Shown here piece after piece: positions 1 through 64,000 of a stretch of DNA of 64,000 bases. The notes under the pieces were generated by a model. The model ran no database searches and was not told the origin of the DNA. It saw only the letters and a program-made list of their open reading frames with translations. Every line of letters begins with the position of its first letter. Positions within the stretch are counted from its first letter, which is position 1. A program made the position numbers and the translations under genes. The DNA is from Saccharomonospora glauca K62. Its GTDB lineage: Bacteria > Actinomycetota > Actinomycetes > Mycobacteriales > Pseudonocardiaceae. The stretch lies in assembly GCF_000243395.2 (NCBI RefSeq), contig NZ_CM001484.1:2413847-2477846 (forward strand). Reading direction: 5' to 3'.

Positions 1-2
1 AC

Positions 3-203
3 GAGCTGGTGCTGCTCGACCACGGCGAGGTACGCGCGGCCGGGGCTCCGGACGAGGTACTGCGTCCGGAGGTCCTCGAACCCGTGTACCGCATCGGAGT
101 GCGGCGTGTGTTCTCCGACGGCGGCCTGCACCTGTTGTTCCATCCCCTCACCCGCTCCCACGCGGAGGCTGGTCCCGCGTCGTCCGATGCCACGTCCGCC
201 TAG
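3..203 (+). CDS. ABC transporter ATP-binding protein, C-terminal end (partial)
   Basis: The reading frame is open from the window edge and stops with TAG at 201-203, so only about the last 66 residues are present. The tail VLLDHGEVRAAGAPDEVL, then PEVLEPVYRIGVRRV, matches the C-terminal end of FecE/BtuD/HmuV-type ATPases, which energise import of iron-siderophores, haem or vitamin B12 through FecCD permeases. Walker A, signature and Walker B motifs would lie upstream of the window. B12 uptake would fit the neighbouring B12-dependent ethanolamine ammonia-lyase, but the fragment cannot settle the substrate. Confidence 0.7.
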   Translation, partial: ELVLLDHGEVRAAGAPDEVLRPEVLEPVYRIGVRRVFSDGGLHLLFHPLTRSHAEAGPASSDATSA

Positions 204-219
204 GCGGTACCGCCGTTTT
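203..219 (+). terminator. Terminator-like hairpin after the ABC ATPase gene
   Basis: The perfect palindrome GGCGGTACCGCC (203-214) is followed by G and TTTT. An overlapping palindrome CCGCCTAGGCGG covers 196-207. Position right at the stop codon and the short T-run suggest an intrinsic terminator isolating this gene from eutB. Confidence 0.5.
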
Positions 220-274
220 CCCGCGGTGTCGAACCGGCCCGGCTGACGTACCATATGAGATTCGACGTCCGTCC

Positions 275-1702
275 GTGTCCGGGGAGCGAGATGGCGTGTA
301 CAGACAACAGGTCCGCGGAGTCACCCACACGTTCTCCAGCCTGGTCGAGGTGATGGCGAAGGCCACGCCCTCGCGCTCGGGCGACGAACTCGCCGGGTGC
401 GCCGCGGAGTCGGACCGCGAGCGCGCCGCCGCGCAATGGGTGCTCGCGGACATTCCGTTGACCGATTTCCTCGACCACCCCGTGGTCCCCTACGAAGAGG
501 ACGAGGTCACCCGGTTGATCATCGACACCCACGACGCCGCGGCGTTCCAGCCCGTGTCGCATCTGACGGTGGGCGGGTTCCGGGACTGGCTGCTCGCCAC
601 CGCCGCCCGCGACGACGGAGACGCCCAGCTCTCGGCGCTCGCGCCCGGCCTGACACCGGAGATGGTCGCCGCGGTCTCCAAGGTGATGCGCAACCAGGAC
701 CTCATCGCCGTGTCCCGCGCCGTCACCCACACGTCGGCGTTTCGCACCACCATCGGACTTCCGGGCCGGTTGAGCACGCGGCTGCAACCGAACCACCCGA
801 CCGACGATCCGGGTGGTGTGGCCGCCGCCGTTCTCGACGGTCTGCTGTTGGGGTGTGGTGACGCGGTCATCGGGGTCAACCCGGCCGGCGACGATCCCCG
901 TCGCACGGCGGACCTGCTGCGCCTGCTCGACGAGATCCGCGAGCGGTACCGGATTCCCACGCAGTCCTGCGTGCTGACGCACGTCACCACCACGCTCGAT
1001 CTGATCGCCGAGGGGGCCCCGGTGGATCTGGTCTTTCAGTCGATCGCCGGGACCGAGGCCGCCAACCGCAGCTTCGGGGTCTCGCTGTCCTTGTTGGCCG
1101 AGGCCCACGACGCGGGCCGGTCGCTGAGGCGTGGCACGGTCGGCGACAACGTCATGTACTTCGAGACCGGGCAGGGCTCGGCCCTGTCCGCGGGAGCCCA
1201 TCTCGGGACCGGTGGCAGGCCCGTCGACCAGCAGACGTTGGAGGCGCGCACCTACGCGGTCGCCCGCGCCTTCGAACCGCTGTTGGTGAACACCGTCGTG
1301 GGGTTCATCGGACCGGAATACCTCTACGACGCCAAGCAGATCATCCGGGCCGGGCTGGAGGACCGGTTCTGTGGCGCCCTGCTGGGGCTGCCCATGGGGG
1401 TGGACGTCTGCTACACCAACCACGCCGTCGCCGACCAGGACGACATGGACGTCCTGTTGACGCTGCTGGCCGCCGCGGGCTGCGCGTTCGTCATCACCGT
1501 GCCCGGCGCCGACGACGTGATGCTGGGGTACCAGAGCCTGGCCTTCCACGACGTCCTCTACGCCCGCCGGTTGCTGGGGCTGCGTCCCGCACCCGAGTTC
1601 GAGCGATGGTTGCGGGACCTGGAGCTGGCCGACGATCGCGGCAGGGTGCTTCCCACCGCGTTGGACACCTCGCCCCTGCGGGAGTTGGTGAGCGGGCTGT
1701 GA
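275..1702 (+). CDS. eutB: Ethanolamine ammonia-lyase large subunit EutB
   Basis: The 475-residue protein is the catalytic large subunit of the adenosylcobalamin-dependent lyase that converts ethanolamine to acetaldehyde and ammonia. EutB hallmarks run throughout: SGDELAG and EDEVTRLI near the N terminus, GDAVIGVNP, CVLTHVTTTLDLI, YFETGQGSALSAGA, NTVVGFIGPEYLYDAKQII, and the C-terminal PAPEFERWL. Length equals the usual 450-475. The GTG at 275 opens the frame; an in-frame GTG at 296 (VYRQQV) starts nearer to where E. coli EutB begins and may be the real start. The stop overlaps the eutC start as GTGA (1699-1702), so the two subunits are translationally coupled. EutB looks intact, but its partner EutC is split by the inserted element, so holoenzyme activity is doubtful while the element is in place. 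Confidence 0.95.
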   Translation: MSGERDGVYRQQVRGVTHTFSSLVEVMAKATPSRSGDELAGCAAESDRERAAAQWVLADIPLTDFLDHPVVPYEEDEVTRLIIDTHDAAAFQPVSHLTVGGFRDWLLATAARDDGDAQLSALAPGLTPEMVAAVSKVMRNQDLIAVSRAVTHTSAFRTTIGLPGRLSTRLQPNHPTDDPGGVAAAVLDGLLLGCGDAVIGVNPAGDDPRRTADLLRLLDEIRERYRIPTQSCVLTHVTTTLDLIAEGAPVDLVFQSIAGTEAANRSFGVSLSLLAEAHDAGRSLRRGTVGDNVMYFETGQGSALSAGAHLGTGGRPVDQQTLEARTYAVARAFEPLLVNTVVGFIGPEYLYDAKQIIRAGLEDRFCGALLGLPMGVDVCYTNHAVADQDDMDVLLTLLAAAGCAFVITVPGADDVMLGYQSLAFHDVLYARRLLGLRPAPEFERWLRDLELADDRGRVLPTALDTSPLRELVSGL

Positions 1703-1761
1703 GTGGCTCCGAGCTCGGCCGGGACGAACGATCGGCGGCCGTGGACGCGTGGCGTCCGCTA
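1699..1761 (+). pseudogene. eutC: eutC 5' fragment (21 codons), interrupted by the integrative element
   Basis: A GTG at 1699 overlaps the eutB stop and encodes 21 EutC residues ending DAWRPL at the attachment core. Beyond 1761 the frame runs into the element and stops at TAG 1819-1821, giving a 40-codon chimera that overlaps the integrase start at 1806. Joining 1761 to 10918 gives DAWRPL followed by RRLTRARIGLGRTGD, the conserved start of the EutC fold, in one uninterrupted frame of 283 codons, a normal EutC length. This shows that the integration site lies within eutC. Confidence 0.9.
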
Positions 1762-1777
1762 GCGCATATCGGGGTTG
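1757..1777 (+). other. attL: core CGCTA plus left-end arm
   Basis: The core CGCTA (1757-1761) is followed by the element arm AGCGCATATCGGGGTTG (1761-1777), which is the reverse complement, with one mismatch, of the arm at the right end. Host eutC sequence lies to the left. Confidence 0.8.
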
Positions 1778-1805
1778 CAACACTGGTCCACGTAAGCTTG
1801 GTTGC

Positions 1806-3242
1806 ATGGTCGAACTGGTAGCGCTGAGGAAGACGAACGAGGTGGCGGCCTACGTCCGCGCCTCCATGGACCGCAAGGGCGACCGCTGGACGGTCGATAC
1901 CCAGCTGAGGAAGATCAAGGCGCTGGCCGAGGCCAAGGACTGGAACGTGGTCGAGGTCTACGAGGACAACGCGGTGTCGGCGACGAAGAAGCGCCGCGCT
2001 GGCACCCGGTGGGCAGAGATGCTGGACGACGCCCGAGCAGGCCGGTTCTCGATGGTCGTCGCCGTGGACATGGACCGCCTCCTGCGCAGCACCAAGGATC
2101 TCAACACACTGATCGACCTCGGTCTGCGCGTCGTCACCGTGGACGGCGAGATCGACCTCTCGACGGCGGACGGCGAGTTCCGGGCGACGATGCTCGCCGC
2201 CCTCGCCCGGTTCGAAGCCCGGCGCAAGGCAGAGCGCCAGATCAGATCGAACGAGCGCCGACGTACAGAAGGCATCCCCACGTCGGCCTGGAAGGCGTTC
2301 GGCTGGACGCGCGATGGCGAGTTGATCCCCGAGGAGGCCGAGGCCGTGCGGCGAGCCTTCGACGCGTTCCTCGGCGAGCCGTCGCTGTCGATCCGACGCA
2401 TCCGCGAGGACCTGAACAGCGCCGGTCACCTCACCGCGCGCGGGTCGGAGTTCTCAGTCGATGCCGTGAGGTACCTGCTGGCGAACCCGCTCTACGCTGG
2501 CTACATCAAGCACTACGCGTCGGGCGAGCTGTACCCCGTGCAGGGCGAGGTGTTCCCGCCAATTGTGAGCGAGCAGACGTGGCGGGCCGCGGTTGCGAAG
2601 CTGGAGGACAACGTGCGGAGGTCGGCGAGGCAGGGGAACCAGCCGAAGTACCTACTCTCCGGGATCGGCCTGTGCGGAAAGTGCGGGGCGACGCTTGTCT
2701 CGGGGACGAACAGCCGCAAGCAGCCGACGTATCGCTGTGGAGAGCACTTCCACCTCACGCGCCAGCGCGAGCCCGTCGATGCGATGGTCACCGAGGCGGT
2801 GCTCACCCGCCTGTCCTCGGTGGACGTGCACGACCTGGTGATGCCGCAGGAGGACGGTAGGCCGGACCGCGAGGAGCTGCTGACCGAGCGGAACGCGCTG
2901 GTCGAGCGCGTGAAGGAACTGAGCCCGCTGCTGCGCGACATCCATCAGCCGGTCCTTGAGATCACGGCGGCGATCAATGACGTGAAGGCCCGCATCGACG
3001 AGATCGACGCGGAGCTGCTCGACCGCTCGGTGTCGGCGGCGGTGAAGCTGCTCGCGGACGTGGACGAGCTGGTCGGAACCGTGGAGCGCCGGGAGATGGT
3101 CGAGTCGAAGTGGAAGGCGCTGGATGTGGACCGTCGCCGGATGCTCGTGGACGAGCTGGTGACGGTGACCGTCGCGCCGATCCGGCCCGGTCACGTGCGG
3201 TTCGATCCCGACCTCATCCGGATCGAGCCGCGTCGCGATTGA
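1806..3242 (+). CDS. Large serine recombinase (site-specific integrase)
   Basis: The 478-residue protein is predicted to catalyse integration, and with a directionality factor excision, between attP and eutC attB. Domain order is that of large serine integrases: N-terminal resolvase domain (about 10-150) with the nucleophile serine in YVRASMDRKG and the DMDRLLRS motif; recombinase domain (about 155-260, with VRYLLANPLYAGYI); zinc ribbon beginning CGKCG with a later CGEHFH; then a coiled coil (about 370-440). The ATG at 1806 has only a weak ribosome binding site; the in-frame GTG at 1749 lies in host eutC DNA and is rejected. The gene begins 45 bp inside attL and follows eutB-eutC' on the same strand, so transcription may come from the host eut promoter in the integrated state and from the merR side in the circular form. 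Confidence 0.92.
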   Translation: MVELVALRKTNEVAAYVRASMDRKGDRWTVDTQLRKIKALAEAKDWNVVEVYEDNAVSATKKRRAGTRWAEMLDDARAGRFSMVVAVDMDRLLRSTKDLNTLIDLGLRVVTVDGEIDLSTADGEFRATMLAALARFEARRKAERQIRSNERRRTEGIPTSAWKAFGWTRDGELIPEEAEAVRRAFDAFLGEPSLSIRRIREDLNSAGHLTARGSEFSVDAVRYLLANPLYAGYIKHYASGELYPVQGEVFPPIVSEQTWRAAVAKLEDNVRRSARQGNQPKYLLSGIGLCGKCGATLVSGTNSRKQPTYRCGEHFHLTRQREPVDAMVTEAVLTRLSSVDVHDLVMPQEDGRPDREELLTERNALVERVKELSPLLRDIHQPVLEITAAINDVKARIDEIDAELLDRSVSAAVKLLADVDELVGTVERREMVESKWKALDVDRRRMLVDELVTVTVAPIRPGHVRFDPDLIRIEPRRD

Positions 3243-3283
3243 CTCATGATTCGACTCGTCATTGCAATGGTGAGTCGAGTCAT
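3239..3283 (+). promoter_or_regulatory. Dyad operator-like site downstream of int
   Basis: Arms ATGATTCGACTC (3246-3257) and GAGTCGAGTCAT (3272-3283) are inverted with one mismatch around a 14-nt spacer that contains the palindrome ATTGCAAT. A TTGACT (3239-3244) overlapping the int stop could be a -35 box for rightward transcription of the leader and rep operon, which would place the dyad over the promoter. A double-strand origin or oriT are alternatives, because this is the only sizeable non-coding stretch of the element. Confidence 0.45.
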
Positions 3284-3512
3284 GGGAGAATCGTTGCAGA
3301 GGCGAATGGACAGCGCTTCGTGGTCCGCGGGGGCAGCGAAGTGGCATGTCCCCGGGCTGGCAAACGGAGTGAACCTCGCGTGAGCGAGGGTGAGACACCC
3401 CCGGTGAAACGAAAGCAATCCCCGACGGGCGGGCCACCGTCGAAGCTCCGACCGAGAGGTCGCCAAGAGTGAGGGCTCTTGGAACTCCCGAAGAACGATC
3501 TTCGGGAGTTTT
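3284..3512 (+). ncRNA. Putative structured leader RNA upstream of the rep operon
   Basis: About 230 nt without a convincing gene contain a chain of perfect hairpins: CCTCGC/GCGAGG closed by a GTGA (GNRA) loop at 3374-3389; CGACGG/CCGTCG at 3423-3442; CGACC/GGTCG with a GAGA (GNRA) loop at 3449-3462; CCAAGAG/CTCTTGG at 3463-3482; and a terminator at 3483-3510 with a T-run. A 38-codon ORF (3267-3383) overlaps the 5' half and ends in the first GNRA loop; it may be a leader peptide or chance. No known RNA family was recognised. A cis-regulatory attenuator or copy-control RNA for rep is the simplest reading. Confidence 0.45.
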
Positions 3513-3514
3513 CT
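3483..3514 (+). terminator. Intrinsic terminator overlapping the ribosome binding site of the rep operon
   Basis: AACTCCCGAAG (3483-3493) and CTTCGGGAGTT (3500-3510) form a perfect 11-bp stem with a 6-nt loop, followed by TTCT. The GGGAG inside the 3' arm lies 6 nt before the ATG at 3515, so the same hairpin would both terminate transcription and hide the Shine-Dalgarno sequence. This points to conditional read-through into the rep operon. Confidence 0.65.
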
Positions 3515-3721
3515 ATGTCCTCGACGGACACCCGCACTTTCACGAGCCTTCCGCCTGACCTCGAGCAGGGGCAGGGGCTCCCTGCCCGCGATGAGGGCCT
3601 CGCGCCCGTCATCGCCGCCGCCCGCGCTGCGGGTCGCGTGGCTGGTGAGCGGTTGACTCATACTCCGCTGAACCCGCGCCAGCGCGCCACCGTCGCCGCC
3701 ATGATGGGCGGTGATCGCTGA
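3515..3721 (+). CDS. Small protein of the element, unknown function
   Basis: The 68-residue protein MSSTDTRTFTSLPPDLEQGQ... ends GGDR and matches no family that I recognise. It is hydrophilic with an Ala-rich centre (VIAAARAAGRVAGERL) and has no membrane segment. The ATG at 3515 is chosen because GGGAG lies 6 nt upstream; an in-frame TTG at 3479 would place the start inside the preceding hairpin. Its TGA overlaps the next ATG by one base (TGATG), so it is coupled to the HTH gene and rep. An accessory or copy-control role is inferred only from position. Confidence 0.6.
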   Translation: MSSTDTRTFTSLPPDLEQGQGLPARDEGLAPVIAAARAAGRVAGERLTHTPLNPRQRATVAAMMGGDR

Positions 3722-3969
3722 TGAGCGCGAACTCCGCCGCCTTCGATCACCTGACCGGCTTCCGCTGGCGTCAGGGCGACCCCTCCCTCGCCAACATGGA
3801 GGCACGGCTCTACGACCTCGGCGTGCTCCGCTCCGTGCTGGAAGAGGCCGTCGAGATCGCCGTCGCCGACGCCCGCGCCGAGGGCGTGACGTGGGCCAGG
3901 ATCGGCGACGCCCTCGGCGTCACGCACCAGGCCGTGATCAAGCGTTACCGCAAGGGCGGTGGTCGCTGA
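3721..3969 (+). CDS. Small helix-turn-helix protein
   Basis: The 82-residue protein carries a clear C-terminal helix-turn-helix, VTWARIGDALGVTHQAVIKRY, typical of small DNA-binding regulators and sigma-like HTH domains. The N-terminal half is mostly helical and acidic. It is tightly coupled by one-base TGATG overlaps to both the preceding small ORF and the rep gene, suggesting a copy-control or accessory replication role. The dyad at 3246-3283 is a candidate target. Function beyond DNA binding is not shown by the sequence. Confidence 0.65.
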   Translation: MSANSAAFDHLTGFRWRQGDPSLANMEARLYDLGVLRSVLEEAVEIAVADARAEGVTWARIGDALGVTHQAVIKRYRKGGGR

Positions 3970-6221
3970 TGCACCCCGACGCCCGCAACCTCAGCACCGA
4001 TCCCGTCGACCTGACCCCGCCCGGAGGGCCTGGTCTGGCACCCGCCGAAGGCGGGGTGCCCGGTGCCGTTCCGAGCGACGGGAACCGGGCTCTCCCCGTC
4101 GGGGACGATTTTGCCGGAAACGGCTATACGGCTGCACCGACCGATTCCGGCGAGTCCGAGATTCCCGCCGATCTCAGCTCTGACCAGGGAACTGTCGCCG
4201 CTCTGCATGCGCGGCCCTCCTTGGGTGGCCGCGCATCCGTTTCGGAAACGGCTGCACCGGCGCCTACCTCGGGTGCAAGCGTGGACTTCGCCGAGCTGGA
4301 CGTGCCGGGGGCCGATCCCGGTGACGAGGTCGAACCGTTCGTCGTCGAGTCCACGCCTGCGCAGGTCGCCGAGGCGAAGGCGTTCTTCGCCGCCGCGAAG
4401 ACGGCGGAGAGCCCGGAGCAGGCGAAGCGCGCCCGTATGCAGTCACGCGTGTTCTCGGTGATGCAGTACCGCGAGCACCCGGAGACCGGCGAGGTCATGC
4501 TCACGCAGGAGCAGATCGACGAGGGCCTCGCGGCGCTGGGCGATCGCCTCCACCGCTGGGCCTACGTGTGGCACCCGTATGACCGCCTGGTCGAGGTGGA
4601 CGAGGGTACAGGCGAGACGGTGTGCTGCGGGATCAAGGGCCTGCACGCTCACATGGTGTTGTGGGTCGCTGATGCTGATGGTCCGCGTCCTACGATCCGC
4701 ACCGTCTCCGACGCCTTCTCGATCCCCTCGGCTCGCGTGAAGCCGCCAAAAGAGACTGCCGAGCAGGAAGGCACCGAGCACAAGGGCCGCGGCGCGGCAG
4801 AGAAGGCGTTCTTCGATCTCGCTGAGTACCTGCCGCATGAGTCGCGGGGGAAGAACGCCATCCCGGGCATCCACCAGCCGGAGCGGCACTACCTCGTGGA
4901 CAAGACGCAGGAGGGCATGCCTGGCAAGTACCAGTACGGCCGGGGCCGGATCGTCGCGAACTTCGATTTCGGGCGGGAGCTGGACGCGCACATGGCGATG
5001 CGCCGCAACGCCGCTGAGGGCGGAGGCAGGGCGAAGCTCAGCAAGCTCTTCCAGGCCGTGGGCAAGGGCTCGCTGACGCTGAAGCAGGTCCGCGATCAGG
5101 AGCCCGCGATCTACTTCGCGAAGGGCAACCTGGCGCACTTCCAGAAGCTGCGCGGCGACTTCCTCGCGTATCAGGACGCACCGGAGTCGGTCATGAACTT
5201 CTACGTGTTCGGCGAGGGCGGCACGGGCAAGGACCTGCTCGCGAAGGCGCTGGCTCGCGCTCTGGCCCCGGATGCGGACAAGCCGTACTTCAAGGTGGGC
5301 GGCGAGAACGTCTCGTGGGAGGGCTACGACGGCGAGCCGGTCGTGATCTGGGAGGACACGCGCGTCGGTGACATGATCCGCACGGCCAAGAGCCGCGGGA
5401 TGCTCTTCCGCATTCTCGGCCCGTGGCGCGAGCCGGACGAGAAGCCGATCGTGAACATCAAGGGATCGAAGACTCAGTTGCTCAACCGGGTGAACATCGT
5501 TACGGGTCCCGAGGGCTACGAGGAGTTCCTCCGCGGCTTGGCTGGCGAGTACGAGTCGATGCAGGGCGGCGTGCGGGTCAAGCACCAGGCGGAGAACCTC
5601 GGGCAGGGGTTCCGCCGCTTCCCGGTGATCATCCCGGTCGCCGAGCGCGAGTTCTCGATCTTCGTGAACTCCGGTGTGCTCAACGGCACCCGCGAGTACC
5701 AGCGTTATGAGCGGTACGAGCACATGCGCCAGGACCTGGAGTTGCTGGCGCGCAGGTGCAAGGCGATCAAGGACACCGCGGAGCGCGAGCGCGTGCGCGG
5801 AGAGATCGAGGCGCGCACGGTCGCGCCGATCGTGGAGCAGCACGACCGGATAGCGCGCCCCGAACTGGAGGCGATCAACGGGGACGAACTGTTCGCGGAA
5901 TTCGCTGGAGTCGGCCAGCCGATCCAGCCGAGCGCTGAGGAGATCGCCGCCGCCGAAGAGGCGGCGAAGTGTGACCGTGAGGTCGTCGAGGAGCAGCAGC
6001 GCAGGCGGCTCGCCGAGCTGGAGGAGCACAACCGTGAGTTGCAGCTCTGCACGTGTTCCACTCCGCAGGCGGGCGTCTACGCGCGGCATGGGGATGAGTG
6101 CCTGGCGCTCTCCGAGGATGAGCGTCAGCGCCGCGCTGAGGCGAAGCAGAAGGTGCTCGATGCGAAGGTCGCGCGGCTCCGCGCGAACGGCGGTCTGCTG
6201 GTCGCGGGAGGTGCGGCATGA
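3969..6221 (+). CDS. Rolling-circle replication initiator Rep with helicase domain
   Basis: The 750-residue protein combines an N-terminal HUH-endonuclease-like region, with the His-hydrophobe-His motif in KGLHAHMVLWV (about residue 222), and a central P-loop ATPase with Walker A FGEGGTGKD (about 417) and Walker B PVVIWEDTR. This matches Rep proteins of actinobacterial rolling-circle plasmids, which nick the double-strand origin and unwind DNA with a superfamily 3-type helicase. A charged C-terminal region (about 570-740) follows. The first 120 residues are low complexity. ATG at 3969 overlaps the preceding stop, and the stop overlaps the mobC-like gene as ATGA. A Rep on an integrating element suggests replication of the excised circle. 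The catalytic Tyr was not assigned with certainty. Confidence 0.8.
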   Translation: MHPDARNLSTDPVDLTPPGGPGLAPAEGGVPGAVPSDGNRALPVGDDFAGNGYTAAPTDSGESEIPADLSSDQGTVAALHARPSLGGRASVSETAAPAPTSGASVDFAELDVPGADPGDEVEPFVVESTPAQVAEAKAFFAAAKTAESPEQAKRARMQSRVFSVMQYREHPETGEVMLTQEQIDEGLAALGDRLHRWAYVWHPYDRLVEVDEGTGETVCCGIKGLHAHMVLWVADADGPRPTIRTVSDAFSIPSARVKPPKETAEQEGTEHKGRGAAEKAFFDLAEYLPHESRGKNAIPGIHQPERHYLVDKTQEGMPGKYQYGRGRIVANFDFGRELDAHMAMRRNAAEGGGRAKLSKLFQAVGKGSLTLKQVRDQEPAIYFAKGNLAHFQKLRGDFLAYQDAPESVMNFYVFGEGGTGKDLLAKALARALAPDADKPYFKVGGENVSWEGYDGEPVVIWEDTRVGDMIRTAKSRGMLFRILGPWREPDEKPIVNIKGSKTQLLNRVNIVTGPEGYEEFLRGLAGEYESMQGGVRVKHQAENLGQGFRRFPVIIPVAEREFSIFVNSGVLNGTREYQRYERYEHMRQDLELLARRCKAIKDTAERERVRGEIEARTVAPIVEQHDRIARPELEAINGDELFAEFAGVGQPIQPSAEEIAAAEEAAKCDREVVEEQQRRRLAELEEHNRELQLCTCSTPQAGVYARHGDECLALSEDERQRRAEAKQKVLDAKVARLRANGGLLVAGGAA

Positions 6222-6808
6222 GCACCGAACTCGATGGGCACTTCCAGGGGATCGAAGGGGGCGCAGCCCCCTCGCAAGCAGGCAAGGAGGACATGAGCGC
6301 CAGCGAAATGTCCGACGCGCCTACTGCTTGCCACTCTGGCGTACAGGCGGAGCAGCAGGCCGACTCCCGGGTGAACACCGGTCGGGCTGATGCGGAGGCT
6401 GTGCGCCAGAGTCACGGCGGCGCGGAGCGTCGTCGTGGCAGCGGCGGGCGGCTCGATACGCGCTTCGATGACGCCACGCTCGGGGCGGTTCGCACTCGTG
6501 CGAAGCGGCTCGGGCTGGCTCCGAGCACGTGGGTGCGGACCGTCGTGCGCGATGCGCTCCATGCATCTCGGAGCGAGGAGCTGGACGCCGCCGTGGCCGC
6601 GCACCTGCTCGGGGTCGAGGAGCGCGTGCAGGCGTCTGCTGATGCTCGGGAGCTGGCCGCCCAGGTGCGCCCGCTCGCGATCAACGTCAACGACCTGGAC
6701 CGCCGTGCTCGCGCGGGTGAGCCGGTGTCGCTGTCGGCGGAGGTGCCCGAGCTGATCGAGCTGCTCCGCGAGATCCGCGCCCTGCTCGGTGATCGGGCGG
6801 CCTCATGA
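6218..6808 (+). CDS. MobC-like relaxosome accessory protein
   Basis: The 196-residue protein has a disordered N-terminal third and then a ribbon-helix-helix-like segment, RLDTRFDDATLGAVRTRAKR followed by LGLAPSTWVRTVVRDAL, and a C-terminal region with the MobC-type pattern INVNDLDRRARAGEPVS and LIELLREIRALLGD. Proteins of this type bind oriT and help the relaxase open DNA. It overlaps rep and the relaxase gene by 4 bp on each side (ATGA), as in a single mobilization/replication operon. An exact family assignment needs profile comparison. Confidence 0.7.
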   Translation: MSTELDGHFQGIEGGAAPSQAGKEDMSASEMSDAPTACHSGVQAEQQADSRVNTGRADAEAVRQSHGGAERRRGSGGRLDTRFDDATLGAVRTRAKRLGLAPSTWVRTVVRDALHASRSEELDAAVAAHLLGVEERVQASADARELAAQVRPLAINVNDLDRRARAGEPVSLSAEVPELIELLREIRALLGDRAAS

Positions 6809-8091
6809 GCACGACACATTACAGTCCGAGCGCCAGCGCCGCCGACACCGAGCGCTACATCCGGGGCAAGGAGGACGAGCGCGGCGTCGCGATCACGTGC
6901 GACGTGCCGGGAGGCCCCGGCGCGTTCTCGGCGCGCGCCCGCGCGCTCACCCAGAACACGAAGCGCGACGTCGAGGCGCTGCACTACAGGCAGTCGTTCA
7001 GCGACGAGGAGTTCGACCCGAAGAATCCGGAGGACGTGCAGCGGGTGAACGATCTGGGCTATCAACTCGCGAAGAAGATGCACCCAGATTCCGACTGCCT
7101 CGTGGTCAGTCATGTGGACGGACGCGGGAAGAAGCCGCACAACCACATCTTGGTCATCAACCACAGCAATCGGACGGGAAGAGCGCTCAGCGACTACCGC
7201 ACGTTCCACGACCGCAAGGCCGGGAACCAGCGGGGCGTTCAGTCAGCGAACGACGAACTCATGCGCGAGCACGGTCTCTCGGTCGTGAAGCGTCTGGAGC
7301 ACGCACCGAAGGACTGGGAGCTGCGCCGCGAGGACTTCGCCGAGGGCGGGCTCGACCGCGAGATGGGCGACCGGATGAGCGCCGCCCTGGCTGATCCCCG
7401 TGCGGTGGACAAGGCCGGTCTCGAAGCGGTGATCGAGGAGCAGAACCAGCAGCTCGGCGATGACGGGGAGCGGGTGCCGCGGATGCGCCTCCACACCGCC
7501 ATCAGCAAGCGAGGGAAGAACGTCGGCAAGGAGACGTGGACGCTCTACATCGAGGACCGCCGCGGCGAGTCCGGGCGTGCCGAGCGACGCAAGCGCACGA
7601 GTGCGCTCTCGACAGATTTCACCCCGGAGGGCGCGCGGGCGTTCTTCGACTACCACCAGCAGCAGGAGGAGCAGGAACATGAGCGCAGCGCTCGACAGGC
7701 TGAAGCAGCAGAACGCGCAGAGCGGATCGCAGCAGCAGCTCGACAGTCCGGAGACGATGGAGGCGTTGACCTCGATCCTCGCCGCCGTCGAGGCGCAGAA
7801 CGCGAGGCTCGACCGGCTGGCCGAGCAGCAGAAGAAGCTCGCGGGGTTCGTGAAGGTCATGGACGAGGAGACGACGAGGCGGCTGGAGCGGATCACGGCC
7901 CCGGCGTCAACCTCCTCGCCCTCCAGCGACGTGTCCGCGAGGATCGCGAGTATCGAGAGCAGGCAGAACGAGATCGCGAGCACGCTCGGCGAGTTCGCGC
8001 AGAGTCTCAACGGCGAGAGCTTAAACGCCGCGTCGCAGAGCTTGGTCGCGGAGGCGCAGAGGAACCACGTGGCTACGGCATCGGCGATTGA
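6805..8091 (+). CDS. Relaxase (MobA/VirD2-type, MobP-like)
   Basis: The 428-residue protein nicks oriT and leads mobilization. The three-histidine motif is clear: CLVVSHVDGRGKKPHNHILV then IN (about residues 97-118), typical of Relaxase/MobA-VirD2. Candidate catalytic tyrosines lie near the N terminus (HYSPSASAADTERYI). The relaxase domain spans about 1-200. From about residue 290 the sequence becomes a low-complexity Glu/Arg-rich tail, the part that overlaps the next gene in another frame for 413 nt (7679-8091). ATG at 6805 overlaps the mobC-like stop. No type IV coupling protein accompanies it, so transfer would need a helper element. Confidence 0.85.
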   Translation: MSTTHYSPSASAADTERYIRGKEDERGVAITCDVPGGPGAFSARARALTQNTKRDVEALHYRQSFSDEEFDPKNPEDVQRVNDLGYQLAKKMHPDSDCLVVSHVDGRGKKPHNHILVINHSNRTGRALSDYRTFHDRKAGNQRGVQSANDELMREHGLSVVKRLEHAPKDWELRREDFAEGGLDREMGDRMSAALADPRAVDKAGLEAVIEEQNQQLGDDGERVPRMRLHTAISKRGKNVGKETWTLYIEDRRGESGRAERRKRTSALSTDFTPEGARAFFDYHQQQEEQEHERSARQAEAAERAERIAAAARQSGDDGGVDLDPRRRRGAEREARPAGRAAEEARGVREGHGRGDDEAAGADHGPGVNLLALQRRVREDREYREQAERDREHARRVRAESQRRELKRRVAELGRGGAEEPRGYGIGD

Positions 8092-8581
8092 GGGGCTCAA
8101 GGCGCAGGCCGCGGCGAACCAGAAGCTCGTCAGACAGGTCGGCTGGGCGGTGCAGCGGATCGAGAAGCACACCGAGGAGCGGGTCCAGAAGGCCGTCGAG
8201 CAGGTCACCGGAGAGGCTTCGACCACGATGACCGCGAACCTCGACGCGTCGAACGAACGGGCCGAGCGGATCATCGCCGCCACCGCGAAGCTGGAGGCCC
8301 GGCAGCTGTGGTCGGCCGCCGCCGCGATGTGCCTCGCGCTCCTGCCGGTGGTGGTCGTCATCGCTGGGCTCTGGATGGGCATCGCCGGGCTCATCACCGG
8401 CGCTCAGTGGGCGCTGGACGTGGACGGTAGCGTGTGGCTCGGGATCGGGCGCTGGCTCGTGATCGCCGTGGGCCTCGCGGCGGCCGGCTACGGGGTCTTC
8501 GCGTCCGTCCGCTGGGTTGTTGGTCTCGTGGAGACCTGGAAGGGTCGCGGGATGCCGACGTGGCCGAGCTGGCGACGATGA
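7679..8581 (+). CDS. Coiled-coil membrane protein nested in the relaxase gene (MobB-like position)
   Basis: The 300-residue protein starts at ATG 7679 behind GGAGCAGGAAC, inside the relaxase gene in a different frame. Residues 1-200 are Gln/Glu/Ala-rich heptad-like coiled coil (LDRLAEQQKKLAGFVKVMDE). Two hydrophobic segments follow (about 215-245, AMCLALLPVVVVIAGLWMG, and about 260-285), then a short basic tail. Nested mobilization genes encoding membrane proteins are known from ColE1-type plasmids, where mobB lies within mobA, so a MobB-like role in docking the relaxosome is plausible. No family was recognised by sequence. The natural-looking composition here, against the low-complexity relaxase tail, suggests that this frame is the one under selection in the overlap. 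Confidence 0.7.
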   Translation: MSAALDRLKQQNAQSGSQQQLDSPETMEALTSILAAVEAQNARLDRLAEQQKKLAGFVKVMDEETTRRLERITAPASTSSPSSDVSARIASIESRQNEIASTLGEFAQSLNGESLNAASQSLVAEAQRNHVATASAIEGLKAQAAANQKLVRQVGWAVQRIEKHTEERVQKAVEQVTGEASTTMTANLDASNERAERIIAATAKLEARQLWSAAAAMCLALLPVVVVIAGLWMGIAGLITGAQWALDVDGSVWLGIGRWLVIAVGLAAAGYGVFASVRWVVGLVETWKGRGMPTWPSWRR

Positions 8582-8595
8582 CTGGAGCCACTCGA

Positions 8596-8617
8596 ACTAC
8601 TGACCCCGGTCAGTAGT
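8596..8617. terminator. Bidirectional hairpin between mob genes and mercury module
   Basis: ACTACTGACC and GGTCAGTAGT form a perfect 10-bp inverted repeat around CC. It lies between the convergent mobilization operon and the leftward Cys-rich membrane gene, whose stop codon it contains. It has no T-run. Confidence 0.5.
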
Positions 8618-8899
8618 CGAACGATTGCCGCAGCCGCCGGTCGAGCGACGTCGGTGCCGCGGCAGTCGCCGGAGGACGATCGCCGCTGTGACGGCCACCC
8701 CGACTGCGATCCCGGCACCGATGAGCCAAGGGTTGCCGAGGAAACCTCCGATACCTGCAAGGGCTCCGCCCGCGGCGAGGAGAGGCAGGCCGCAGCAGAT
8801 CAGCAGCGGAAGCGCGCAGCATGCCAACAGGAGCAAGCCCGTCCCAGCACCGACAAGCACGCCCGCGCGATGCGAGTCGTGGCCCTTATCGCCGCTCAT
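8597..8899 (-). CDS. Small Cys-rich membrane protein, candidate mercuric ion transporter
   Basis: The 100-residue protein has two or three hydrophobic segments. The first contains two vicinal cysteine pairs (LLACCALPLLICCGLPLL, about residues 24-41); a Gly-rich loop (GGALAGIGGFLGNPW) leads to a final segment and a basic tail (VLRRLPRHRRR) with one more Cys. Paired cysteines in the first membrane helix resemble MerT and related importers that pass Hg2+ to MerA, but the sequence is not clearly MerT, MerC or MerF. It starts at ATG 8899 behind GGGAGAGGAAC, 51 bp after merA on the same strand, so it should share the MerR-controlled promoter. Confidence 0.7.
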   Translation of the reverse strand: MSGDKGHDSHRAGVLVGAGTGLLLLACCALPLLICCGLPLLAAGGALAGIGGFLGNPWLIGAGIAVGVAVTAAIVLRRLPRHRRRSTGGCGNRSTTDRGQ

Positions 8900-8950
8900 C
8901 GTCTGTTCCTCTCCCAGCTGAGCGTTCCCCCCGATTGTCTGCGTGCGCGT

Positions 8951-10375
8951 TCACGCGCAGCACGACAGGAGCGACGGATCGGTGGTGAAGGCCTTGGCGG
9001 CGATCCGGATGCCCTCGGCCATGGTCAGGTAGGGGGCCCAGGCGTCGGCGACCTCGGCGACGGTCTTGCCGAGCACGTGGACCCCGGCGGCGGCGAGCTC
9101 GCCGGCGTCCTTGGCGACGGCGGTGATGCCGAGGATCTTCCCCGTGTCGGCGTCCACGACGATCTTGACGAAGCCGCGGGTGTCGCGGTTGACCAGGGCG
9201 CGGGGCACGTGGTGCAGGGGCAGGACGCGGCAGTCGCAGCGGATCCCGGCGGCGACGACGTCCTTCTCGGTCATCCCGACCGCGCCGATCGCCGGGCCGG
9301 TGAACGTGACCCTCGGCAGCCGGGCGTAGTCCACGGCCCGGTCGGCGTCGGTGAACGCGTTCTCGGCGACGAGGGTGCCGTGCTGGGCGGCGACGTAGAC
9401 GAATTCGGGGTGGCCGGTCACGTCGCCCGCGGCCCAGATCCGCGGGTGGGAGGACTGCATCCGGTCGGAGACGACCACCTCGCCGAGGTCCCCGGTCTTG
9501 ACCCCGACCGCGTCGAGGCCGAGCCCGTCGGTGGCCGGTCGTCGTCCGAGGGCGAGGAGCACCTGGTCGGCGCGGAACTCCTCCCGGCCGCCGGCGACGT
9601 CCGCGGTGACGACGGCCTGCCCGGTCGCGGCGTCGCGGGACACCCGCGTCGGCAGCGCGCGGCGGACCACCCGGATGCCCTCGTCGGCGAACACCTCCTG
9701 CAGCGTCCTGGACACCTCCGGCTCCTCCTTCGACGCGAGCCGGGACCGGGCCAGCACGGTGACCTGGGAGCCGAGCCGGGCGAACAGCTGCGCCTGCTCC
9801 AGGGCGACGTAGCCGCCGCCGAGCACGAGCAGGGACTCAGGGAGTTCGGTCAGCTCCATCGCCGTGGTCGAGGTCAGGTACCCGGTCTCGTCCAGGCCGT
9901 CGATCGGCGGGGCCCACGGCCGAGAGCCAGTCGCGACCAGGTAGTGCGCGGCCTCGATCGTCTCGGTGCTGCCGTCGTCCTCGGCGACCTGGAGGACCGG
10001 TGCGTCGGGGGTGCCGGCGAACGCGGCGTCCCCGCGGCGGACGGCCCACCCGTAGGAGTCGGCGACGTCGGCGTACTTCTCGCCCCGCAGCGACTCGACC
10101 AGCGCCTGCTTCCCGGCGATCAGGGCGGGCATGTCCACCGGCCCCGCCGTCGTCTCGATCCCCGGGAACCGGTCGGCGGCGTCGGCCGCGGAGTGCCATG
10201 CGTCGGCCGCGGCGATCAGGGCCTTCGACGGCACGCAGCCGGTGTTCACGCAGGTGCCGCCGAGCGTCCCGCGCTCGATCATCACCACCGACTTGCCGAG
10301 CGTGGTCGCGCGGATCGCGGCGGCGAACGCACCGCCGCCCGATCCGATGATGGCGAGGTCGTACTTCGTGGGCAT
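8951..10375 (-). CDS. merA: Mercuric reductase MerA
   Basis: The 474-residue flavoprotein reduces Hg2+ to volatile Hg0 with NADPH in the cytoplasm. It has the FAD-binding GSGGGAFAAAIRA near the N terminus, the redox-active pair in GGTCVNTGCVPSK (about 40-52), the NAD(P) motif VLGGGYVALEQAQL, the second FAD motif IWAAGDVTG, and the diagnostic C-terminal vicinal cysteines LLSCCA that separate MerA from other disulfide reductases. The N-terminal NmerA metal-binding domain is absent. ATG at 10375 has AGGAGC seven bases upstream; the in-frame TTG at 10390 is less likely. It is divergent from merR across a MerR-type operator. Confidence 0.95.
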   Translation of the reverse strand: MPTKYDLAIIGSGGGAFAAAIRATTLGKSVVMIERGTLGGTCVNTGCVPSKALIAAADAWHSAADAADRFPGIETTAGPVDMPALIAGKQALVESLRGEKYADVADSYGWAVRRGDAAFAGTPDAPVLQVAEDDGSTETIEAAHYLVATGSRPWAPPIDGLDETGYLTSTTAMELTELPESLLVLGGGYVALEQAQLFARLGSQVTVLARSRLASKEEPEVSRTLQEVFADEGIRVVRRALPTRVSRDAATGQAVVTADVAGGREEFRADQVLLALGRRPATDGLGLDAVGVKTGDLGEVVVSDRMQSSHPRIWAAGDVTGHPEFVYVAAQHGTLVAENAFTDADRAVDYARLPRVTFTGPAIGAVGMTEKDVVAAGIRCDCRVLPLHHVPRALVNRDTRGFVKIVVDADTGKILGITAVAKDAGELAAAGVHVLGKTVAEVADAWAPYLTMAEGIRIAAKAFTTDPSLLSCCA

Positions 10376-10417
10376 CGCAGCTCCTGTCAATACTTGGACT
10401 TCCGGTCTATCTCAGCC

Positions 10418-10449
10418 ATACTGGACCTTCCAGTGCAGGGGAAGGTCAA
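10418..10449 (-). promoter_or_regulatory. MerR-type promoter/operator for merA
   Basis: The dyad GACCTTCC (10424-10431) and GGAAGGTC (10440-10447) sits between a leftward -35 TTGACC (10449-10444) and a -10-like CAGTAT (10423-10418), giving a spacer near 20 bp. An overlong spacer holding a dyad is the mark of promoters untwisted by MerR-family activators when metal binds. Confidence 0.8.
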
Positions 10450-10482
10450 GAGGGCTTCTGCCGAAAGAACAGGGGGCCTGCG

Positions 10483-10872
10483 ATGCGCATCGGGGAACTC
10501 GCCGAGCGGGCGGGAACGACGGCGAAGACGCTGCGGTTCTACGAGGAGCAGGGCCTGCTGCCCCCGGCCGAGCGCACGCCGTCCGGATACCGCGACTACG
10601 CGCCCGAGACGGCCGCCCGGATCGACTTCGTCCACCGCGGCCAGGCCGCGGGCCTCACCCTCGCCCAGATCCGCCAGATCCTCGAAATCCGCGACGGCGG
10701 CGCTGCTCCCTGCGAGCACGTGCGCGACCTCCTCGACGCGCGCCTCGCCGAGATCGAGCAGCAGATCGCCCAGCTCACAGCGCTCCGAGACACCATCGCC
10801 GAGCTCAGGCACGACGCCGCGCAGCCCGACCCCGACTCGTGCAGCGCGGACCAGGTCTGCCGATACCTGTAA
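10483..10872 (+). CDS. merR: MerR, mercury-responsive transcription regulator
   Basis: The 129-residue protein has the MerR winged-helix DNA-binding domain at 1-70 (MRIGELAERAGTTAKTLRFY, EEQGLLPP), a dimerisation helix at about 80-112, and cysteines at 77, 120 and 126, matching the spacing of the three Hg2+ ligands in classical MerR (82, 117, 126). It is divergent from merA and would repress, then with Hg2+ activate, the promoter between them. It is the last gene before attR. In the excised circle it lies directly upstream of the integrase, about 90 bp away, so its promoter could drive int there. Confidence 0.9.
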   Translation: MRIGELAERAGTTAKTLRFYEEQGLLPPAERTPSGYRDYAPETAARIDFVHRGQAAGLTLAQIRQILEIRDGGAAPCEHVRDLLDARLAEIEQQIAQLTALRDTIAELRHDAAQPDPDSCSADQVCRYL

Positions 10873-10886
10873 ACGGCAGAGCCGTT
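10872..10886 (+). terminator. Short hairpin after merR
   Basis: AACGGC and GCCGTT (6-bp stem, AGA loop) begin at the merR stop codon. The hairpin is small and lacks a T-run, so termination is only possible. Confidence 0.3.
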
Positions 10887-10899
10887 CGCGCCAACGCCA

Positions 10900-10917
10900 C
10901 AACCCCGACATGCGCTA
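10900..10917 (+). other. attR: right-end arm plus core CGCTA
   Basis: The arm CAACCCCGACATGCGCT (10900-10916) is the inverted partner of the left-end arm at 1761-1777. The core CGCTA lies at 10913-10917, and host eutC continues at 10918. Confidence 0.8.
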
Positions 10918-11706
10918 CGGCGGCTCACTCGCGCCCGGATCGGTCTCGGGCGCACCGGTGACGCCGTTCCGCTGCGGCGGGTGCTGGAGTTCCGGGCCGA
11001 CCACGCCGCCGCACGCGACGCCATCCACCAGCCCCTCGACGTCGCCGCGCTGGCCGCCGACGTCCGCGCGGTGGGTGTGGGCACGCCCGTCGTCGTGCGC
11101 AGCCGGGCCCGTGATCGGCAGGAGTACCTGCGCCGCCCCGACCTCGGTCGGGTGCCCGCCGACCTCGCCGCGGTGTCCGCCAGCGGGGCGGACGTGGGGA
11201 TCGTGCTGGCCGACGGTCTGTCGCCGCGGGCGCTCGCGATTCACGGCGCGCCGCTGTTGGCCGCGTTGGTGACCGAACTGGGTCCGGTGTACTCGATCGC
11301 CTCCCCGGTCATCGCCACCCAGGCCCGCGTGGCGATCGGCGACCATCTCGGCGCGGCGCTCGACGTGACCACGGTGCTCGTCGTGATCGGGGAACGCCCC
11401 GGCCTGTCGGTCGCCGACAGTCTCGGCATCTACCTGACCCATCACCCGCGTCCCGGCCGCACCGACGCCGAACGCAACTGCGTGTCGAACATCCATCCGC
11501 CGGACGGACTCGGCTACGAACGGGCCGCCGCCACCGTCCACCGCCTGGTGGCCGGAGCCAGGCGGCTCGGCCGGTCGGGTGTGGAATTGAAGGACGACGG
11601 CGCCGCGGCCCCGGCGTCCGTGGACACCGGGACTCCCCGGCACAGCCTCGGTCCCGCGCCGGGTGGTGCCGCCACGGACGATTCCTCCGGGGTCAATCCC
11701 GAATGA
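10918..11706 (+). pseudogene. eutC: eutC 3' fragment (ethanolamine ammonia-lyase small subunit)
   Basis: This fragment encodes 262 residues of EutC: RLTRARIGLGRTGDAVPLRR, then DHAAARDAIHQPLD, PDLGRVPADL, ADGLSPRALAIHGAPLL, VVIGERPGLSVADSLG and the closing NCVSNIHPPDGLGYERAA. EutC is the regulatory/structural subunit needed for B12-dependent lyase activity. Upstream the frame closes at TAA 10870, and the first in-frame start is GTG 10981, which would drop the first conserved helix. Joined to codons 1-21 at 1699-1761 it gives a normal 283-residue subunit, so the gene is disrupted by insertion rather than decayed. Confidence 0.92.
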
Positions 11707-11722
11707 GCACGCCGGATCGCGG

Positions 11723-12721
11723 TCAAGGGGTCGGTTCCGGTTCTTCCCGGCGACGGGCCCGAAGGCTGGTGAACGTCACGACCGCCAGGATGACCACGAT
11801 GGCGAGCAAGGACACCGGGGTGGGGATCTCCGGCACGCCGGGCCAGATGCCGTGGGCCCAGTGCAGCACCAGCTTGACGCCGATTAGGGCCAGGATCAGG
11901 GCGAGACCGTAGTTGAGGTGCGCCAGCTTGCGCAGCGTCGTGCGCAGCACGAAGTACAGCGCCCGCAGTCCCAGCAACGCGAAGGCGTTGGTGGTGAAGA
12001 CCAGGTACGGGTCCTCGGTGATGCCGTAGACGGCGGGGACCGAGTCGACCGCGAACACCACGTCGGTGGCGAAGATCGCCACGATCACCACGGTGAACGG
12101 CGTGAGCATGCGCCGCCCACCTTCCCGGACGGTGAGCCTGCTGCCCCGGTAGTCGTCGGTGACCGGCATCAGCTTCCGCAGCAGCCGCACCGAGCGCAGC
12201 TCGGAGACCTCCATCTCCTCCCGGTCCCCGCCGCGCACCTCGTCGTGAAGGATCTTCCCCGCGGTGACGACCAGAACCGCGCCGAACAACAGGAATGCCC
12301 ACGTGCCCGCCTGCAGGATCGCCGCCCCCAGCGCGATGAACGCGCCCCGCAGCACCAAGGCGCCGACGATGCCCAGCAGCAGCGCCCGCTGGTGCAGTTC
12401 CTCCGGGACCGCGAACGCGCTCAGCAGGAGCATGAACACGAACAGGTTGTCCACCGACAACGACTTCTCCACCAGGTATCCGGTGAAGAACTCCAGTGAC
12501 TGCGCGCCGCCGTAATCGATCCACAACCACACCCCGAACAACACCGGCAGGACGAGGTAGAACACCGACCAACCGACCGCTTCACCGAGCCTCACCTCGT
12601 GCGGGCGGCGCGTGACGACGAAATCCATGACCAACAGCCCGGCCAGGACGGCAAGACTGAGCGACCACAGCAGTGGGGACCCGATCGACTCCGACGCGGT
12701 GGCGGGGGCGGCATCGAGCAC
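11723..12721 (-). CDS. TerC/Alx-family integral membrane protein (probable Mn2+ exporter)
   Basis: The 332-residue protein has about nine membrane segments and the TerC family signatures EKSLSVDNLFVFMLLLSAFA and FATDVVFAVDSVPAVYGITE, with acidic residues inside the membrane thought to bind metal. Relatives such as Alx and MeeY-type proteins export manganese. GTG at 12721 lies 5 nt after AGGAGG. A Mn2+ riboswitch precedes it and a manganese catalase gene is divergent beside it, both supporting Mn2+ rather than tellurite as its business. It is convergent with the eutC fragment. Confidence 0.88.
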   Translation of the reverse strand: MLDAAPATASESIGSPLLWSLSLAVLAGLLVMDFVVTRRPHEVRLGEAVGWSVFYLVLPVLFGVWLWIDYGGAQSLEFFTGYLVEKSLSVDNLFVFMLLLSAFAVPEELHQRALLLGIVGALVLRGAFIALGAAILQAGTWAFLLFGAVLVVTAGKILHDEVRGGDREEMEVSELRSVRLLRKLMPVTDDYRGSRLTVREGGRRMLTPFTVVIVAIFATDVVFAVDSVPAVYGITEDPYLVFTTNAFALLGLRALYFVLRTTLRKLAHLNYGLALILALIGVKLVLHWAHGIWPGVPEIPTPVSLLAIVVILAVVTFTSLRARRREEPEPTP

Positions 12722-12726
12722 ACGAA

Positions 12727-12757
12727 CCTCCTCGAACAGGACTCCTGTTCGAGGTCT
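12727..12757 (-). promoter_or_regulatory. Riboswitch expression platform hiding the terC ribosome binding site
   Basis: On the minus strand CCTCGAACAGGA (12754-12743) pairs perfectly with TCCTGTTCGAGG (12741-12730) across one G. The last bases of that stem overlap the Shine-Dalgarno GAGGAGG (12733-12727). The CCTCG start of this hairpin is also the 3' strand of aptamer helix P1, so the two folds exclude each other: an aptamer with P1 formed would open the start region. Confidence 0.7.
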
Positions 12758-12839
12758 CCTTCACCGCCACCGGCAGCCGCCCGAGGACATCACGGGATGT
12801 CCGTACTGACCGGGTCGGCTCTAGGAAGTACTCCCCTCG
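12750..12839 (-). ncRNA. yybP-ykoY (Mn2+) riboswitch aptamer
   Basis: Read on the minus strand, the leader starts CGAGG (P1, 12839-12835) with the conserved GGGGAGTA (12836-12829) and ends GGAGACC followed by CCTCG (P1 3' strand, 12754-12750). The GGGGAGUA and GAGACC loops are the two metal-coordinating elements of the yybP-ykoY class, which senses Mn2+ and commonly controls TerC/Alx-family exporters. The helices between them were not checked by covariance. The class assignment rests on these motifs plus the downstream gene. Confidence 0.75.
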
Positions 12840-12968
12840 CCCGCCCAGTATGAGGCACGCCCGGACGCCCCAGCCAGCCCCCTGGTGAGTACGCGCCGCT
12901 CCCTTCCGCTCAGCCGTCGTCACGTTCGGACATCTCCCCAGGTCATGCCGAGTCCGCCGGGAGGAACA

Positions 12969-13004
12969 CGCCGCCTCCGGTGGGCGTGGTCACCGGAGGC
13001 GGCG
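12969..13004 (+). other. Strong hairpin in the leader of the manganese catalase gene
   Basis: CGCCGCCTCCGGTG (12969-12982) and CACCGGAGGCGGCG (12991-13004) form a perfect 14-bp stem with an 8-nt loop, 105 bp before the catalase start. No gene ends here, so it is either a leader attenuator, a small RNA end, or a boundary element between divergent units. The remaining sequence of 12843-13109 shows nothing else recognisable. Confidence 0.55.
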
Positions 13005-13109
13005 AACGGAGAGAGCCGGTTTAGGCGCGTTCCCCGAGGGAATGACCCCAACTGCCTCACCGGGGAGCGGTGCCCAGCGGAAAACCAGAGGAGAGGATCC
13101 CCCCCCCCG

Positions 13110-13991
13110 ATGTTCTTTCACCGGCAGGAACTGCAGTACAAGGCGACCCCGGACCAACCCGACGCGGTCTTCGCGCGGAAGCTGCAAGAGGTACTGGGCG
13201 GCCAGTACGGGGAAATCACGGTGGCGATGCAGTACATGTTCCAGGGCTGGAACAGCCACGTTCCCGGCAAGTACCGGGATCTGTTGTTCGGCATCGGCGC
13301 CGAGGAGTTCGGGCACGTCGAGATGCTCGCCACCATGATCGCCCAGCTGCTGGAGAAAGCACCCGTGGGCATCACCGAGGAAGCCGTCCAGTCGGACCCC
13401 GCCGTGGCCGCGGTCATCGGTGGCACGGACCTCCAGCACGCCATCGTGGCGGGCGCGGGCGCCCGTCCCGTCGACAGCATGGGCAATCCGTGGCAGGGCG
13501 CCTACGTCACCGCGAGCGGGAACCTGCTGGCGGACTTCACCTCGAACGCCAACGCCGAGATGCAGGGCCGGGTTCAGGTCGCCCGCCTCTACCACATGAC
13601 GGACGACCACGGTGTGCGTGACATGCTGGCCTTCCTGTTGGCGCGGGACACCATGCACCAGAACCAGTGGATCGCCGCGGCGGCGGAGTTGCGTGAGGAA
13701 GGCGCCGAGCAACTGCCGGTGCCCAGTAACTTCCCGTTGAACAAGGAACATCGGGACGTCGCGTACCAGTACCTGAACTTCAGCGACGGCCGGCACGCCT
13801 CGGAAGGTCGGTGGGCTTCGGGGCCGACTCCCGACGGCCACGGTGAGTTCAGCTACCACGAGGGCCCCACGACCAACGCGCCGCTCCCGCCGCCGACCCA
13901 CCCGGACTCGCGGTTCTACGGCACCACGGAGCTGCCCAACACCATGGAGAAGGTGGCCGGAGCGACCCAGGACAAGCTCAAGAAGGAGTGA
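13110..13991 (+). CDS. Manganese catalase
   Basis: The 293-residue protein belongs to the non-haem dimanganese catalases, which dismutate hydrogen peroxide. The ferritin-like four-helix ligands are visible: Glu in GGQYGEITVAMQYMFQ, Glu and His in IGAEEFGHVEM, Glu in NANAEMQGRVQVARLYHM, and His in ARDTMHQNQW. The C-terminal tail is Gly/Pro/Thr-rich and wraps the subunits in known structures. ATG 13110 follows GAGGAGAGGA, but a run of ten C separates them, an unusual homopolymer spacer of about 12 nt. The neighbouring Mn2+-controlled TerC gene suggests a manganese/oxidative-stress pair. Confidence 0.92.
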   Translation: MFFHRQELQYKATPDQPDAVFARKLQEVLGGQYGEITVAMQYMFQGWNSHVPGKYRDLLFGIGAEEFGHVEMLATMIAQLLEKAPVGITEEAVQSDPAVAAVIGGTDLQHAIVAGAGARPVDSMGNPWQGAYVTASGNLLADFTSNANAEMQGRVQVARLYHMTDDHGVRDMLAFLLARDTMHQNQWIAAAAELREEGAEQLPVPSNFPLNKEHRDVAYQYLNFSDGRHASEGRWASGPTPDGHGEFSYHEGPTTNAPLPPPTHPDSRFYGTTELPNTMEKVAGATQDKLKKE

Positions 13992-14005
13992 GGCTCGGAT
14001 ACCTC

Positions 14006-14044
14006 CGTCGAAGCCGCGTCGGCGTCCGGTGCGGCTTCGACGGT
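14006..14044 (+). terminator. GC-rich terminator after the catalase gene
   Basis: CCGTCGAAGCCGC (14006-14018) and GCGGCTTCGACGG (14032-14044) form a perfect 13-bp stem with a 13-nt loop, 15 bp after the stop. There is no T-run, as is common in actinomycetes. Confidence 0.7.
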
Positions 14045-14185
14045 GTCCGGCCGGAACCGTTCCGAAAAACACCAATTTCGTCACGGCCAATCGTGGAGTC
14101 AACAGTTCGCTAAAGGCTTCAAATCGCCGTACCACCTCGGCTTCCCTGTGGTTGTATAAACCACTCGCACCAGATAGGAGTCGAG

Positions 14186-15055
14186 ATGGCAAGACTGGCG
14201 AACTGGAAGAAGTCCGTCGTCGCAGTCGCCGCGGTGGCTCTTACCACCGCGGGACTCACGATGGCCTCCACGGCACCGGCCTCCGCCGCTGCCCGAAACG
14301 GCGTCTGCGAAAGCGGCGAGTTCTGTTACTACTACAACAGCAACAATCAGGGTTCGGTCTCGGATTTCACGAGCTCGCTGGCCAATTACGGGACCACGCA
14401 ACCCAGCTGCTACGAGTTCAAGGGCTCGGGCAACGGCCAGGGGCTGTGCATCAAGAACAACGCCGCGTCGGTGTGGAACCGCAGTAACGTCACGGTGCGG
14501 GTCTACTACAACTCCAACTACGGCGGCGCGTACCAGGACTTCGCGCCGGGCGCGAAGGGCAACCTGAACTCGACGCTGAAGAACAACAACGCCTCGCACC
14601 AGTTCAACCCCGGCTCGGCGGGTCAGTTCTGGCTGCCCTTCCCGTGTGGTGAGACATGGGAGGCGGGCACCCGTACCAACCACAGCCCGGCCAACGCCGT
14701 CGACTTCAACCACTACCCCGAGGACAACGGCTGGAAGGTCTACGCCTCGGCCCCCGGCACCGTGTCCAAGGTCGCCAACACGGGCAGCACCTCCTACGGC
14801 CGTTACATCGTGATCGACCACGGAAGCGGCTGGCAGACGCTCTACGCGCACCTGAGCTCGCAGGACGTCTCCGTCGGCCAGAAGGTCACCGAGAAGACGA
14901 TGATCGGCCGGGTCGGCAGCACCGGTGGCTCCACCGGACCGCACCTGCACTACGAGCAGAAGCTCAACGGAGCGGTGCAGAAGGTGAAGTTCCGTGACGG
15001 CAGCCCCGTCTACTGGGGCAAGACCAACCTGCAGCGTAAGACCAACTGCCCCTAG
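14186..15055 (+). CDS. Secreted protein with peptidase-inhibitor I36-like and M23 metallopeptidase domains
   Basis: The 289-residue protein has a signal peptide (about 1-35: basic WKKS, hydrophobic core, cut after APASA). Residues about 38-145 are Cys/Tyr/Asn-rich (GEFCYYYNSNNQGSVSDF) and resemble the inhibitor I36 fold, a beta-gamma-crystallin-like module. Residues about 150-280 form an M23/LytM domain with zinc ligands in NHSPANAVDFNH (His, Asp) and GPHLHYEQ (HxH). M23 enzymes cut peptidoglycan cross-bridges, so a cell-wall or antibacterial role outside the cell is likely. ATG 14186 follows TAGGAGTCGAG, and a TATAAA-like element lies about 30 bp upstream. Confidence 0.85.
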   Translation: MARLANWKKSVVAVAAVALTTAGLTMASTAPASAAARNGVCESGEFCYYYNSNNQGSVSDFTSSLANYGTTQPSCYEFKGSGNGQGLCIKNNAASVWNRSNVTVRVYYNSNYGGAYQDFAPGAKGNLNSTLKNNNASHQFNPGSAGQFWLPFPCGETWEAGTRTNHSPANAVDFNHYPEDNGWKVYASAPGTVSKVANTGSTSYGRYIVIDHGSGWQTLYAHLSSQDVSVGQKVTEKTMIGRVGSTGGSTGPHLHYEQKLNGAVQKVKFRDGSPVYWGKTNLQRKTNCP

Positions 15056-15083
15056 ACCGGGCGACGTCTTCGCTTCTTTCGTA

Positions 15084-15114
15084 GGCGGCTCCGTCCCGTA
15101 CGGGCGGAGTCGCC
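15084..15114 (+). terminator. Terminator after the M23 gene
   Basis: GGCGGCTCCGTCCCG (15084-15098) pairs with CGGGCGGAGTCGCC (15101-15114) through a long imperfect stem with one bulge and G-U pairs, 29 bp after the stop. Confidence 0.6.
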
Positions 15115-15237
15115 TCGTGGTGTCTCGGCGACCGCGGTCGTCTCTCGACGTGGTTGAGAAGCACCCGGCCGGGTAGCCGTCTGCTCGGACGACTCTTCCC
15201 GTCCCGGAGGCGCGGCGGGGAGCGAGGAGGTACACCG

Positions 15238-17028
15238 ATGGCCGAGACGGTTGGCGACTACCTGCTGCGACGACTGCGGGAATGGGGCGTGGCCCAGGTC
15301 TTCGGGTATCCCGGCGATGGCATCAACGGCATTGTCGCCGCGTTCGGGAAGGCGGACAACCGACCACGGTTCGTGCAGTCGCGCCACGAGGAGATGTCGG
15401 CCTTCCAGGCCGTGGGGTATGCGAAGTTCAGTGGCAACGCGGGAGTGTGCCTGGCGACGTCCGGTCCGGGAGCCGTGCACCTCCTCAACGGGTTGTACGA
15501 CGCGAAACTCGACCACGTGCCCGTCGTCGCCGTGGTCGGACAGACCGCGCGCAGCGCGATGGGCGGCAGTTACCAGCAGGAGCTCGACCTCCAGGCACTG
15601 CTGAAGGACGTCGCGTCGGAGTACCTGGTGGAGGTCAACGTCGCCGAGCAGTTGCCCAACGCCCTCGACCGGGCGTTTCGCACCGCGTTGTCACGCCGCG
15701 CCCCCACCGCGCTGATCATTCCGGCGGACCTGCAGGAACAGTCCTACAGCGCGCCGGAACACGCGTTCAAGCAGGTGCCGTCGAGCCCGCCGAGCGTCCC
15801 GCGGGCGGCGCTGGTGCCGCACGAGGACGACCTCGCGCACGCCGCGGAGGTGCTGAACGCCGGAGACCGGGTCGCCATCCTCGTCGGGCAGGGCGCGCGA
15901 GACGCCGCCGAGGAGGTGGAGCGGGTCGCCGACGTCACCGGGGCGGGCGTGGCGAAGGCGTTGCTGGGCAAGGACGTGCTGGGGGACGACCTGCCGTACG
16001 TGACCGGTTCGATCGGCTTGCTCGGCACTCGCCCGAGCTACGAGTTGATGCGTGACTGCGACACGCTGCTGATCGTCGGCTCCAACCTGCCCTACTCGCA
16101 GTTCCTGCCCGACTACGACCGGGCGCGAGCCGTGCAGATCGACATCGACGGTGGCGTCCTGGGCATGCGGTATCCGACCGAGGTCAACCTCCTCGGCGAC
16201 GCCAAGGCGACGCTGCGCGCGTTGCTGCCGCTGTTGCGGCGCAAGACCGACCGGTCGTGGCGGGAGACCGTCGAGCGCAACGTCGCGCGATGGTGGACCA
16301 CCGTGCGCGACCAGGCACTGCTCGACGCCTCCCCGATCAACCCGATGCGGGTGGTGCACGAGTTGTCGGAGCGGATTCCGGAGGACGCGGTGGTCACGGC
16401 GGACTCCGGGTCGTCCACGAACTGGTTCGCCCGCAACCTGAGGCTGCGGGGCCGGATGCGCGCCTCCCTGTCGGGCGGGCTCGCCACGATGGGCTCCGGC
16501 GTGCCCTACGCGATCGGCGCGAAGTTCGCCCATCCCGAGCGGCCCGTGGTGGCGCTGGTCGGTGATGGCGCGATGCAGATGAACGGCATGGCGGAGCTGG
16601 TGACGATCTCCCGCTATCGCCACCTGTGGCGCGACCCCCGGCTGGTGGTGTGCGTGTTCGACAACCACGACCTCAACCAGGTCACGTGGGAACTGCGGGC
16701 CATGGGCGGGGCCCCGAAGTTCGAGGAGTCGCAGAGCCTGCCCGACGTCCCCTATGCCGAGTTCGCCAAGCTCGTGGGGCTGGAGGGCATCACCGTGGAC
16801 GACCCGGACGAGCTGGGCGCCGCGTGGGACGCGGTCCTCGCCGCCGACCGCCCCGTCGTGCTGGACGTGCACTGCGATCCGGAACTGCCGCCCATCCCGC
16901 CGCACGCGACGTTCGACCAGCTCAAGTCGATGACCGAAGCACTGCTGAAGGGCGATCCGAACGCCTGGCACGTCCTCGTCCAGGGGGTCAGGACAAAGGC
17001 ACGGGAAGTGCTGCCCGGAACCCGGTGA
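15238..17028 (+). CDS. Thiamine pyrophosphate-dependent enzyme (pyruvate oxidase/acetolactate synthase-like)
   Basis: The 596-residue protein has the three-domain fold of TPP enzymes: N-terminal pyrimidine-binding domain with the catalytic Glu in [19 protein letters not shown], a central domain (about 190-330), and the C-terminal diphosphate domain with [13 protein letters not shown]. It resembles PoxB-type pyruvate oxidases and related actinobacterial enzymes more than biosynthetic acetolactate synthase, since no small subunit is adjacent. ATG 15238 lies behind GAGGAGG. It stands alone between terminators. The actual substrate (pyruvate or another 2-oxo acid) cannot be read from the sequence. 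Confidence 0.8.
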
Positions 17029-17182
17029 CGACCGTCGTTCCGGCGCCGGCCACGGCACCGGGGTGACTCGTTCTCCTTGCCACTGTGGTGTTTCTTCCAC
17101 GCGCACCGCACGGACGCCCGCGCGTGATACGAACGAGTCGAGGACCCTCGGGTCCGAACGGCAGCGATCCGAGAGAGGCATC

Positions 17183-17950
17183 GTGGGACAACAGGGAATC
17201 GCCGGAAAGATCGCGTTCGTCACCGGTGCGGGACGGGGCATCGGCGCGGCCGTGGCGCGGGCGTTGCGGGACAACGGCGCCGTGGTCGCCGCGTCGGACC
17301 GCTCCGCCGAAGTCCGTACGTCCTATGAGGACGAAGAAGGCATCACGGGGTTCACGGCGGACGTCACCGACTCGACGGCCGTCGCGGACGTCGTCGCCGA
17401 GGTGGAGGACACCTTGGGGCCGATCGACATCCTCGTCAACGTGGCGGGGGTACTGCACACCGGGCCGGTGGCGGAGTACTCCGACGAGGACTGGAATCAC
17501 ACGTTCGCGGTCAACACCACGGGTGTGTTCACCGTGTCCCGCGAGGTCACCCGACGGATGATGCCGCGCGGGCGCGGTTGCGTGGTCACCGTGTCCTCCA
17601 ACGCCGCCGGGGTGCCGCGTCGGGGCATGGCCGCCTACGCCGCCTCCAAGGCGGCCGCCACCATGTTCACCAAGTGCCTCGGGCTCGAACTCGCCGAGTA
17701 CGGGATCCGGTGCAACATCGTGGCGCCCGGCTCCACCGACACCCCGATGCAGCGTTCGATGTGGACGGACAAGGGCGCCGAGTCCGTCATCCGGGGCGAT
17801 CTGGACAGCTACCGGGTGGGCATTCCGCTGGGGCGGATCGCCGAACCGGAGGACATCGCCGCCGCGGTCGTGTTCCTGGCCTCCGACCAGGCCCGGCACA
17901 TCACGATGCACGACCTCTACGTGGACGGTGGTGCGACCCTGCGCGCGTGA
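17183..17950 (+). CDS. dhbA: 2,3-dihydro-2,3-dihydroxybenzoate dehydrogenase
   Basis: The 255-residue short-chain dehydrogenase has [10 protein letters not shown] for NAD binding, NVAGV, a catalytic serine in VTVSSNAAG and the YxxxK motif in AAYAASKAA. Its length and the Thr/Met-rich substrate loop ([12 protein letters not shown]) fit EntA/DhbA, which oxidises 2,3-dihydro-DHB to 2,3-dihydroxybenzoate. Every other step to DHB is encoded in the leftward cluster that ends next to it. GTG 17183 follows GAGAGAGG. The last 50 bp overlap the end of the convergent exporter gene. No iron box was seen upstream, in contrast to the main operon. Confidence 0.88.
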
Positions 17951-19343
17951 GTCCCGCGTCCCGGCCCTCGGGAGCGGGGCCGGGCAGGCGCAGCGCCGCG
18001 AGCAGGGCCACCCCGCACAGTCCGAGCACGCACCAGAAGGCGACGCCGAACGCGCTCGCCGCGTTTGAGGTCGCGAGCCGGGCTTCGAGCAGTACCGCCA
18101 CCACCGCGGTGCCGAGCGCCCCGCCGACGTAGTTCAGCAGGTTCAGCATGCCGGCCGCCTTCGGCAGGCGGTCCCGGTCGACGTTGCCGTAGACGACGGT
18201 CATCACCGGTGATGCGATCATCGCCGTGCCGAGACCCCGAACCAGCAGGACGAGCCCGAGGAGGGCGTCCGGAAGCTCTCCGAGCCGGGTGAACGGCATC
18301 GTGGCGACGAGGACGACGGTGAAGCCCGTGACCACGATCGTGCGCGGGGCGAGCCGGTCGATCGTGCGGTTGACGACGAGCGACCCCAGTGCCGCGCCCA
18401 CGCCCTGAGGGGCCAGCAGCAGCCCCGTCTCCCACGCCGTCAGGCCCCGGCCCGTCTGCAGGTACAGGGGAAGCAGGAACATCGTTCCGAACACCGACGC
18501 CGCCGCCCCGAACAACGCCAGCGCGGCCGAACCGAACGGCGGGGTCGTGAACAGGCGCAGCTCCAGCAGCGGGGTTCGCGTCGCACGCAGGGCATGACGG
18601 ACGAACGCGGCGAGCAGGACGACCCCGACCGCGATCGCCACCGAGGCGGGTCCGAGGCCCGTCCGGTTCGACGCCAGTTCGGTGAGACCGAGGACGAGCA
18701 CCGCGAGTCCCGGTGAGAGCAGGAGCGCTCCCCGGACGTCGAAGTGCCCGGCGGTGCCGGACGACGGCACGACGGGAACCAGCCTGCGCGCCAGCAGCAG
18801 CGCGACCAGCCCCGTCGGGAGATTGAGGTAGAACAACCAGGGCCAGTCGGCGACCCGCAGCACGACGCCGCCGAGGATCGGGCCCAGCACCGGCGCGAGC
18901 ATCGGGACGATCCCGGCGATGCTCATGAGCCGGCCCGTGCGTCTCGGTCCGGCGACGGCCGCGAGCAGGGCCTGGCCGGTGGGCACCAGCAACCCACCGC
19001 CGATGCCTTGCACCACCCGGAATCCCGCGAGCGAGGGGATCGACCAGGCGAACGCGCAGGCCGCCGACCCGGCCAGGAACACCAGCAGAGCCCCCAGCCA
19101 AGTCCGTCGTGGCCCGAACCGTTCCGCTAGCCAGCCCGCCATCGGGGCCGCCGCCACGACCGCGAGCAGGTACGCCGTGCCCGCCCACTGGACCTCGGTG
19201 ATCGAGGCCGCGAACTCGGCCCGCAGCGTCTTCATGCCGACGTTGACGATGGTCGAGTCCAGTGACGCCATGAACGTGCCGAGCACGAGCACGAACGCCA
19301 GGCCGAGCAGTCGGCCGTCGATGCGGTCGGCCCCGGCGCTCAT
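17901..19343 (-). CDS. MFS transporter, DHA2/EmrB family (probable siderophore exporter)
   Basis: The 480-residue protein has about 14 membrane helices, with [16 protein letters not shown] in helix 1, the motif A-like [13 protein letters not shown], and [18 protein letters not shown]2 proteins are proton-driven drug and siderophore exporters. Its ATG overlaps the NRPS stop (ATGA, 19343-19340), making it the last gene of the siderophore operon, so export of the catecholate product is the likely role. The 3' end overlaps dhbA tail-to-tail. Confidence 0.85.
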
Positions 19344-22300
19344 CGGTGTCCCACCGAATCCACGCAGGCGTCCAGCAGGTGGCTCGCGTCGGCGTCGAGC
19401 ACGTCGGGACGGCTCAGCGCACGCAACGCCCGCCGCAGCGACGCGGCCAGCGCCTCGGCGTCCTCCCGTGTCACCGCGTCGGGACGGTACCCGACGATCG
19501 CGCGCCACCCGACTCCCTCGGGCATGACGGTGACCGTCACCGGGTGGTGGGTGAACTCGCGGAAGCGGGTTCCCACGACCCGCACTCCCGGCGCGGGCTC
19601 GGCCAACGCGGCGGGGTCCACCGGGTAGTTCTCGAACACCAGGAGGCTGTCGAACAACCGGCTCACCCCGGCCAGCCGTTCGAGGTCGGCGAGCGAGACG
19701 GCGTGGTGTTCGGCGAGGGCCCGCTGTCCGGCCTGCAGCTCACCGAGGGCCCGCGCGAGCGGCCCGGACAACCGGGCTCGGACGGGGACGGTGTTGGCGA
19801 GCAGTCCCAGCACCTCCTCCACACCGTCCACATCGGGCGTTCGCCCGGAGACCATCGCACCGAAGCACACCTCCGGTCGCCCCGATCGGGCCGCCAGCAC
19901 GGCGGACCACGCGCCCTGCACGAGCGTGTTCACGGTCAGCCCGGCCACCGTCGCGGTGGCGGTCAGGGCGCGCACCAGGTCGGGTTCGACGTCGAACACG
20001 ACCGGCGCGGGAAGCGCGGGCACCGCCTCGGGAAGCTCCCGGTCGCCGACGAGGTGGTTCCCTTCGCCCAGCCCGGAGAGCGCGGCGCGCCAGGCGGCGG
20101 TCTCGGCGTCCCGGTCGCGGTCGGCCAGCCATCGCAGGTACCGGGAGAACGGCACGGGTGGGGGCAACACCCGTGCCGGGTCCTCTCCCCGAACTCGCGC
20201 GGTGTAGGCGGCGAAGATCTCCCCGAGCATCCGGGGCGCCGACCAGCCGTCGGAGAGCACGTGGTGGCTGGTGAGCACCAGCTCCGTTCTCCGCTCCCCG
20301 CGCCGGACGACGGTCACCCGCACCGCCGATCCTCGGGTGAGGTCGAAGCGCTCCGCGAGGTCGTCCTCCAGGAGCCGGTCGACGGCCCGCTGCTGCTCCC
20401 CCGCGTCGGTGATCCCGGAGAGATCGACGTGGCGGCGGTCCGGTGCGGCGTCGGCGAGCAGCACCTGCACCGCGCCCGCGCCGAGGTCTTCCGGGAACGC
20501 CGCCCCCAGATTCGGGTGCCGAGCCAGCAGGTCGCCCGCGGCCGCGTGCAGGGCCTCCACGTCCACCTCGCCGGCCAACGAGAACACGACCTGCACGGTG
20601 TACGGGTCGGGTCCGTCCGCCGCGGCACGGGAGTGCCGCAGCACGAGTTCCTGCAGCGGACTCAGCGGCAGTACGTCGGTCACCCGGTAGCGCCGTTCCA
20701 GTTCCTCCACGCTGGACTGGTCGAGGTCGACCAGCGGGAAGTCCGACGGGGTGTGGCCGGCCCCGGCGAGTGCGTCCGGGTCGGCGGCGAGCGCAGTGAG
20801 ACAGTCCCGGAAGCTCTCGGCGAGCGCGGCGATCTCGGCGTCGGTGAACAACGCACGGGGCCACGTGAAGCGGACTCGCAGCGCGGCGCCGCCCCCGTCG
20901 TCCCACGTCATCGCGTCGACCATCAGACCGTGCGGCAGGGGGAGGGCGTCGCCGCCGGAGCCGAACGGGTTCGCTCCCGGCGGAACCTGCCACGGCCGTT
21001 CCTCGGCCGGGGTGGGGGCGAACTGGCCCAGGTAGTTCCAGCTGATCTCCGGTCGGGGTTCGGCACGCAGCTCCGGTTCTCCCGCCGCGGTCAGGATGCC
21101 GTGGCCGAGGCCGTCACCTTGGGCCCGGAGCTGTTCCTTGACCGCCTTGAGCGCCCGCGCCGTCGAGCCCTCGGGCACGGTGATCCACGCGGGGTGCACC
21201 GCCGTGAACCAGCCCACCGTGCGCGACAGATCCACCTCCCCGGTTCCGTCGGGGCGGCGCGGGGGCCTGCCGTGGCTTTCCAGCGCCACGTACAGCTCGG
21301 GTGCCCGGCCCCGCCACCGACCGACCGCCCGAGCCAACGCGGTGAGCAGCACGGTGTCGGGCGTGCCGTGGTACGCCGCGGGCAGCGTCGTCAGGAGGGT
21401 GCGCGTGAGTTCGGGGTCGAGGTGGAGTTCGTGGTGCACGGCGGTGGCACCGGTGTCACGGGTCGCGTCGAACGCGATCGCCGACAGCGGTTCGGTGTTC
21501 GTGGCGTGGTCGGCGACTCGCCGCCAGTGCGGCAGTTCCGTCCTCCGGCGTTCCGCCGCCTCGCGCAGGGCGCGGGCCCACCCGAGGAACGACTCCCCTC
21601 GCCGCGACTCGTTCGGCTCGCTCCTGCCCGAGCTCGCGGCGGCGTACCCGATCTCGAGGTCGTCGCGCAGGACGCGCCAGGAGACCCCGTCGACCACGAG
21701 GTGGTGGGCGATCAGCACGAGCCTGCCGAGTGCCTCCGGCCCGCGATCCACCCACACGGCACGCACCAGTGGCCCGTTCCAGGGGTCCAGTTCGGCGCGG
21801 GCGGCGGCGATCTCGGCGGCGACGAGGGCGCGCACGTCCTCGTCGGGACGCACGGTGACCCGCGTGAGCACGTCGCTCGCGGTGACCGTCCCCGGTTCGG
21901 GAATCCGCAGCATCGGCTCGGGGTCGCCGGGGACCAGGTGGGCCCGCAGCACGGCGTGCCGGTCGAGCAGGTCGTCCAGCACCGCCCGCCACACCGCGAG
22001 CGAACCGTCCGCCGGGACACAGATCTCCGTCCACTGACAGAAGTCCCGCAGCGTGTCCGCTCCGCCGGGTGTCTTCTCGCAGCGGTGCAGCAGGTCGAGC
22101 ATCACCGGGGTGAGCGGCGCGTCGCCGGTGACCGGGCCGAAGGCGGCGCCGGGGGTGTCGGGGTCGGCCTCGGCGCAGCGGGCGGCGATGCCCGCGATCG
22201 TGACGCCGTCGAGCACGTCCCGTGGCCCCAGCCGCAGACCGTGCCTCCGGGCGCGCGACACCACTTGCAGCGACACGATGCTGTCGCCGCCGATCTCCAG

Positions 22301-25300
22301 GAACCGGTCGTCGAGACCGACGTCGTCGCCCAGCACCTCGCGGACGATGTCGAGCAGCACCCTCTCGGCCCTGGTGACCGGTTCCCGCGCGGGGGTAGCC
22401 CGCGCCTCGGGCTCGGGCAGCGCGGCCTGGTCGAGTTTGCCGCCGGGGGTGAGCGGCAGGCGGTCGAGTGCCACGAAGGTCGTGGGCACCATGTGGTCGG
22501 GCAACTCGGTCAGCAGGTCCTCGCGCAGTCGGTCCGGGTCGACCGTCGAGCCCTCGGCGGGGATCACGTAGCCCACGAGCCGGCCGTCGCGGACCACGAC
22601 CGCGCATCCGCGCACGCCCGGGTGCCGGGTGAGAGCCGACTCGATCTCCGCGAGTTCGATCCGGAATCCACGGATCTTGACCTGCCGGTCGGCGCGGCCG
22701 AGGAACACCAACTGTCCGTCGGGCCGCCAGTACACCACGTCCCCGGTGCGGTACATCCTGCTGCCCGGCTCGCCGAACGGGTCGGCCACGAAGGCCCGCG
22801 CCGTCTGTCCCGGACGTCCCAGGTAGCCGCGGGCGAGCTTCGGTCCGGCCAGGTACAGCTCCCCCGGAACGCCGACGCCGACCGGCTGCAAGCCGTCGTC
22901 GAGGACGTAGGCGCGCACGTTCGGATCCGGCCGTCCGATGGGGACGGTGCCCGACTCACCGGGCTCGTAGCGCCAGGTCACGGAGTTGACCGTGACCTCG
23001 GTGGGCCCGTAGGCGTTGAACAGCGCCCGGCGTCCCTCTCCCCAGCGGCGTGCGAGTTCGGCGTCGAGGCGCTCGGCACCGACGACGAAGAACACGTCCG
23101 GGTCCACGGTGCAGCCCTCGGGGACCGCCGCCAGGAACGATGGCAGCAGGTTGATCCCGGTCACCCGGTGCTCGGCGATGTAGTCGAACAGCTCCTCGCC
23201 CGGTACGCGGACCTCCTCCGGCGCGATGACGAGCGTCCCGCCGGAGGCCAGCGGCACCATCGCCTGCCAGAACGCCACGTCGAAGCTCGTCGACGCGAAG
23301 TGCAGGTAGCGGTCGTGCTCGGTGACACCGACGACCTCCTCCTGCAACGCGATCAGGTCGGGGAGGCCGCGGTGCGGCACGGCGACTCCCTTCGGCCGCC
23401 CCGTCGTGCCGGAGGTGTAGATGATGTAGGCGAGCGAGTCGTCGGTGATCCCGGCGCGCGCGTGTTCGGGGTCGGTGTCGCGGTCCGTCGGCCGCGTCGG
23501 GTCGCCGAGCACGGCCGGGTCGTCCACCCGCAGCACCGGGGCGGCGTGCTCGCCGGGCACCCTGCCGCCGAGCGTCTCCAGCGCCGTGGCGTCGGTGACG
23601 AACGCGGTGGGCCGCGCGTCGCCGATCATGTAGGCGAGCCGGTCCCGTGGATATCCGGGGTCCAGGGGCAGGTAGACCGCGCCGGCCTTCAGTACCCCGA
23701 GCAGGGCCACGATCATCTCGACGTCCCGGCCGAGCAGCACGCCCACGGGCTCCTCCCGCCGGACCCCGGCGGCGAGCAGTGTCCGGGCGAGCCGGTTGGC
23801 CAGCCGGTCCAGCTCGGCGTAGGTGAGTCGCCGCTCCCGGCACACCACGGCCTCGGCGTGAGGTTTGCGCCGGACCCACGCGCCGAACTCGGTCAGGTAC
23901 GGCCCGCGCGGACGCCGGGGCCGCACCTCGGTGCCGACGCGCAGCATGCGGGCGGTCTCGTCCGCGTCGAGCATCGGCACCCGGCCGACGGGACGACTCG
24001 GGTCGGCGACGAGCTCGGTCAGCAGGGTGAGCAGCCAGCGCCCGTAGTCGCGCACGGTCTGCTCATCGAAGGCGTGCGGCTGGTAACCGAGTCCCACGGT
24101 GATCTCGTCGTCGGGGATCACCACCACCGTCAGCGGGTAGTGGGTGGCGTCGGTGATCCGCACCCCGGAGAGCTCTAGTCCCGGCGCGACCGGCATGGCT
24201 CCGCGCCCGGCGAACGGGAAGTTCTCCGTCACCAGCATGGTGTCGAACAACTCCCCCACCCCGACGGCGCGCTGGATGTCGGGCAGCCCCAGGTGGTGGT
24301 GCTCGGTCAGCGCCACCGACTCGGCGTGCACGCGGGCGAGCAGCTCCTCCACCGTCTCGTGCGGGGCGTGGCGCACGCGGACCGGAACGGTGTTGCCGAG
24401 CTGGCCGACCATCGACTCGACACCGTGGACCTCGGGGGGCCTGCCGGACACCGGGCAGCCGAACACGACGTCGCGGCGCCGGGTGAGCCTGCCGAGCAGC
24501 AGCCCCCACGCCGCGTGGAAGACCGTCGTCACGGTGATGCCCCGCTTGCGGGCGAAGCGGCGAAGTCGATCGCTGAACTCGTGGCCGAGCTCGATCGTCA
24601 CGCGCTCGGGACGGTCCACCCTCGGCCGCGCGGTGGCCGGGGCGAGCCGGGTGCCGTCGTCGATTCCGGACAGTGCCTCCCGCCACGCGCGCACCGCGGC
24701 GTCGCGGTCCCGCTCGGCGAGCCACTGGTGGTAGGCCGACAACGGGGCCGGGGCGGGTACCCGCGGACCACCGCCGAGTTCGGCGTAGAGCCCCAGCAGG
24801 GTGCGTCCCACCAGCGGCATCGACCAGCCGTCCAGCAACGCGTGGTGGTTGGTCAGCACCAGCCGATGCTCGCGTGGTCCCAGCGTGCACAGGCGGAACC
24901 GGAGCAACGGTGGGGTCTCCGGGTCGAAGGGGCGGTCCAGTTCGGCGCGGCAGTACGCGGCGAACGCCGCTTCCCGGTCCGCGAGCTCGGTCAGGTCGCG
25001 CCGTTCCCAGTCCGGGTCGACGGCGGCGGGCACCACCTGCACGACCTCACCCGCCGCCGTGGTGGCGAGGTGCACCCTCAGGGCGGGGTGGCGGCGCAAC
25101 AGCTCGCGGGCGGCTTCCTCCAGTCGCGGGGCGTCGAGGTCCCCGGTCAGCGACAGCACCGCTTGGACGACGTACACGTCGGCGTCTCGGGTGTCCCTGG
25201 CGAGGGTGTGGAACGACAGTCCCACCTGCAGCGGCGTCGCGGGGAGGACGTCGGCAATGCGGCCTCGCCGTTCCAGGGCGTCGATGTCGGCCTGGTCCAG

Positions 25301-28300
25301 ACGCACCAGCGGCAGGTCCGAGGGGGTGAGGCCACCGCCTTCGGGCCCGAGGCGCTCGGCGTGCGTGGCCAACGCGGCCAGGGCCTCGTCCCAGGCGTCC
25401 CGCAAGTCGTGGAACGTCTCCTCGTCGAGCAACCGTCCCGCGGCCGTCCACTCGACCGCGAGCCGGGGCGTGTCGGCCTCGTGGACGAAGCAGTTGAGCG
25501 CCAGCACCTGCTCCAGGGCCTTGTCGTCGGGTTCGATCACGGAGAACGCGTCGCCGTCGGGCAGTCGCCAGTCCTCGCCCGCCGGGGCGGTGAAGCGTCC
25601 CAGGTAGTTCAGCAGCACCTCGGGGGCGCCGGCCGCGGCCAGCTCCGGGGCGACGGCCGGGTCGAGGTGGCGGAGCACCCCGAAGCCGAGACCGCCGTCG
25701 GGAACCGCGCGCCGAGCCTCTTTCACGGCCCGCAGCAACCGGCCCGCCGCCTCGCCCCCGGCGAGCGCGTCGCGCAGCTCGGCCTCGCCGGACACCGCGT
25801 CGGTGGGCACGCGCACCGGGAACTCACTGGTGAACCAGCCGACGGTGTGGGACAGGTCCACGTCGCTCTCCAGCGGTTCGCGACCGTGGCTCTCCAGCGT
25901 GATTGTCAGCGCATCGGCGACCGGTGCCTCTCCGCGTCGCCGGGAGCACAGGGCGAGGACGAGAGCCGCCAACAGCACCTCCTCGGCACCGGCGCGGTAG
26001 GCGTCGGGAAGCGCGGTCAAGACCGCGTGGGAGACGTCCGGGTCGGCGAGGGTGACCGCGCGCCTGCGGGTGGCCATGGTGTCTCGGGCCGGGTCGAGGG
26101 CGGCGCACCGCAGCGGACGGCAGGCGGGGTCGAGGGCCCGCCGCCAGTGAGGGAGTTCGGTACGACGAGCACCGGTACGTCCCTGCTCGGCCAGCAGCGT
26201 GGCGTGCCGCCGCCACGACGTTCCCGGCCGCGACAGCTCGGCGGGTCGGCCGTCCCGTGCCGCCGTCCAAGCCGCGTGCAGGTCGGGCAGCAACACCCGC
26301 CACGACACCCCGTCCACCACGAGGTGATGGGCGAGGACGAGAATCCGGGACTCGGCTTCCTCGGGGGTACGGACCACCGCGACGCGCAGCATCTCCCCCG
26401 CGAGGGGGTCGAGTTCACCGGCGAGCTTCGCGGCGGTCGTGGCCAGGCTCTCCTCGGCCACGGTGGGTTCGACGAGCTCGCTGACGATCCGCTCGGCGGG
26501 CACGGCCTCGGAGGGCAGCACTTCCAGCTCGTCCCGGTTCTCGGTCAACCGCAGCCGCAGCGCGGGATGGCGGTCCAGCACCGTACGAACCCCGGCCACC
26601 AGATGCGGCAGTCGCGGGGGCGAAGCCGGGGTCACGGCGGTCCACTGGGCGTATCCGGCCACCACGCGCGGGTCGGGGTGCGGGTCGAGCAGGCCCCGCA
26701 CGATGGGCGGCGCGGGCACCGTGCCGACCGGGTCGTCGGCCACCGCCCGCGTCCGGTCGTCCAATGCGGACATCCTCCCGGCGAGAGAGCCGAGATCGCG
26801 ACGTGCCAGCAGGTCGCGGGGCCGGAGCTCGAACCCGGAGGCTCGCAGCCTGCTGCTCACGGTGATGGCGGAGATGCTGTCGCCACCGAGAGAGAAGAAA
26901 TCGTCGTCGGGGCCGACCTCGGGGGCCCCGAACACCTCGGCGACCGTCGCGCACAGCAGTCGTTCCCGCTCCGTTGAGGGGGCGCGGCCTCCGCCTGCCG
27001 CGCGGGGCGCGGGCAGAGCCGCGCGGTTCAGCTTGCCGTTGGTGGTGAGCGGCAGTTCGTCGAGGACGACGACGGCCGCGGGCACCAGATGGTCGGGGAA
27101 CCGTTCGGCGAGCGTGTCCCGAACCGACCGGGGGGTGAGGGTCACGTCCCGTTCCGGGACGACGTAACCGACCAGGCGCGGCGAGCCGGTCTCGTGACGC
27201 ACCAGTGCCGCCGCGGCGCTCACGCCGGGCACCGTGCCGAGGGCCGCCTCGACCTCACCGATCTCCACCCGGTGACCGCGGATCTTGACCTGGCCGTCGG
27301 CCCGGCCGAGGTACACGAAGCCCCTGTCGGGCTCCCAGCGGGCGAGATCGCCGGTGCGGTACATCCGGGCCCCGGCCGTCGCGGCGAACGGGTCGGCGAC
27401 GAACCGCTCCGCCGTCTCCGCGGGCCGGTTCAGGTAGCCGCGCGCGAGCTGCGGCCCGGCCAGGTACAGCTCCCCCACCGCGCCGGGCGGTACCGGACGC
27501 AACGCGTTGTCCAGCAAATAGACCCGCATGCCGGCGAGGGGGCGGCCGATCACCGGCTCGGCCCCCTCCAGTGGGGCGCTCACGCTGTCCACGGTGGCCT
27601 CGGTCGGGCCGTACATGTTGCGCGCGGTGACGCCGGAGGCGGTGACCCGCCGCCACAACGCGGGTGGCGTGGCCTCGCCGCCGAGCACCAGCAACGCCGG
27701 TCGGTGCGGGCCGTCGAGCAGTCCCGCGTCGATCAGGGGCGCGGCCAGGGAGGGCGTGGTGTCCACGACGTCGATGCGGTCGCGGGCGAAGGCGGCCAGC
27801 AGCGCGTCGACGTCCCGTGTCACCTCGGTGTCGTAGAGGTGCAGTTCGTGCCCGCACAGCAGCCACAGCACCTGGTCCAGGGCGGAGTCGAAGGCGAACG
27901 AGTAGGTGTGCGCCACCCGCAGTCGCCGGCCCGCGGCGCGAGCGGTGTCGGCGACGATCGTCGAGCGCTGGTGGTGCAGCAGCGTGGTCAGGCCGCGGAC
28001 CGGCACCTGCACCCCCTTGGGTTTTCCGGTGGAGCCCGAGGTGTGAATGAGGTAGGCGAGGTGCTCGGGGTGTCGCTCGGCGGCCAGTTCGTGCGGGGCG
28101 AGTGGTCCGTCCGGCAGCGCGGTCAGCTCGGCGACCGTGGCCGGGTCGTCGAGCACGAGCCGAGGCGCGTCGGTCTCCACGCCCGCCCCGGCGCTCGCCG
28201 TGAGGACGAGTGCCGGGCGTACGTCGGCGAGCAGCTCCCGCAGCCGTTCGGCCGGGTGCGCGAGGTCGAGCGGGAGGAAGGCGGCACCGGCGTCGAGGGT

Positions 28301-29929
28301 CGCGAGCAGACCGACCACGAAATCGACCGAGCGAGGCAGTGCCAGGGCCACCACGTCCTCGGCCCCGACTCCTCGGGCCCGCAGAGCGCGGGCGAGGCGG
28401 TGCACGCGGCGGGCGAGTTCGGCGAAGTCCACCCGGTCGGTTCCGTGGACCAGCGCCGTGTCGCCGCCGTGGGTGGCGGCCAGCTCGGCGAGCGAGGTAG
28501 GCACGTCGCGGGGGTCGCCCGCCGGCGCGGCCGGGGTCCACGCGGCGAGCAGCTCGCGCCGCTGCTCGGGGTCGACGAGTTCGACCCCTCCCACGGCGGG
28601 GCGCCGGGAACTGGGCAGCTCGGTGAGGAGCTTGCGCACCGCCGCGAGTCGGGCCTCGACGGCGGCCCGGTCGTGGGTCCGGGCGTCCACCTCGAATCCC
28701 AGCAGCAAGCCACCGTCCCGTGTGGGCAGGACGCTGAGCCCCATGTCCTCGGGAGGTCCGCCCGCGACGTTGCGCATGACGCCGGTCGCGCCCGCGAAGT
28801 CGAGGGTGAGGTCGAAGGCCTTGAGGTTGACGCCACGGCCGTGCAGCAGGGCGCCCGCTCCGGGCACGGCCAGGTCGCGGGGCAGATTTTCCCCCCGGTA
28901 GCGCTGGTGCGCGCGCATCTCCCGCATCGCCTCGGCGACGCGTCCGGCCAGCACGTCCAGCCGGTCCCGGCTCCGCACGTCCACCCGGAGTGGGAGCACG
29001 TTCACGGCCATGCCGGGGGTGCGTAGCTCGGCGGAGCTGGTGCGGCACATCAGCGGCAGGGCGAACACCACGTCGGTGCGTCCCGACACCCGGTGCAGGA
29101 ACGCGGCGTAGCAGGCGAGCAGCGCGTCCCCCCAGCTCACGCCCGCGTCGTCGGCGAAGGCACGCAGCGCGGCGAACTCGTCGGCGGACAGCACCGTCCT
29201 CGCGGACACGGTGTCGGATGGCGCCCCGGCCCCGCCGGGGGCCCACTCCTCCACGTCGGGCAACGGGGTGAGGCGGTCAATCCAGTACGCGCGGTCCCGT
29301 TCGGGGCCGTCGCCGGCGAGGTACTCCCGGTCGGCGCGGACGAACTCGGCGAACGTGCCGAACGGAGAGGGCGGTGGGGTCTCGCCTCGGACCAGGGCGG
29401 TGTACCGAGCGGCGGTGCGGCGGGCGAGCATGGCCGCGCTGTAGCCGTCGAAGACGAGGTGGTGGCCCAGCTGGGTGTACCACACCTCCTCGTCGGACAG
29501 CCGGATGATCACGTGCGAGTACAGCGGCCGGTCCACCATCCCCCGGCACGCCTCCGCCGTGGCGAAACGTTCGCGCACGACCAGGGCGTCCGCCGCGGCG
29601 ACCGGGTCCGGCTCACCACTGACGTCGAACACCTTCGGGGGGTCCACCGGGTCGTCGGAGATCACCTGGCGCGGACCGTCTGGAGTCTCGAAAAAGCGCA
29701 GCCGCAGCGACTCCGCGTCGCGGACCGTGCCCGTCATCGCCTCGGCGAGCCGGTCGACGTCGATGGGCTCCGCACCGCGAATCTGCACGACGTCCCCGAC
29801 GACGTAGTACGGGGACTCCGGTTCCAGGCGCTGGGCGTTCCAGATGCCGAGCTGGGCGCTGGTCAGTTCGAAGCCGCCGTCGGCCGGAGGCCGCGCACTC
29901 ATGCGGGCCTGCTCTCGGACCGTGCTCAC
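19340..29929 (-). CDS. Nonribosomal peptide synthetase, C-A-T-E-C-A-T-E-C
   Basis: The 3529-residue protein is predicted to assemble a DHB-capped dipeptide siderophore in the cytoplasm. Domains by motif: C1 (about 15-450, HHLVFDG at 158), EntF-like in its start and so suited to accept DHB from the free aryl carrier protein; A1 (about 470-965, [10 protein letters not shown] near 633); T1 (Ser in LGGDSIS near 1017); E1 (about 1070-1510, [18 protein letters not shown]); C2 (about 1545-1975, HHALLDG); A2 (about 2005-2480, [10 protein letters not shown]); T2 (IGGDSIV near 2548); E2 (about 2610-3060, [11 protein letters not shown]); C3 (about 3075-3510, HHVLSDG). There is no third A/T pair and no thioesterase. 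A hand alignment puts two acidic residues in the A1 pocket, which hints at a basic amino acid; A2 could not be assigned. Two E domains imply two D residues. GTG 29929 follows GGGAGAGAAA. No MbtH gene is in the window. Confidence 0.93.
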
Positions 29930-29984
29930 TTTCTCTCCCTGGATCGACGGGACCGGCGCTCGTTCGCCGACGCCGGGGTGTGCT

Positions 29985-30758
29985 CTACTCGGGGACGACC
30001 ATCGGGGTGCCGGACACCGGATCGGGCACGATGACGCTCGGCAGGTCGAAGACCTCCTTCATCAACGCCGCGTCGACGATGTCGGCCGCCCCGCCCTCGG
30101 CGACGACGCGGCCGTCCTTCATCGCGATGAGGTGGTCGGCGAACCGGCAGGCCTGGTTGATGTCGTGCAGGACCGCGATCACCGTGCGGCCCTCGTCGCG
30201 CAGTCTCGCCAGCAGGCCCAGCAGCCGGTACTGGTGCGTGATGTCGAGAAACGACGTCGGCTCGTCGAGCAGCAGGTACGGCGTCTGCTGTGCGAGCACC
30301 ATCGCCACCCAGACCCGTTGGCGCTGTCCTCCGGACAACTCCTGCACGGGACGGTCGGCGAGGTCCTCGATCTCCGCTGTCCGCAGGGCCTCGGCGACCG
30401 CGCGCTCGTCCTCCGGGCGCCACGTCGACAGCAGCGACTGATGTGGGTAGCGGCCCCGCGCCACCAGTTGCCGCACCTTGATCCCCTCCGGCGCCAGGGG
30501 GTCCTGGGGCAGGAACGCCAGGGACCGCGCCAGCGTCTTCGCCGGGTAGCTGCCGACGTCGCGGCCGTCGAACGCCGCGCTGCCCTCGGCGGGCCGCAGC
30601 AGTCTCACGAACGCACGCAGCAAAGTGGACTTGCCGCAGCCGTTGGGACCCACGATGGCCGTGAAGGCGCCGTCCGGCACGTCCAGGCTGAGTCGTGTCG
30701 ACACGACTCGCTCGCCGTAGCGTAGGGTCAGGTCCCGAGCTCGCAACCGGGCGGTCAC
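29985..30758 (-). CDS. Ferric-siderophore ABC transporter ATP-binding protein
   Basis: The 257-residue ATPase has Walker [10 protein letters not shown], signature [10 protein letters not shown], Walker [13 protein letters not shown] and the H-loop in [14 protein letters not shown], typical of FepC/FecE. It powers import of the ferric catecholate through the two FecCD permeases encoded upstream. GTG 30758 overlaps the permease stop (GTGA). The NRPS gene begins 55 bp downstream on the same strand. Confidence 0.92.
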
Positions 30759-31786
30759 GTCCGCCTCACCTCCTGGGCCAGCAGCCACATCAGATAGCCC
30801 CCGCCGATCGCGGTGGTGACCACGCCGACGGGAAGGGAGACCGGGGCCAGCAGCATCTGGGCGACGAGGTCGGCGACCTGCAACAGCACCGCCCCGGTCA
30901 GCGCGGCGGGCAGCAACGGAATCCCCGGCGCTCGCGCGAGCCTGCGGCCGATCTGCGGTGCCGCGAGGGCGATGAACGCGATCGGACCCGCGACGGCGGT
31001 CACGGTCGCGGTGCATCCCACGCCGATGAGCACCAGGAGCAGGCGCAGCCGCTCCAACCTGACCCCGGTGGCCACGGCCACCGCGTCCCCCAACGCCGAC
31101 TGGTGCATGGTGTGCGCCACGAAGACCATGGCCACCAGCAGTCCGGCGATGATCGTGAAGGGGAGGACCAGGTCCGCCCAGTCGACGCCGTTGAGCGAGC
31201 CGGAGCTCCATCCCACGGCGGCGATCGCGACCTCAAGTTCGGCCCGGAGCACGATCCACGAGTTCAGGGCGGTGATCATGGCGTTGACCGCGATGCCGAT
31301 GACCACGAGCCGCAGCCCGGACAGCCCGTTCGAGCGCGACAACAGGTACACCACGGCGGCGGCCGCCAGACCACCCACCACCGAACTGACCGCGAGCTGT
31401 GCCGAGGAACCGGCCAGGACCGTCAACGCGACGAGGGTGCCCGTGTAGGCCCCCGCGTCCAGGCCGATGACGTCGGGGCTACCCATCGGGTTGCGGGTCA
31501 GGTTCTGGAAGATCGCGCCGGCCACGCCCAGCGCGGCGCCGAATACGATCGCGGCGGCCACCCGCGACAGCCGCCACTCCACGATGACGACGCGGGAACC
31601 TCCGGTACCGGTCAGCGCGGCCAGGACCTCGCCCGGCGTACTCCAGGTCGCGCCGTAACACAGGCCGACGAACCCGAGCCCCACCACGACGACGGCGAGC
31701 ACCCCCACCAGCACCAACGTCCGTCGCTCGACGTGCCACGCCCGGCCCCGAAGCCGTACCGCCACGGTGTTCGCCGCTGCGCTCAC
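30755..31786 (-). CDS. FecCD-family ferric-siderophore permease (FepG-like)
   Basis: The 343-residue polytopic membrane protein has the FecCD family features GAIFQNLTRNPMGSPDVIG near helix 2-3 and GPIAFIALAAPQIGRRL near helix 8, with about ten membrane helices. It should form a heterodimer with the next-upstream permease. GTG 31786 overlaps that gene's stop (GTGA). Confidence 0.92.
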   Translation of the reverse strand: MSAAANTVAVRLRGRAWHVERRTLVLVGVLAVVVVGLGFVGLCYGATWSTPGEVLAALTGTGGSRVVIVEWRLSRVAAAIVFGAALGVAGAIFQNLTRNPMGSPDVIGLDAGAYTGTLVALTVLAGSSAQLAVSSVVGGLAAAAVVYLLSRSNGLSGLRLVVIGIAVNAMITALNSWIVLRAELEVAIAAVGWSSGSLNGVDWADLVLPFTIIAGLLVAMVFVAHTMHQSALGDAVAVATGVRLERLRLLLVLIGVGCTATVTAVAGPIAFIALAAPQIGRRLARAPGIPLLPAALTGAVLLQVADLVAQMLLAPVSLPVGVVTTAIGGGYLMWLLAQEVRRT

Positions 31787-32796
31787 AATAATCCCGCCCC
31801 GTAACGTCGAACGGCCCAGATGAGTACGGGTCCCCCGAGGAACGCGGTGACGATCGCCACCGGCACCTCACCGGTGGGCAGCAGGACCCGCGAGATCGTG
31901 TCCGCGACGAGCAGCAGGACCGGGCCGGCGATCATCGAGTAGCCGACGAGCCGGGGCACCGAGCCCACGGTGAGCCTGCGCAGCAGGTGCGGCACGATCA
32001 GCCCGACGAACAGGATCGGACCGGCCACGGCGGTGGCCGCGCCCGCCAGCACCGTGATCGTGACGAGCGTGAGCGTGCGCACCCTGACGACGTTCGCGCC
32101 GAGGGTGTGCGCGACCGCGTCGCCGAGCGCCACCGTGTTGAGCGAGCGGGCCAGCAGCAACGCGCCGATCACCCCCGCAGCGATCGCGAGCAGCGGCAAC
32201 GTCAGTTCCGTCTGCTCCCGGCCCGCCAGCGAACCGACCGACCAGAACCGGTACCGGTCGAGGGTCTCCGGTGACACCAGGCGGATGCCCAACGCGAGTC
32301 CCTGCAGCACCGCGCTGAACGCGACCCCGGCCAACAGCAGGCGCAACGTCGAGCGGCGTCCCACCGCGTACACGAGCACCGTGGCGAGCACCGCCCCGAT
32401 CACGGCGGCGACGAGTTCCCCGACGGCCGTGACCGCCCACCCGAGCGCGGCGCCGAGGGTGAGCGCGAACCCGGCGCCCTGGGTCACGCCGAGCACGCCG
32501 GGTTCGGCGAGCGGGTTGCGCGACAAGGTCTGGATCAGTGATCCGGCCACCGCCAGCGCCGCGCCCACCGCGATTCCCAGCACGGTGCGGGGCACTCGGA
32601 CCTCGCGCACGATCAGGTGCTGATCGGAGGCGTCGAACGCGAACAGGGCCCGGATCACCTCGGCGGGCGGCACGGTCTCCGCGCCGACGGCGATGCTCGC
32701 GACGCAGGCGAGCACCAGGGCCAGCAAGCCCACGGCGAGAACGCTCACCCGAGTCGTTCTCGCCGTGGAACGTGGAACCGCAGGTGCGCTCGTCAC
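31783..32796 (-). CDS. FecCD-family ferric-siderophore permease (FepD-like)
   Basis: The 337-residue membrane protein has SLIQTLSRNPLAEPGVLGV and GPILFVGLIVPHLLRRL, the FecCD coupling motifs, and about ten helices. The chosen GTG 32796 (VTSAPAVPRSTARTT) overlaps the binding-protein stop by GTGA; longer upstream in-frame starts would run far into that gene. It pairs with the permease encoded directly downstream. Confidence 0.92.
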   Translation of the reverse strand: MTSAPAVPRSTARTTRVSVLAVGLLALVLACVASIAVGAETVPPAEVIRALFAFDASDQHLIVREVRVPRTVLGIAVGAALAVAGSLIQTLSRNPLAEPGVLGVTQGAGFALTLGAALGWAVTAVGELVAAVIGAVLATVLVYAVGRRSTLRLLLAGVAFSAVLQGLALGIRLVSPETLDRYRFWSVGSLAGREQTELTLPLLAIAAGVIGALLLARSLNTVALGDAVAHTLGANVVRVRTLTLVTITVLAGAATAVAGPILFVGLIVPHLLRRLTVGSVPRLVGYSMIAGPVLLLVADTISRVLLPTGEVPVAIVTAFLGGPVLIWAVRRYGAGLL

Positions 32797-33803
32797 TGGT
32801 CCAACAGGGGTTCGAAGGCCTCGTCGAGAGAGTCCAGGGTCCGCATCGCCTGCCGGTAGGTCGCGGCCTCGGTGTAGCGGACCGGGAAGGTCATGCCGGC
32901 CTTCACCGCGGGCAGGTTCTTCCACAGCTCCGACTCGACCACGTACTTGACGGCCTCGGGAAGCGAGCCGTCGGGGTTCACGGTGTAGGTGATCGCGTCC
33001 GCCTCCCCGAGGGCCGCGGGCAGCTCCTCAATGGAGGGGTACTCGCTGACGGCGCGCGAACCCTCGCCCTTCTCCTTGACCTGCCCGTAGTACGAGGCGC
33101 CGATGTCGTTGGCGACGTTGGTGCCCCACGACCCGTCGAACTCCCGCTGGAAGTTGCCGTTCTCGACCTGGCCGTAGCCACCCACGTGCGCGAACTTCAG
33201 CTTCGGCAGCACGTCCTCGTACTTCTTCGCCAGTTCCTCGGCCTTCTTCTCGTACTCGGCCTTGACGGCGTCGAAGTTCTCCAACGCGCCCGCGGCGTCG
33301 GCCTGCTTGCGGGACAGCTCACGCCACGCCGACGGCACGGTCGGTCCGATCGCGACGACCGGGGCGATCGACTCAAGGCGTTCCACGTCGACGTCCTTGA
33401 GCACCGGAGCGGGCACTCCGATGACGATGAGGTCGGGCTCGACCTCCGCGATGGCCTCGTAGTTGGTCTCCGCCGCGGACTCGCCCGCGACCTTCGGCAG
33501 CTCGTTGTAGGTGGCGAGGTCCTCCTCGCTCATCAGGGGCTCGCCACGCTTCCAGGTGGAGATGCCCACCAACGGCGCGTCGGCCTCGATCAGGACGGGC
33601 ACCGCGTACCCGGTGGCGACCACGCGCTGCGGGTCGGCGGGGATGGTGATGTCGCCGTTGTCCGCGGCGAACACCCGTGTCTCCCCCTCTCCCGCGGCGG
33701 CTCCTCCTGCACCCGACGCGCAGCCGGCCACGGTCGCGGCGAGCGCGAGCACGGTAGCCACGACGAGGCCCTTCCCAGGGCGTGGGAATCTGCGTAGTGA
33801 CAT
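32793..33803 (-). CDS. Siderophore-binding lipoprotein (FepB/FecB family)
   Basis: The 336-residue protein has a lipoprotein signal (basic start, hydrophobic stretch, lipobox TVAGC near residue 28) and a class III periplasmic-binding fold: RVVATGYAVPVLIEADAPLV, then a long Glu/Lys-rich backbone helix (AVKAEYEKKAEELAKKYED). It captures the ferric siderophore outside the membrane for the FecCD importer. The gene follows the siderophore-interacting protein gene by 75 bp and is coupled to the first permease. Confidence 0.9.
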   Translation of the reverse strand: MSLRRFPRPGKGLVVATVLALAATVAGCASGAGGAAAGEGETRVFAADNGDITIPADPQRVVATGYAVPVLIEADAPLVGISTWKRGEPLMSEEDLATYNELPKVAGESAAETNYEAIAEVEPDLIVIGVPAPVLKDVDVERLESIAPVVAIGPTVPSAWRELSRKQADAAGALENFDAVKAEYEKKAEELAKKYEDVLPKLKFAHVGGYGQVENGNFQREFDGSWGTNVANDIGASYYGQVKEKGEGSRAVSEYPSIEELPAALGEADAITYTVNPDGSLPEAVKYVVESELWKNLPAVKAGMTFPVRYTEAATYRQAMRTLDSLDEAFEPLLDQ

Positions 33804-33878
33804 CGCTGGTTCCTCGGTTGTCCGGGCAGGCCGGGTCGGCCTGGCACAAGTGTTCGGTCGGCGCCGACCACGTCGAGC

Positions 33879-34739
33879 TCAGTGCTCGTGCTCGTGATCG
33901 TCGTCGTAGTCGGCGACACCGCGCTTCCAGTAGCCGGTGACGTCGTAGTCGTGGGAGGGAAGCTTCAGTTCGTGACGCGCCCAGCGGCGCAACGGCTTCA
34001 CCGCTCCCGCCTCGCCGGCCACCCACACGTAGGTCCGTTCGTCCGGTGAGAGGGGCAAGGCCCGCACCGCGCGTTCGAGCAGGTCCGTGGAGCCGGCCGG
34101 GCGGTCGCCGCGATGCAACCACCGCACCTCGACCGCCGCGGGCGGGCGCAGGTCGATCTCCTCGCTCGGGCCCGCCACCTCGATGACCGCCCATCCGGCC
34201 GCGGTCGGCGGCAGCGCCTCCAGCCACCGCGCGATCGCGGGGAGCGCGGTGATGTCCCCGGCCAGCACGTACCGGTCGTAGACGAACGGCACGATCAGCC
34301 CGCCCGGAGGTCCGGCGATGTGCACCCGCTCCCCCGGAGTCACCGAACGCGCCCATTCGGAGGCGAGCCCACCGGGATGCAGGGCGATGTCGATGTCGAG
34401 CTCGCCGGTAATCGGGTCGTAGGCGCGCACCGTGTACTCGCGCGCCGTCGGCGAGGGCCGGGGCCAGCGCAGCATCAGCCCGTTCGGTTCCGGAAGGCGC
34501 GTCTCGCCGTCGGCGTCGGGAAAGATGATCTTGACGTGTTCGTCGGGGGCGTGGGCCTCGAACCCCTCCGTGCCCGGACCGCCCAACGTGATGCGGATCA
34601 GCCCCGTCCCGAGCGTGCGCGTGCGCAGGACCTCGACCGTGCGAATGTGGATGGGGTATCCCACCCGTTCCGCGACCTCCCCCGCGCGCACCTCGGCGAT
34701 GCGGTCGAGATGACGATGCCGGTGGTCGACGCGCGTCAT
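33879..34739 (-). CDS. Siderophore-interacting protein (ferric-siderophore reductase, ViuB-like)
   Basis: The 286-residue flavoprotein has an FAD-binding domain (about 20-140; REYTVRAYD is the flavin motif, then GGLASEWA) and a C-terminal SIP domain (about 150-260, YVLAGDITALPAIARWLEAL and WVAGEAGAVKPLRRW). SIPs reduce Fe3+ held by an imported siderophore and so release iron in the cytoplasm. The C terminus ends in an Asp/His-rich tail (DYDDDHEHEH). The ATG overlaps the aryl carrier protein stop (ATGA). Confidence 0.9.
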   Translation of the reverse strand: MTRVDHRHRHLDRIAEVRAGEVAERVGYPIHIRTVEVLRTRTLGTGLIRITLGGPGTEGFEAHAPDEHVKIIFPDADGETRLPEPNGLMLRWPRPSPTAREYTVRAYDPITGELDIDIALHPGGLASEWARSVTPGERVHIAGPPGGLIVPFVYDRYVLAGDITALPAIARWLEALPPTAAGWAVIEVAGPSEEIDLRPPAAVEVRWLHRGDRPAGSTDLLERAVRALPLSPDERTYVWVAGEAGAVKPLRRWARHELKLPSHDYDVTGYWKRGVADYDDDHEHEH

Positions 34740-34981
34740 GCCGCCCCCTCACCGGTGAGGAGGGTGATCCAGTGAGACAGCTCGGGCCGCTCGGCGAGGT
34801 CCGGGTACTCCACGGTCGCGCCCGCCGCTCGCCAGCGGTCGAGAAGACTCATGATGCGGATCGAATCCAGACCGAGGTCCAGGAGGTTCTCCTCCGGGTC
34901 GAGCGCGTTCGGTTCCTTGCCGAGAAGTTCCGCGACGTCGGCGCGGACGCGCTCGGCGGACAGCACGGGCCGGTCGTTCAT
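34736..34981 (-). CDS. Free-standing aryl carrier protein
   Basis: The 81-residue acyl-carrier-type protein has the phosphopantetheine site in LLDLGLDSIRIMSLLDRW (Ser near 40), close to the ArCP half of EntB. It would carry 2,3-DHB loaded by DhbE to the first C domain of the NRPS. In enterobactin-type systems this domain is fused to isochorismatase; here it is a separate gene directly abutting the isochorismatase stop. Confidence 0.9.
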   Translation of the reverse strand: MNDRPVLSAERVRADVAELLGKEPNALDPEENLLDLGLDSIRIMSLLDRWRAAGATVEYPDLAERPELSHWITLLTGEGAA

Positions 34982-35656
34982 TCAGCTCACTCCTGTGGTG
35001 ATCGGGGCCGCCAGGGCGGCCCGGACGTCGGCGGTGGTGGTGACGACCCCGCAGCGTTGGGCGACGTAGGTGCAGGCCTGGTCGTGGTGGGCGCGGGAGA
35101 AGTCGGCCACCGCGTCGGCCACGAGGAACGGCTGGATGTCGCGCATGAACGCCTCCAGCGCGGTGGCCTGACACCCGATGTGGGCGTAGACGCCCGTGAC
35201 GACGAGTTGGTCGCGCCCGGCCGCGGCGAGCTGGTCGGCGAAGGTGCTGCGTTGGAAGGCGCTGTAGCGCCACTTGGGCAACACGACGTCGTGCGGTGTG
35301 GGGGCGAGTTCGGCGACGACGTCGGCGGCGGCGGGGTCCGAGTCGATGACCGCGCCGATGCCCTCGCCCCAGAACTGGGTCAGCAGTCCGCGGTCGGCGG
35401 GGTCCTGGCGGCCGGGTTGGGCGGTGTAGAACACCGGTACCCCGAGATCGCGGCACGTCGTGAGGAGGAGGGCCGTGTTGGCCACGACCTCCGGGAGAGG
35501 GTCGCCCACGTAGGGGGCGAGGAAGTACCGCTGCATGTCGTGGACCAGCAGGGCGGCCCGAGTGGGGTCGACCCGCCACGCCACCCGCCCGGCCGGGAGC
35601 TCGCTCCCACGGGGCAGGGCGTACGGCTGGATGCTCGGAAGCGACACCCGCATCAC
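34982..35656 (-). CDS. dhbB: Isochorismatase
   Basis: The 224-residue protein matches the isochorismatase half of EntB/Dhb[14 protein letters not shown] (catalytic Asp), the Lys in [14 protein letters not shown], and the active-site loop [19 protein letters not shown]. It hydrolyses isochorismate to 2,3-dihydro-2,3-dihydroxybenzoate and pyruvate. It lacks a fused carrier domain, which is encoded by the next gene. The start is either GTG 35656 or the adjoining ATG 35653 (GTGATG); both overlap the dhbE stop. Confidence 0.92.
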
Positions 35657-37302
35657 CCGTTCCCGGCGCGAGCCGCGAGCGCGGCCCGAAGCTCACGTTT
35701 GCTCGTCTTGCCGACCCCGGTCACCGGGAATTTGTCGACCACGACGACCAGGTCGGGAACCTTGAAGGCCGCGATGCCACGGTCCCGGACGAACCGGCGC
35801 AGTTCGGCCTCGCTCGGCCGAGCCCCGTCGACGGGAACGACGTAGGCGCACGTGCGTTCCCCCAGGTATTCGTCGGGGACGCTGACCACCGCGGCGTCGA
35901 GGACCTCCGGATGTGCCATGAGGTGGTTCTCGACCTCCTCGGCCGAGACCTTCTCGCCGCCCCGGTTGATCTGTTCCTTGGCGCGTCCGACCACTTCGAG
36001 GTGCCCGGACGGGAGTCGCCGCACGAGATCACCGGTGCGGTAGAACCCGTCGGCGGTGAACGCCGTGGCGTTGTGCTCGGCCGCGCGGTAGTAGCCGCGA
36101 ATGGTGTAGGGGCCACGGGTCAGCAGCGCTCCCACCTCGCCGGGAGGGACCTCGTCGTCCGACGTCGCGTTCGGGTCGTCGGGATCGACCACCCGGATCT
36201 CGTCGTCCGGCGAGATCGGCCGCCCCTGGGTGCCGAGCACGAGTTCGTCGGGGTCGTCCAGTCGCGTGTAGCAGACCAGCCCCTCGGCCATGCCGAACAC
36301 CTGCTGCAACCGGCACCCGAGCGCGGGGCCGATGCGTTCGGCCAGTTCCCGCGCACACTTGGCGCCACCGACGAGCAGGACGTCCAGACTGGACAGATCT
36401 CGGTCGGTACGGGCGGCGGCCTGCACCCACGCCGCCGCCAGCGGAGGCACCACCGCGCTGATGGTGACGCGCTCGGACTCGATGAGCCGGAACGCCATGT
36501 CGGGATCGGGGCGAGGAGCGAGCACCACGGTGGCGCCCGCGTGCAGCGTGCCGAGCACGCCCGGCGAGCTGAGCGGGAAGTTGTGCGCCACGGGCAACGC
36601 CGCCAGGTACACGCTCTCCGGTCGCAGCGCGCAGATTCGCGCGCTCTCGCGCACGCTGTAGAGGTAGTCGTCGTGCGTGCGCGGGATGAGCTTCGACAGT
36701 CCCGTGCTGCCACCGGACAGTTGCAGGAACGCGACCCCCTCCGGATCGGGGTCGGGGAACTCGCGGGGTTCGGCGGCACTCAGTTCGGTGAACTCGGGCG
36801 ATCCCACGACGAGGACCTCCCGCAGGCTGTCCACCTCGGCGGCGACGGCACGGGCGGTGGCGGCGTGGTCGTGCCGTTCGTGCTCGGCGACGGTGACGAT
36901 CGCGCTTGCCTCGGCCTTCTCGGCGAAGTACCGCAGTTCGGTGTGCCGGTGCGCGGGCAGCGTGAACACCGGCCACGCGCCGAGCCGCCACAACGCGAAG
37001 ATCACCGAGACGAACTCCGGGACGTTCGGCAACTGCACGAGCACCCGCTCCCCGGCGCGGATGCCGAGGCCGGCGAAACCGGCGGCCAGCCGGTGGGCTC
37101 GCTCGTCGAGTTCGGCGTAGCTCCACCGCACCGGGTGATCGGCGCTCTGCCCGACCACCGCGGGCCGCGTGCCGTACGCGTCGGCGAGCGTGGTCAACAA
37201 CGCTCCGAACGTCTGTCCGCGCCAATACCCCGCGGCCCGGTAGTGGGCGGCTACCTCGGGGGGCCACGCGATGTGGTCGGGCCCTTCGGAACGCACGCTC
37301 AC
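35653..37302 (-). CDS. dhbE: 2,3-dihydroxybenzoate-AMP ligase
   Basis: The 549-residue adenylating enzyme has [20 protein letters not shown] (P-loop), [49 protein letters not shown] and the terminal Lys region [11 protein letters not shown], all as in EntE/DhbE. It activates DHB with ATP and loads it on the aryl carrier protein. GTG 37302 (VSVRSEG) overlaps the dhbC stop by GTGA; the length matches EntE. Confidence 0.93.
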
Positions 37303-38504
37303 GCCACCTCCTCCGCTCCGAGCGCGCCGAGCAGCGTGCGGAACTTCGCGCTTGTCTCGGCCAGTTCCGCGGCGGGGTCGGAGCCCTCGACGATGCCGGC
37401 CCCGGCGAACACGCGTACCGTGCGGTCGCAGACCTCGGCGCACCGGATGGTGACTACCCACTCGCCGTCACCGTCCGGGGCGGTCCACCCCACCAACCCC
37501 GCGTAGTAGCCGCGGTCCTCCGGTTCGAGTTCGGCGATGAGGTCGCGGGCGGCCGCGGTCGGGGTCCCGCACACCGCCGGTGTCGGGTGAAGTGCTTCGG
37601 CGAGCGCCAACGACGACGACGCGGGGTCGCGCGGGTCGGCGAGCGTGCCGGTGATGCGGGTGGAGAGGTGCCACATGGTGGGCGTCCCGATCACCTCGGG
37701 CTCGGGCACGTGCAGCTCGTCGCAGAACCGCCCCAGCACCTCGGCGACCCGGGCCGCCACGTGGGCATGTTCCCGGCGGTCCTTGGAGGACGCCAGCAGG
37801 TCGGCGATCCGCCGCCGGTTCTCCGCCTCGTCCGTGCTCCGGGGCCTCGACCCGGCCAGGGGGTTGGCCACCACGGTCGCGCCCCGACGGGAGACCAGCA
37901 GTTCCGGACTCGCGCCCACCAGGGTGCGCGGGGCCGGGTCCCCCACCGCGGTGACGTCGACGGCGAACGCGTGCGCGGCCGGGTTGGCCCGGACCACACG
38001 GGCCAGCAGCTCGGGCACGGGAACCGGCGTGTCCGCGGTGAGTTCGAGCGACCGGGCGAGCACCACCTTCTCCAGGTCTCCCCGCTCGATCCTGCGCAGC
38101 GCGCGGGCCACGGCGTCCCGGTAGACCTCTCCCCCCGGTCGGGGAGTGACCGTCCACGGGCCGAACCCGTCCCGCTGCCGCGGCGACATCACGCCGTGGC
38201 CGTCCTCCGGGGCCTCGGCCCTGCGCACGACCGCCGGGATGACCAGACTCGACTCGGACGTGGGAAGAAATCCGAGCGCTCCCACGGCGATCGGGTCGGG
38301 CACACCGTCCTCGCGCGCGGAGGCGAGCGCCGCGGAGACCGCCTCCGCTCGCCGCCCGGTGTCGGCTCGCACGGCCCGCGACACACCGTCCGCCAACACG
38401 GTGCCGCGGGGCGAGGAGTAGTAGAACGATCCCGGTAGATACGCGGTCAGCAGGTCGGCCGACCGATACTCGGGTCTCGGTCGGGTCAACACGGATGAGG
38501 ACAC
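37299..38504 (-). CDS. dhbC: Isochorismate synthase
   Basis: The 401-residue protein has the chorismate-binding fold: [10 protein letters not shown], a [13 protein letters not shown] segment, [35 protein letters not shown] and [16 protein letters not shown] with the Mg2+-binding Glu residues. It converts chorismate to isochorismate, the first step to DHB. It is the first gene of the siderophore operon; GTG 38504 follows AGGGAG with an 8-nt spacer, and an iron box lies about 120 bp upstream. Confidence 0.93.
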
Positions 38505-38621
38505 GTCAACAGCTCCCTACGGCCCACGGGCCCACGAACGGGATCATCGGCTCCGGCGTGCCGCCGAGCTCGCGGGTCGGGCCGATTCCTCGTCGACGGA
38601 CACACCATCACCCCGTTTCAC

Positions 38622-38645
38622 TATGGTTAGCCTTACCTAACCATA
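38622..38645 (-). promoter_or_regulatory. IdeR/DmdR iron box upstream of dhbC
   Basis: TATGGTTAG and CTAACCATA are perfect 9-bp arms around CCTTAC. The central 19 bp (38622-38640) fit the DtxR/IdeR consensus TWAGGTTAGSCTAACCTWA at 17 positions by eye. Fe2+-loaded repressor here would switch off the siderophore operon. Confidence 0.88.
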
Positions 38646-38947
38646 GATCGTCAACCCTGCCAAGCCGATGCCCTCCGAACACCGCGACACGAGACCGATC
38701 TCACCCACGGTGACCCCCGCAAACCGCACCATCGAGGGAGAATCGCTCGGTCGTCGAGCACTGTGGACGGGCACGACCGACTCCGGACGTCGACTCCGAT
38801 CCACAGAGGACTCGCCGACGGCGCGTCAGCTGTGGCCTTCCTCACCCACTCCGGCGAGGCGTGTCGCCCGAACGACGCGGCCACGTTTCCGCCCCACACC
38901 AGCCGATCTCCCTTCCGGCCAATCCGACAAAAGATCAACAAAGCCCG

Positions 38948-38966
38948 GTAGGGTAGGCTAACCTAA
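38948..38966 (+). promoter_or_regulatory. Second iron box, next to a rightward -10-like element
   Basis: The 19-mer GTAGGGTAGGCTAACCTAA matches the IdeR/DtxR consensus at 17 positions. TAAGAT directly follows as a possible rightward -10, and the GTG of a 72-codon ORF lies 23 bp downstream. Between the two boxes (38646-38947) I see no gene. Confidence 0.8.
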
Positions 38967-38988
38967 GATAACGGGGGGCGGAAGAGGC

Positions 38989-39207
38989 GTGACCGATCCG
39001 GACCAGTTGTCCCACCCACACGTCCGTGTCCACCGCACCGCCACGGCCCGGCCGCAGTCACGCGGAGTCGAGGACGATCCGACGGACGCGGTCCGCTCCC
39101 GGCACGGGCTCTACACCCCGATCACCGTCCGTGATCACTGGCGAAGGCCGGGACCGGCGCGTCCCCTCCCGACCCCGGAACGGCACGCCCCGCGTCCGCG
39201 ATCGTGA
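38989..39207 (+). CDS. Possible iron-regulated small protein, unknown
   Basis: GTG 38989 follows GAAGAGG and opens a 72-codon frame (MTDPDQLSHPHVRVHRTATA...) that is Arg/Pro/His-rich and matches no family that I recognise; it is not MbtH. Its only support is position: it begins 23 bp after a good iron box with a plausible ribosome binding site. It could be a real iron-repressed peptide, the degraded start of a lost gene, or chance. From its end to 39354 nothing else is seen; the next gene is convergent. Confidence 0.35.
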   Translation: MTDPDQLSHPHVRVHRTATARPQSRGVEDDPTDAVRSRHGLYTPITVRDHWRRPGPARPLPTPERHAPRPRS

Positions 39208-39354
39208 GGTCCGACGCCCGATCACCGACGTTCCGGTCCGAGATTTCCGAGGACGCTCGTGACGCGGGCGACCTCCCCGCCGCCCGGTCGGGAAACGCGT
39301 TCGCCGTGGTGCCGGCGACGAACCACCGACACCACGGCGATCACGCGGTGGCGT

Positions 39355-40386
39355 TCACCCCTCGTCGCCGGAGGCGTCGCGTTGCGCCACGTCGAGTGCG
39401 ATGTCGACGATCAGATCCTCCTGCCCGCCCACCAATCCGCGACGCCCGACCTCCAGAAGCAGTTCCCGAGCGTCCACTCCGTACCGACTCGCCGCGATCT
39501 CGGCGTGGCGCAGGAAGGACGAGTAGACACCCGCGTAGCCCAAGGTCAACGTCTCGCGATCCACTCGCACCGGGCGGTCCCGTAGGGGCCGGACGAGGTC
39601 GTCGGCGGCGTCCTGGAGAGCGAACAGATCACAGCCGTGTTCCCAGCCCTGCAGGTTGACCACGGCGACGAACGCCTCGATGGGGCAGTTGCCCGCGCCC
39701 GCCCCCTGCCCGGCCAACGACGCGTCGACCCTGGTCACCCCCTCCTCGACGGCGACGACGCTGTTGGCCACCGACAACGACAGGTTCTCGTGCGCGTGGA
39801 TGCCGATACCCGTGGCCGGGTCGAGCACCTCCCGGTAGGCCCGGACCCGTTCCCGGACACCGTCCATCGTGAGCCGACCACCCGAGTCCGTGACGTACAC
39901 GCAGTGCGCGCCGTAGGACTCCATGAGCGCCGCCTGCTTCGCCAGCTCCGCGGGCGGGGCCATGTGACTCATCATGAGGAAACCGGACACGTCCATGCCC
40001 AGCTCACGGGCCTTGGCGATGTGCTGGGCCGAGATGTCGGCCTCCGTGCAGTGGGTGGCGATCCGGACCGACCGGACCCCGAGCCGGTGGGCCCGTTCGA
40101 GATCGGCGATCGTGCCGATCCCCGGGAGCAGCAGCGTGGTGAGCACGGCGTCGCGGACGTTGTCGGCCGCCGCCTCGATCCACTCCCAGTCGGTGTGACT
40201 GCCGGGGCCGTAGTTCACCGAGCCACCCGCGAGGCCGTCGCCGTGGGCGACCTCGATCGCGTCGACCCCGGCGGCGTCCAGTGCCGCCGCGATACGACCG
40301 ACCTCGGCCGGGTCCAGCCGGTGCCGAATGGCGTGCATGCCGTCCCGCAGGGTGACGTCCTGGATGTAGAGCCTTCCGGGCTTCAT
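39355..40386 (-). CDS. mhpE: 4-hydroxy-2-oxovalerate aldolase
   Basis: The 343-residue DRE-TIM aldolase cleaves 4-hydroxy-2-oxoacids to pyruvate and an aldehyde, the penultimate step of meta-cleavage pathways. It has the catalytic Arg-Asp in [12 protein letters not shown] and metal-binding [15 protein letters not shown], and a C-terminal dimerisation domain that channels the aldehyde to the dehydrogenase. ATG overlaps the dehydrogenase stop by 4 bp, the usual BphI-BphJ/HsaF-HsaG arrangement. Confidence 0.95.
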
Positions 40387-41306
40387 CGCCTCGCCTCCGC
40401 GATCGCCTCGGCGACACGCAACGCGGCCGAGGTCATGATGTCCAGATTGCCCGCATACGCCGGCAGGTAGTGGGCCGCGCCCTCGACTTCGAGGAACACT
40501 GACACCCGCGTGGTGACCGGCCCGACGTCCTCGGGGACGAGCGTGCGCACCGACTCGGTTACGGGCGTGAACTGGACGTCGTGCTTGAGCCGGTAGCCGG
40601 GCACGTACTCGGCCACCCGCGCCGCCATCTCCTTCACCGAGGCGCGAACGGCCTCGTGGTCGGCGTCCCCGATCAGGCAGAACACGGTGTCCCGCATGAT
40701 CAGTGGCGGCTCGGCGGGGTTGAGGATGATGATCGCCTTGCCGCGCCGCGCGCCGCCGATCGTCTCGATGGCGCGCGCCGTCGTCTCGGTGAATTCGTCG
40801 ATGTTCGCGCGAGTACCCGGCCCCGCCGATTTCGAGGCGATCGACGCCACGATCTCCGCGTAGTGCACCGGCGTCACGGCCGACACGGCGGCGACCATCG
40901 GGATCGTGGCCTGGCCGCCGCAGGTGACCATGTTGACGTTCGGGGCGTCGAGATGCTCGTGAAGGTTCACCGGCGGCACCACGAAGGGGCCGAGCGCGGC
41001 CGGTGTCAGGTCGATTAGCCTGACGTCGTACGGGGCGAGTTTCGCCGCGTTGGCCCGGTGGGCCTTGGCCGACGTCGCGTCGAACACGATGCCGATCTCG
41101 TCGAAGTGGGGCATGGCGAGCAGACCGTCGACTCCCTCGGAGGTGGTGGGCACCTTCAACCGCGCCGCCCGCGCCAACCCGTCGGAGTCGGGGTCGATGC
41201 CCACCATCGCCCCCATGGTGAGGGTGTCGGACAACCGCAACACCTTGATCATCAGGTCGGTACCGATGTTGCCCGAACCGATGATGGCGACCTTGGTCGC
41301 GTTCAC
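40383..41306 (-). CDS. mhpF: Acetaldehyde dehydrogenase (acylating)
   Basis: The 307-residue enzyme oxidises the aldehyde from the aldolase to its CoA ester with NAD. It has the NAD motif [14 protein letters not shown], the catalytic Cys in [14 protein letters not shown] and the C-terminal [13 protein letters not shown]. It forms a channelling complex with the aldolase encoded next to it. The ATG overlaps the hydratase stop by 4 bp. Confidence 0.95.
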
Positions 41307-42130
41307 GACTCTCCCTTCGCCGAGAAGGTGGCGGACACCTCGCCGAATCCGCTCAACTCCGCTCGAAACCGGTTTCCGGGCGCCACCGGCACCATGGGGC
41401 CGAGCGCGCCGGACAGGATGATCTGCCCGGCCCGCAGCGGTTCCCCGAAATCTCGCGCGGTGCGCGCCAGCCAGGCCAACGCGGCGAGCGGATCGCCGAG
41501 GCAGGCCGCTCCCTCGCCCTCGGACACGAGCTCTCCGTCACGGTAGAGGCGCATCCGCACCTCCTTCGGCTCGATCTCGTCCAGGGTCAGTTTCCTGTCC
41601 GCGAGCACGAACAAGCCGCTGGAGGCGTTGTCGGCGACGGTGTCGGTGATCGTGATGTCCCAGTCCGCGATCCGGCTGTCCACGATCTCCAGCGCCGCCA
41701 CCGCGTACCCCACGGCCGCGCGAACCCCGGCGGCGTCCAGTTCGCCGTCCACGAGGTCCTCGGCGAGAACGAAGGCGATCTCCGCTTCCACCTTGGGTTG
41801 CAGCAGCCGGTCGAGGGGTATCTCCTCCCGGCCGGAGACGTCCATGTCGGCGAACAACACCCCGAAGTCCGGCTGGTCGACCCCGAGTTGCCGTTGCACG
41901 GCCGGTGAGGTGAGGCCGATCTTGCGGCCCACCACTATCGCGCCTCGCGCGGTGCGCAGGCGGCACAACTCCCGCTGTACCGCGTACGCGGCGGAGACGT
42001 CGTCGTCCCCGAGCAGTGCCCGCACTGGTTCGGTGGCGCGACCGGTGGCCTGGGCCCGTGCCAGTACGGCGGCGGCTTCGAGCACCGGGTCGCCGGGCCC
42101 GTCGGACACTCGGGATGCTGCTGTGGTCAT
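41303..42130 (-). CDS. mhpD: 2-keto-4-pentenoate hydratase
   Basis: The 275-residue FAH-superfamily enzyme hydrates 2-hydroxypenta-2,4-dienoate-type compounds to 4-hydroxy-2-oxo acids. Visible are [17 protein letters not shown], metal ligands in [11 protein letters not shown], and [12 protein letters not shown]. It supplies the aldolase. ATG 42130 is followed upstream by the extradiol dioxygenase gene 38 bp away on the same strand. Confidence 0.93.
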
Positions 42131-42168
42131 GGAGGTTCCTCACTGATCGTTCGTGGCGGCGGCCCCTG

Positions 42169-43041
42169 TCAGTAGTCGATGCGGCGGTGACCCCAGTAAT
42201 GGGCCGAGTCGTACCGGGTCGGAATCCAGGTCTCGTCGTCGATGAGGATTCCGCCGACGCCGTACTCGATGCCGAACCCGGAAGGGCTGCGCACGTAGAA
42301 CGAGATCATCTCGTCGTTGGTGTGCTTGCCGAACGTCGAGAGGATGGGAATGCCGTCGTCCTGCACCTTGTCCCACTGCCGTCCCAGCAGGTCGAGGTCG
42401 TCGATCTCGAACATGAGGTGGCCGATCCCCCGGCGCCGGTGCGGGGCGTGCGCGTAGGCGAACGAGTGGTGCCGCGGGTTGCAGTGCAGGAACGTGCCGA
42501 CGCCACCGGGCATGTCGATGTGGTCGCTCAACCGGAAACCGAGGATCTCGCGGAACAGGTGGTCGTAGGCACGCACGTCGCCGTGCAGGGCCTGGAAGGC
42601 GTGACCGAGGCCGAGTTCCCCCGCCACGAACCGCGCTCCGATGGGGGAGACGAACTTCGCGGTCGCGTTGCGGAGGCCCCAGAACAGTTCGTGGTCGACG
42701 ACGTCCTCCGGGTCACGGAAGCGAACGAGGTCCATCACCTGCCGCTCGTCCGCCGCGTCGGCGTCGCCGTGCTCGACCCGGTAGCCCGCGTCCGCGAGCC
42801 GCTTCGTCAGCTCCTCCAGCGCCTCCGGGCCGCCCACGTCCCAGCCGAGGGCGCGCACGCCCGGTTCCTCGGCGCGTCGGACATCGAGGCGATAGGTGTA
42901 CTCGTCCATCCGCAACAACAACCGGTCGTCGTCTCGGTGGGCGACCTGGAGTCCCAGCAGTTCGGAACCGAACTTCACCCACTCGTCGAGATCGACGGCC
43001 TGGACGACCGCGTATCCCAGTGCCCTGACCTTCGCCTGCAT
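42169..43041 (-). CDS. Type I extradiol ring-cleavage dioxygenase
   Basis: The 290-residue protein has two vicinal-oxygen-chelate domains, as in BphC/HsaC. The C-terminal domain carries the Fe2+ ligands: His in LGLGHAFQALHGD (about 145), His in GIGHLMFEIDD (about 213) and Glu in GFGIEYGVGG (about 264), with the active-site His in CNPRHHSFAYAHAP. It opens a catechol next to the hydroxyls (meta cleavage). ATG 43041 behind AAGGAG is preferred to upstream in-frame starts. The exact catechol is unknown; similarity to HsaC and BphC is general. Confidence 0.92.
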   Translation of the reverse strand: MQAKVRALGYAVVQAVDLDEWVKFGSELLGLQVAHRDDDRLLLRMDEYTYRLDVRRAEEPGVRALGWDVGGPEALEELTKRLADAGYRVEHGDADAADERQVMDLVRFRDPEDVVDHELFWGLRNATAKFVSPIGARFVAGELGLGHAFQALHGDVRAYDHLFREILGFRLSDHIDMPGGVGTFLHCNPRHHSFAYAHAPHRRRGIGHLMFEIDDLDLLGRQWDKVQDDGIPILSTFGKHTNDEMISFYVRSPSGFGIEYGVGGILIDDETWIPTRYDSAHYWGHRRIDY

Positions 43042-43099
43042 GTCGTTCTCCTTCTTTCGAAACCTCGCGAAAAGTTGCTCTCCCGTGGACGCGGGAAGG

Positions 43100-44290
43100 T
43101 CACCCCGTGGCGGCGCGGGCCGGGAGTCCCCGGTCCTCGAGCGTCCGTCGGGCAGCGCATGCCGCACTCTTGAGGCGGTCGACCCAGCCGTCGATCGTCT
43201 CGATATCCGCTCCGGGCGGAAGCGACGACATGCGCAACGCGATCCGGGTTCGGCCGTCCGGACTCGGCACGGGGACCACAATGGAATGCAGGTCGTAGGT
43301 CCTCCCCGCTTCGAGGTCCGGTTCGTACAGCAACGCGGTCTCGGCGATCATCCGCCGGATTCGGCGTTCGTGGATCGGGAGCACGTCGGCCGCCGAGTAG
43401 TCGTTCATCACGGACACCCGGTCCAGCCGCGCGGACGGCATCAACGACAGTGAGTACCCGCGGTCACGCACCATCTCCACATTGCGCCGGAATCCGGCGA
43501 GTTCCCGGTCGGAGGCCTGCCCACGACGCAACCATTCGTCCACTTCATCCTCGTCCGCGTCGGCGTGGAAAACCGCGCCCAGCGGTGGAATGAGCGGAAT
43601 GCGGTGGCCGACGGCGGCCCCGCCTCCCCGGCCTCCGTCACGTCCCGCCGTCATCACGAAGACCGCTTCGTCGCCCACCTTGGCGAGCACGCTGCAATCG
43701 GCCCCGACGTCGCGGGCGAGTGCTTCGAGCCGGTCCCGGACCGCTTCCGCCATCCGCACCCCCTCGATGAGGTCCGGATCGGCGGGAGCGGTCAACGACG
43801 GCAACGAGAACCGGCCGTATCCGCCCTGGAAGAACAGCAACGGCAACGTGGGACGTACGACCGCGAGGTCGCGCACCCGGCCCAGCACGATGTAGTGGTC
43901 GCCGCCGTCGAGCTCCCGTTCCGCCTCGCACTCGATCCAGCTCACCACGCCGTCGAGCACGGGTGACCCAGCCGGGGCGGGGGTCCACCTCACACCCGCG
44001 AACTTGTCGGCTCCCCGTGAGACGAAGGCCCGGCACAACTCCTGCTGATCGGCCGCCAGGACGTTGACGCAGAAGTACCGGCTCGTCCGGAGCCGGGAGT
44101 AGGTGTACGACCGGCGCATCGGCAGGTACGCGACGAGCGGCGGGTCCAGCGACACCGACGTGAAGGAACCGATCACCATGCCCACGGGCTCGCCCGTCTC
44201 GTCAATGGCGGTGATCACGGCGACCCCCGTCGGGTAGTGGCCGAGCGTCTCGCGGAACACCGCCGGGTCGATCGACTGCTGGCTGTCCAT
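43100..44290 (-). CDS. Flavin reductase fused to an IclR-type effector-binding-like domain
   Basis: Of 396 residues, about 1-165 are a flavin reductase domain (FRETLGHYPTGVAVITAID, GMVIGSFTSVSLDPPLVAY, FCVNVLAADQQELC) of the kind that supplies reduced flavin to two-component monooxygenases such as HsaAB. Residues about 175-385 resemble the IclR effector domain: EGVRMAEAVRDRLEALARDV, AVGHRIPLIPPLGAVFHAD, ELAGFRRNVEMVRDRGYSLS. No helix-turn-helix is present. The extra domain may bind the aromatic substrate and gate reductase activity. The partner oxygenase is probably the gene at 48042-49214. ATG 44290. Confidence 0.85.
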   Translation of the reverse strand: MDSQQSIDPAVFRETLGHYPTGVAVITAIDETGEPVGMVIGSFTSVSLDPPLVAYLPMRRSYTYSRLRTSRYFCVNVLAADQQELCRAFVSRGADKFAGVRWTPAPAGSPVLDGVVSWIECEAERELDGGDHYIVLGRVRDLAVVRPTLPLLFFQGGYGRFSLPSLTAPADPDLIEGVRMAEAVRDRLEALARDVGADCSVLAKVGDEAVFVMTAGRDGGRGGGAAVGHRIPLIPPLGAVFHADADEDEVDEWLRRGQASDRELAGFRRNVEMVRDRGYSLSLMPSARLDRVSVMNDYSAADVLPIHERRIRRMIAETALLYEPDLEAGRTYDLHSIVVPVPSPDGRTRIALRMSSLPPGADIETIDGWVDRLKSAACAARRTLEDRGLPARAATG

Positions 44291-44307
44291 GTCCTCGGCT
44301 CCTTCCC

Positions 44308-45162
44308 TCAGCTCCGCGGAGCGGCGACGGCCTCGGCGGCCTTCGCCGCCGCGGTCTTCTCACCCGCCTTCTTGATGACCGCGTACACTTCGGACCGCAG
44401 AGCCGCGAACTCCGGAAGCGACTTGGTGGTGATCTGGTCCTGCGGGCCGGGGAGGTCCACCGACAGCATCGTCTCGACCTTGGCCGGCCTGCCGGAGAGC
44501 ACCAGCACCGTGTCGGCGAGGTACACGGCCTCATCGATGTCGTGGGTCACGAGCATGATGGTGAGTCCCAGGTGGTCGCGCACCCGCAACATCAAATCCT
44601 CCAGATCGGCGCGGGTCTGGGCGTCCACCGAGGCGAACGGCTCGTCGAGCACGGTCATCCGGGGACGCGAGGCCAGCGCCCGCGCGATCGCCACCCGCTG
44701 CTGCATGCCTCCGGAAAGCTGCCACGGGTAGGAGTCGGTGACGTCCCGCAGCCCCACCTCGGCCAGGGCCTCCTCGGCCCGGCGGCGTCGCTCGGCCTTC
44801 CCGACCCCGGCCGAACGCAGGGGCAGGGCCACGTTGTCGAGCACCGACAACCACGGCATGAGGGACCGGCTGTAGTCCTGGAACACGATCGCCACGCCCT
44901 CCGGCGGGTCGTGGACCGTGGCTCCTTCGAACACGACCTCGCCCTCGCTGGCACCGAGCAGCCCGGTCAGGCACTGCAGCAGGGTCGTCTTCCCGACCCC
45001 GGAGGGACCGACGATGCAGACGAACTCCCCCGCGGCGACGGAGAAACTGAGGTCCCGGAAGATCCGGCGTTCCCCGTAGGAGTGTCCGAGGCCGCGGGCC
45101 TCGACGACGGTGTCACGCGGGGCGCCCGCCGCACCCGGCGTGGACTCGGCGGTTGTGGTCAT
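44308..45162 (-). CDS. ABC transporter ATP-binding protein (nitrate/sulfonate/taurine type)
   Basis: The 284-residue ATPase has Walker A GPSGVGKTTL, Q-loop in FQDYSRSLMPWLSV, signature QLSGGMQQRVAIARAL, Walker B MTVLDEPFASVD and the H-loop VTHDIDEAVYLAD, as in SsuB/TauB. It works with the two permeases encoded upstream. ATG 45162 overlaps the permease stop by one base; the 14 codons upstream of it in frame are rejected. Its place inside a meta-cleavage cluster suggests import of the aromatic substrate or a precursor. Confidence 0.9.
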   Translation of the reverse strand: MTTTAESTPGAAGAPRDTVVEARGLGHSYGERRIFRDLSFSVAAGEFVCIVGPSGVGKTTLLQCLTGLLGASEGEVVFEGATVHDPPEGVAIVFQDYSRSLMPWLSVLDNVALPLRSAGVGKAERRRRAEEALAEVGLRDVTDSYPWQLSGGMQQRVAIARALASRPRMTVLDEPFASVDAQTRADLEDLMLRVRDHLGLTIMLVTHDIDEAVYLADTVLVLSGRPAKVETMLSVDLPGPQDQITTKSLPEFAALRSEVYAVIKKAGEKTAAAKAAEAVAAPRS

Positions 45163-45938
45163 CACTTGCCTCCGTGGTCGTGTGCGGTCATGCCCTTGTG
45201 CCATGCGAGCACTCGGTTCTCCACCAACGCGAAGACCTTATTGAGGAGATAACCGAAGACGCCGAGCGCGATGATCCCGGTCCACATCGCGGTGGTGTTG
45301 AACCCGCGCTGAGCGTCGAGGACGAAGTGGCCGATCCCGCCCGGTGCTCCCACCATCTCGGACATGACCATCGCAACGACCGAGATGGCCAGCGCGGTCC
45401 GGGCACCGGCGAAGATCTGCGGCGCCGCCGCGGGCAGCACGATGAAACGGACCCGGTCCCGCCACCGCAGCCGGTGGCTCGCGGCGACCTGGTGCAGCAC
45501 CGGCTCGACTGACCGTACGCCGTCGATGGTGTTGAGCAGCACCGGCCAGGTGGCCACCAGGGCGATGAGGCTGATCTTCATGGCGGTGCCGAGCCCGAAG
45601 AACAACATCATCACGGGCAGGATCGCCACCCCGGGCGTGGCGCGCAGGAACTCGACGATCGGGCGCACCGCGCTTTCGAGCCAACCGACCATGCCCAGCA
45701 GCAGGCTGAGAGCGACACCGAGGACGACGGCGGCGCCGTAGCCGACCACGAGCCGTTGCAGGCTCGGCCACACCTCGGTGCGGATCCCGTCGACGATCCA
45801 GATGTCGCCGAACTCGTCGAGGATCCTGGACAGCGGTGGGTAGTAGAAGTTGACGCTGTCGGCGCTTGCGAACCACCAGATCGCCAACAACAGCAGGGGA
45901 ACCCACAGTTCCATGAGGATCCGGCGCAGGATGCTCAT
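45162..45938 (-). CDS. ABC transporter permease (SsuC/NitT-TauT type), second
   Basis: The 258-residue membrane protein has about six helices and the EAA-like coupling loop VAASHRLRWRDRVRFIVLP. ATG 45938 overlaps the preceding permease stop (TGATG). Two different permeases in a row indicate a heterodimeric channel. Confidence 0.88.
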   Translation of the reverse strand: MSILRRILMELWVPLLLLAIWWFASADSVNFYYPPLSRILDEFGDIWIVDGIRTEVWPSLQRLVVGYGAAVVLGVALSLLLGMVGWLESAVRPIVEFLRATPGVAILPVMMLFFGLGTAMKISLIALVATWPVLLNTIDGVRSVEPVLHQVAASHRLRWRDRVRFIVLPAAAPQIFAGARTALAISVVAMVMSEMVGAPGGIGHFVLDAQRGFNTTAMWTGIIALGVFGYLLNKVFALVENRVLAWHKGMTAHDHGGK

Positions 45939-46807
45939 CACCGCTTCCCCCTTTCCGAGGGGTGCCACCACAGGACCTTGCGCTGGGCCGTGACGAGCAG
46001 CCAGTTGAGGACGACCCCCAGCATCCCCGCGGTGAAGACGTAGCCGAACATGCGGTCGTTGTCGTTCACCGTCAGCGCGTAGTACAGCCGCTGTCCGATG
46101 CCGTCGGCTCCACCGAGGAACTCCGACGAAATGGTGATCAGCAGGCTGATCGTTCCGGAGATGCGCAGACCCGTCATGAGGAACGGCAGCGCGGACGGCA
46201 GATAGATGTCACGGACCCGGCTCAGACGAGTGAGCCGGAAGGCCTTGGCGACCGACCTCAACTGTGCCGACAACTGCTGGGTGGCGTACGTCGCTTGCAC
46301 GAGCATCGGCCACACCGCGCTGAACACCACGAGTACCACGACCATCGTGCGGCTGGTGCCGAACTGCAACAGCACCACGGGCAGGATCGCCACGCCGGGC
46401 AGCGTGCGTCCGAAGTCGATGAGGAACCGGGTACTGCGTTCGAGGACGTGGAAGGAGCCGTTGACCAAGCCGATCGGCACGCCCACCGCGACGGCGAGGG
46501 CGAATCCGATCGCGGCGGAGGTGAGCGTGCTTCCCACCGCCGCCCAGTAGTCACCGGTCACCACCATGCCGGCCGCGGTCTCCACCAACCGCCACGGCGT
46601 CGGAAGCCCCACGGCCGAACCCCCGGTGATCGCGAAGAGGTGCCACACGACGCAGACGACCACCAGGGTGACCAGCTTCCCCACCACCGGAGCCGTTCGG
46701 CGTCCCGGTACGCGCCCGGCCCTCCGGTTCCGAGCCGTCGCGGGTTCGACACTTGAGGACGTACCGTCGCCACCCGCAAGCCTTCGAGTCATCACGTTGT
46801 CGTCCAT
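45938..46807 (-). CDS. ABC transporter permease (SsuC/NitT-TauT type), first
   Basis: The 289-residue protein has a basic, disordered N terminus of about 40 residues, then about six helices with the EAA-like loop VAKAFRLTRLSRVRDIYLPS. It begins one base after the binding-protein stop codon and partners the next permease. Confidence 0.88.
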   Translation of the reverse strand: MDDNVMTRRLAGGDGTSSSVEPATARNRRAGRVPGRRTAPVVGKLVTLVVVCVVWHLFAITGGSAVGLPTPWRLVETAAGMVVTGDYWAAVGSTLTSAAIGFALAVAVGVPIGLVNGSFHVLERSTRFLIDFGRTLPGVAILPVVLLQFGTSRTMVVVLVVFSAVWPMLVQATYATQQLSAQLRSVAKAFRLTRLSRVRDIYLPSALPFLMTGLRISGTISLLITISSEFLGGADGIGQRLYYALTVNDNDRMFGYVFTAGMLGVVLNWLLVTAQRKVLWWHPSERGKR

Positions 46808-46808
46808 G

Positions 46809-47791
46809 TCAGCGACTCGCGAGCATCTCGTCGGCGGACGGGGCGTCGTCGGCGTCGATGAGTCCGTACCGCAGAACCCGGTCGCGGGCGTTCTCGACGT
46901 CCTCCCTGCTGATCGGCTCCTCCCCGAACTTCTGGTAGACGGCCTTCTCCAGCAGCTCCGGGTCGGCGTCGATGTAGCTCGTGGCGATGCGGGGAGCCAC
47001 CGAGGGGTCCTCGTTGAGGAGTTCGTTGGCCTTCAGGATCGCGGCGCTGAAGTCCTCGACCAGGTCCGGTCCGGCCTCGGCCGTCTCCTCCAGGGCGACG
47101 TAGGCGTACGCCAGCTCGCCCACCGCTCCGCTGACGAATCCGGACAGCAGCCTCACGTCGGGGTCGGCGCTCAACGCGGTTCCGGTCGGTTCGGCACTCG
47201 TGATCACGTCGACGCTGCCGGACTTCAACGCGGCGATACTGTTGGGAACCTCGATGAAGCGATGCGGGAGGAATCCCCTCCGGCCCGATCGACGGCCAGT
47301 CGGACGTCGATCCACAATTGACTCTTGGACTGTGGGATTCCGAAGACCGCGTTCTCGATGTCCGCGATCGAGGTGATGTCGCTGTCCTTCCTCACCCAGA
47401 AGTTCCCCACACCCAGGCCGCTCTCGTCGACCTCGGTGCCCACGGCTCCCGGCGCTACCATGACGATCGGCATTCCCTGGCTTCGGGCGATCGTCGGAGT
47501 ACTGACGTCCATGAGAGCGAAGTCGATCTCGCCGCCCACCAGTTGCGGCATCGCGTCCGCCGGGGTGGTCGTGGTGACGAATTCGACGGTGAGTCCGACC
47601 TCGTCGAACATCCCTTCGAGTTCGGCGGTGCGCGCGCCGAGGGCGTTCAGACTCGGGAAGACCGCGACTCTCACGACGCCGTCGTCACGGGTGGCCGCGG
47701 ACGACCCGCCTCCACAGGCGCCGAGCGCGAATGACAGCACGGCGGCGACCACGAGGGCCGTCGGCCGAAGCCGGCTTCGCCTGGTTTTCAT
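46809..47791 (-). pseudogene. Substrate-binding lipoprotein (NMT1/SsuA type) with a one-base frameshift
   Basis: The N-terminal part (from ATG 47791) has a lipoprotein signal with lipobox LGAC and an SBP fold (VAVFPSLNALGARTAELEG, GEIDFALMDVSTPTIARSQG). Near 47260 the frame breaks: the first frame reads AGGDSSRIA and stops at 47225, while the next frame picks up RFIEVPNSIAALKSGSVDVI and continues to 46809. Family members usually read I-R-F-V/I-E-V here, so a single missing base (probably one C after CGCATC) explains the shift. Either the receptor is inactive or the base was lost in sequencing; the rest of the gene looks well preserved. It is the first gene of the importer operon. Confidence 0.85.
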
Positions 47792-47883
47792 AGCGCTCCT
47801 TTGCGCGAAGACATGCCAGTGATCACCCCGGTCGTGCCGTCCGAGGTGGTCGCTCTCACGGGCGGCGTCGGAGCCGGGGGTGC

Positions 47884-47912
47884 GGTACGACAGGTAGTTC
47901 GGGTAAGACAGG
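47884..47912 (-). promoter_or_regulatory. Direct-repeat operator-like site upstream of the importer operon
   Basis: GGTACGACAGG (47884-47894) and GGTAAGACAGG (47902-47912) are repeats with one mismatch and an 18-bp period, about 100 bp upstream of the binding-protein ATG. Spacing near two helical turns fits a regulator binding one DNA face. No regulator is identified. Confidence 0.4.
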
Positions 47913-48041
47913 CAAGACGACACTGTCACCGCACGACGTGTTCGGAAACCGCAATTCCGTTCAGTGGGTTTGAGACCGTCGGTCGTCCGGTGGGCGCGGG
48001 CCGCGTCGATGTGCGGCCCCTCCACCGCGTGCGCCGAACCG

Positions 48042-49214
48042 TCACATCCGTACCTTCGGGTCGGGCTTTCCGCCGAAGGTGAGGGTTCCGTACGCCTCGT
48101 AGATGGGTTCGGCGACGTTGGCTCCGTGTCCCAGCGCCACGTGCGCGTCGAGCCAGAAGCGCTGGATCGGATTGTCCACTCGCATCGAGTTCCCTCCGGC
48201 GTGAGCGACCAGCCGGTCGAGCGCGGCGCCCGCCCTGTGGGAGATCCGAACCTGATTACGGCGCACTTCGGCGCGCAGTTCCAAAGGAATCGGCTTCCCC
48301 GACGCGGCCGCCTCGTAGAGCCGGTCCATGTCGTGAAGAAATTGCATTCGGCTGGCCTCGACGTCCGACGCGGCCTCGCCCAGAGCGTGAAGTTGTCGGG
48401 GATCGGTGGCGGCCTTGACTCCCCTGGCGGACACCCGGTTGCGCGTGTAGGCGACCCAGGCGGCCATTCCGGCCTCGACCGCGCCGAGGGTTCCCGCGGT
48501 GATCGCTCCACTGAACATCGAGTGGAAGGGCATCCGGTACAGCGGCACGTCACCACGCCCCGCCTGTCGCGCCGCCTCACCCGTTCCGAGGTCGGCGGGG
48601 TTGATGATCCGGTGGTCGGGGATGAACGCCTCGTTGACGATGACGTCCTTGCTTCCCGTGCCCTTGAGACCGACCACGTTCCAGGAGTCCTCGACGATGG
48701 TGTAGTCCGAACGCGGGATCACGAAATGCCGCAGACCGTCGGGCAGCACGGTGCCGTCGTCGTCGGTGAGCATGCCGCCGAGCACGACCCACTGACAGTG
48801 GTCGGTGCCGCTGGAGAATGGCCATCGGCCGCTGAAGATCCAGCCGCCGTCGGTGCGCCGCGCCCGTCCGATGGGGGCGTAGGGCGACGCGACCCAGGTG
48901 TCGGGGTCTCCGCCCCAGATCTCCTCCTGGAGCTTACGGGTGGCCTGCGCGAGTTCGAAGGCGTGGACGCCGACGACCGCGGAGACCCACCCCGCCGAGG
49001 GAGACCGGGAGCCGATGGCGAGCACCGCCTCGAAGAACTCGCGCGGGTGCCGTTCGTCGCCACCGAAGTCCTTCGGTTGCAGTGCCCGCACGATGCCGAG
49101 TTCGCGCAGGGTCTTCGCCGTCCGGTCGGGCAGGCGGCCGAGGTCGTCGGCCTCCTCCACCTGTTCGGTGAAGAAGTCGGCGAGTTCTTCGACGCGGTCG
49201 ACCAAATCGCTCAT
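48042..49214 (-). CDS. Flavin-dependent aromatic monooxygenase, acyl-CoA dehydrogenase fold (HsaA-like)
   Basis: The 390-residue protein has the acyl-CoA dehydrogenase fold used by group D flavin monooxygenases: ALQPKDFGGDERHPREFFEA, GSRSPSAGWVSAVVGVH, WIFSGRWPFSSGTDHC, LKGTGSKDVIVNEAFIPDHR and a C-terminal QRFWLDAHVALGH. HsaA and relatives hydroxylate phenols to catechols using FMNH2 or FADH2 from a separate reductase, here probably the fusion protein at 43100-44290. Its length matches HsaA. ATG 49214 behind GGAAGGAC. The catechol would feed the extradiol dioxygenase. The phenolic substrate is unknown; steroid, alkylphenol or phenylpropanoid routes are all possible. Confidence 0.85.
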   Translation of the reverse strand: MSDLVDRVEELADFFTEQVEEADDLGRLPDRTAKTLRELGIVRALQPKDFGGDERHPREFFEAVLAIGSRSPSAGWVSAVVGVHAFELAQATRKLQEEIWGGDPDTWVASPYAPIGRARRTDGGWIFSGRWPFSSGTDHCQWVVLGGMLTDDDGTVLPDGLRHFVIPRSDYTIVEDSWNVVGLKGTGSKDVIVNEAFIPDHRIINPADLGTGEAARQAGRGDVPLYRMPFHSMFSGAITAGTLGAVEAGMAAWVAYTRNRVSARGVKAATDPRQLHALGEAASDVEASRMQFLHDMDRLYEAAASGKPIPLELRAEVRRNQVRISHRAGAALDRLVAHAGGNSMRVDNPIQRFWLDAHVALGHGANVAEPIYEAYGTLTFGGKPDPKVRM

Positions 49215-49248
49215 GATTGTCCTTCCTGCTCGGGGAGGCCGAGGGCTT

Positions 49249-50088
49249 TCAGTTGTTGGCGACGAAGTCGCGCACGAGGCGGTTGAACTCCGCGGCGTGT
49301 TCGAGTTGGGCCCAGTGACCGCAGCGGTTGAGCAGCACCAGCCGGGAGTTCTCGATGATCGAGACGAGCCGCAGTCCGGCTTCGTAGTGCACGACCCGGT
49401 CGTCACGGCCGTGCACGATCAGGACCGGAGCGCCGATCGTCGCCAGTTCCTCCACGGACGCCTCCCCACGCCGCGGCCGACCGAGACCGGCGGCGAAATT
49501 CGCCAGGTGGTCGGGGTGACCGATGGCGTTCTCGTAGCGCTGTCGCGCGAGTTCCTCGGTGGCGAAGGCGGGGTCGAAGGTCATGATGTCGACCAGTTTC
49601 CGCATGATCTCCGGGGAGGGATTGCGGTAGCCCTCGTGCAGGATCTTCAGGCCCTCGGACGGCCCGCCACCGGGGCTGAAGATGCGGGGACCGGGTGCTC
49701 CCGCTCCCATCGTGACGACGTGCGAGACGCGGTCGGGGTGCCGGGCGGCGACCTTCAACGACGTGGCCCCGCCCATGGAGTTGCCCACGAACGTCGCCTT
49801 CTCGATGCCCAGGGCGTCGAGCAGATGAACGGCGGCGCTGACGTGGTCGCGTTCCTCGTAGGTGACGGGATCGGACTTGCCCCACCCCGGCATGTCGGGA
49901 GCGATGACCCGGTACTCCTCCGCGAGCACGGGCAGGTTCGGGCTGAAGTTGCTCCAGCCGGTCGCACCGGGCCCGCTGCCGTGCAGGAAGACGATGGGAT
50001 GACCCGAACCCGCCTCGTTGAAGTGGATCTTGCCGCTGGCGGTCTCCACGAAGCGGCTGGTCTCGGTTTCCGACAGCTCGGCTGGCAT
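49249..50088 (-). CDS. Meta-cleavage product hydrolase (alpha/beta fold, MhpC/BphD/HsaD-like)
   Basis: The 279-residue serine hydrolase has oxyanion motif FLHGSGPGATGWSNF, nucleophile GNSMGGAT, Asp in VHGRDDRVVHYE and His in NRCGHWAQLEH. These enzymes split the C-C bond of the ring-opened dienoate, giving a carboxylic acid and 2-hydroxypenta-2,4-dienoate for the hydratase. It is the promoter-proximal gene of a leftward unit whose regulatory block is duplicated upstream of the second importer. The HsaA-like gene follows 35 bp downstream. Confidence 0.92.
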   Translation of the reverse strand: MPAELSETETSRFVETASGKIHFNEAGSGHPIVFLHGSGPGATGWSNFSPNLPVLAEEYRVIAPDMPGWGKSDPVTYEERDHVSAAVHLLDALGIEKATFVGNSMGGATSLKVAARHPDRVSHVVTMGAGAPGPRIFSPGGGPSEGLKILHEGYRNPSPEIMRKLVDIMTFDPAFATEELARQRYENAIGHPDHLANFAAGLGRPRRGEASVEELATIGAPVLIVHGRDDRVVHYEAGLRLVSIIENSRLVLLNRCGHWAQLEHAAEFNRLVRDFVANN

Positions 50089-50126
50089 GGACTTTCCTTT
50101 CGTCGATCACACAGCGGGCTCGACCA

Positions 50127-50193
50127 CTGCGATGGACAAACAGCATCGGCACGTTCGGGGAGGACCGCAGCCCCTTCTCGCATCCTGTGGAAA
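50127..50193 (-). promoter_or_regulatory. Shared promoter/operator block, copy A (hydrolase gene)
   Basis: On the minus strand a 28-nt block (50193-50166) starting TTTCCACAGGATGCGAGAAG is followed by an 18-nt spacer and GATGCTG...TCCATCGCAG (50147-50127). The same two blocks with the same spacing occur at 54657-54593. A similar GTGATCG...GAAAGGA segment leads to the start codon in both. Confidence 0.75.
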
Positions 50194-50280
50194 GACCTCT
50201 GTGGATCTTCAGCCGCCGAGAGCAGCGACTCTCGCCCGAGACGACACTCACGGCGGGATGCGGTCGGCGAGAAGCGCGGC

Positions 50281-51390
50281 TCAGCGTCCGAACGCGGTCT
50301 TCCAGCGCTCGGCGTCGGCCTCGCCGTACTTGACCTCGTCCTCCGGAGGCATGACCCACACGCGGTCGGAGTCCAGGGGCGGAAGCGGGCGTCCGAGCGA
50401 GACCGGCGGGTCGACGTCGGTGCGAACGGAGTAGTCACCGACCTGTGTGACCACCCGCTGGCCACGCTTGGAGAGCGCGTAGTTGAGGAACACCTCCGCC
50501 GCCTCCGAGTTCTTCGCGGTCGCCGCCTTGCCCGCGAAGAAGCTGAACAGCACCAGGCCCTCCTCCGGTACGACGTAGTCGATCGGCGCACCGTCCTCGG
50601 TGACCGCCACGTTGACGGCCGCCGTCCCGGCCGTCGCCACCGCCAACTCGCCACGGGCCAGTGCCTGTTGGCGGCTGCCGCCGGTGTCGTAGACCGTGGG
50701 GTTCCGCTTCGCGAGTTCGGCCCAGAAATTCGGGTCGACCTTCTCGTGGAGGAAGCGGTTCAGCGCGACCGACGATCCGCCCGCGGTGCCGCTGACGAGA
50801 CCGATCCTGCCGGAGTACTTCGGGTCGAGCAGGTCCTTCCACGACGTCGGTGCGTCCTCCTTCGCCACCTGCTGAGTGTTGTAGGCGAAGGTCACCACGA
50901 CGTTGGCGAACTTGACGAAGTCCCCGTCGTTCAGCAACAGATCCTCGCGGCCCTCGACGGGAGTCGGGGTGTATGGCTCCCAGATCCCTTCCTCGGAGAG
51001 GGCGTCGGCGATCTCATAGTCGGAGATGACGATGACGTCGGCCGGAAGTTGCCCGGCGCCGGCCTCGGAACGGATGCGTTCGGACAGCTTGTTCGCGACG
51101 TCGCGAACGTATTCGACCTCGATTCCGGTGTCGGCGGTGAAGGCTTCGTTGAACGCCTGCTGGTTCGCTTCCTGGTAACCGGTGTACAGCGTGAGCGTCT
51201 GTTGTCTCGCGGCCTCGTAGGTCGCCTTGTCGGCGATGACCTCACCGTCGATGACGAGACCGTCGCTGGTGTCGATCCGAGCGTCGTCGGTGACGACGCT
51301 GCTTCCGTTCGCACTGCCGCCGCAGGCCGTGAGCACGGCCGACAGGGACAGCGCGATGCCGGAGGCGAACGCACCGTTGCGGATTCGCAT
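50281..51390 (-). CDS. Extracellular solute-binding lipoprotein (FbpA/AfuA-type)
   Basis: The 369-residue protein has a lipoprotein signal with lipobox LTAC (about residue 23) and a type 2 periplasmic-binding fold: TLTLYTGYQEANQQAFNEAF, PADVIVISDYEIADALSEEG, SWKDLLDPKYSGRIGLVSGT, FLNYALSKRGQRVV. The family carries Fe3+, phosphonates or small organic acids. Sitting beside ring-degradation genes and sharing a promoter block with the hydrolase, it more probably brings in an organic substrate than iron. The permease gene lies 45 bp upstream. Confidence 0.88.
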   Translation of the reverse strand: MRIRNGAFASGIALSLSAVLTACGGSANGSSVVTDDARIDTSDGLVIDGEVIADKATYEAARQQTLTLYTGYQEANQQAFNEAFTADTGIEVEYVRDVANKLSERIRSEAGAGQLPADVIVISDYEIADALSEEGIWEPYTPTPVEGREDLLLNDGDFVKFANVVVTFAYNTQQVAKEDAPTSWKDLLDPKYSGRIGLVSGTAGGSSVALNRFLHEKVDPNFWAELAKRNPTVYDTGGSRQQALARGELAVATAGTAAVNVAVTEDGAPIDYVVPEEGLVLFSFFAGKAATAKNSEAAEVFLNYALSKRGQRVVTQVGDYSVRTDVDPPVSLGRPLPPLDSDRVWVMPPEDEVKYGEADAERWKTAFGR

Positions 51391-51435
51391 GGGTCTGCCT
51401 TTCTTCGCATGACTGGGAGTGGCTCGTTCGTCGGT

Positions 51436-53160
51436 TCAGGTGCCCGTGTCCATGAAGCGTCGTTCCCGGCTTCCGACCACCTGGGCGGCGATGGCGATCG
51501 CCGCGATGACGACGACGAAGACGAGGCTGATGGCCGCCGAGAAGCTGACGCTGCCGTTCTCGAAACTGTGGAAGACGAGGATCGACAACACCCGAGTGTC
51601 CGATGTATACAGAAACAGCACGGCGCTCATCTCCCTCAGACCGAGCATCAGCAAAAGCAGCAGCGTCGAGACGATGCCGGTGCGCATCAGGGGGACCGTG
51701 ATGGTCCGGATCGCCCGGAACCGCCGGGCTCCGAGGACGACCGCACTGTTCTCGAGATCGGCGTCCAGTTGCATCATCGACGCCGACACGCTCCGGTACG
51801 CCTGCGGCATCGTCACCGCGACGGTGGCGATGGCGAGGATCGCGAGTGTTCCGTACACGGGGAACGGAAGGGCCAGCCAGGCCCACAGGATGCCCATGCC
51901 GAGCACGATCTGGGGAATGGCCAGAGGCAGCATGCTGATCTGTTCGAGCAGTTGGCCGAGCCGGGACTTCGTGCGGTAGCGGACGTAGGACGCCGCGAAC
52001 GCGATCGACGTTCCGAGCACCGCGGCGAGGACGGCCACCACGACCGAGTTGACGGTCGACGTCAGGAAGTCGGAGCGTCCGACGGCCTCGATCAGCCGCT
52101 CCGCGGTGAAACCCCCGCCGAACACGTCGGCGATACGGTTGACGTAGACCGATCCCGAGGTCGCGACGAGCAGCAGCACGAGAACCGGCAACACGACGGA
52201 GACCACGAAGTACAGCACGGCGAATCCCGTGGCGAGCCAACGTCCCCAGCGCAGCGGCACCGGACGCGGCCGGTTCCCCTTGCCGGTGAGGGTGGTGAAT
52301 CGCTTCCGGTTGACCACGCGTTGCTGCGCGTAGGTCGCGACGACCAAGGCGGCGGTGAGGGCAATCGCGATTCCCGCGGCAGCGTTGGACCGCACCGGGG
52401 TGGTGGACATCAGCTCGTAGATGTACGTCGGGAGCGTGTCGATGCCGCCCGGATTGCCGAGGATCGCGTTGACCGGGAAGTTCTCCAACGCCAGGGTGAA
52501 CGAGAGGATCGCGGCACCGGCGAGCGCGGGGACCGCCAGCGGCAACGTCACCGTTCGCAGTACGCGCCACAAGCTCGCGCCGTGGAGTGAGGCCGCCTCC
52601 TCCAGGTCGGCGTTCATCATGGAGAACGAGTTGTACGTGAGCATGAACGTGTACGGCGCGTAGTAGATGCCCAGGACGAAGATGAGACCCGCGTAGGAGT
52701 AGACGTCCACGGTGATCGGGATGCCGAGGTCGCGCAGGGCGATGTTGAGGTATCCGGACGTGGGGCTGGCCAGCAGCGCCCATGCCAACGCGCCGACGAT
52801 CGCGGGCAGGAACATGGGCGCCATCCCCGCGACGAAGACGAAACGGCGCCAGGGAGCGTCGCTGCGGGCCGCGACGAACGCCAGACCGGCACCGACGACG
52901 AGCGACACGGCCGCCGCGCCCACCCCGATCACGACCGAGTTCAGCAGGCTCCCCAGCCCGTTCGAGGTCGCCAGGATCGCGAAGTTCTCCGTCGTGAACG
53001 ACCCGATTCCCGTGCTTCCGGGCCGGGGCACCTCGGTCGTCAGCGCGGCGACGAGGATGAACGCCACCGGCAGGGCGACCAGCAGTGCCAACAGGGCGCC
53101 GATGACGCCGGAGGGAAGTTCTCGCCGGACGCGGGTCAGCATCGATCGGGCGGTGCTCAC
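51436..53160 (-). CDS. Fused ABC transporter permease (FbpB-like, two six-helix halves)
   Basis: The 574-residue membrane protein contains two permease halves, each with an EAA loop: DLEEAASLHGASLWRVLRTV in the first and DLENSAVVLGARRFRAIRTI in the second. About twelve helices in total are typical of FbpB/AfuB-type transporters. GTG 53160 (VSTARSML) overlaps the ATPase stop as GTGA; longer upstream in-frame starts are rejected. Confidence 0.9.
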   Translation of the reverse strand: MSTARSMLTRVRRELPSGVIGALLALLVALPVAFILVAALTTEVPRPGSTGIGSFTTENFAILATSNGLGSLLNSVVIGVGAAAVSLVVGAGLAFVAARSDAPWRRFVFVAGMAPMFLPAIVGALAWALLASPTSGYLNIALRDLGIPITVDVYSYAGLIFVLGIYYAPYTFMLTYNSFSMMNADLEEAASLHGASLWRVLRTVTLPLAVPALAGAAILSFTLALENFPVNAILGNPGGIDTLPTYIYELMSTTPVRSNAAAGIAIALTAALVVATYAQQRVVNRKRFTTLTGKGNRPRPVPLRWGRWLATGFAVLYFVVSVVLPVLVLLLVATSGSVYVNRIADVFGGGFTAERLIEAVGRSDFLTSTVNSVVVAVLAAVLGTSIAFAASYVRYRTKSRLGQLLEQISMLPLAIPQIVLGMGILWAWLALPFPVYGTLAILAIATVAVTMPQAYRSVSASMMQLDADLENSAVVLGARRFRAIRTITVPLMRTGIVSTLLLLLMLGLREMSAVLFLYTSDTRVLSILVFHSFENGSVSFSAAISLVFVVVIAAIAIAAQVVGSRERRFMDTGT

Positions 53161-54287
53161 GACGCCACCCGTTCCCGGATCGCGGTGTCGCCCGACACGG
53201 CGGGACTCACGGCCTTCTCGGGCAGGACGCGGACCGCGTCCGGTGCGATCGAGACCCACACCCGTTCCCCGTTCGCGAACCGGGTGCCGCTTCGGGCGGA
53301 GGTGACCACGTCGAGTTCGAGCGTTCCGGCGATGCTCACCGTGTACCGGGTGCTCGTACCCTGGAAACCCGACACGAGAACCGTCGCGGGATAGGCGTTC
53401 GGACCACTGGGCCGTTCCGCCGAAAGTTGGACGTCCTCGCTGCGCACGCAAGCCTTGAGCCCACCCTCGCCGAGGCCCGGTTCGGACGTCGACGCGATCG
53501 CCAGATCAGTGCCCGTGATGTTCCAGCGCCCGGCTTCCGTGCCGACGACGTCGAACACGTTGGCCACCCCGAGGAAGTGCGCGACCGAGGCGCTCACGGG
53601 CGAGTGGTACATCGCGTCGGGTCGGTCCATCTGCACGATCCGGCCGTCCTGCATGAGCGCGATGCGGTCGGCGAGCGAGAACGCCTCCAGTTGGTCGTGG
53701 GTCACGTAGACGGCGGTCAGTCCCAGCCGTAGTTGGATCTCGCGGAGTTCGACGCGGAGCCTGTCGCGCAATCGAGCGTCCAGATTGGACAGAGGTTCGT
53801 CGAGCAGTAGTACCGACGGCCGCATGACCAGACTCCGGGCGAGCGCGACCCGCTGCATCTGGCCGCCGGACAGCAAGCTCGCCCCGCGATTCGCGAGGCT
53901 TTCCAGACCGACGAGTTCCAAGGTCCGGAGCACGCGTTGCCGGATCTCCGCCTTGGGAACCTTCTGCAGTTTGAGAGAGTAGGCGACGTTGTCGAACACC
54001 GTCATGTGCGGCCAGACGGCGTACGACTGGAAGACCATGCCCACGTTGCGCTTGTTCGGCGGGACGTTGATGCCCGCCTCGGCGTCGAACACCACGGTGT
54101 CGCCGATGGTGATGCGGCCCGCCGTGGGTTCCTCCAGTCCCGCGATACACCGCATCGTGCTCGTCTTGCCACAGCCCGACCGACCGAGCAGCGCGACGGA
54201 TTCCCCGTCCCCGATCTCGAGATCCAGGTCGTGGACCGCGGTGACGTCACCGTAGCGGAGCTGAAGGTTCTCGATGGTGATCCTCAT
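53157..54287 (-). CDS. ABC transporter ATP-binding protein (PotA/FbpC type)
   Basis: The 376-residue ATPase has Walker A GRSGCGKTSTMR, Q-loop FQSYAVWPHMTV, signature LLSGGQMQRVALARSL, Walker B VLLLDEPLSNLD and the H-loop YVTHDQLEAFSLADR, followed by a C-terminal TOBE-like domain (about 280-355). It powers the permease encoded next. The leader upstream (54288-54592) is long, and the shared promoter block lies 306 bp before the ATG. Confidence 0.9.
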   Translation of the reverse strand: MRITIENLQLRYGDVTAVHDLDLEIGDGESVALLGRSGCGKTSTMRCIAGLEEPTAGRITIGDTVVFDAEAGINVPPNKRNVGMVFQSYAVWPHMTVFDNVAYSLKLQKVPKAEIRQRVLRTLELVGLESLANRGASLLSGGQMQRVALARSLVMRPSVLLLDEPLSNLDARLRDRLRVELREIQLRLGLTAVYVTHDQLEAFSLADRIALMQDGRIVQMDRPDAMYHSPVSASVAHFLGVANVFDVVGTEAGRWNITGTDLAIASTSEPGLGEGGLKACVRSEDVQLSAERPSGPNAYPATVLVSGFQGTSTRYTVSIAGTLELDVVTSARSGTRFANGERVWVSIAPDAVRVLPEKAVSPAVSGDTAIRERVAS

Positions 54288-54340
54288 TGATCATGCATCT
54301 CTCTACTCGTAGTGGGTCCGGCCCGCGACGAGCACCGGCG

Positions 54341-54559
54341 TCACCACATCGCGATCCCGTCTCGGCCACCGGGGCGGCGTTCCCGGCTCGTCCGGTGAAG
54401 CGGCGAGCGCTCGCCGGGCGAGGGCCACCTCTCACCCGGCGAGCCGGTGCTCCGTCCCCGGCCCGCACCCCGGTCGCCGAGCACCCGGCAGGGCACATCG
54501 CGAGCAGCGAGCTCCGGGGGAACAGCGGTCGGAGCCTGCCCACGACGCGCACCTGCCAT
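54341..54559 (-). CDS. Possible small ORF in the importer leader (doubtful)
   Basis: ATG 54559 follows GAGAAAGG, the same sequence context that precedes the hydrolase ATG in copy A of the shared promoter block. It opens a 72-codon Arg/Gly/Pro-rich frame (MAGARRGQAPTAVPPELAAR...) without family resemblance. It may be a leader peptide, or the conserved ribosome binding site may be left from a duplication. Nothing else is seen in 54288-54560. Confidence 0.25.
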   Translation of the reverse strand: MAGARRGQAPTAVPPELAARDVPCRVLGDRGAGRGRSTGSPGERWPSPGERSPLHRTSRERRPGGRDGIAMW

Positions 54560-54567
54560 CCTTTCTC

Positions 54568-54588
54568 CGATCACGCTCGACGTGATCG
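54568..54588. promoter_or_regulatory. Palindrome next to shared block B
   Basis: CGATCACG (54568-54575) and CGTGATCG (54581-54588) are perfect 8-bp arms around CTCGA. Copy A retains part of it (CGATCAC and CTCGA near 50104-50122). It lies just downstream of the presumed start of transcription, a common operator position. Confidence 0.5.
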
Positions 54589-54592
54589 TTCG

Positions 54593-54657
54593 CTGCGGTG
54601 GACTCAGCATCACCGCGGAGGACGAGTGACGCAGCCCTTTCTCGCACCCTGTGGAAA
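54593..54657 (-). promoter_or_regulatory. Shared promoter/operator block, copy B (importer operon)
   Basis: The minus strand has a 28-nt block (54657-54630) differing from copy A at two positions, an 18-nt spacer, then GATGCTGAGTCCACCGCAG (54611-54593). It lies just downstream of the stop codon of the IclR gene at 54681 and drives the importer operon. Confidence 0.75.
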
Positions 54658-54680
54658 TCCGACCCGCGACCCGCCGGGCG

Positions 54681-55403
54681 TCACCCACCGAGCGCGGCAC
54701 CGATCCGACTCGCGGCGTCGGTCACCTTCTCCGTGATCTCGGGCAGTCTCTCAGCGGGCATCCGGCTGCTCGCGCCCGCCACCGACAACGCCCCGAAGAC
54801 TCCCCCGCCGACGGCCCTCAGCACCGTGGCCACCGCGGTCAGACCGTCCTCCATCTCCCCCACCGACACGGCGACGCCCTCCCGGCGAAGCCGGGCGAGT
54901 TCCTCCGCGGTCGGCAGCTCGCTACCCCGGTACCGGGGCAACGTCTTCTCCACCTCTCGTAGCACTCGCTCCTCGGCGTGGGCGAGCAGCAACTTGCCCG
55001 CGGCGCCGTATCCCAGCGGCAACGGCGTGCCCACCGACGTCGCGGGCCTGAGCGTGTGCGGCGAGTCGACGGCCAGGACGCACACCCGGTGGCTCTCCTC
55101 GCGGACGTACAGGTGAACGCTTTCGCGAACCTCGTCCCGCAACCTGGTCATGATCGGTTCGGCGACGGCGCGAAGACCGAGGGAGCGATCAGCCAGGTGG
55201 CCCCACTGCACGAGCCGGTACCCCAGGGCGTACTCGCCGTCACCCGCGCGGCGGACCATGCCCAGGGCCGCCAGTTCGGTGAGCAGCCGATGGGTGGACG
55301 ACTTCGGCATGGCAACGCTTTCGGCGACCGCACCCAATCGCATCGGCGCGCTGGCGCGCCCCAGCGTGTCGATGACCTGGACGGCTTTCTCGAGTACGGA
55401 CAT
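54681..55403 (-). CDS. IclR-family transcription regulator
   Basis: The 240-residue protein has an N-terminal winged helix (AVAESVAMPKSSTHRLLTEL, about 25-45) and an IclR effector domain (about 75-240: GTPLPLGYGAAGKLLLAHAE, LRREGVAVSVGEMEDGLTAV). IclR proteins sense aromatic or organic acids and repress or activate nearby catabolic operons. It is the regulator closest to the duplicated promoter block and is a good candidate to bind it. The gene lies 4 bp after the second IclR gene. Confidence 0.92.
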   Translation of the reverse strand: MSVLEKAVQVIDTLGRASAPMRLGAVAESVAMPKSSTHRLLTELAALGMVRRAGDGEYALGYRLVQWGHLADRSLGLRAVAEPIMTRLRDEVRESVHLYVREESHRVCVLAVDSPHTLRPATSVGTPLPLGYGAAGKLLLAHAEERVLREVEKTLPRYRGSELPTAEELARLRREGVAVSVGEMEDGLTAVATVLRAVGGGVFGALSVAGASSRMPAERLPEITEKVTDAASRIGAALGG

Positions 55404-55406
55404 GCG

Positions 55407-56159
55407 CTAGCCGGCCGAGGGCATCGGGCTTGCGAGCCCCTTGGTGACCGCCTGCGCCGCGGCGAGGACCGCACGTCCGTGTCCCAGGACGTTGAGGCGT
55501 TCGGTGGGCACGACGAGGCAGATCGTGGAACGGATCGAACGGGTGTCGTCGAACAGCGGCGCGGCGAGCCACGACAGGGTTCCGGGGCCGGAACCACGCC
55601 GTACGGCCACGCCCGTACGGCGGATCTCCGCCAACTTTCGCCACAACTCGAAGTCCACGGTTCCTCCGGCCGCCCTCACCAGGTCGGCGGCCTCCTCGGA
55701 CGGCAGGTACGCCAGGAACACCCAACCGGGCGCGGAATCGGTCACTCCGAGCCGGCGTGGCAACTGCTCACGCCGCACGTTCGCGTTGCCGGCGATGACG
55801 TCGGCCACCACCAACTGATCGCGGTCGCGGGAGGCCAGCAGAGTCGCCTCACCCGAAGCGGCGTGCAGGTCCACCAGGTGGGGCCGGGCGACGTCCTTGA
55901 GACGACGGGCGTCGGGCACGTCCCAGCCCAACCGCCACAACCACCTGCCGAGCCGGTAACGGCCTCGGGCGGCGCGCTCGACGGCCCCCCACTCGGCGAG
56001 ATTCGCGAGCATGCGGTGCACCGTCCCCGGTGGGAGTTCGGTGCGAGCGCACAACGAACCGATGGTCTGTTCCGGCTCGTCACCGGTGAAGCATTCGAGG
56101 ATGTCGAACGCACGTCCCAGAACGGAGCGGCGGCGCGGGTCGGCGGTGACCGGGGCCAT
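55407..56159 (-). CDS. IclR-family transcription regulator
   Basis: The 250-residue protein has a winged helix at about 10-75 (TIGSLCARTELPPGTVHRML) and an effector domain at about 85-245 (VADVIAGNANVRREQL, LGVTDSAPGWVFLAYL, LAEIRRTGVAVRRGSGPGTL). The effector domain is divergent from typical IclR (SAPGWVFLAY in place of the usual TA.GKA.LA motif). ATG 56159 is chosen; upstream in-frame codons run through a dyad operator. It may control the CoA-thioester operon that ends 170 bp upstream, or the meta-cleavage genes. Confidence 0.9.
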   Translation of the reverse strand: MAPVTADPRRRSVLGRAFDILECFTGDEPEQTIGSLCARTELPPGTVHRMLANLAEWGAVERAARGRYRLGRWLWRLGWDVPDARRLKDVARPHLVDLHAASGEATLLASRDRDQLVVADVIAGNANVRREQLPRRLGVTDSAPGWVFLAYLPSEEAADLVRAAGGTVDFELWRKLAEIRRTGVAVRRGSGPGTLSWLAAPLFDDTRSIRSTICLVVPTERLNVLGHGRAVLAAAQAVTKGLASPMPSAG

Positions 56160-56170
56160 GTCCCATACCT

Positions 56171-56200
56171 CCAAAAATGGAATGGCATTCAGGTATTTGG
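56171..56200 (-). promoter_or_regulatory. Dyad operator upstream of the IclR gene
   Basis: GAATGGCATTC (56180-56190) is a perfect odd palindrome, flanked by CCAAAA (56171-56176) and ATTTGG (56195-56200), which are inverted with one mismatch. It sits 12 bp before the start codon, consistent with autoregulation. A run of ten C follows at 56222-56231. Confidence 0.55.
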
Positions 56201-56329
56201 AACGAGGCGATCGTAAGTCGGCCCCCCCCCCGACCCGGCACAAGCCTCATTCGCGAGCCATTCCTCGCCCGGTCGTCGGCGTCCGTTCCGCCCGACGCCA
56301 CGCCATGTCGCCGCTTCACCGCCACCGCG

Positions 56330-57109
56330 CTAGCGTCCCGTCCAGCGCGGCTCCCGCTTTTCCAGAAATGCTCGTGCGCCCTCCTTCTGGTCCTCGGAGG
56401 AATAGACGTCCGGTCCGATGTCGAGCCGAATGGCGGCATGCGGGTCCATGCCCTCGGTGCGGCGGTAGGTGAGTTTGAGTCGCTGCAACGACAACGGCGC
56501 CGCGGCGGTGATCTCCTTCAGGAGGTCGTTGGCGGTCTCCCACAACGCGTCGGCCGGGGCGAGTCGGTTGATCAACCCCCACCGAAGGGCCTCGGAGGTG
56601 TCGACGCGGCGTCCGGTGTAGAGCCACTCCATGGCGATACCGGGCGGAACCATGCGCGGCAGCGCCACCGAGGCGTAGTGGGCGCCGCGACCGCGCCTCG
56701 ACTCGGGAACGGCGAAGTGTACTCCCTCGGCCACGACCCGAAGATCGCAGGCGAGCGCCAGCTCGAACCCTCCGGCCACGGCCGGGCCGTTGACGACCGC
56801 GACCGTCGGTTTGCGACTGTCTACAAGCACCTCGAACAGACTGCGGTATCGGTTGTGCAGAGGGCCGTACCACGTCTCGCCCCGATCCGCGCGTTCCCGC
56901 GCCTCGGTCAGGTCCGCTCCGGAGCAGAACGCCGTACCGGCACCGGTGATCGCCACCGCGTACACCTCCGGATCGTGGTCGGCTTCGATGATCGCGTCCA
57001 CCAACGCGTCGTTGAGGGCCCGGTTCAGCGCGTTGCGCCGGTCGGGCCGGTTGAGCGTCAGGATTCGAACGCGGCCGCGGGTCTCCACCCGCAGGACGGG
57101 GTCGTTCAC
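56330..57109 (-). CDS. Enoyl-CoA hydratase/isomerase family protein
   Basis: The 259-residue crotonase-fold protein has the oxyanion-hole motifs AITGAGTAFCSGADLTEA and NGPAVAGGFELALACDLRV. The usual catalytic Glu pair is partly replaced (the first loop has VAGGFELAL, the second PESRRGRGAHYASVAL), so hydratase, isomerase or another crotonase reaction is possible. It is the last gene of the CoA operon. ATG 57109. Confidence 0.85.
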   Translation of the reverse strand: MNDPVLRVETRGRVRILTLNRPDRRNALNRALNDALVDAIIEADHDPEVYAVAITGAGTAFCSGADLTEARERADRGETWYGPLHNRYRSLFEVLVDSRKPTVAVVNGPAVAGGFELALACDLRVVAEGVHFAVPESRRGRGAHYASVALPRMVPPGIAMEWLYTGRRVDTSEALRWGLINRLAPADALWETANDLLKEITAAAPLSLQRLKLTYRRTEGMDPHAAIRLDIGPDVYSSEDQKEGARAFLEKREPRWTGR

Positions 57110-57154
57110 GGGATCGTTCTCCTCGTCGTGTCGTCGGTTCGGACGGCTCGCTTC

Positions 57155-58609
57155 TCACCAGTACGACGGCGCCTGTCCGCGCACCGTCACCCACTGCCGT
57201 TCGGTGAACGCGTCGAGATTCACCGCGTGGCCGCCGTGCCGGGCCCCGTTGCCGGACGCGCCGACTCCGCCGAACGGAGCCACCGGTTCGTCGTTGATCG
57301 TCTGGTCGTTCACGTGGACCAGCCCGGCCGGGACCCGTTCCGCCACGGCCAACGCACGCAGGGCGTCCCGGCCGAAGACGCTCACCGCCAGGCCGTAGGC
57401 CGAGTCGGAGGCCAGCTCGACGGCCTCGTCCACGTCGGAGAAGGTCACCACGGGCGCGACGGGGCCGAAGACCTCCTCGCGATACGCCGGGGCGTCGAGG
57501 GGGACGTCGGCCAGCACGGTCGGCCGGTAGAACGGGCCGTCGTACGTACCTCCGGTGACCAGCCGCGCTCCGACGTCGACGCTGCGGGTCACCAGGTCGT
57601 GGACCCTCGTGCACTGGGCCTCGTCGATGAGCGGCCCGATCTCGGCGTCGCTGCGGGCCGGATCGCCCGAGCGCAGCGACTCGGCCCGGCGGGCCAGCGC
57701 GTCGACGTAACGGTCGGCCACCGACTCGTGGACCAGATGCCGCCCGGTGGCCATGCAGATCTGACCGGCGTGGCGGAAGCTGCCCCACGCCCCGGCCGAG
57801 GCGGCCGCGTCGACGTCGGCGTCGTCGAGCACGATCGTCGCGGAGTTGCCACCCAGTTCGAGGTGGGCGCGTTTGAGCTGTCGGGCCGTCGATTCGGCGA
57901 TCGCACGGCCCGCCTCCGTGGAGCCGGTGAAGGCGATCACCGGAACGTGCGGGTGCGCCACCAGCGCGGCTCCCACGTCCGCGTCGCCGGGAAGCACGTG
58001 GAGCAGCCCCGGCGGCAGGCCCGCTTCCTCGAACACGCGGGCCAAGAGCACCCCGCCGACGACCGAGGTACGCGGGTCGGGCTTGAGCACGACGGCGTTG
58101 CCGAGCGCGAGCGCGGGAGCCAGCGACCGCAGCGCCAGCAGGATCGGGGAGTTGAACGGTGCGATGACCCCGACGACTCCCACGGGCACGCGACGGGCCA
58201 GCGACAGCCGGGGCTGGGTGGTGCGCAGGACGTCGCCGTGCGGTACGGCGGCCAACGCGGCCGCCTCGTGACATTCCTCGGCGGCGATCGGTCCCTGCGG
58301 GGCGGCGACGCGGCGGGGAGCGCCGGCGTCCCTGGCGAACAGCTCCGCGATCTCGTCGGCCCGCTCGACGAAGATCGCCGCGGCCGACCGCAGGACCCGT
58401 GCGCGGGCGTCGTACGGCAGCGCGGCCCAGTCGCGCTGCGCGGAGCGCGCCGTCGCCACGGCGTGCTCGACGTCCTCGGGCGTGGCCGTTCCGACGGTGC
58501 CGATCGGCTTCCCCGTGGCGGGTTCGGTGGCCTCCGTACGCCGCGTGGCGGGCCGCCATTCCCCGTCGAAAAGGCATCCCTCCCACGCGACTTCGTCGAG
58601 CACGCTCAT
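57155..58609 (-). CDS. Aldehyde dehydrogenase (benzaldehyde/vanillin dehydrogenase-like)
   Basis: The 484-residue NAD(P)-dependent enzyme has the catalytic Glu in HLELGGNSATIVL, Cys in GQICMATGRHLVH and the ALDH signature EEVFGPVAPVVTF. Resemblance is to aldehyde dehydrogenases acting on aromatic aldehydes. ATG 58609 overlaps the CoA-transferase stop (ATGA). With the TPP enzyme at the operon start it could form a decarboxylase-dehydrogenase pair, like benzoylformate decarboxylase and benzaldehyde dehydrogenase. Confidence 0.9.
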   Translation of the reverse strand: MSVLDEVAWEGCLFDGEWRPATRRTEATEPATGKPIGTVGTATPEDVEHAVATARSAQRDWAALPYDARARVLRSAAAIFVERADEIAELFARDAGAPRRVAAPQGPIAAEECHEAAALAAVPHGDVLRTTQPRLSLARRVPVGVVGVIAPFNSPILLALRSLAPALALGNAVVLKPDPRTSVVGGVLLARVFEEAGLPPGLLHVLPGDADVGAALVAHPHVPVIAFTGSTEAGRAIAESTARQLKRAHLELGGNSATIVLDDADVDAAASAGAWGSFRHAGQICMATGRHLVHESVADRYVDALARRAESLRSGDPARSDAEIGPLIDEAQCTRVHDLVTRSVDVGARLVTGGTYDGPFYRPTVLADVPLDAPAYREEVFGPVAPVVTFSDVDEAVELASDSAYGLAVSVFGRDALRALAVAERVPAGLVHVNDQTINDEPVAPFGGVGASGNGARHGGHAVNLDAFTERQWVTVRGQAPSYW

Positions 58610-59820
58610 GCCCGTCCCCCGCCCACGACGCCCTCCGCCCGCAGGGCGTCCCGCTCCGGCTCGGGGACGCCGAGCAGCTCCAGGACGGCGTCGGTGTCGG
58701 CCCCCAGTTCCGGTGGCGGGCACTGGTGATCGGGATAGTCGCCGTCGATCGTGATGGGCAGGTTGACGACGGCGAAGTCCTTCACCGCCGGGTGTTCCAT
58801 CGGTTCGACAAGCCCCAGCGCCTTCACCTGCTCGTCCCGCACCATGTCGGGAACGCTGTTGACGGGCGAGCAGGGCACCCCCGCCTCGGCGAGCACGTGC
58901 AGCAGTTTCTCGGTGGTGAAGCCACGAGTCACCTCGCCGACGGCACGCTCGACCTCGGCCCGGTTGGCCGCACGCTCGGGATTGGACCCGAAACCGTCGC
59001 GTGTGGTCAGTTCCTCCGCCCCGGTGGCGCGGCAGAAGCGCAACCACAGCGTCTGGTTGCCCGCGGAGAGAAAGATCCAGCCGTCGCTGGTGGGAAAGGC
59101 CCCGTAGGGCACCACACCCGCGTGCCCGGAGCCGAGATTGCGGGGTTTGCCGTTACCCGCGAGGGCCCCCATCACGTTCGCGTGCACCCACGTGATCGCC
59201 GTCTCCAGCAGGGACACACCGACGTGGGACCCCTCACCGGTCCGGTCCCGACGGCGAAGCGCGTCGAGGATGCCGATGACGGCCCACATCGCGGTTCCCT
59301 TGTCCAGCACCGACAGCGGCACTCGTCTCGGGGGCCCGTCCCCCGTGCTCATCATGTCGATGATGCCGGTGTAGGCCTGGAGCAACGGGTCGTACGCCGG
59401 GTCCTCGGCCTTGGGCCCGGTGCGACCGAAACCCGTCATGTCGCAGTACACCAGCCGGGGGTTCACCTCGCGCAGGACCTCCGGGGTGAACCCGGCCTTG
59501 GCCAGCGCGCCGGGACGGAGGTTCTGCACGAGGACGTCGGCTCCGGCGATCAGTTCGGTGAGGATCTCCTTACCCCGTGGGTGCTTGTAGTCGAGTTCGA
59601 TGCTCCGCTTGTTGCGGTTCAGGTGCAGGAACGCGATGGACTTCCCGTCCCAGTCCGGTGGCGCCCAGGCACGGGTGTCGTCACCCGAGCCGATCCGCTC
59701 GACCTTGATGACCTCGGCGCCGAGGTCGCCGAGGATTTGCCCCACGAACGGTCCGGCGACGGAGGTGCTGATCTCCACGACCCGAAGACCGGTGAGCGAT
59801 CCGCTGGTGCTGGCTGACAT
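58606..59820 (-). CDS. Class III CoA-transferase (CaiB/BaiF family)
   Basis: The 404-residue protein has the family signatures LRVVEISTSVAGPFVGQILG, GAEVIKVER, LNRNKRSIELDYKHPRGKE and the catalytic Asp in DPAYDPLLQAYTGI (near residue 142). It moves CoA between carboxylic acids, typically activating a dicarboxylic acid such as succinate analogues or itaconate. ATG 59820. Confidence 0.92.
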   Translation of the reverse strand: MSASTSGSLTGLRVVEISTSVAGPFVGQILGDLGAEVIKVERIGSGDDTRAWAPPDWDGKSIAFLHLNRNKRSIELDYKHPRGKEILTELIAGADVLVQNLRPGALAKAGFTPEVLREVNPRLVYCDMTGFGRTGPKAEDPAYDPLLQAYTGIIDMMSTGDGPPRRVPLSVLDKGTAMWAVIGILDALRRRDRTGEGSHVGVSLLETAITWVHANVMGALAGNGKPRNLGSGHAGVVPYGAFPTSDGWIFLSAGNQTLWLRFCRATGAEELTTRDGFGSNPERAANRAEVERAVGEVTRGFTTEKLLHVLAEAGVPCSPVNSVPDMVRDEQVKALGLVEPMEHPAVKDFAVVNLPITIDGDYPDHQCPPPELGADTDAVLELLGVPEPERDALRAEGVVGGGRA

Positions 59821-59883
59821 GTCTGCCTCTCTTCGCTAAGGCGTGGCGTGCCACGTTTCTTCTCGAAAGCTCCTCCGCTGCCT

Positions 59884-61047
59884 TCAGGCCTCGTTCTCGG
59901 GACGACGCAGGGCGATCGGCCGTCCCGCCTCGACGGCGTCCCGCGCGGGTGAGGTGATCGGTTTCTTCCACGGGGCACGGCAGCCGTCGTAGACCTTCGG
60001 GCCGAGCCGGAAGTGCTGGGCCTGGTCGAAGGTCTCCACGAAAGGCATGTCCATCGCGTAGAGCGCCTCGCCCCGCGGTCGCGGCCCGGCCTTGCTGACG
60101 TGGCCGTACAACTCGTGTCCGACGACCTCCTCGGCCAGGTGAGCGGCCTCGATGAGCGCGGCGAGATCGACGCCCGTGTCGATGCCCTCCTCCTCCAGCA
60201 GGTCCACGAGGTCCTCGGTCGGGATCATCCTGGTGGCACGCCCGTTGCCGCAGTAAGGGCAGCCGCCCATCCCGTCGATCGACGTGTCCAGCGCGAGCGT
60301 GTGCTGCGCTCCCAGGACTCGCAGCGCCTGGTAGGCCGAGACCAGCGCGCTGCCCCGCCCGTCGTGCAGGTGCAGGTGGTAGGTGGTGACGTCGGGGAAA
60401 CGGTCGAGACAGGCCCGCAACGTCTCCTCCACTGCCCGCGGCGTGTTCCAGCTCATCGGGTCCCCGAGCCAGATGGTGCGGGGCTCGACGCCGTGTTCGC
60501 GCCAGTGCGCGAACTGCAGGTCGAGGACCTCCATTCGTTGGTCCGTGGTGAAGGGGCCCAGCCAGTTGGAGCCCCACGCGGCGTTGACGGCGACGATCGC
60601 GTCGGTGATCCCGCGTTCCACCGCGCTCGCGACGACACGGGGCAGGGCCGCGATCTCGTCGGCCTGGGTACGAGCCGTGTTGCGCTGCACGAACACGTCG
60701 CACAGATGCACGGTGGTGCGCTGCACCGGTCGGGGCGGCGACAGCGGTGGGGTGTGTTCGGCGCGGCGTTCGACCCCTCGGGCGTTGAGGGCGAGCGCGG
60801 TGTACTCGACCCCCTCCACCGGGGTGAATCCGGCGATGACCTCCTCGACACGGGCCATCTGCGGAACCCACTTCGGACTGACGAAGGAGCCGACGACGAT
60901 GTGTTTCAGCCCCGTGGCCGACAGCGCGTCGAGGAGCCTCACCTTGTCCTCGACGGGGATGTCGGCGCTTTCGATCTGCATGCCCTCGCGCATGCCTTCC
61001 TCGTGGATGACGACGGTGGGCAGGCCCGCCGATTCGGTACTACTCAC
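59884..61047 (-). CDS. HMG-CoA lyase-like DRE-TIM enzyme
   Basis: The 387-residue protein has the HMGL-like barrel: VIHEEGMREGMQ in strand 1, VVGSFVSPKWVPQM, VNAAWGSNWLGPF, metal-binding YHLHLHDGRGSAL and the Cys-containing loop DGMGGCPYCGNGRATRMIPT, then a long C-terminal extension (about 310-387). In standard HMG-CoA lyase the first motif is R-D; here it is R-E, so the metal ligand or substrate may differ. It probably cleaves a 3-hydroxyacyl-CoA-type intermediate. GTG 61047 behind GAAAGG overlaps the MmgE/PrpD stop by 8 bp. Confidence 0.82.
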   Translation of the reverse strand: MSSTESAGLPTVVIHEEGMREGMQIESADIPVEDKVRLLDALSATGLKHIVVGSFVSPKWVPQMARVEEVIAGFTPVEGVEYTALALNARGVERRAEHTPPLSPPRPVQRTTVHLCDVFVQRNTARTQADEIAALPRVVASAVERGITDAIVAVNAAWGSNWLGPFTTDQRMEVLDLQFAHWREHGVEPRTIWLGDPMSWNTPRAVEETLRACLDRFPDVTTYHLHLHDGRGSALVSAYQALRVLGAQHTLALDTSIDGMGGCPYCGNGRATRMIPTEDLVDLLEEEGIDTGVDLAALIEAAHLAEEVVGHELYGHVSKAGPRPRGEALYAMDMPFVETFDQAQHFRLGPKVYDGCRAPWKKPITSPARDAVEAGRPIALRRPENEA

Positions 61048-62461
61048 TCGAATGCCTTTCGGAACGGGAATCGTTGTCACGGAGCGCGGCGAGTGCCCCG
61101 GCGAGCGCGCCCGGCTCGACGAGGGCACGTCGTAGCAGTGCGAGAAGCGTCTCGGTCGCGTCCTTCGCGTAGCCGCCCGCACCGGCGGCGGCTCGGAACT
61201 TGTCGTCGATCTCGGCGTCGGTCAGCGGGTTGCGCGCGTCTCCTCGCGTGTGCAGGACCAGTCGTTGCGCGGTGGCACCGCCGGTCAACCGCACACGCAC
61301 CAAGGCGTACGGCTGGCCGGCGAGGTCGGGACGGTCCGGCGGGGTGTCCTCGCCGTGGACGTGGACCCGGCGCATGAGATCGCGAACGGTCGGGTCCGCC
61401 AGCGCGGCGTCGGTGAAGTCGGTGATGCCCGGCGCCCCGCGCAGCAGGGTGGTCGCCACGGTGTAGTGCAGGCTGAACTTCGCCTCCAGCCCGCTGGTGG
61501 GCAGTCGCCGGAGCAGCGGCCGCAGCGAGCGTCGTCCGGCCCACACCTCCACCGACTCGACCTCGGCCGGGTCGATCTCCTCGCGTAGTTCGAGGACGGC
61601 GTCGAGGGAACGGTGGGTGCCGTAGCAGGACGGGTAGCGCTTGAGCGACCAGTCGTGCGGCCAGTCGCGTTCCCAGTGCTCCAGCCGTTCTCCGAGGCGC
61701 TCCCCGGCGGTGCGGTCCGGGGCGCCGAAGAGGGCGAGGAACCCCGACCGGTGTTCGAGTTGGTCGGGTGCGGCGTCCAGACCGTGTTCCGCCAGGGAGA
61801 CGGCGACGACGGCGTCCCGTGCCGCCAGCCCGGCGTGCAGTGGCTTGGTGGCGGTGCCGAAGTTGGCCAGGCTTCCCGCCGCCATGGAGGCCACGACCCC
61901 CAGCGCGTGCCGGGTCGTGGTCATGTCCAGACCTCGCAGTCGCGCCAGGGCCGCGACGGCTGCCAGGCGCCCCACCGTGGAGGTGCTGTGCCAGCCGCGC
62001 TCGTAGTGGGTCGCCATCGGCAGGGCCTCGCCGATGGCCCGCAGCACCGCATTGCCGACGTCGAGGGCTTGGGACACCGAGGTGGGGTCCGGCTCGGTCC
62101 CGTCGTCGCGGACCACGGCCAGCAACGCCGGCCACAGCACCGTGCTCGGGTGCAGCGGCATCGAGGGACAGGCGTCGTCGAAGTCCAGGGCATGGCCCGC
62201 GGTGCCGTTGAGCAGCGCGGCCTGTGCGGCACCTCGGCGGATGCCGGCCCCCCACACCACCGAGGTGCCCGTGGTGGGCTCGGAGTCGGCCCAGCGGCTC
62301 ACGGCCCGGAACGCGGGAGTCTCCCGGCCGGCCAGTGCCACGCCGACCACGTCGACCAGACTACGAGTGGCGGCGGCCACCCGGTCCTCGGTTGGGTGGC
62401 TCCGCCCGCAGGCGAAGCGCGCCACGGTCTCCGTGATTCCCGGACTGCGTGTGTCGGACAT
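61040..62461 (-). CDS. MmgE/PrpD family protein
   Basis: The 473-residue protein has the family landmarks LNGTAGHALDFDDACPSMPLHPST, HYERGWHSTSTVGRLAAVAA, GTATKPLHAGLAARD and KRYPSCYGTHRSLDAVLEL. Members include 2-methylcitrate dehydratase, cis-aconitate decarboxylase and iminodisuccinate-related enzymes, all acting on polycarboxylic acids. The actual reaction here is unknown. ATG 62461. It sits 19 bp after the acyl-CoA dehydrogenase gene. Confidence 0.88.
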   Translation of the reverse strand: MSDTRSPGITETVARFACGRSHPTEDRVAAATRSLVDVVGVALAGRETPAFRAVSRWADSEPTTGTSVVWGAGIRRGAAQAALLNGTAGHALDFDDACPSMPLHPSTVLWPALLAVVRDDGTEPDPTSVSQALDVGNAVLRAIGEALPMATHYERGWHSTSTVGRLAAVAALARLRGLDMTTTRHALGVVASMAAGSLANFGTATKPLHAGLAARDAVVAVSLAEHGLDAAPDQLEHRSGFLALFGAPDRTAGERLGERLEHWERDWPHDWSLKRYPSCYGTHRSLDAVLELREEIDPAEVESVEVWAGRRSLRPLLRRLPTSGLEAKFSLHYTVATTLLRGAPGITDFTDAALADPTVRDLMRRVHVHGEDTPPDRPDLAGQPYALVRVRLTGGATAQRLVLHTRGDARNPLTDAEIDDKFRAAAGAGGYAKDATETLLALLRRALVEPGALAGALAALRDNDSRSERHSSE

Positions 62462-62480
62462 CGGCGTCGTCCCGGACGAG

Positions 62481-63662
62481 TCAGTACGACTTCGGCATGC
62501 CCAGGTCTCGGTGGGCGATCCCGGCCAGGATGATGTTGGTGCTGATCGGCGCGATGAGGGGACCTCGGGCGGCACGGAACTTCTGCTCCACGCCGTACTC
62601 CGACGCCAACCCGTACCCGCCGAAGGTGTCCATCGCCGCGTTGGCGGCGTCCCACTGGGCCTGTGCGGCGAGCAGCTTCGCGATGTTGGCCTCGGTACCC
62701 GACCGGCTCCCCGCCTGGAACTTCTCCGCCGCCTGCCACCGCAGCGCACTCGCCGCCCGCAGGTTGGCGAAGGCCTGCGCGATCGGGAACTGGATGCCCT
62801 GGTTCTGGCCGATGGGACGCCCGAAGACGACTCGCTCCTTCGCGTACTCGACGGCCCGGTCGATGAACCACAGTCCCGAACCGACGTACTCGCTCGCCGC
62901 GAGGATCCGCTCGGCGTTCATCCCCGACATGGTGACCTTGAACCCCTTGTGTTCCTCGCCGATGAGGTTCTCGACGGGCACCCGCATGTCGGTGAACGTG
63001 AGCTGGTTCGTGTGGTGACCACTCATCACCTTGATCGGCTTGATGTCGAGGGTCCCCTCGGCCAACGCCTCCCGCATGTCGACGAGCAGCACCGAGACGC
63101 CGTCGGTCTTCTTCTCGACCTCCTCGTACTTCTTGGTGCGGCAGACCAGCAGCAGCAGATCGGACTGCTTGGCCCGCGAGGTGAAGATCTTGCCACCGTT
63201 GACGATGTAGTGGTCGCCCTCCCGCCGGGCGAAGGTGCGGATACGCGTGGTGTCCGTGCCCGCGTCCGGTTCGGTGACGCCGAAGGACTGCAGACGCAAC
63301 GTGCCGTCGGCGATCTTCGGCAGCCACTTCTTCTTCTGCTCCTCACTGCCGTGTCGCAGGATGGCGCCCATCGTGTACATCTGGGCGTGGATCAGCGTTC
63401 CCGGAGCGCCCCAACGGTTGCAGGTCTCCAGAAACAGCGCGGCCTCCGGGATCGTGGCCCCTCCCCCGCCGTACTCGGTGGGGATGAGCATCGACAACCA
63501 TCCGCCTTCCTGCAACACGTCGACGAAGTCCTGGGGGTACTCCCCCGATTCGTCCACTTTGATCCAGTACTCGCGGTCGTAGTTGACGAGGATGTCCGAG
63601 ACCGCGTCGCGCAGCTCCTCCATCTCCTTCGGGAGGTCCTCGGCGAGCCAGTCCTGGGCCAT
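62481..63662 (-). CDS. Acyl-CoA dehydrogenase
   Basis: The 393-residue flavoprotein has the family signature SFGVTEPDAGTDTTRIRTFA, VNGGKIFTSRAKQSDLLLLV, GMNAERILAASEYVG (a Glu in the catalytic-base helix region) and FGRPIGQNQGIQFPIAQA. It inserts an alpha-beta double bond into an acyl-CoA. Residue choice does not reveal chain length. ATG 63662 behind GAGAAAGG. It is the second gene of the CoA operon. Confidence 0.92.
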   Translation of the reverse strand: MAQDWLAEDLPKEMEELRDAVSDILVNYDREYWIKVDESGEYPQDFVDVLQEGGWLSMLIPTEYGGGGATIPEAALFLETCNRWGAPGTLIHAQMYTMGAILRHGSEEQKKKWLPKIADGTLRLQSFGVTEPDAGTDTTRIRTFARREGDHYIVNGGKIFTSRAKQSDLLLLVCRTKKYEEVEKKTDGVSVLLVDMREALAEGTLDIKPIKVMSGHHTNQLTFTDMRVPVENLIGEEHKGFKVTMSGMNAERILAASEYVGSGLWFIDRAVEYAKERVVFGRPIGQNQGIQFPIAQAFANLRAASALRWQAAEKFQAGSRSGTEANIAKLLAAQAQWDAANAAMDTFGGYGLASEYGVEQKFRAARGPLIAPISTNIILAGIAHRDLGMPKSY

Positions 63663-63726
63663 GACGAAACCTTTCTCGTGCGGTGGGAACAAACGGGGTG
63701 AGACGAAAGCCGCGGGGAAGGGGTCC

Positions 63727-64000
63727 TCAGTCGGTGGTCACCGCGACGTCGAGCACCAGGGGTTCGCTCCGGGTGGCGAGTCCGGGAACGACCTCGTCGA
63801 GTGCCGCGACCAGCTCGTCGGTGGTCTCAATCCGGCGAGCCTCGCACCCGAACCCCGAGGCGAGTGTGGCGATGCTGACCTCCTCGAAGCCGGGCCACGG
63901 AGGTTTGACCCCGGCGTTGGCCGCGAGACGGTCCATCACGGCGTAGCCGCCGTTGGACAACACGAGGTAGAGGACCCCGGCACCGTACTTCCGGGCGCTC
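63727..64000 (-). CDS. TPP-dependent decarboxylase-like enzyme, C-terminal end (partial)
   Basis: The frame is open to the window edge and covers about the last 90 residues. YGAGVLYLVLSNGGYAVMDRL, then PPWPGFEEVSIATLASGFGC, EPLVLDVAVTTD, matches the diphosphate-binding C-terminal domain of benzoylformate decarboxylase and related 2-oxo acid decarboxylases (NGGY motif). The substrate cannot be judged from this part. It is the upstream neighbour of the acyl-CoA dehydrogenase gene. Confidence 0.75.
   Translation of the reverse strand, partial: SARKYGAGVLYLVLSNGGYAVMDRLAANAGVKPPWPGFEEVSIATLASGFGCEARRIETTDELVAALDEVVPGLATRSEPLVLDVAVTTD

Follow-up and report, generated by a model that had tools for sequence, protein, structure and literature searches.

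A 9,156-bp element interrupts eutC, a gene of ethanolamine ammonia-lyase, in Saccharomonospora glauca K62. We analysed the 64,000-nucleotide stretch that contains it (hereafter the window, in which position 1 is the first nucleotide). Our preferred reading, to which we assign a probability of roughly 0.88, is that the insert is a mercury-resistance integrative mobilizable element (IME) of an actinobacterial family that is driven by a serine integrase and blind to orientation, and that it occupies a secondary site. A large serine integrase would drive integration, with a tyrosine codon in a luciferase-like flavin oxidoreductase (LLM) gene as its usual attB. With a self-complementary TA crossover and near-equivalent attP half-sites, attP would join attB in either alignment and the ends would still pair. 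In a genus without the LLM site, the element would have used a leucine codon in eutC, CTA, that happens to contain TA. Restoration of eutC on excision would then be a side effect of conservative recombination rather than evidence of a switch.

Insertion of the element into eutC

The element splits eutC after codon 21 (Table 1). The gene starts at GTG 1699 and overlaps eutB by 4 bp. Copies of CGCTA stand at 1757-1761 and 10913-10917, a spacing of 9,156 bp, and joining the eutC flanks at this repeat gives 852 nt, that is, 283 codons and a stop with no internal stops. The N-terminus of the joined EutC (..DAWRPLRRLTRARIGLGRTGDAVPLR..) agrees with ..DAWHPLRRLTRARIGLGRTGDAVPLR.. of an uninterrupted eutC in the window's genus (L056), and two further uninterrupted copies from that genus (L057 and L059) are also consistent with the join. 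The original prediction that the element sits precisely in eutC and leaves a restorable gene is borne out by the repeat copies and the 283 open codons, as is the junction it foresaw for uninterrupted relatives. Six of the 12 genomes in the genus have a eutC gene, among them that of S. glauca K62, which holds a single match. Comparison with relatives of the element placed the crossover more exactly, at the terminal TA of CGCTA. Neither an Rfam scan of window positions 1-12000 nor a tRNA scan of the whole window gave a match, which argues against a tRNA gene as attB.

Table 1 Features of the interrupted eutC locus and the inserted element (window coordinates)
Feature	Position	Strand	Basis and remarks
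eutB, ethanolamine ammonia-lyase large subunit	275-1702	+	PF06751, E 1e-208; NF011649
eutC 5' part, 21 codons including crossover TA	1699-1761	+	matches intact eutC L056
attL, crossover TA 1760-1761, flank limits approximate	1740-1780		junction and comparison with relatives
Large serine integrase, 478 aa	1806-3242	+	PF00239 and PF07508 above cut-off; PF13408 just below; phrog_95 integrase
Small ORF, 80 aa	3479-3721	+	no family match; related sequence in 20/33 elements, mostly partial
Small HTH protein, 82 aa	3721-3969	+	PF13384 below cut-off; phrog_686; 31/33 elements
Putative replication protein, helicase-like domain, 750 aa	3969-6221	+	PF00910; full-length match in 4/33 elements
196-aa protein preceding relaxase	6218-6808	+	no Pfam or PHROG match; 30/33 elements, two partial
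Relaxase, MobA/VirD2-like	6805-8091	+	PF03432, E 3e-13
300-aa coiled-coil/membrane protein (by eye), overlapping relaxase end	7679-8581	+	33/33 elements; no family match
100-aa small membrane protein adjoining merA	8597-8899	-	no family match
merA, mercury(II) reductase	8951-10390	-	TIGR02053, 549.9 bits (cut-off 454.45)
merR-family metal-responsive regulator	10483-10872	+	PF13411/PF09278; NCBIfam matches below their cut-offs
attR, crossover TA 10916-10917, flank limits approximate	10896-10936		junction and comparison with relatives
eutC 3' part, first in-frame start past junction GTG 10981	10913-11706	+	PF05985; NF003971, 251 bits

The integrase carries two domains of large serine integrases above cut-off (PF00239, 83.3 bits; PF07508, 52.2 bits), while the match to the zinc ribbon domain, PF13408, scores 22.7 bits against a cut-off of 25.3. 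The element also encodes its own relaxase, as recognized by Pfam. Pfam matches of the ten element ORFs, four of which have no match at all, include no type IV secretion or coupling genes and no FtsK/TraB translocase. By its predicted gene content, the insert is an IME with mercury resistance that would be mobilized by a helper element, and the near-identical elements found in different genera (see below) imply some transfer. The 82-aa HTH protein is a candidate regulator or directionality factor and the 750-aa protein a putative Rep. By position only, the 196-aa protein would be MobC-like, and the 100-aa membrane protein, likewise judged by its position, is a possible mercury transporter.

The usual insertion site is a tyrosine codon in an LLM gene

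A scan of genome contigs found 51 loci with a close relative of the integrase (86-100% identity over the best segment), in Brevibacterium, Brachybacterium, Kocuria, Actinomyces, Corynebacterium, Gordonia and other genera. One locus, L028, is uninformative, its contig starting at the junction. At 47 of the 50 informative loci the left end adjoins one and the same codon of an LLM gene, the Tyr codon in the ..GVIDMRYENP.. stretch of a PF00296 protein; at none is the insertion gene eutC. The L028 contig belongs to a metagenome-assembled genome (MAG) that also has an element in LLM (L006), and begins exactly at the attL crossover (L028:1-46), which may reflect a mixture of occupied and empty sites or of flipped ones.

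The three loci with another left flank are L010, L048 and L051. The element lies in an ABC-2 permease-like gene in L048 (Thermocrispum municipale) and in an ABC transporter permease gene (BPD_transp_1) in L051, which is a MAG; L010 has an FG-GAP gene on its left and the 3' half of LLM on its right. In L010, from Kocuria carniphila, the FG-GAP repeat gene occupies L010:9256-9954 and the LLM 3' half lies near L010:18499. A close match to the LLM 5' half is absent among the matches listed for this genome, and the locus represents either a rearrangement or an assembly join at the TA site.

Right ends were located for 31 of the LLM loci, 13 forward and 18 reverse. After insertion the Tyr codon reads TAG in 30 of the 31, in both orientations. 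Both LLM halves are open over the expected length in 29 of the 31 insertions and decayed in the other two, which suggests that the insertions are recent. In L017 and L029 the split LLM gene has in-frame stops in both species, the target decaying in some hosts. Intact LLM sites occur in 30 of 38 genomes of the genus of L019, and two of the eight genomes without one (G393 and G394) hold known elements.

A self-complementary crossover and insertion in both orientations

Of the 31 two-ended loci, 17 have a direct repeat of exactly TA and the other 14 a longer repeat that contains TA; a 2-bp crossover common to attP and attB is found in this dinucleotide. TA is its own reverse complement. The core of Tn4451 is GA. 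Across 32 sites, the window's included, the reconstructed attP is symmetric at a mean of 12.6 of 18 pairs (range 8-16) and attB at 5.1 of 18 (range 3-8). In the window's deduced attP, 15 of 16 pairs around TA are symmetric, a value that none of 20,000 shuffles reached (best of eight centres). These comparisons show TA to be the crossover dinucleotide and the arms of attP, as reconstructed, to be near-palindromic.

In the LLM gene, the integrase runs in the direction of the gene in 20 insertions and against it in 27, a ratio that fits 50:50 (binomial p 0.38); 26 of the 27 reverse calls were made by pattern and one (L025) by eye. On an integrase tree that took in L049, aligned, orientation changes 13 times among 43 labelled rows, against a mean of 12.5 when labels are shuffled, and 375 of 500 shuffles are as low. 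Furthermore, elements 99.7-99.9% identical occur in both orientations. One such set, with 10-26 differing positions over 8,646 bp, comprises L017, L020 and L024 in the forward direction, hosted by Actinomyces massiliensis, A. bowdenii and a Propionibacterium, and L023, L025 and L030 in reverse, hosted by Brevibacterium epidermidis, Arachnia propionica and Pauljensenia; L031/L029 and L035/L050 are further cases. Since near-identical elements lie both ways round and orientation is unclustered on the tree, orientation is not inherited with the element.

The aligned insertions show that insertion occurs both ways round, and we infer that the reaction itself lacks polarity. The self-complementarity of TA and the near-equivalence of the attP half-sites would account for the loss of polarity. 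The asymmetric core that fixes a single orientation, a feature of the studied large serine integrases that we do not treat as defining them, was not found here. In the A118 integrase the natural core alone sets direction, and symmetric core mutants give both deletion and inversion products (PMC3556126, excerpt); the same relation between core and direction comes from work on Bxb1 and phiC31 cited in PMC3783163 (excerpt).

The second orientation could alternatively arise after an insertion of fixed polarity, by inversion in place through antiparallel attL x attR recombination at the symmetric core. Such inversion would leave the same products as reverse integration, and att sites with symmetric A118 cores do give inversions, there between attP and attB (PMC3556126, excerpt). 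However, inversion in place still requires a symmetric core, and the parallel and antiparallel alignments of attL x attR differ, whereas that of attP x attB is described as two-fold symmetric (PMC3783163, excerpt). We regard inversion as an unlikely sole source of the second orientation. To the fuller proposition that this is a natural integrase family with a TA core and near-palindromic attP, which lacks polarity and whose element also flips in place, with the eutC insertion as one secondary-site product, we give even odds.

Consequences for eutC

The eutC reading frame now ends within the element, at TAG 1819-1821. Translation could in principle restart at GTG 10981, which is in frame and has the co-directional merR upstream, so that a working N-truncated EutC would keep ethanolamine use going. 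The restarted product would, however, be without LRRLTRARIGLGR, a stretch whose alignment falls inside solved EutC chains (the missing part corresponds to about residues 39-59 of 3any_B in the alignment), and we hold a working product of this kind to be very doubtful. Because of that missing stretch, loss of EutC activity is likely; the element truncates EutC, and ethanolamine ammonia-lyase activity has probably been lost with it. The element could excise, and excision would restore the eutC frame.

The original prediction went further, taking the conserved eutC gene as attB and the insertion as a reversible disabling of the enzyme. Its second part stands as far as the exact serine-integrase interruption and the frame that excision would restore are concerned, whereas evidence for a switch was not seen. 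Its first part is not supported, with 47 of the 50 informative related insertions in LLM and a genus without the LLM site. A dedicated attB in eutC, with the element acting as an on/off switch of ethanolamine use, would account for the precise insertion, the restorable frame and the presence of only one eutC. The recurrent use of one gene that marks a reversible gene switch was nevertheless absent, as none of the 50 informative related insertions lies in eutC; the crossover TA, expected under the prediction to recur in eutC relatives, is missing from all 14 that were well located; and no sign of regulation was seen. Restorable targets are moreover the rule in the family: both halves remain open in 29 of 31 LLM insertions, so restorability is not special to eutC. 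We consider such a switch very improbable.

eutC as a probable secondary site

At up to two mismatches, the LLM site is absent from all 12 genomes of the window's genus (nine of them at least 90% complete), and no LLM protein was found in that genus at E <= 1e-20. As a control, the LLM query found its own source genome at 1.5e-230 and the split halves in the occupied L019 genome, while in the genome of S. glauca K62 it met only distant paralogs (best 8e-9). LLM matches in Thermocrispum municipale, a member of the Pseudonocardiaceae, are also only distant (best 5e-12); G381, which is listed under the same family as the window, has exactly the junction seen in this species. We infer that eutC was an accidental landing, a secondary site that the element would have used because the genus is without the LLM site. 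The MAG of L051 keeps an intact LLM site despite its insertion elsewhere, so secondary insertion can also happen where the primary site is present. For comparison, the phiBT1 integrase uses pseudo-attB sites in Nocardia, where attB is missing, and in these sites the core dinucleotide alone is fully conserved (PMC5937489, excerpt).

To examine the site context, 29 eutC loci of relatives were compared. Sixteen were located by pattern, of which L060 and L092 were dropped by eye as mislocated, leaving 14; L091 was shifted by one codon by eye, and the other 13 loci were left out. The codon at the crossover is CTG in 12 of the 14, CTC in one and CTT in one. By a position weight matrix, which also reflects protein conservation, the eutC site ranks 28th among the 508 TA sites of the element-free window, and it appears to resemble the LLM site only weakly; we do not count this ranking in favour of a secondary site. 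It is very unlikely that the integrase has little specificity in general and that preferential sampling or selection produced the LLM cluster: besides eutC, other genes hold the insertions of L048 and L051, and the left flank of L010 is not LLM, but the same codon is targeted in 47 of 50 loci across many genera.

Comparison with known systems

In the open-access literature searched, we found no report of eutC as an integration site, of an LLM or luciferase-like target for the present integrase family, or of a natural symmetric or palindromic core with insertions in both orientations. The portion of the main text of PMC10083194, a large survey of integrases and their targets, that was available to us contains none of the terms 'palindrom-', 'luciferase-like' and 'ethanolamine'.

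The closest likeness in organization is to IMEs of the Tn4451 group and others of Firmicutes, which share a single serine integrase, their own relaxase, the lack of a recognized conjugation apparatus and the disruption of a dispensable gene, and to Tn4451 itself in its very short direct repeats of 2 bp (PMC5704250, excerpt). Unlike these, the present element is actinobacterial, with a self-complementary TA and both orientations at one codon; only one canonical IME had been found in actinobacteria according to that review (PMC5704250, excerpt). Actinomycete AICEs resemble it in integrating into actinobacterial chromosomes and in having a putative Rep, and 19 of 144 AICEs have serine integrases (PMC3218068, excerpt), whereas the present element has a MobA-type relaxase and no recognized FtsK/TraB-type translocase.

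The large serine integrases of the phages A118, Bxb1, phiC31 and phiBT1 are alike in domain order, in a 2-bp crossover, in an attP with inverted repeats and in the use of a protein gene as target (comK for A118), and phiBT1 also in its use of pseudo-attB sites (PMC5937489, excerpt). The cores of A118 (GG; PMC3556126, excerpt) and phiBT1 (GT; PMC5937489, excerpt) are asymmetric, in contrast to TA in the present family, which would lack polarity in nature. For Tn5252-family ICEs of Streptococcus suis, a luciferase-like monooxygenase gene is given as the target (PMC7168690, excerpt); they are conjugative and from another host group, and the likeness is one of target name. The skin element in sigK and the comK prophages likewise interrupt a protein gene in a restorable way (compare PMC5025042, excerpt), but we saw no evidence that the eutC element excises under regulation or that its site in eutC is conserved.

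The novelty here would lie in a serine-integrase family that, in nature, integrates with no fixed orientation. In the serine integrases covered by the papers cited here, insertion direction is set by the two core bases, and symmetric cores were obtained by mutation (PMC3556126, excerpt); this family looks like the natural counterpart of those mutants; the rule that the core sets polarity becomes testable in nature, with 47 insertions at one codon and in both directions. The analysis also provides a new actinobacterial integrase with its attP/attB pair, in an element family that appears to carry metal-resistance cargo between distant genera.

Distribution and gene content of related elements

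The DNA of the window's integrase is 99.4% identical to copies in Brevibacterium antiquum and a Brachybacterium MAG. The integrase was found in two of 390 sampled genomes of its own family at E <= 1e-60 (S. glauca K62 itself and G381) and in two of 394 sampled genomes of the class at E <= 1e-150 (S. glauca K62 itself and one partial match). On these samples the integrase family is taxonomically broad yet rare, and, judged by sequence identity, the element family has moved recently between actinobacterial genera. Searches of plasmids returned no match to the integrase at E <= 1e-40 and, for the whole element, only the mer end and short fragments among the best 20 of 22 records. No relatives were found among viral contigs with patterns built from one sequence only. 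Phage integrases were rejected as close kin, as all 118 records fall below 60% identity and the best among the matches listed reaches 35%.

Elements with both ends located number 33 (the 31 LLM insertions, L010 and L048). The integrase has a full-length match in 31 of them, with 64% in L048 and 53% in L049. For the relaxase, the matched part amounts to at least 91% of the length in 30 of the 33 and to only 18% in L015, L029 and L031. The latter three have the integrase, the putative Rep of 750 aa and the 300-aa protein in common with the window's element, while the 196-aa protein is absent from them; they may carry another mobilization module, swapped for that of the window's element.

Sequence related to merA occurs in 12 of the 33 elements and is partial in L034. 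Ten representative cargo proteins were scanned at E <= 1e-10, giving four P-type metal ATPases, one MerR-type regulator, one cation diffusion facilitator (below its cut-off), two MFS efflux proteins (below the cut-offs for named pumps) and two without a match, one of them an antisense frame. The last is a 692-aa ORF of L017, rejected as cargo; the true frame encodes a further P-type ATPase. The MFS efflux proteins replace metal genes in two elements (L022:16242-17696 and L036:16743-18032). By these comparisons, the family combines a relaxase, a variable putative Rep and exchangeable metal or efflux cargo.

The Thermocrispum copy (L048:9955-16066) matches the window's element over only 64% of the integrase and 19% of the putative Rep. 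Its mercury module has 100% protein identity with that of the window, pointing to a recent exchange of the cargo end. A plasmid of Micrococcus luteus (NZ_CP043850.1) matches the window's element at 86% from the mer region to the right end (window 8649-10917), so exchange of cargo between plasmids and the element family seems to occur. Beyond the element, window positions 14186-15055 encode a secreted protein whose C-terminal half, by eye, resembles a peptidoglycan endopeptidase.
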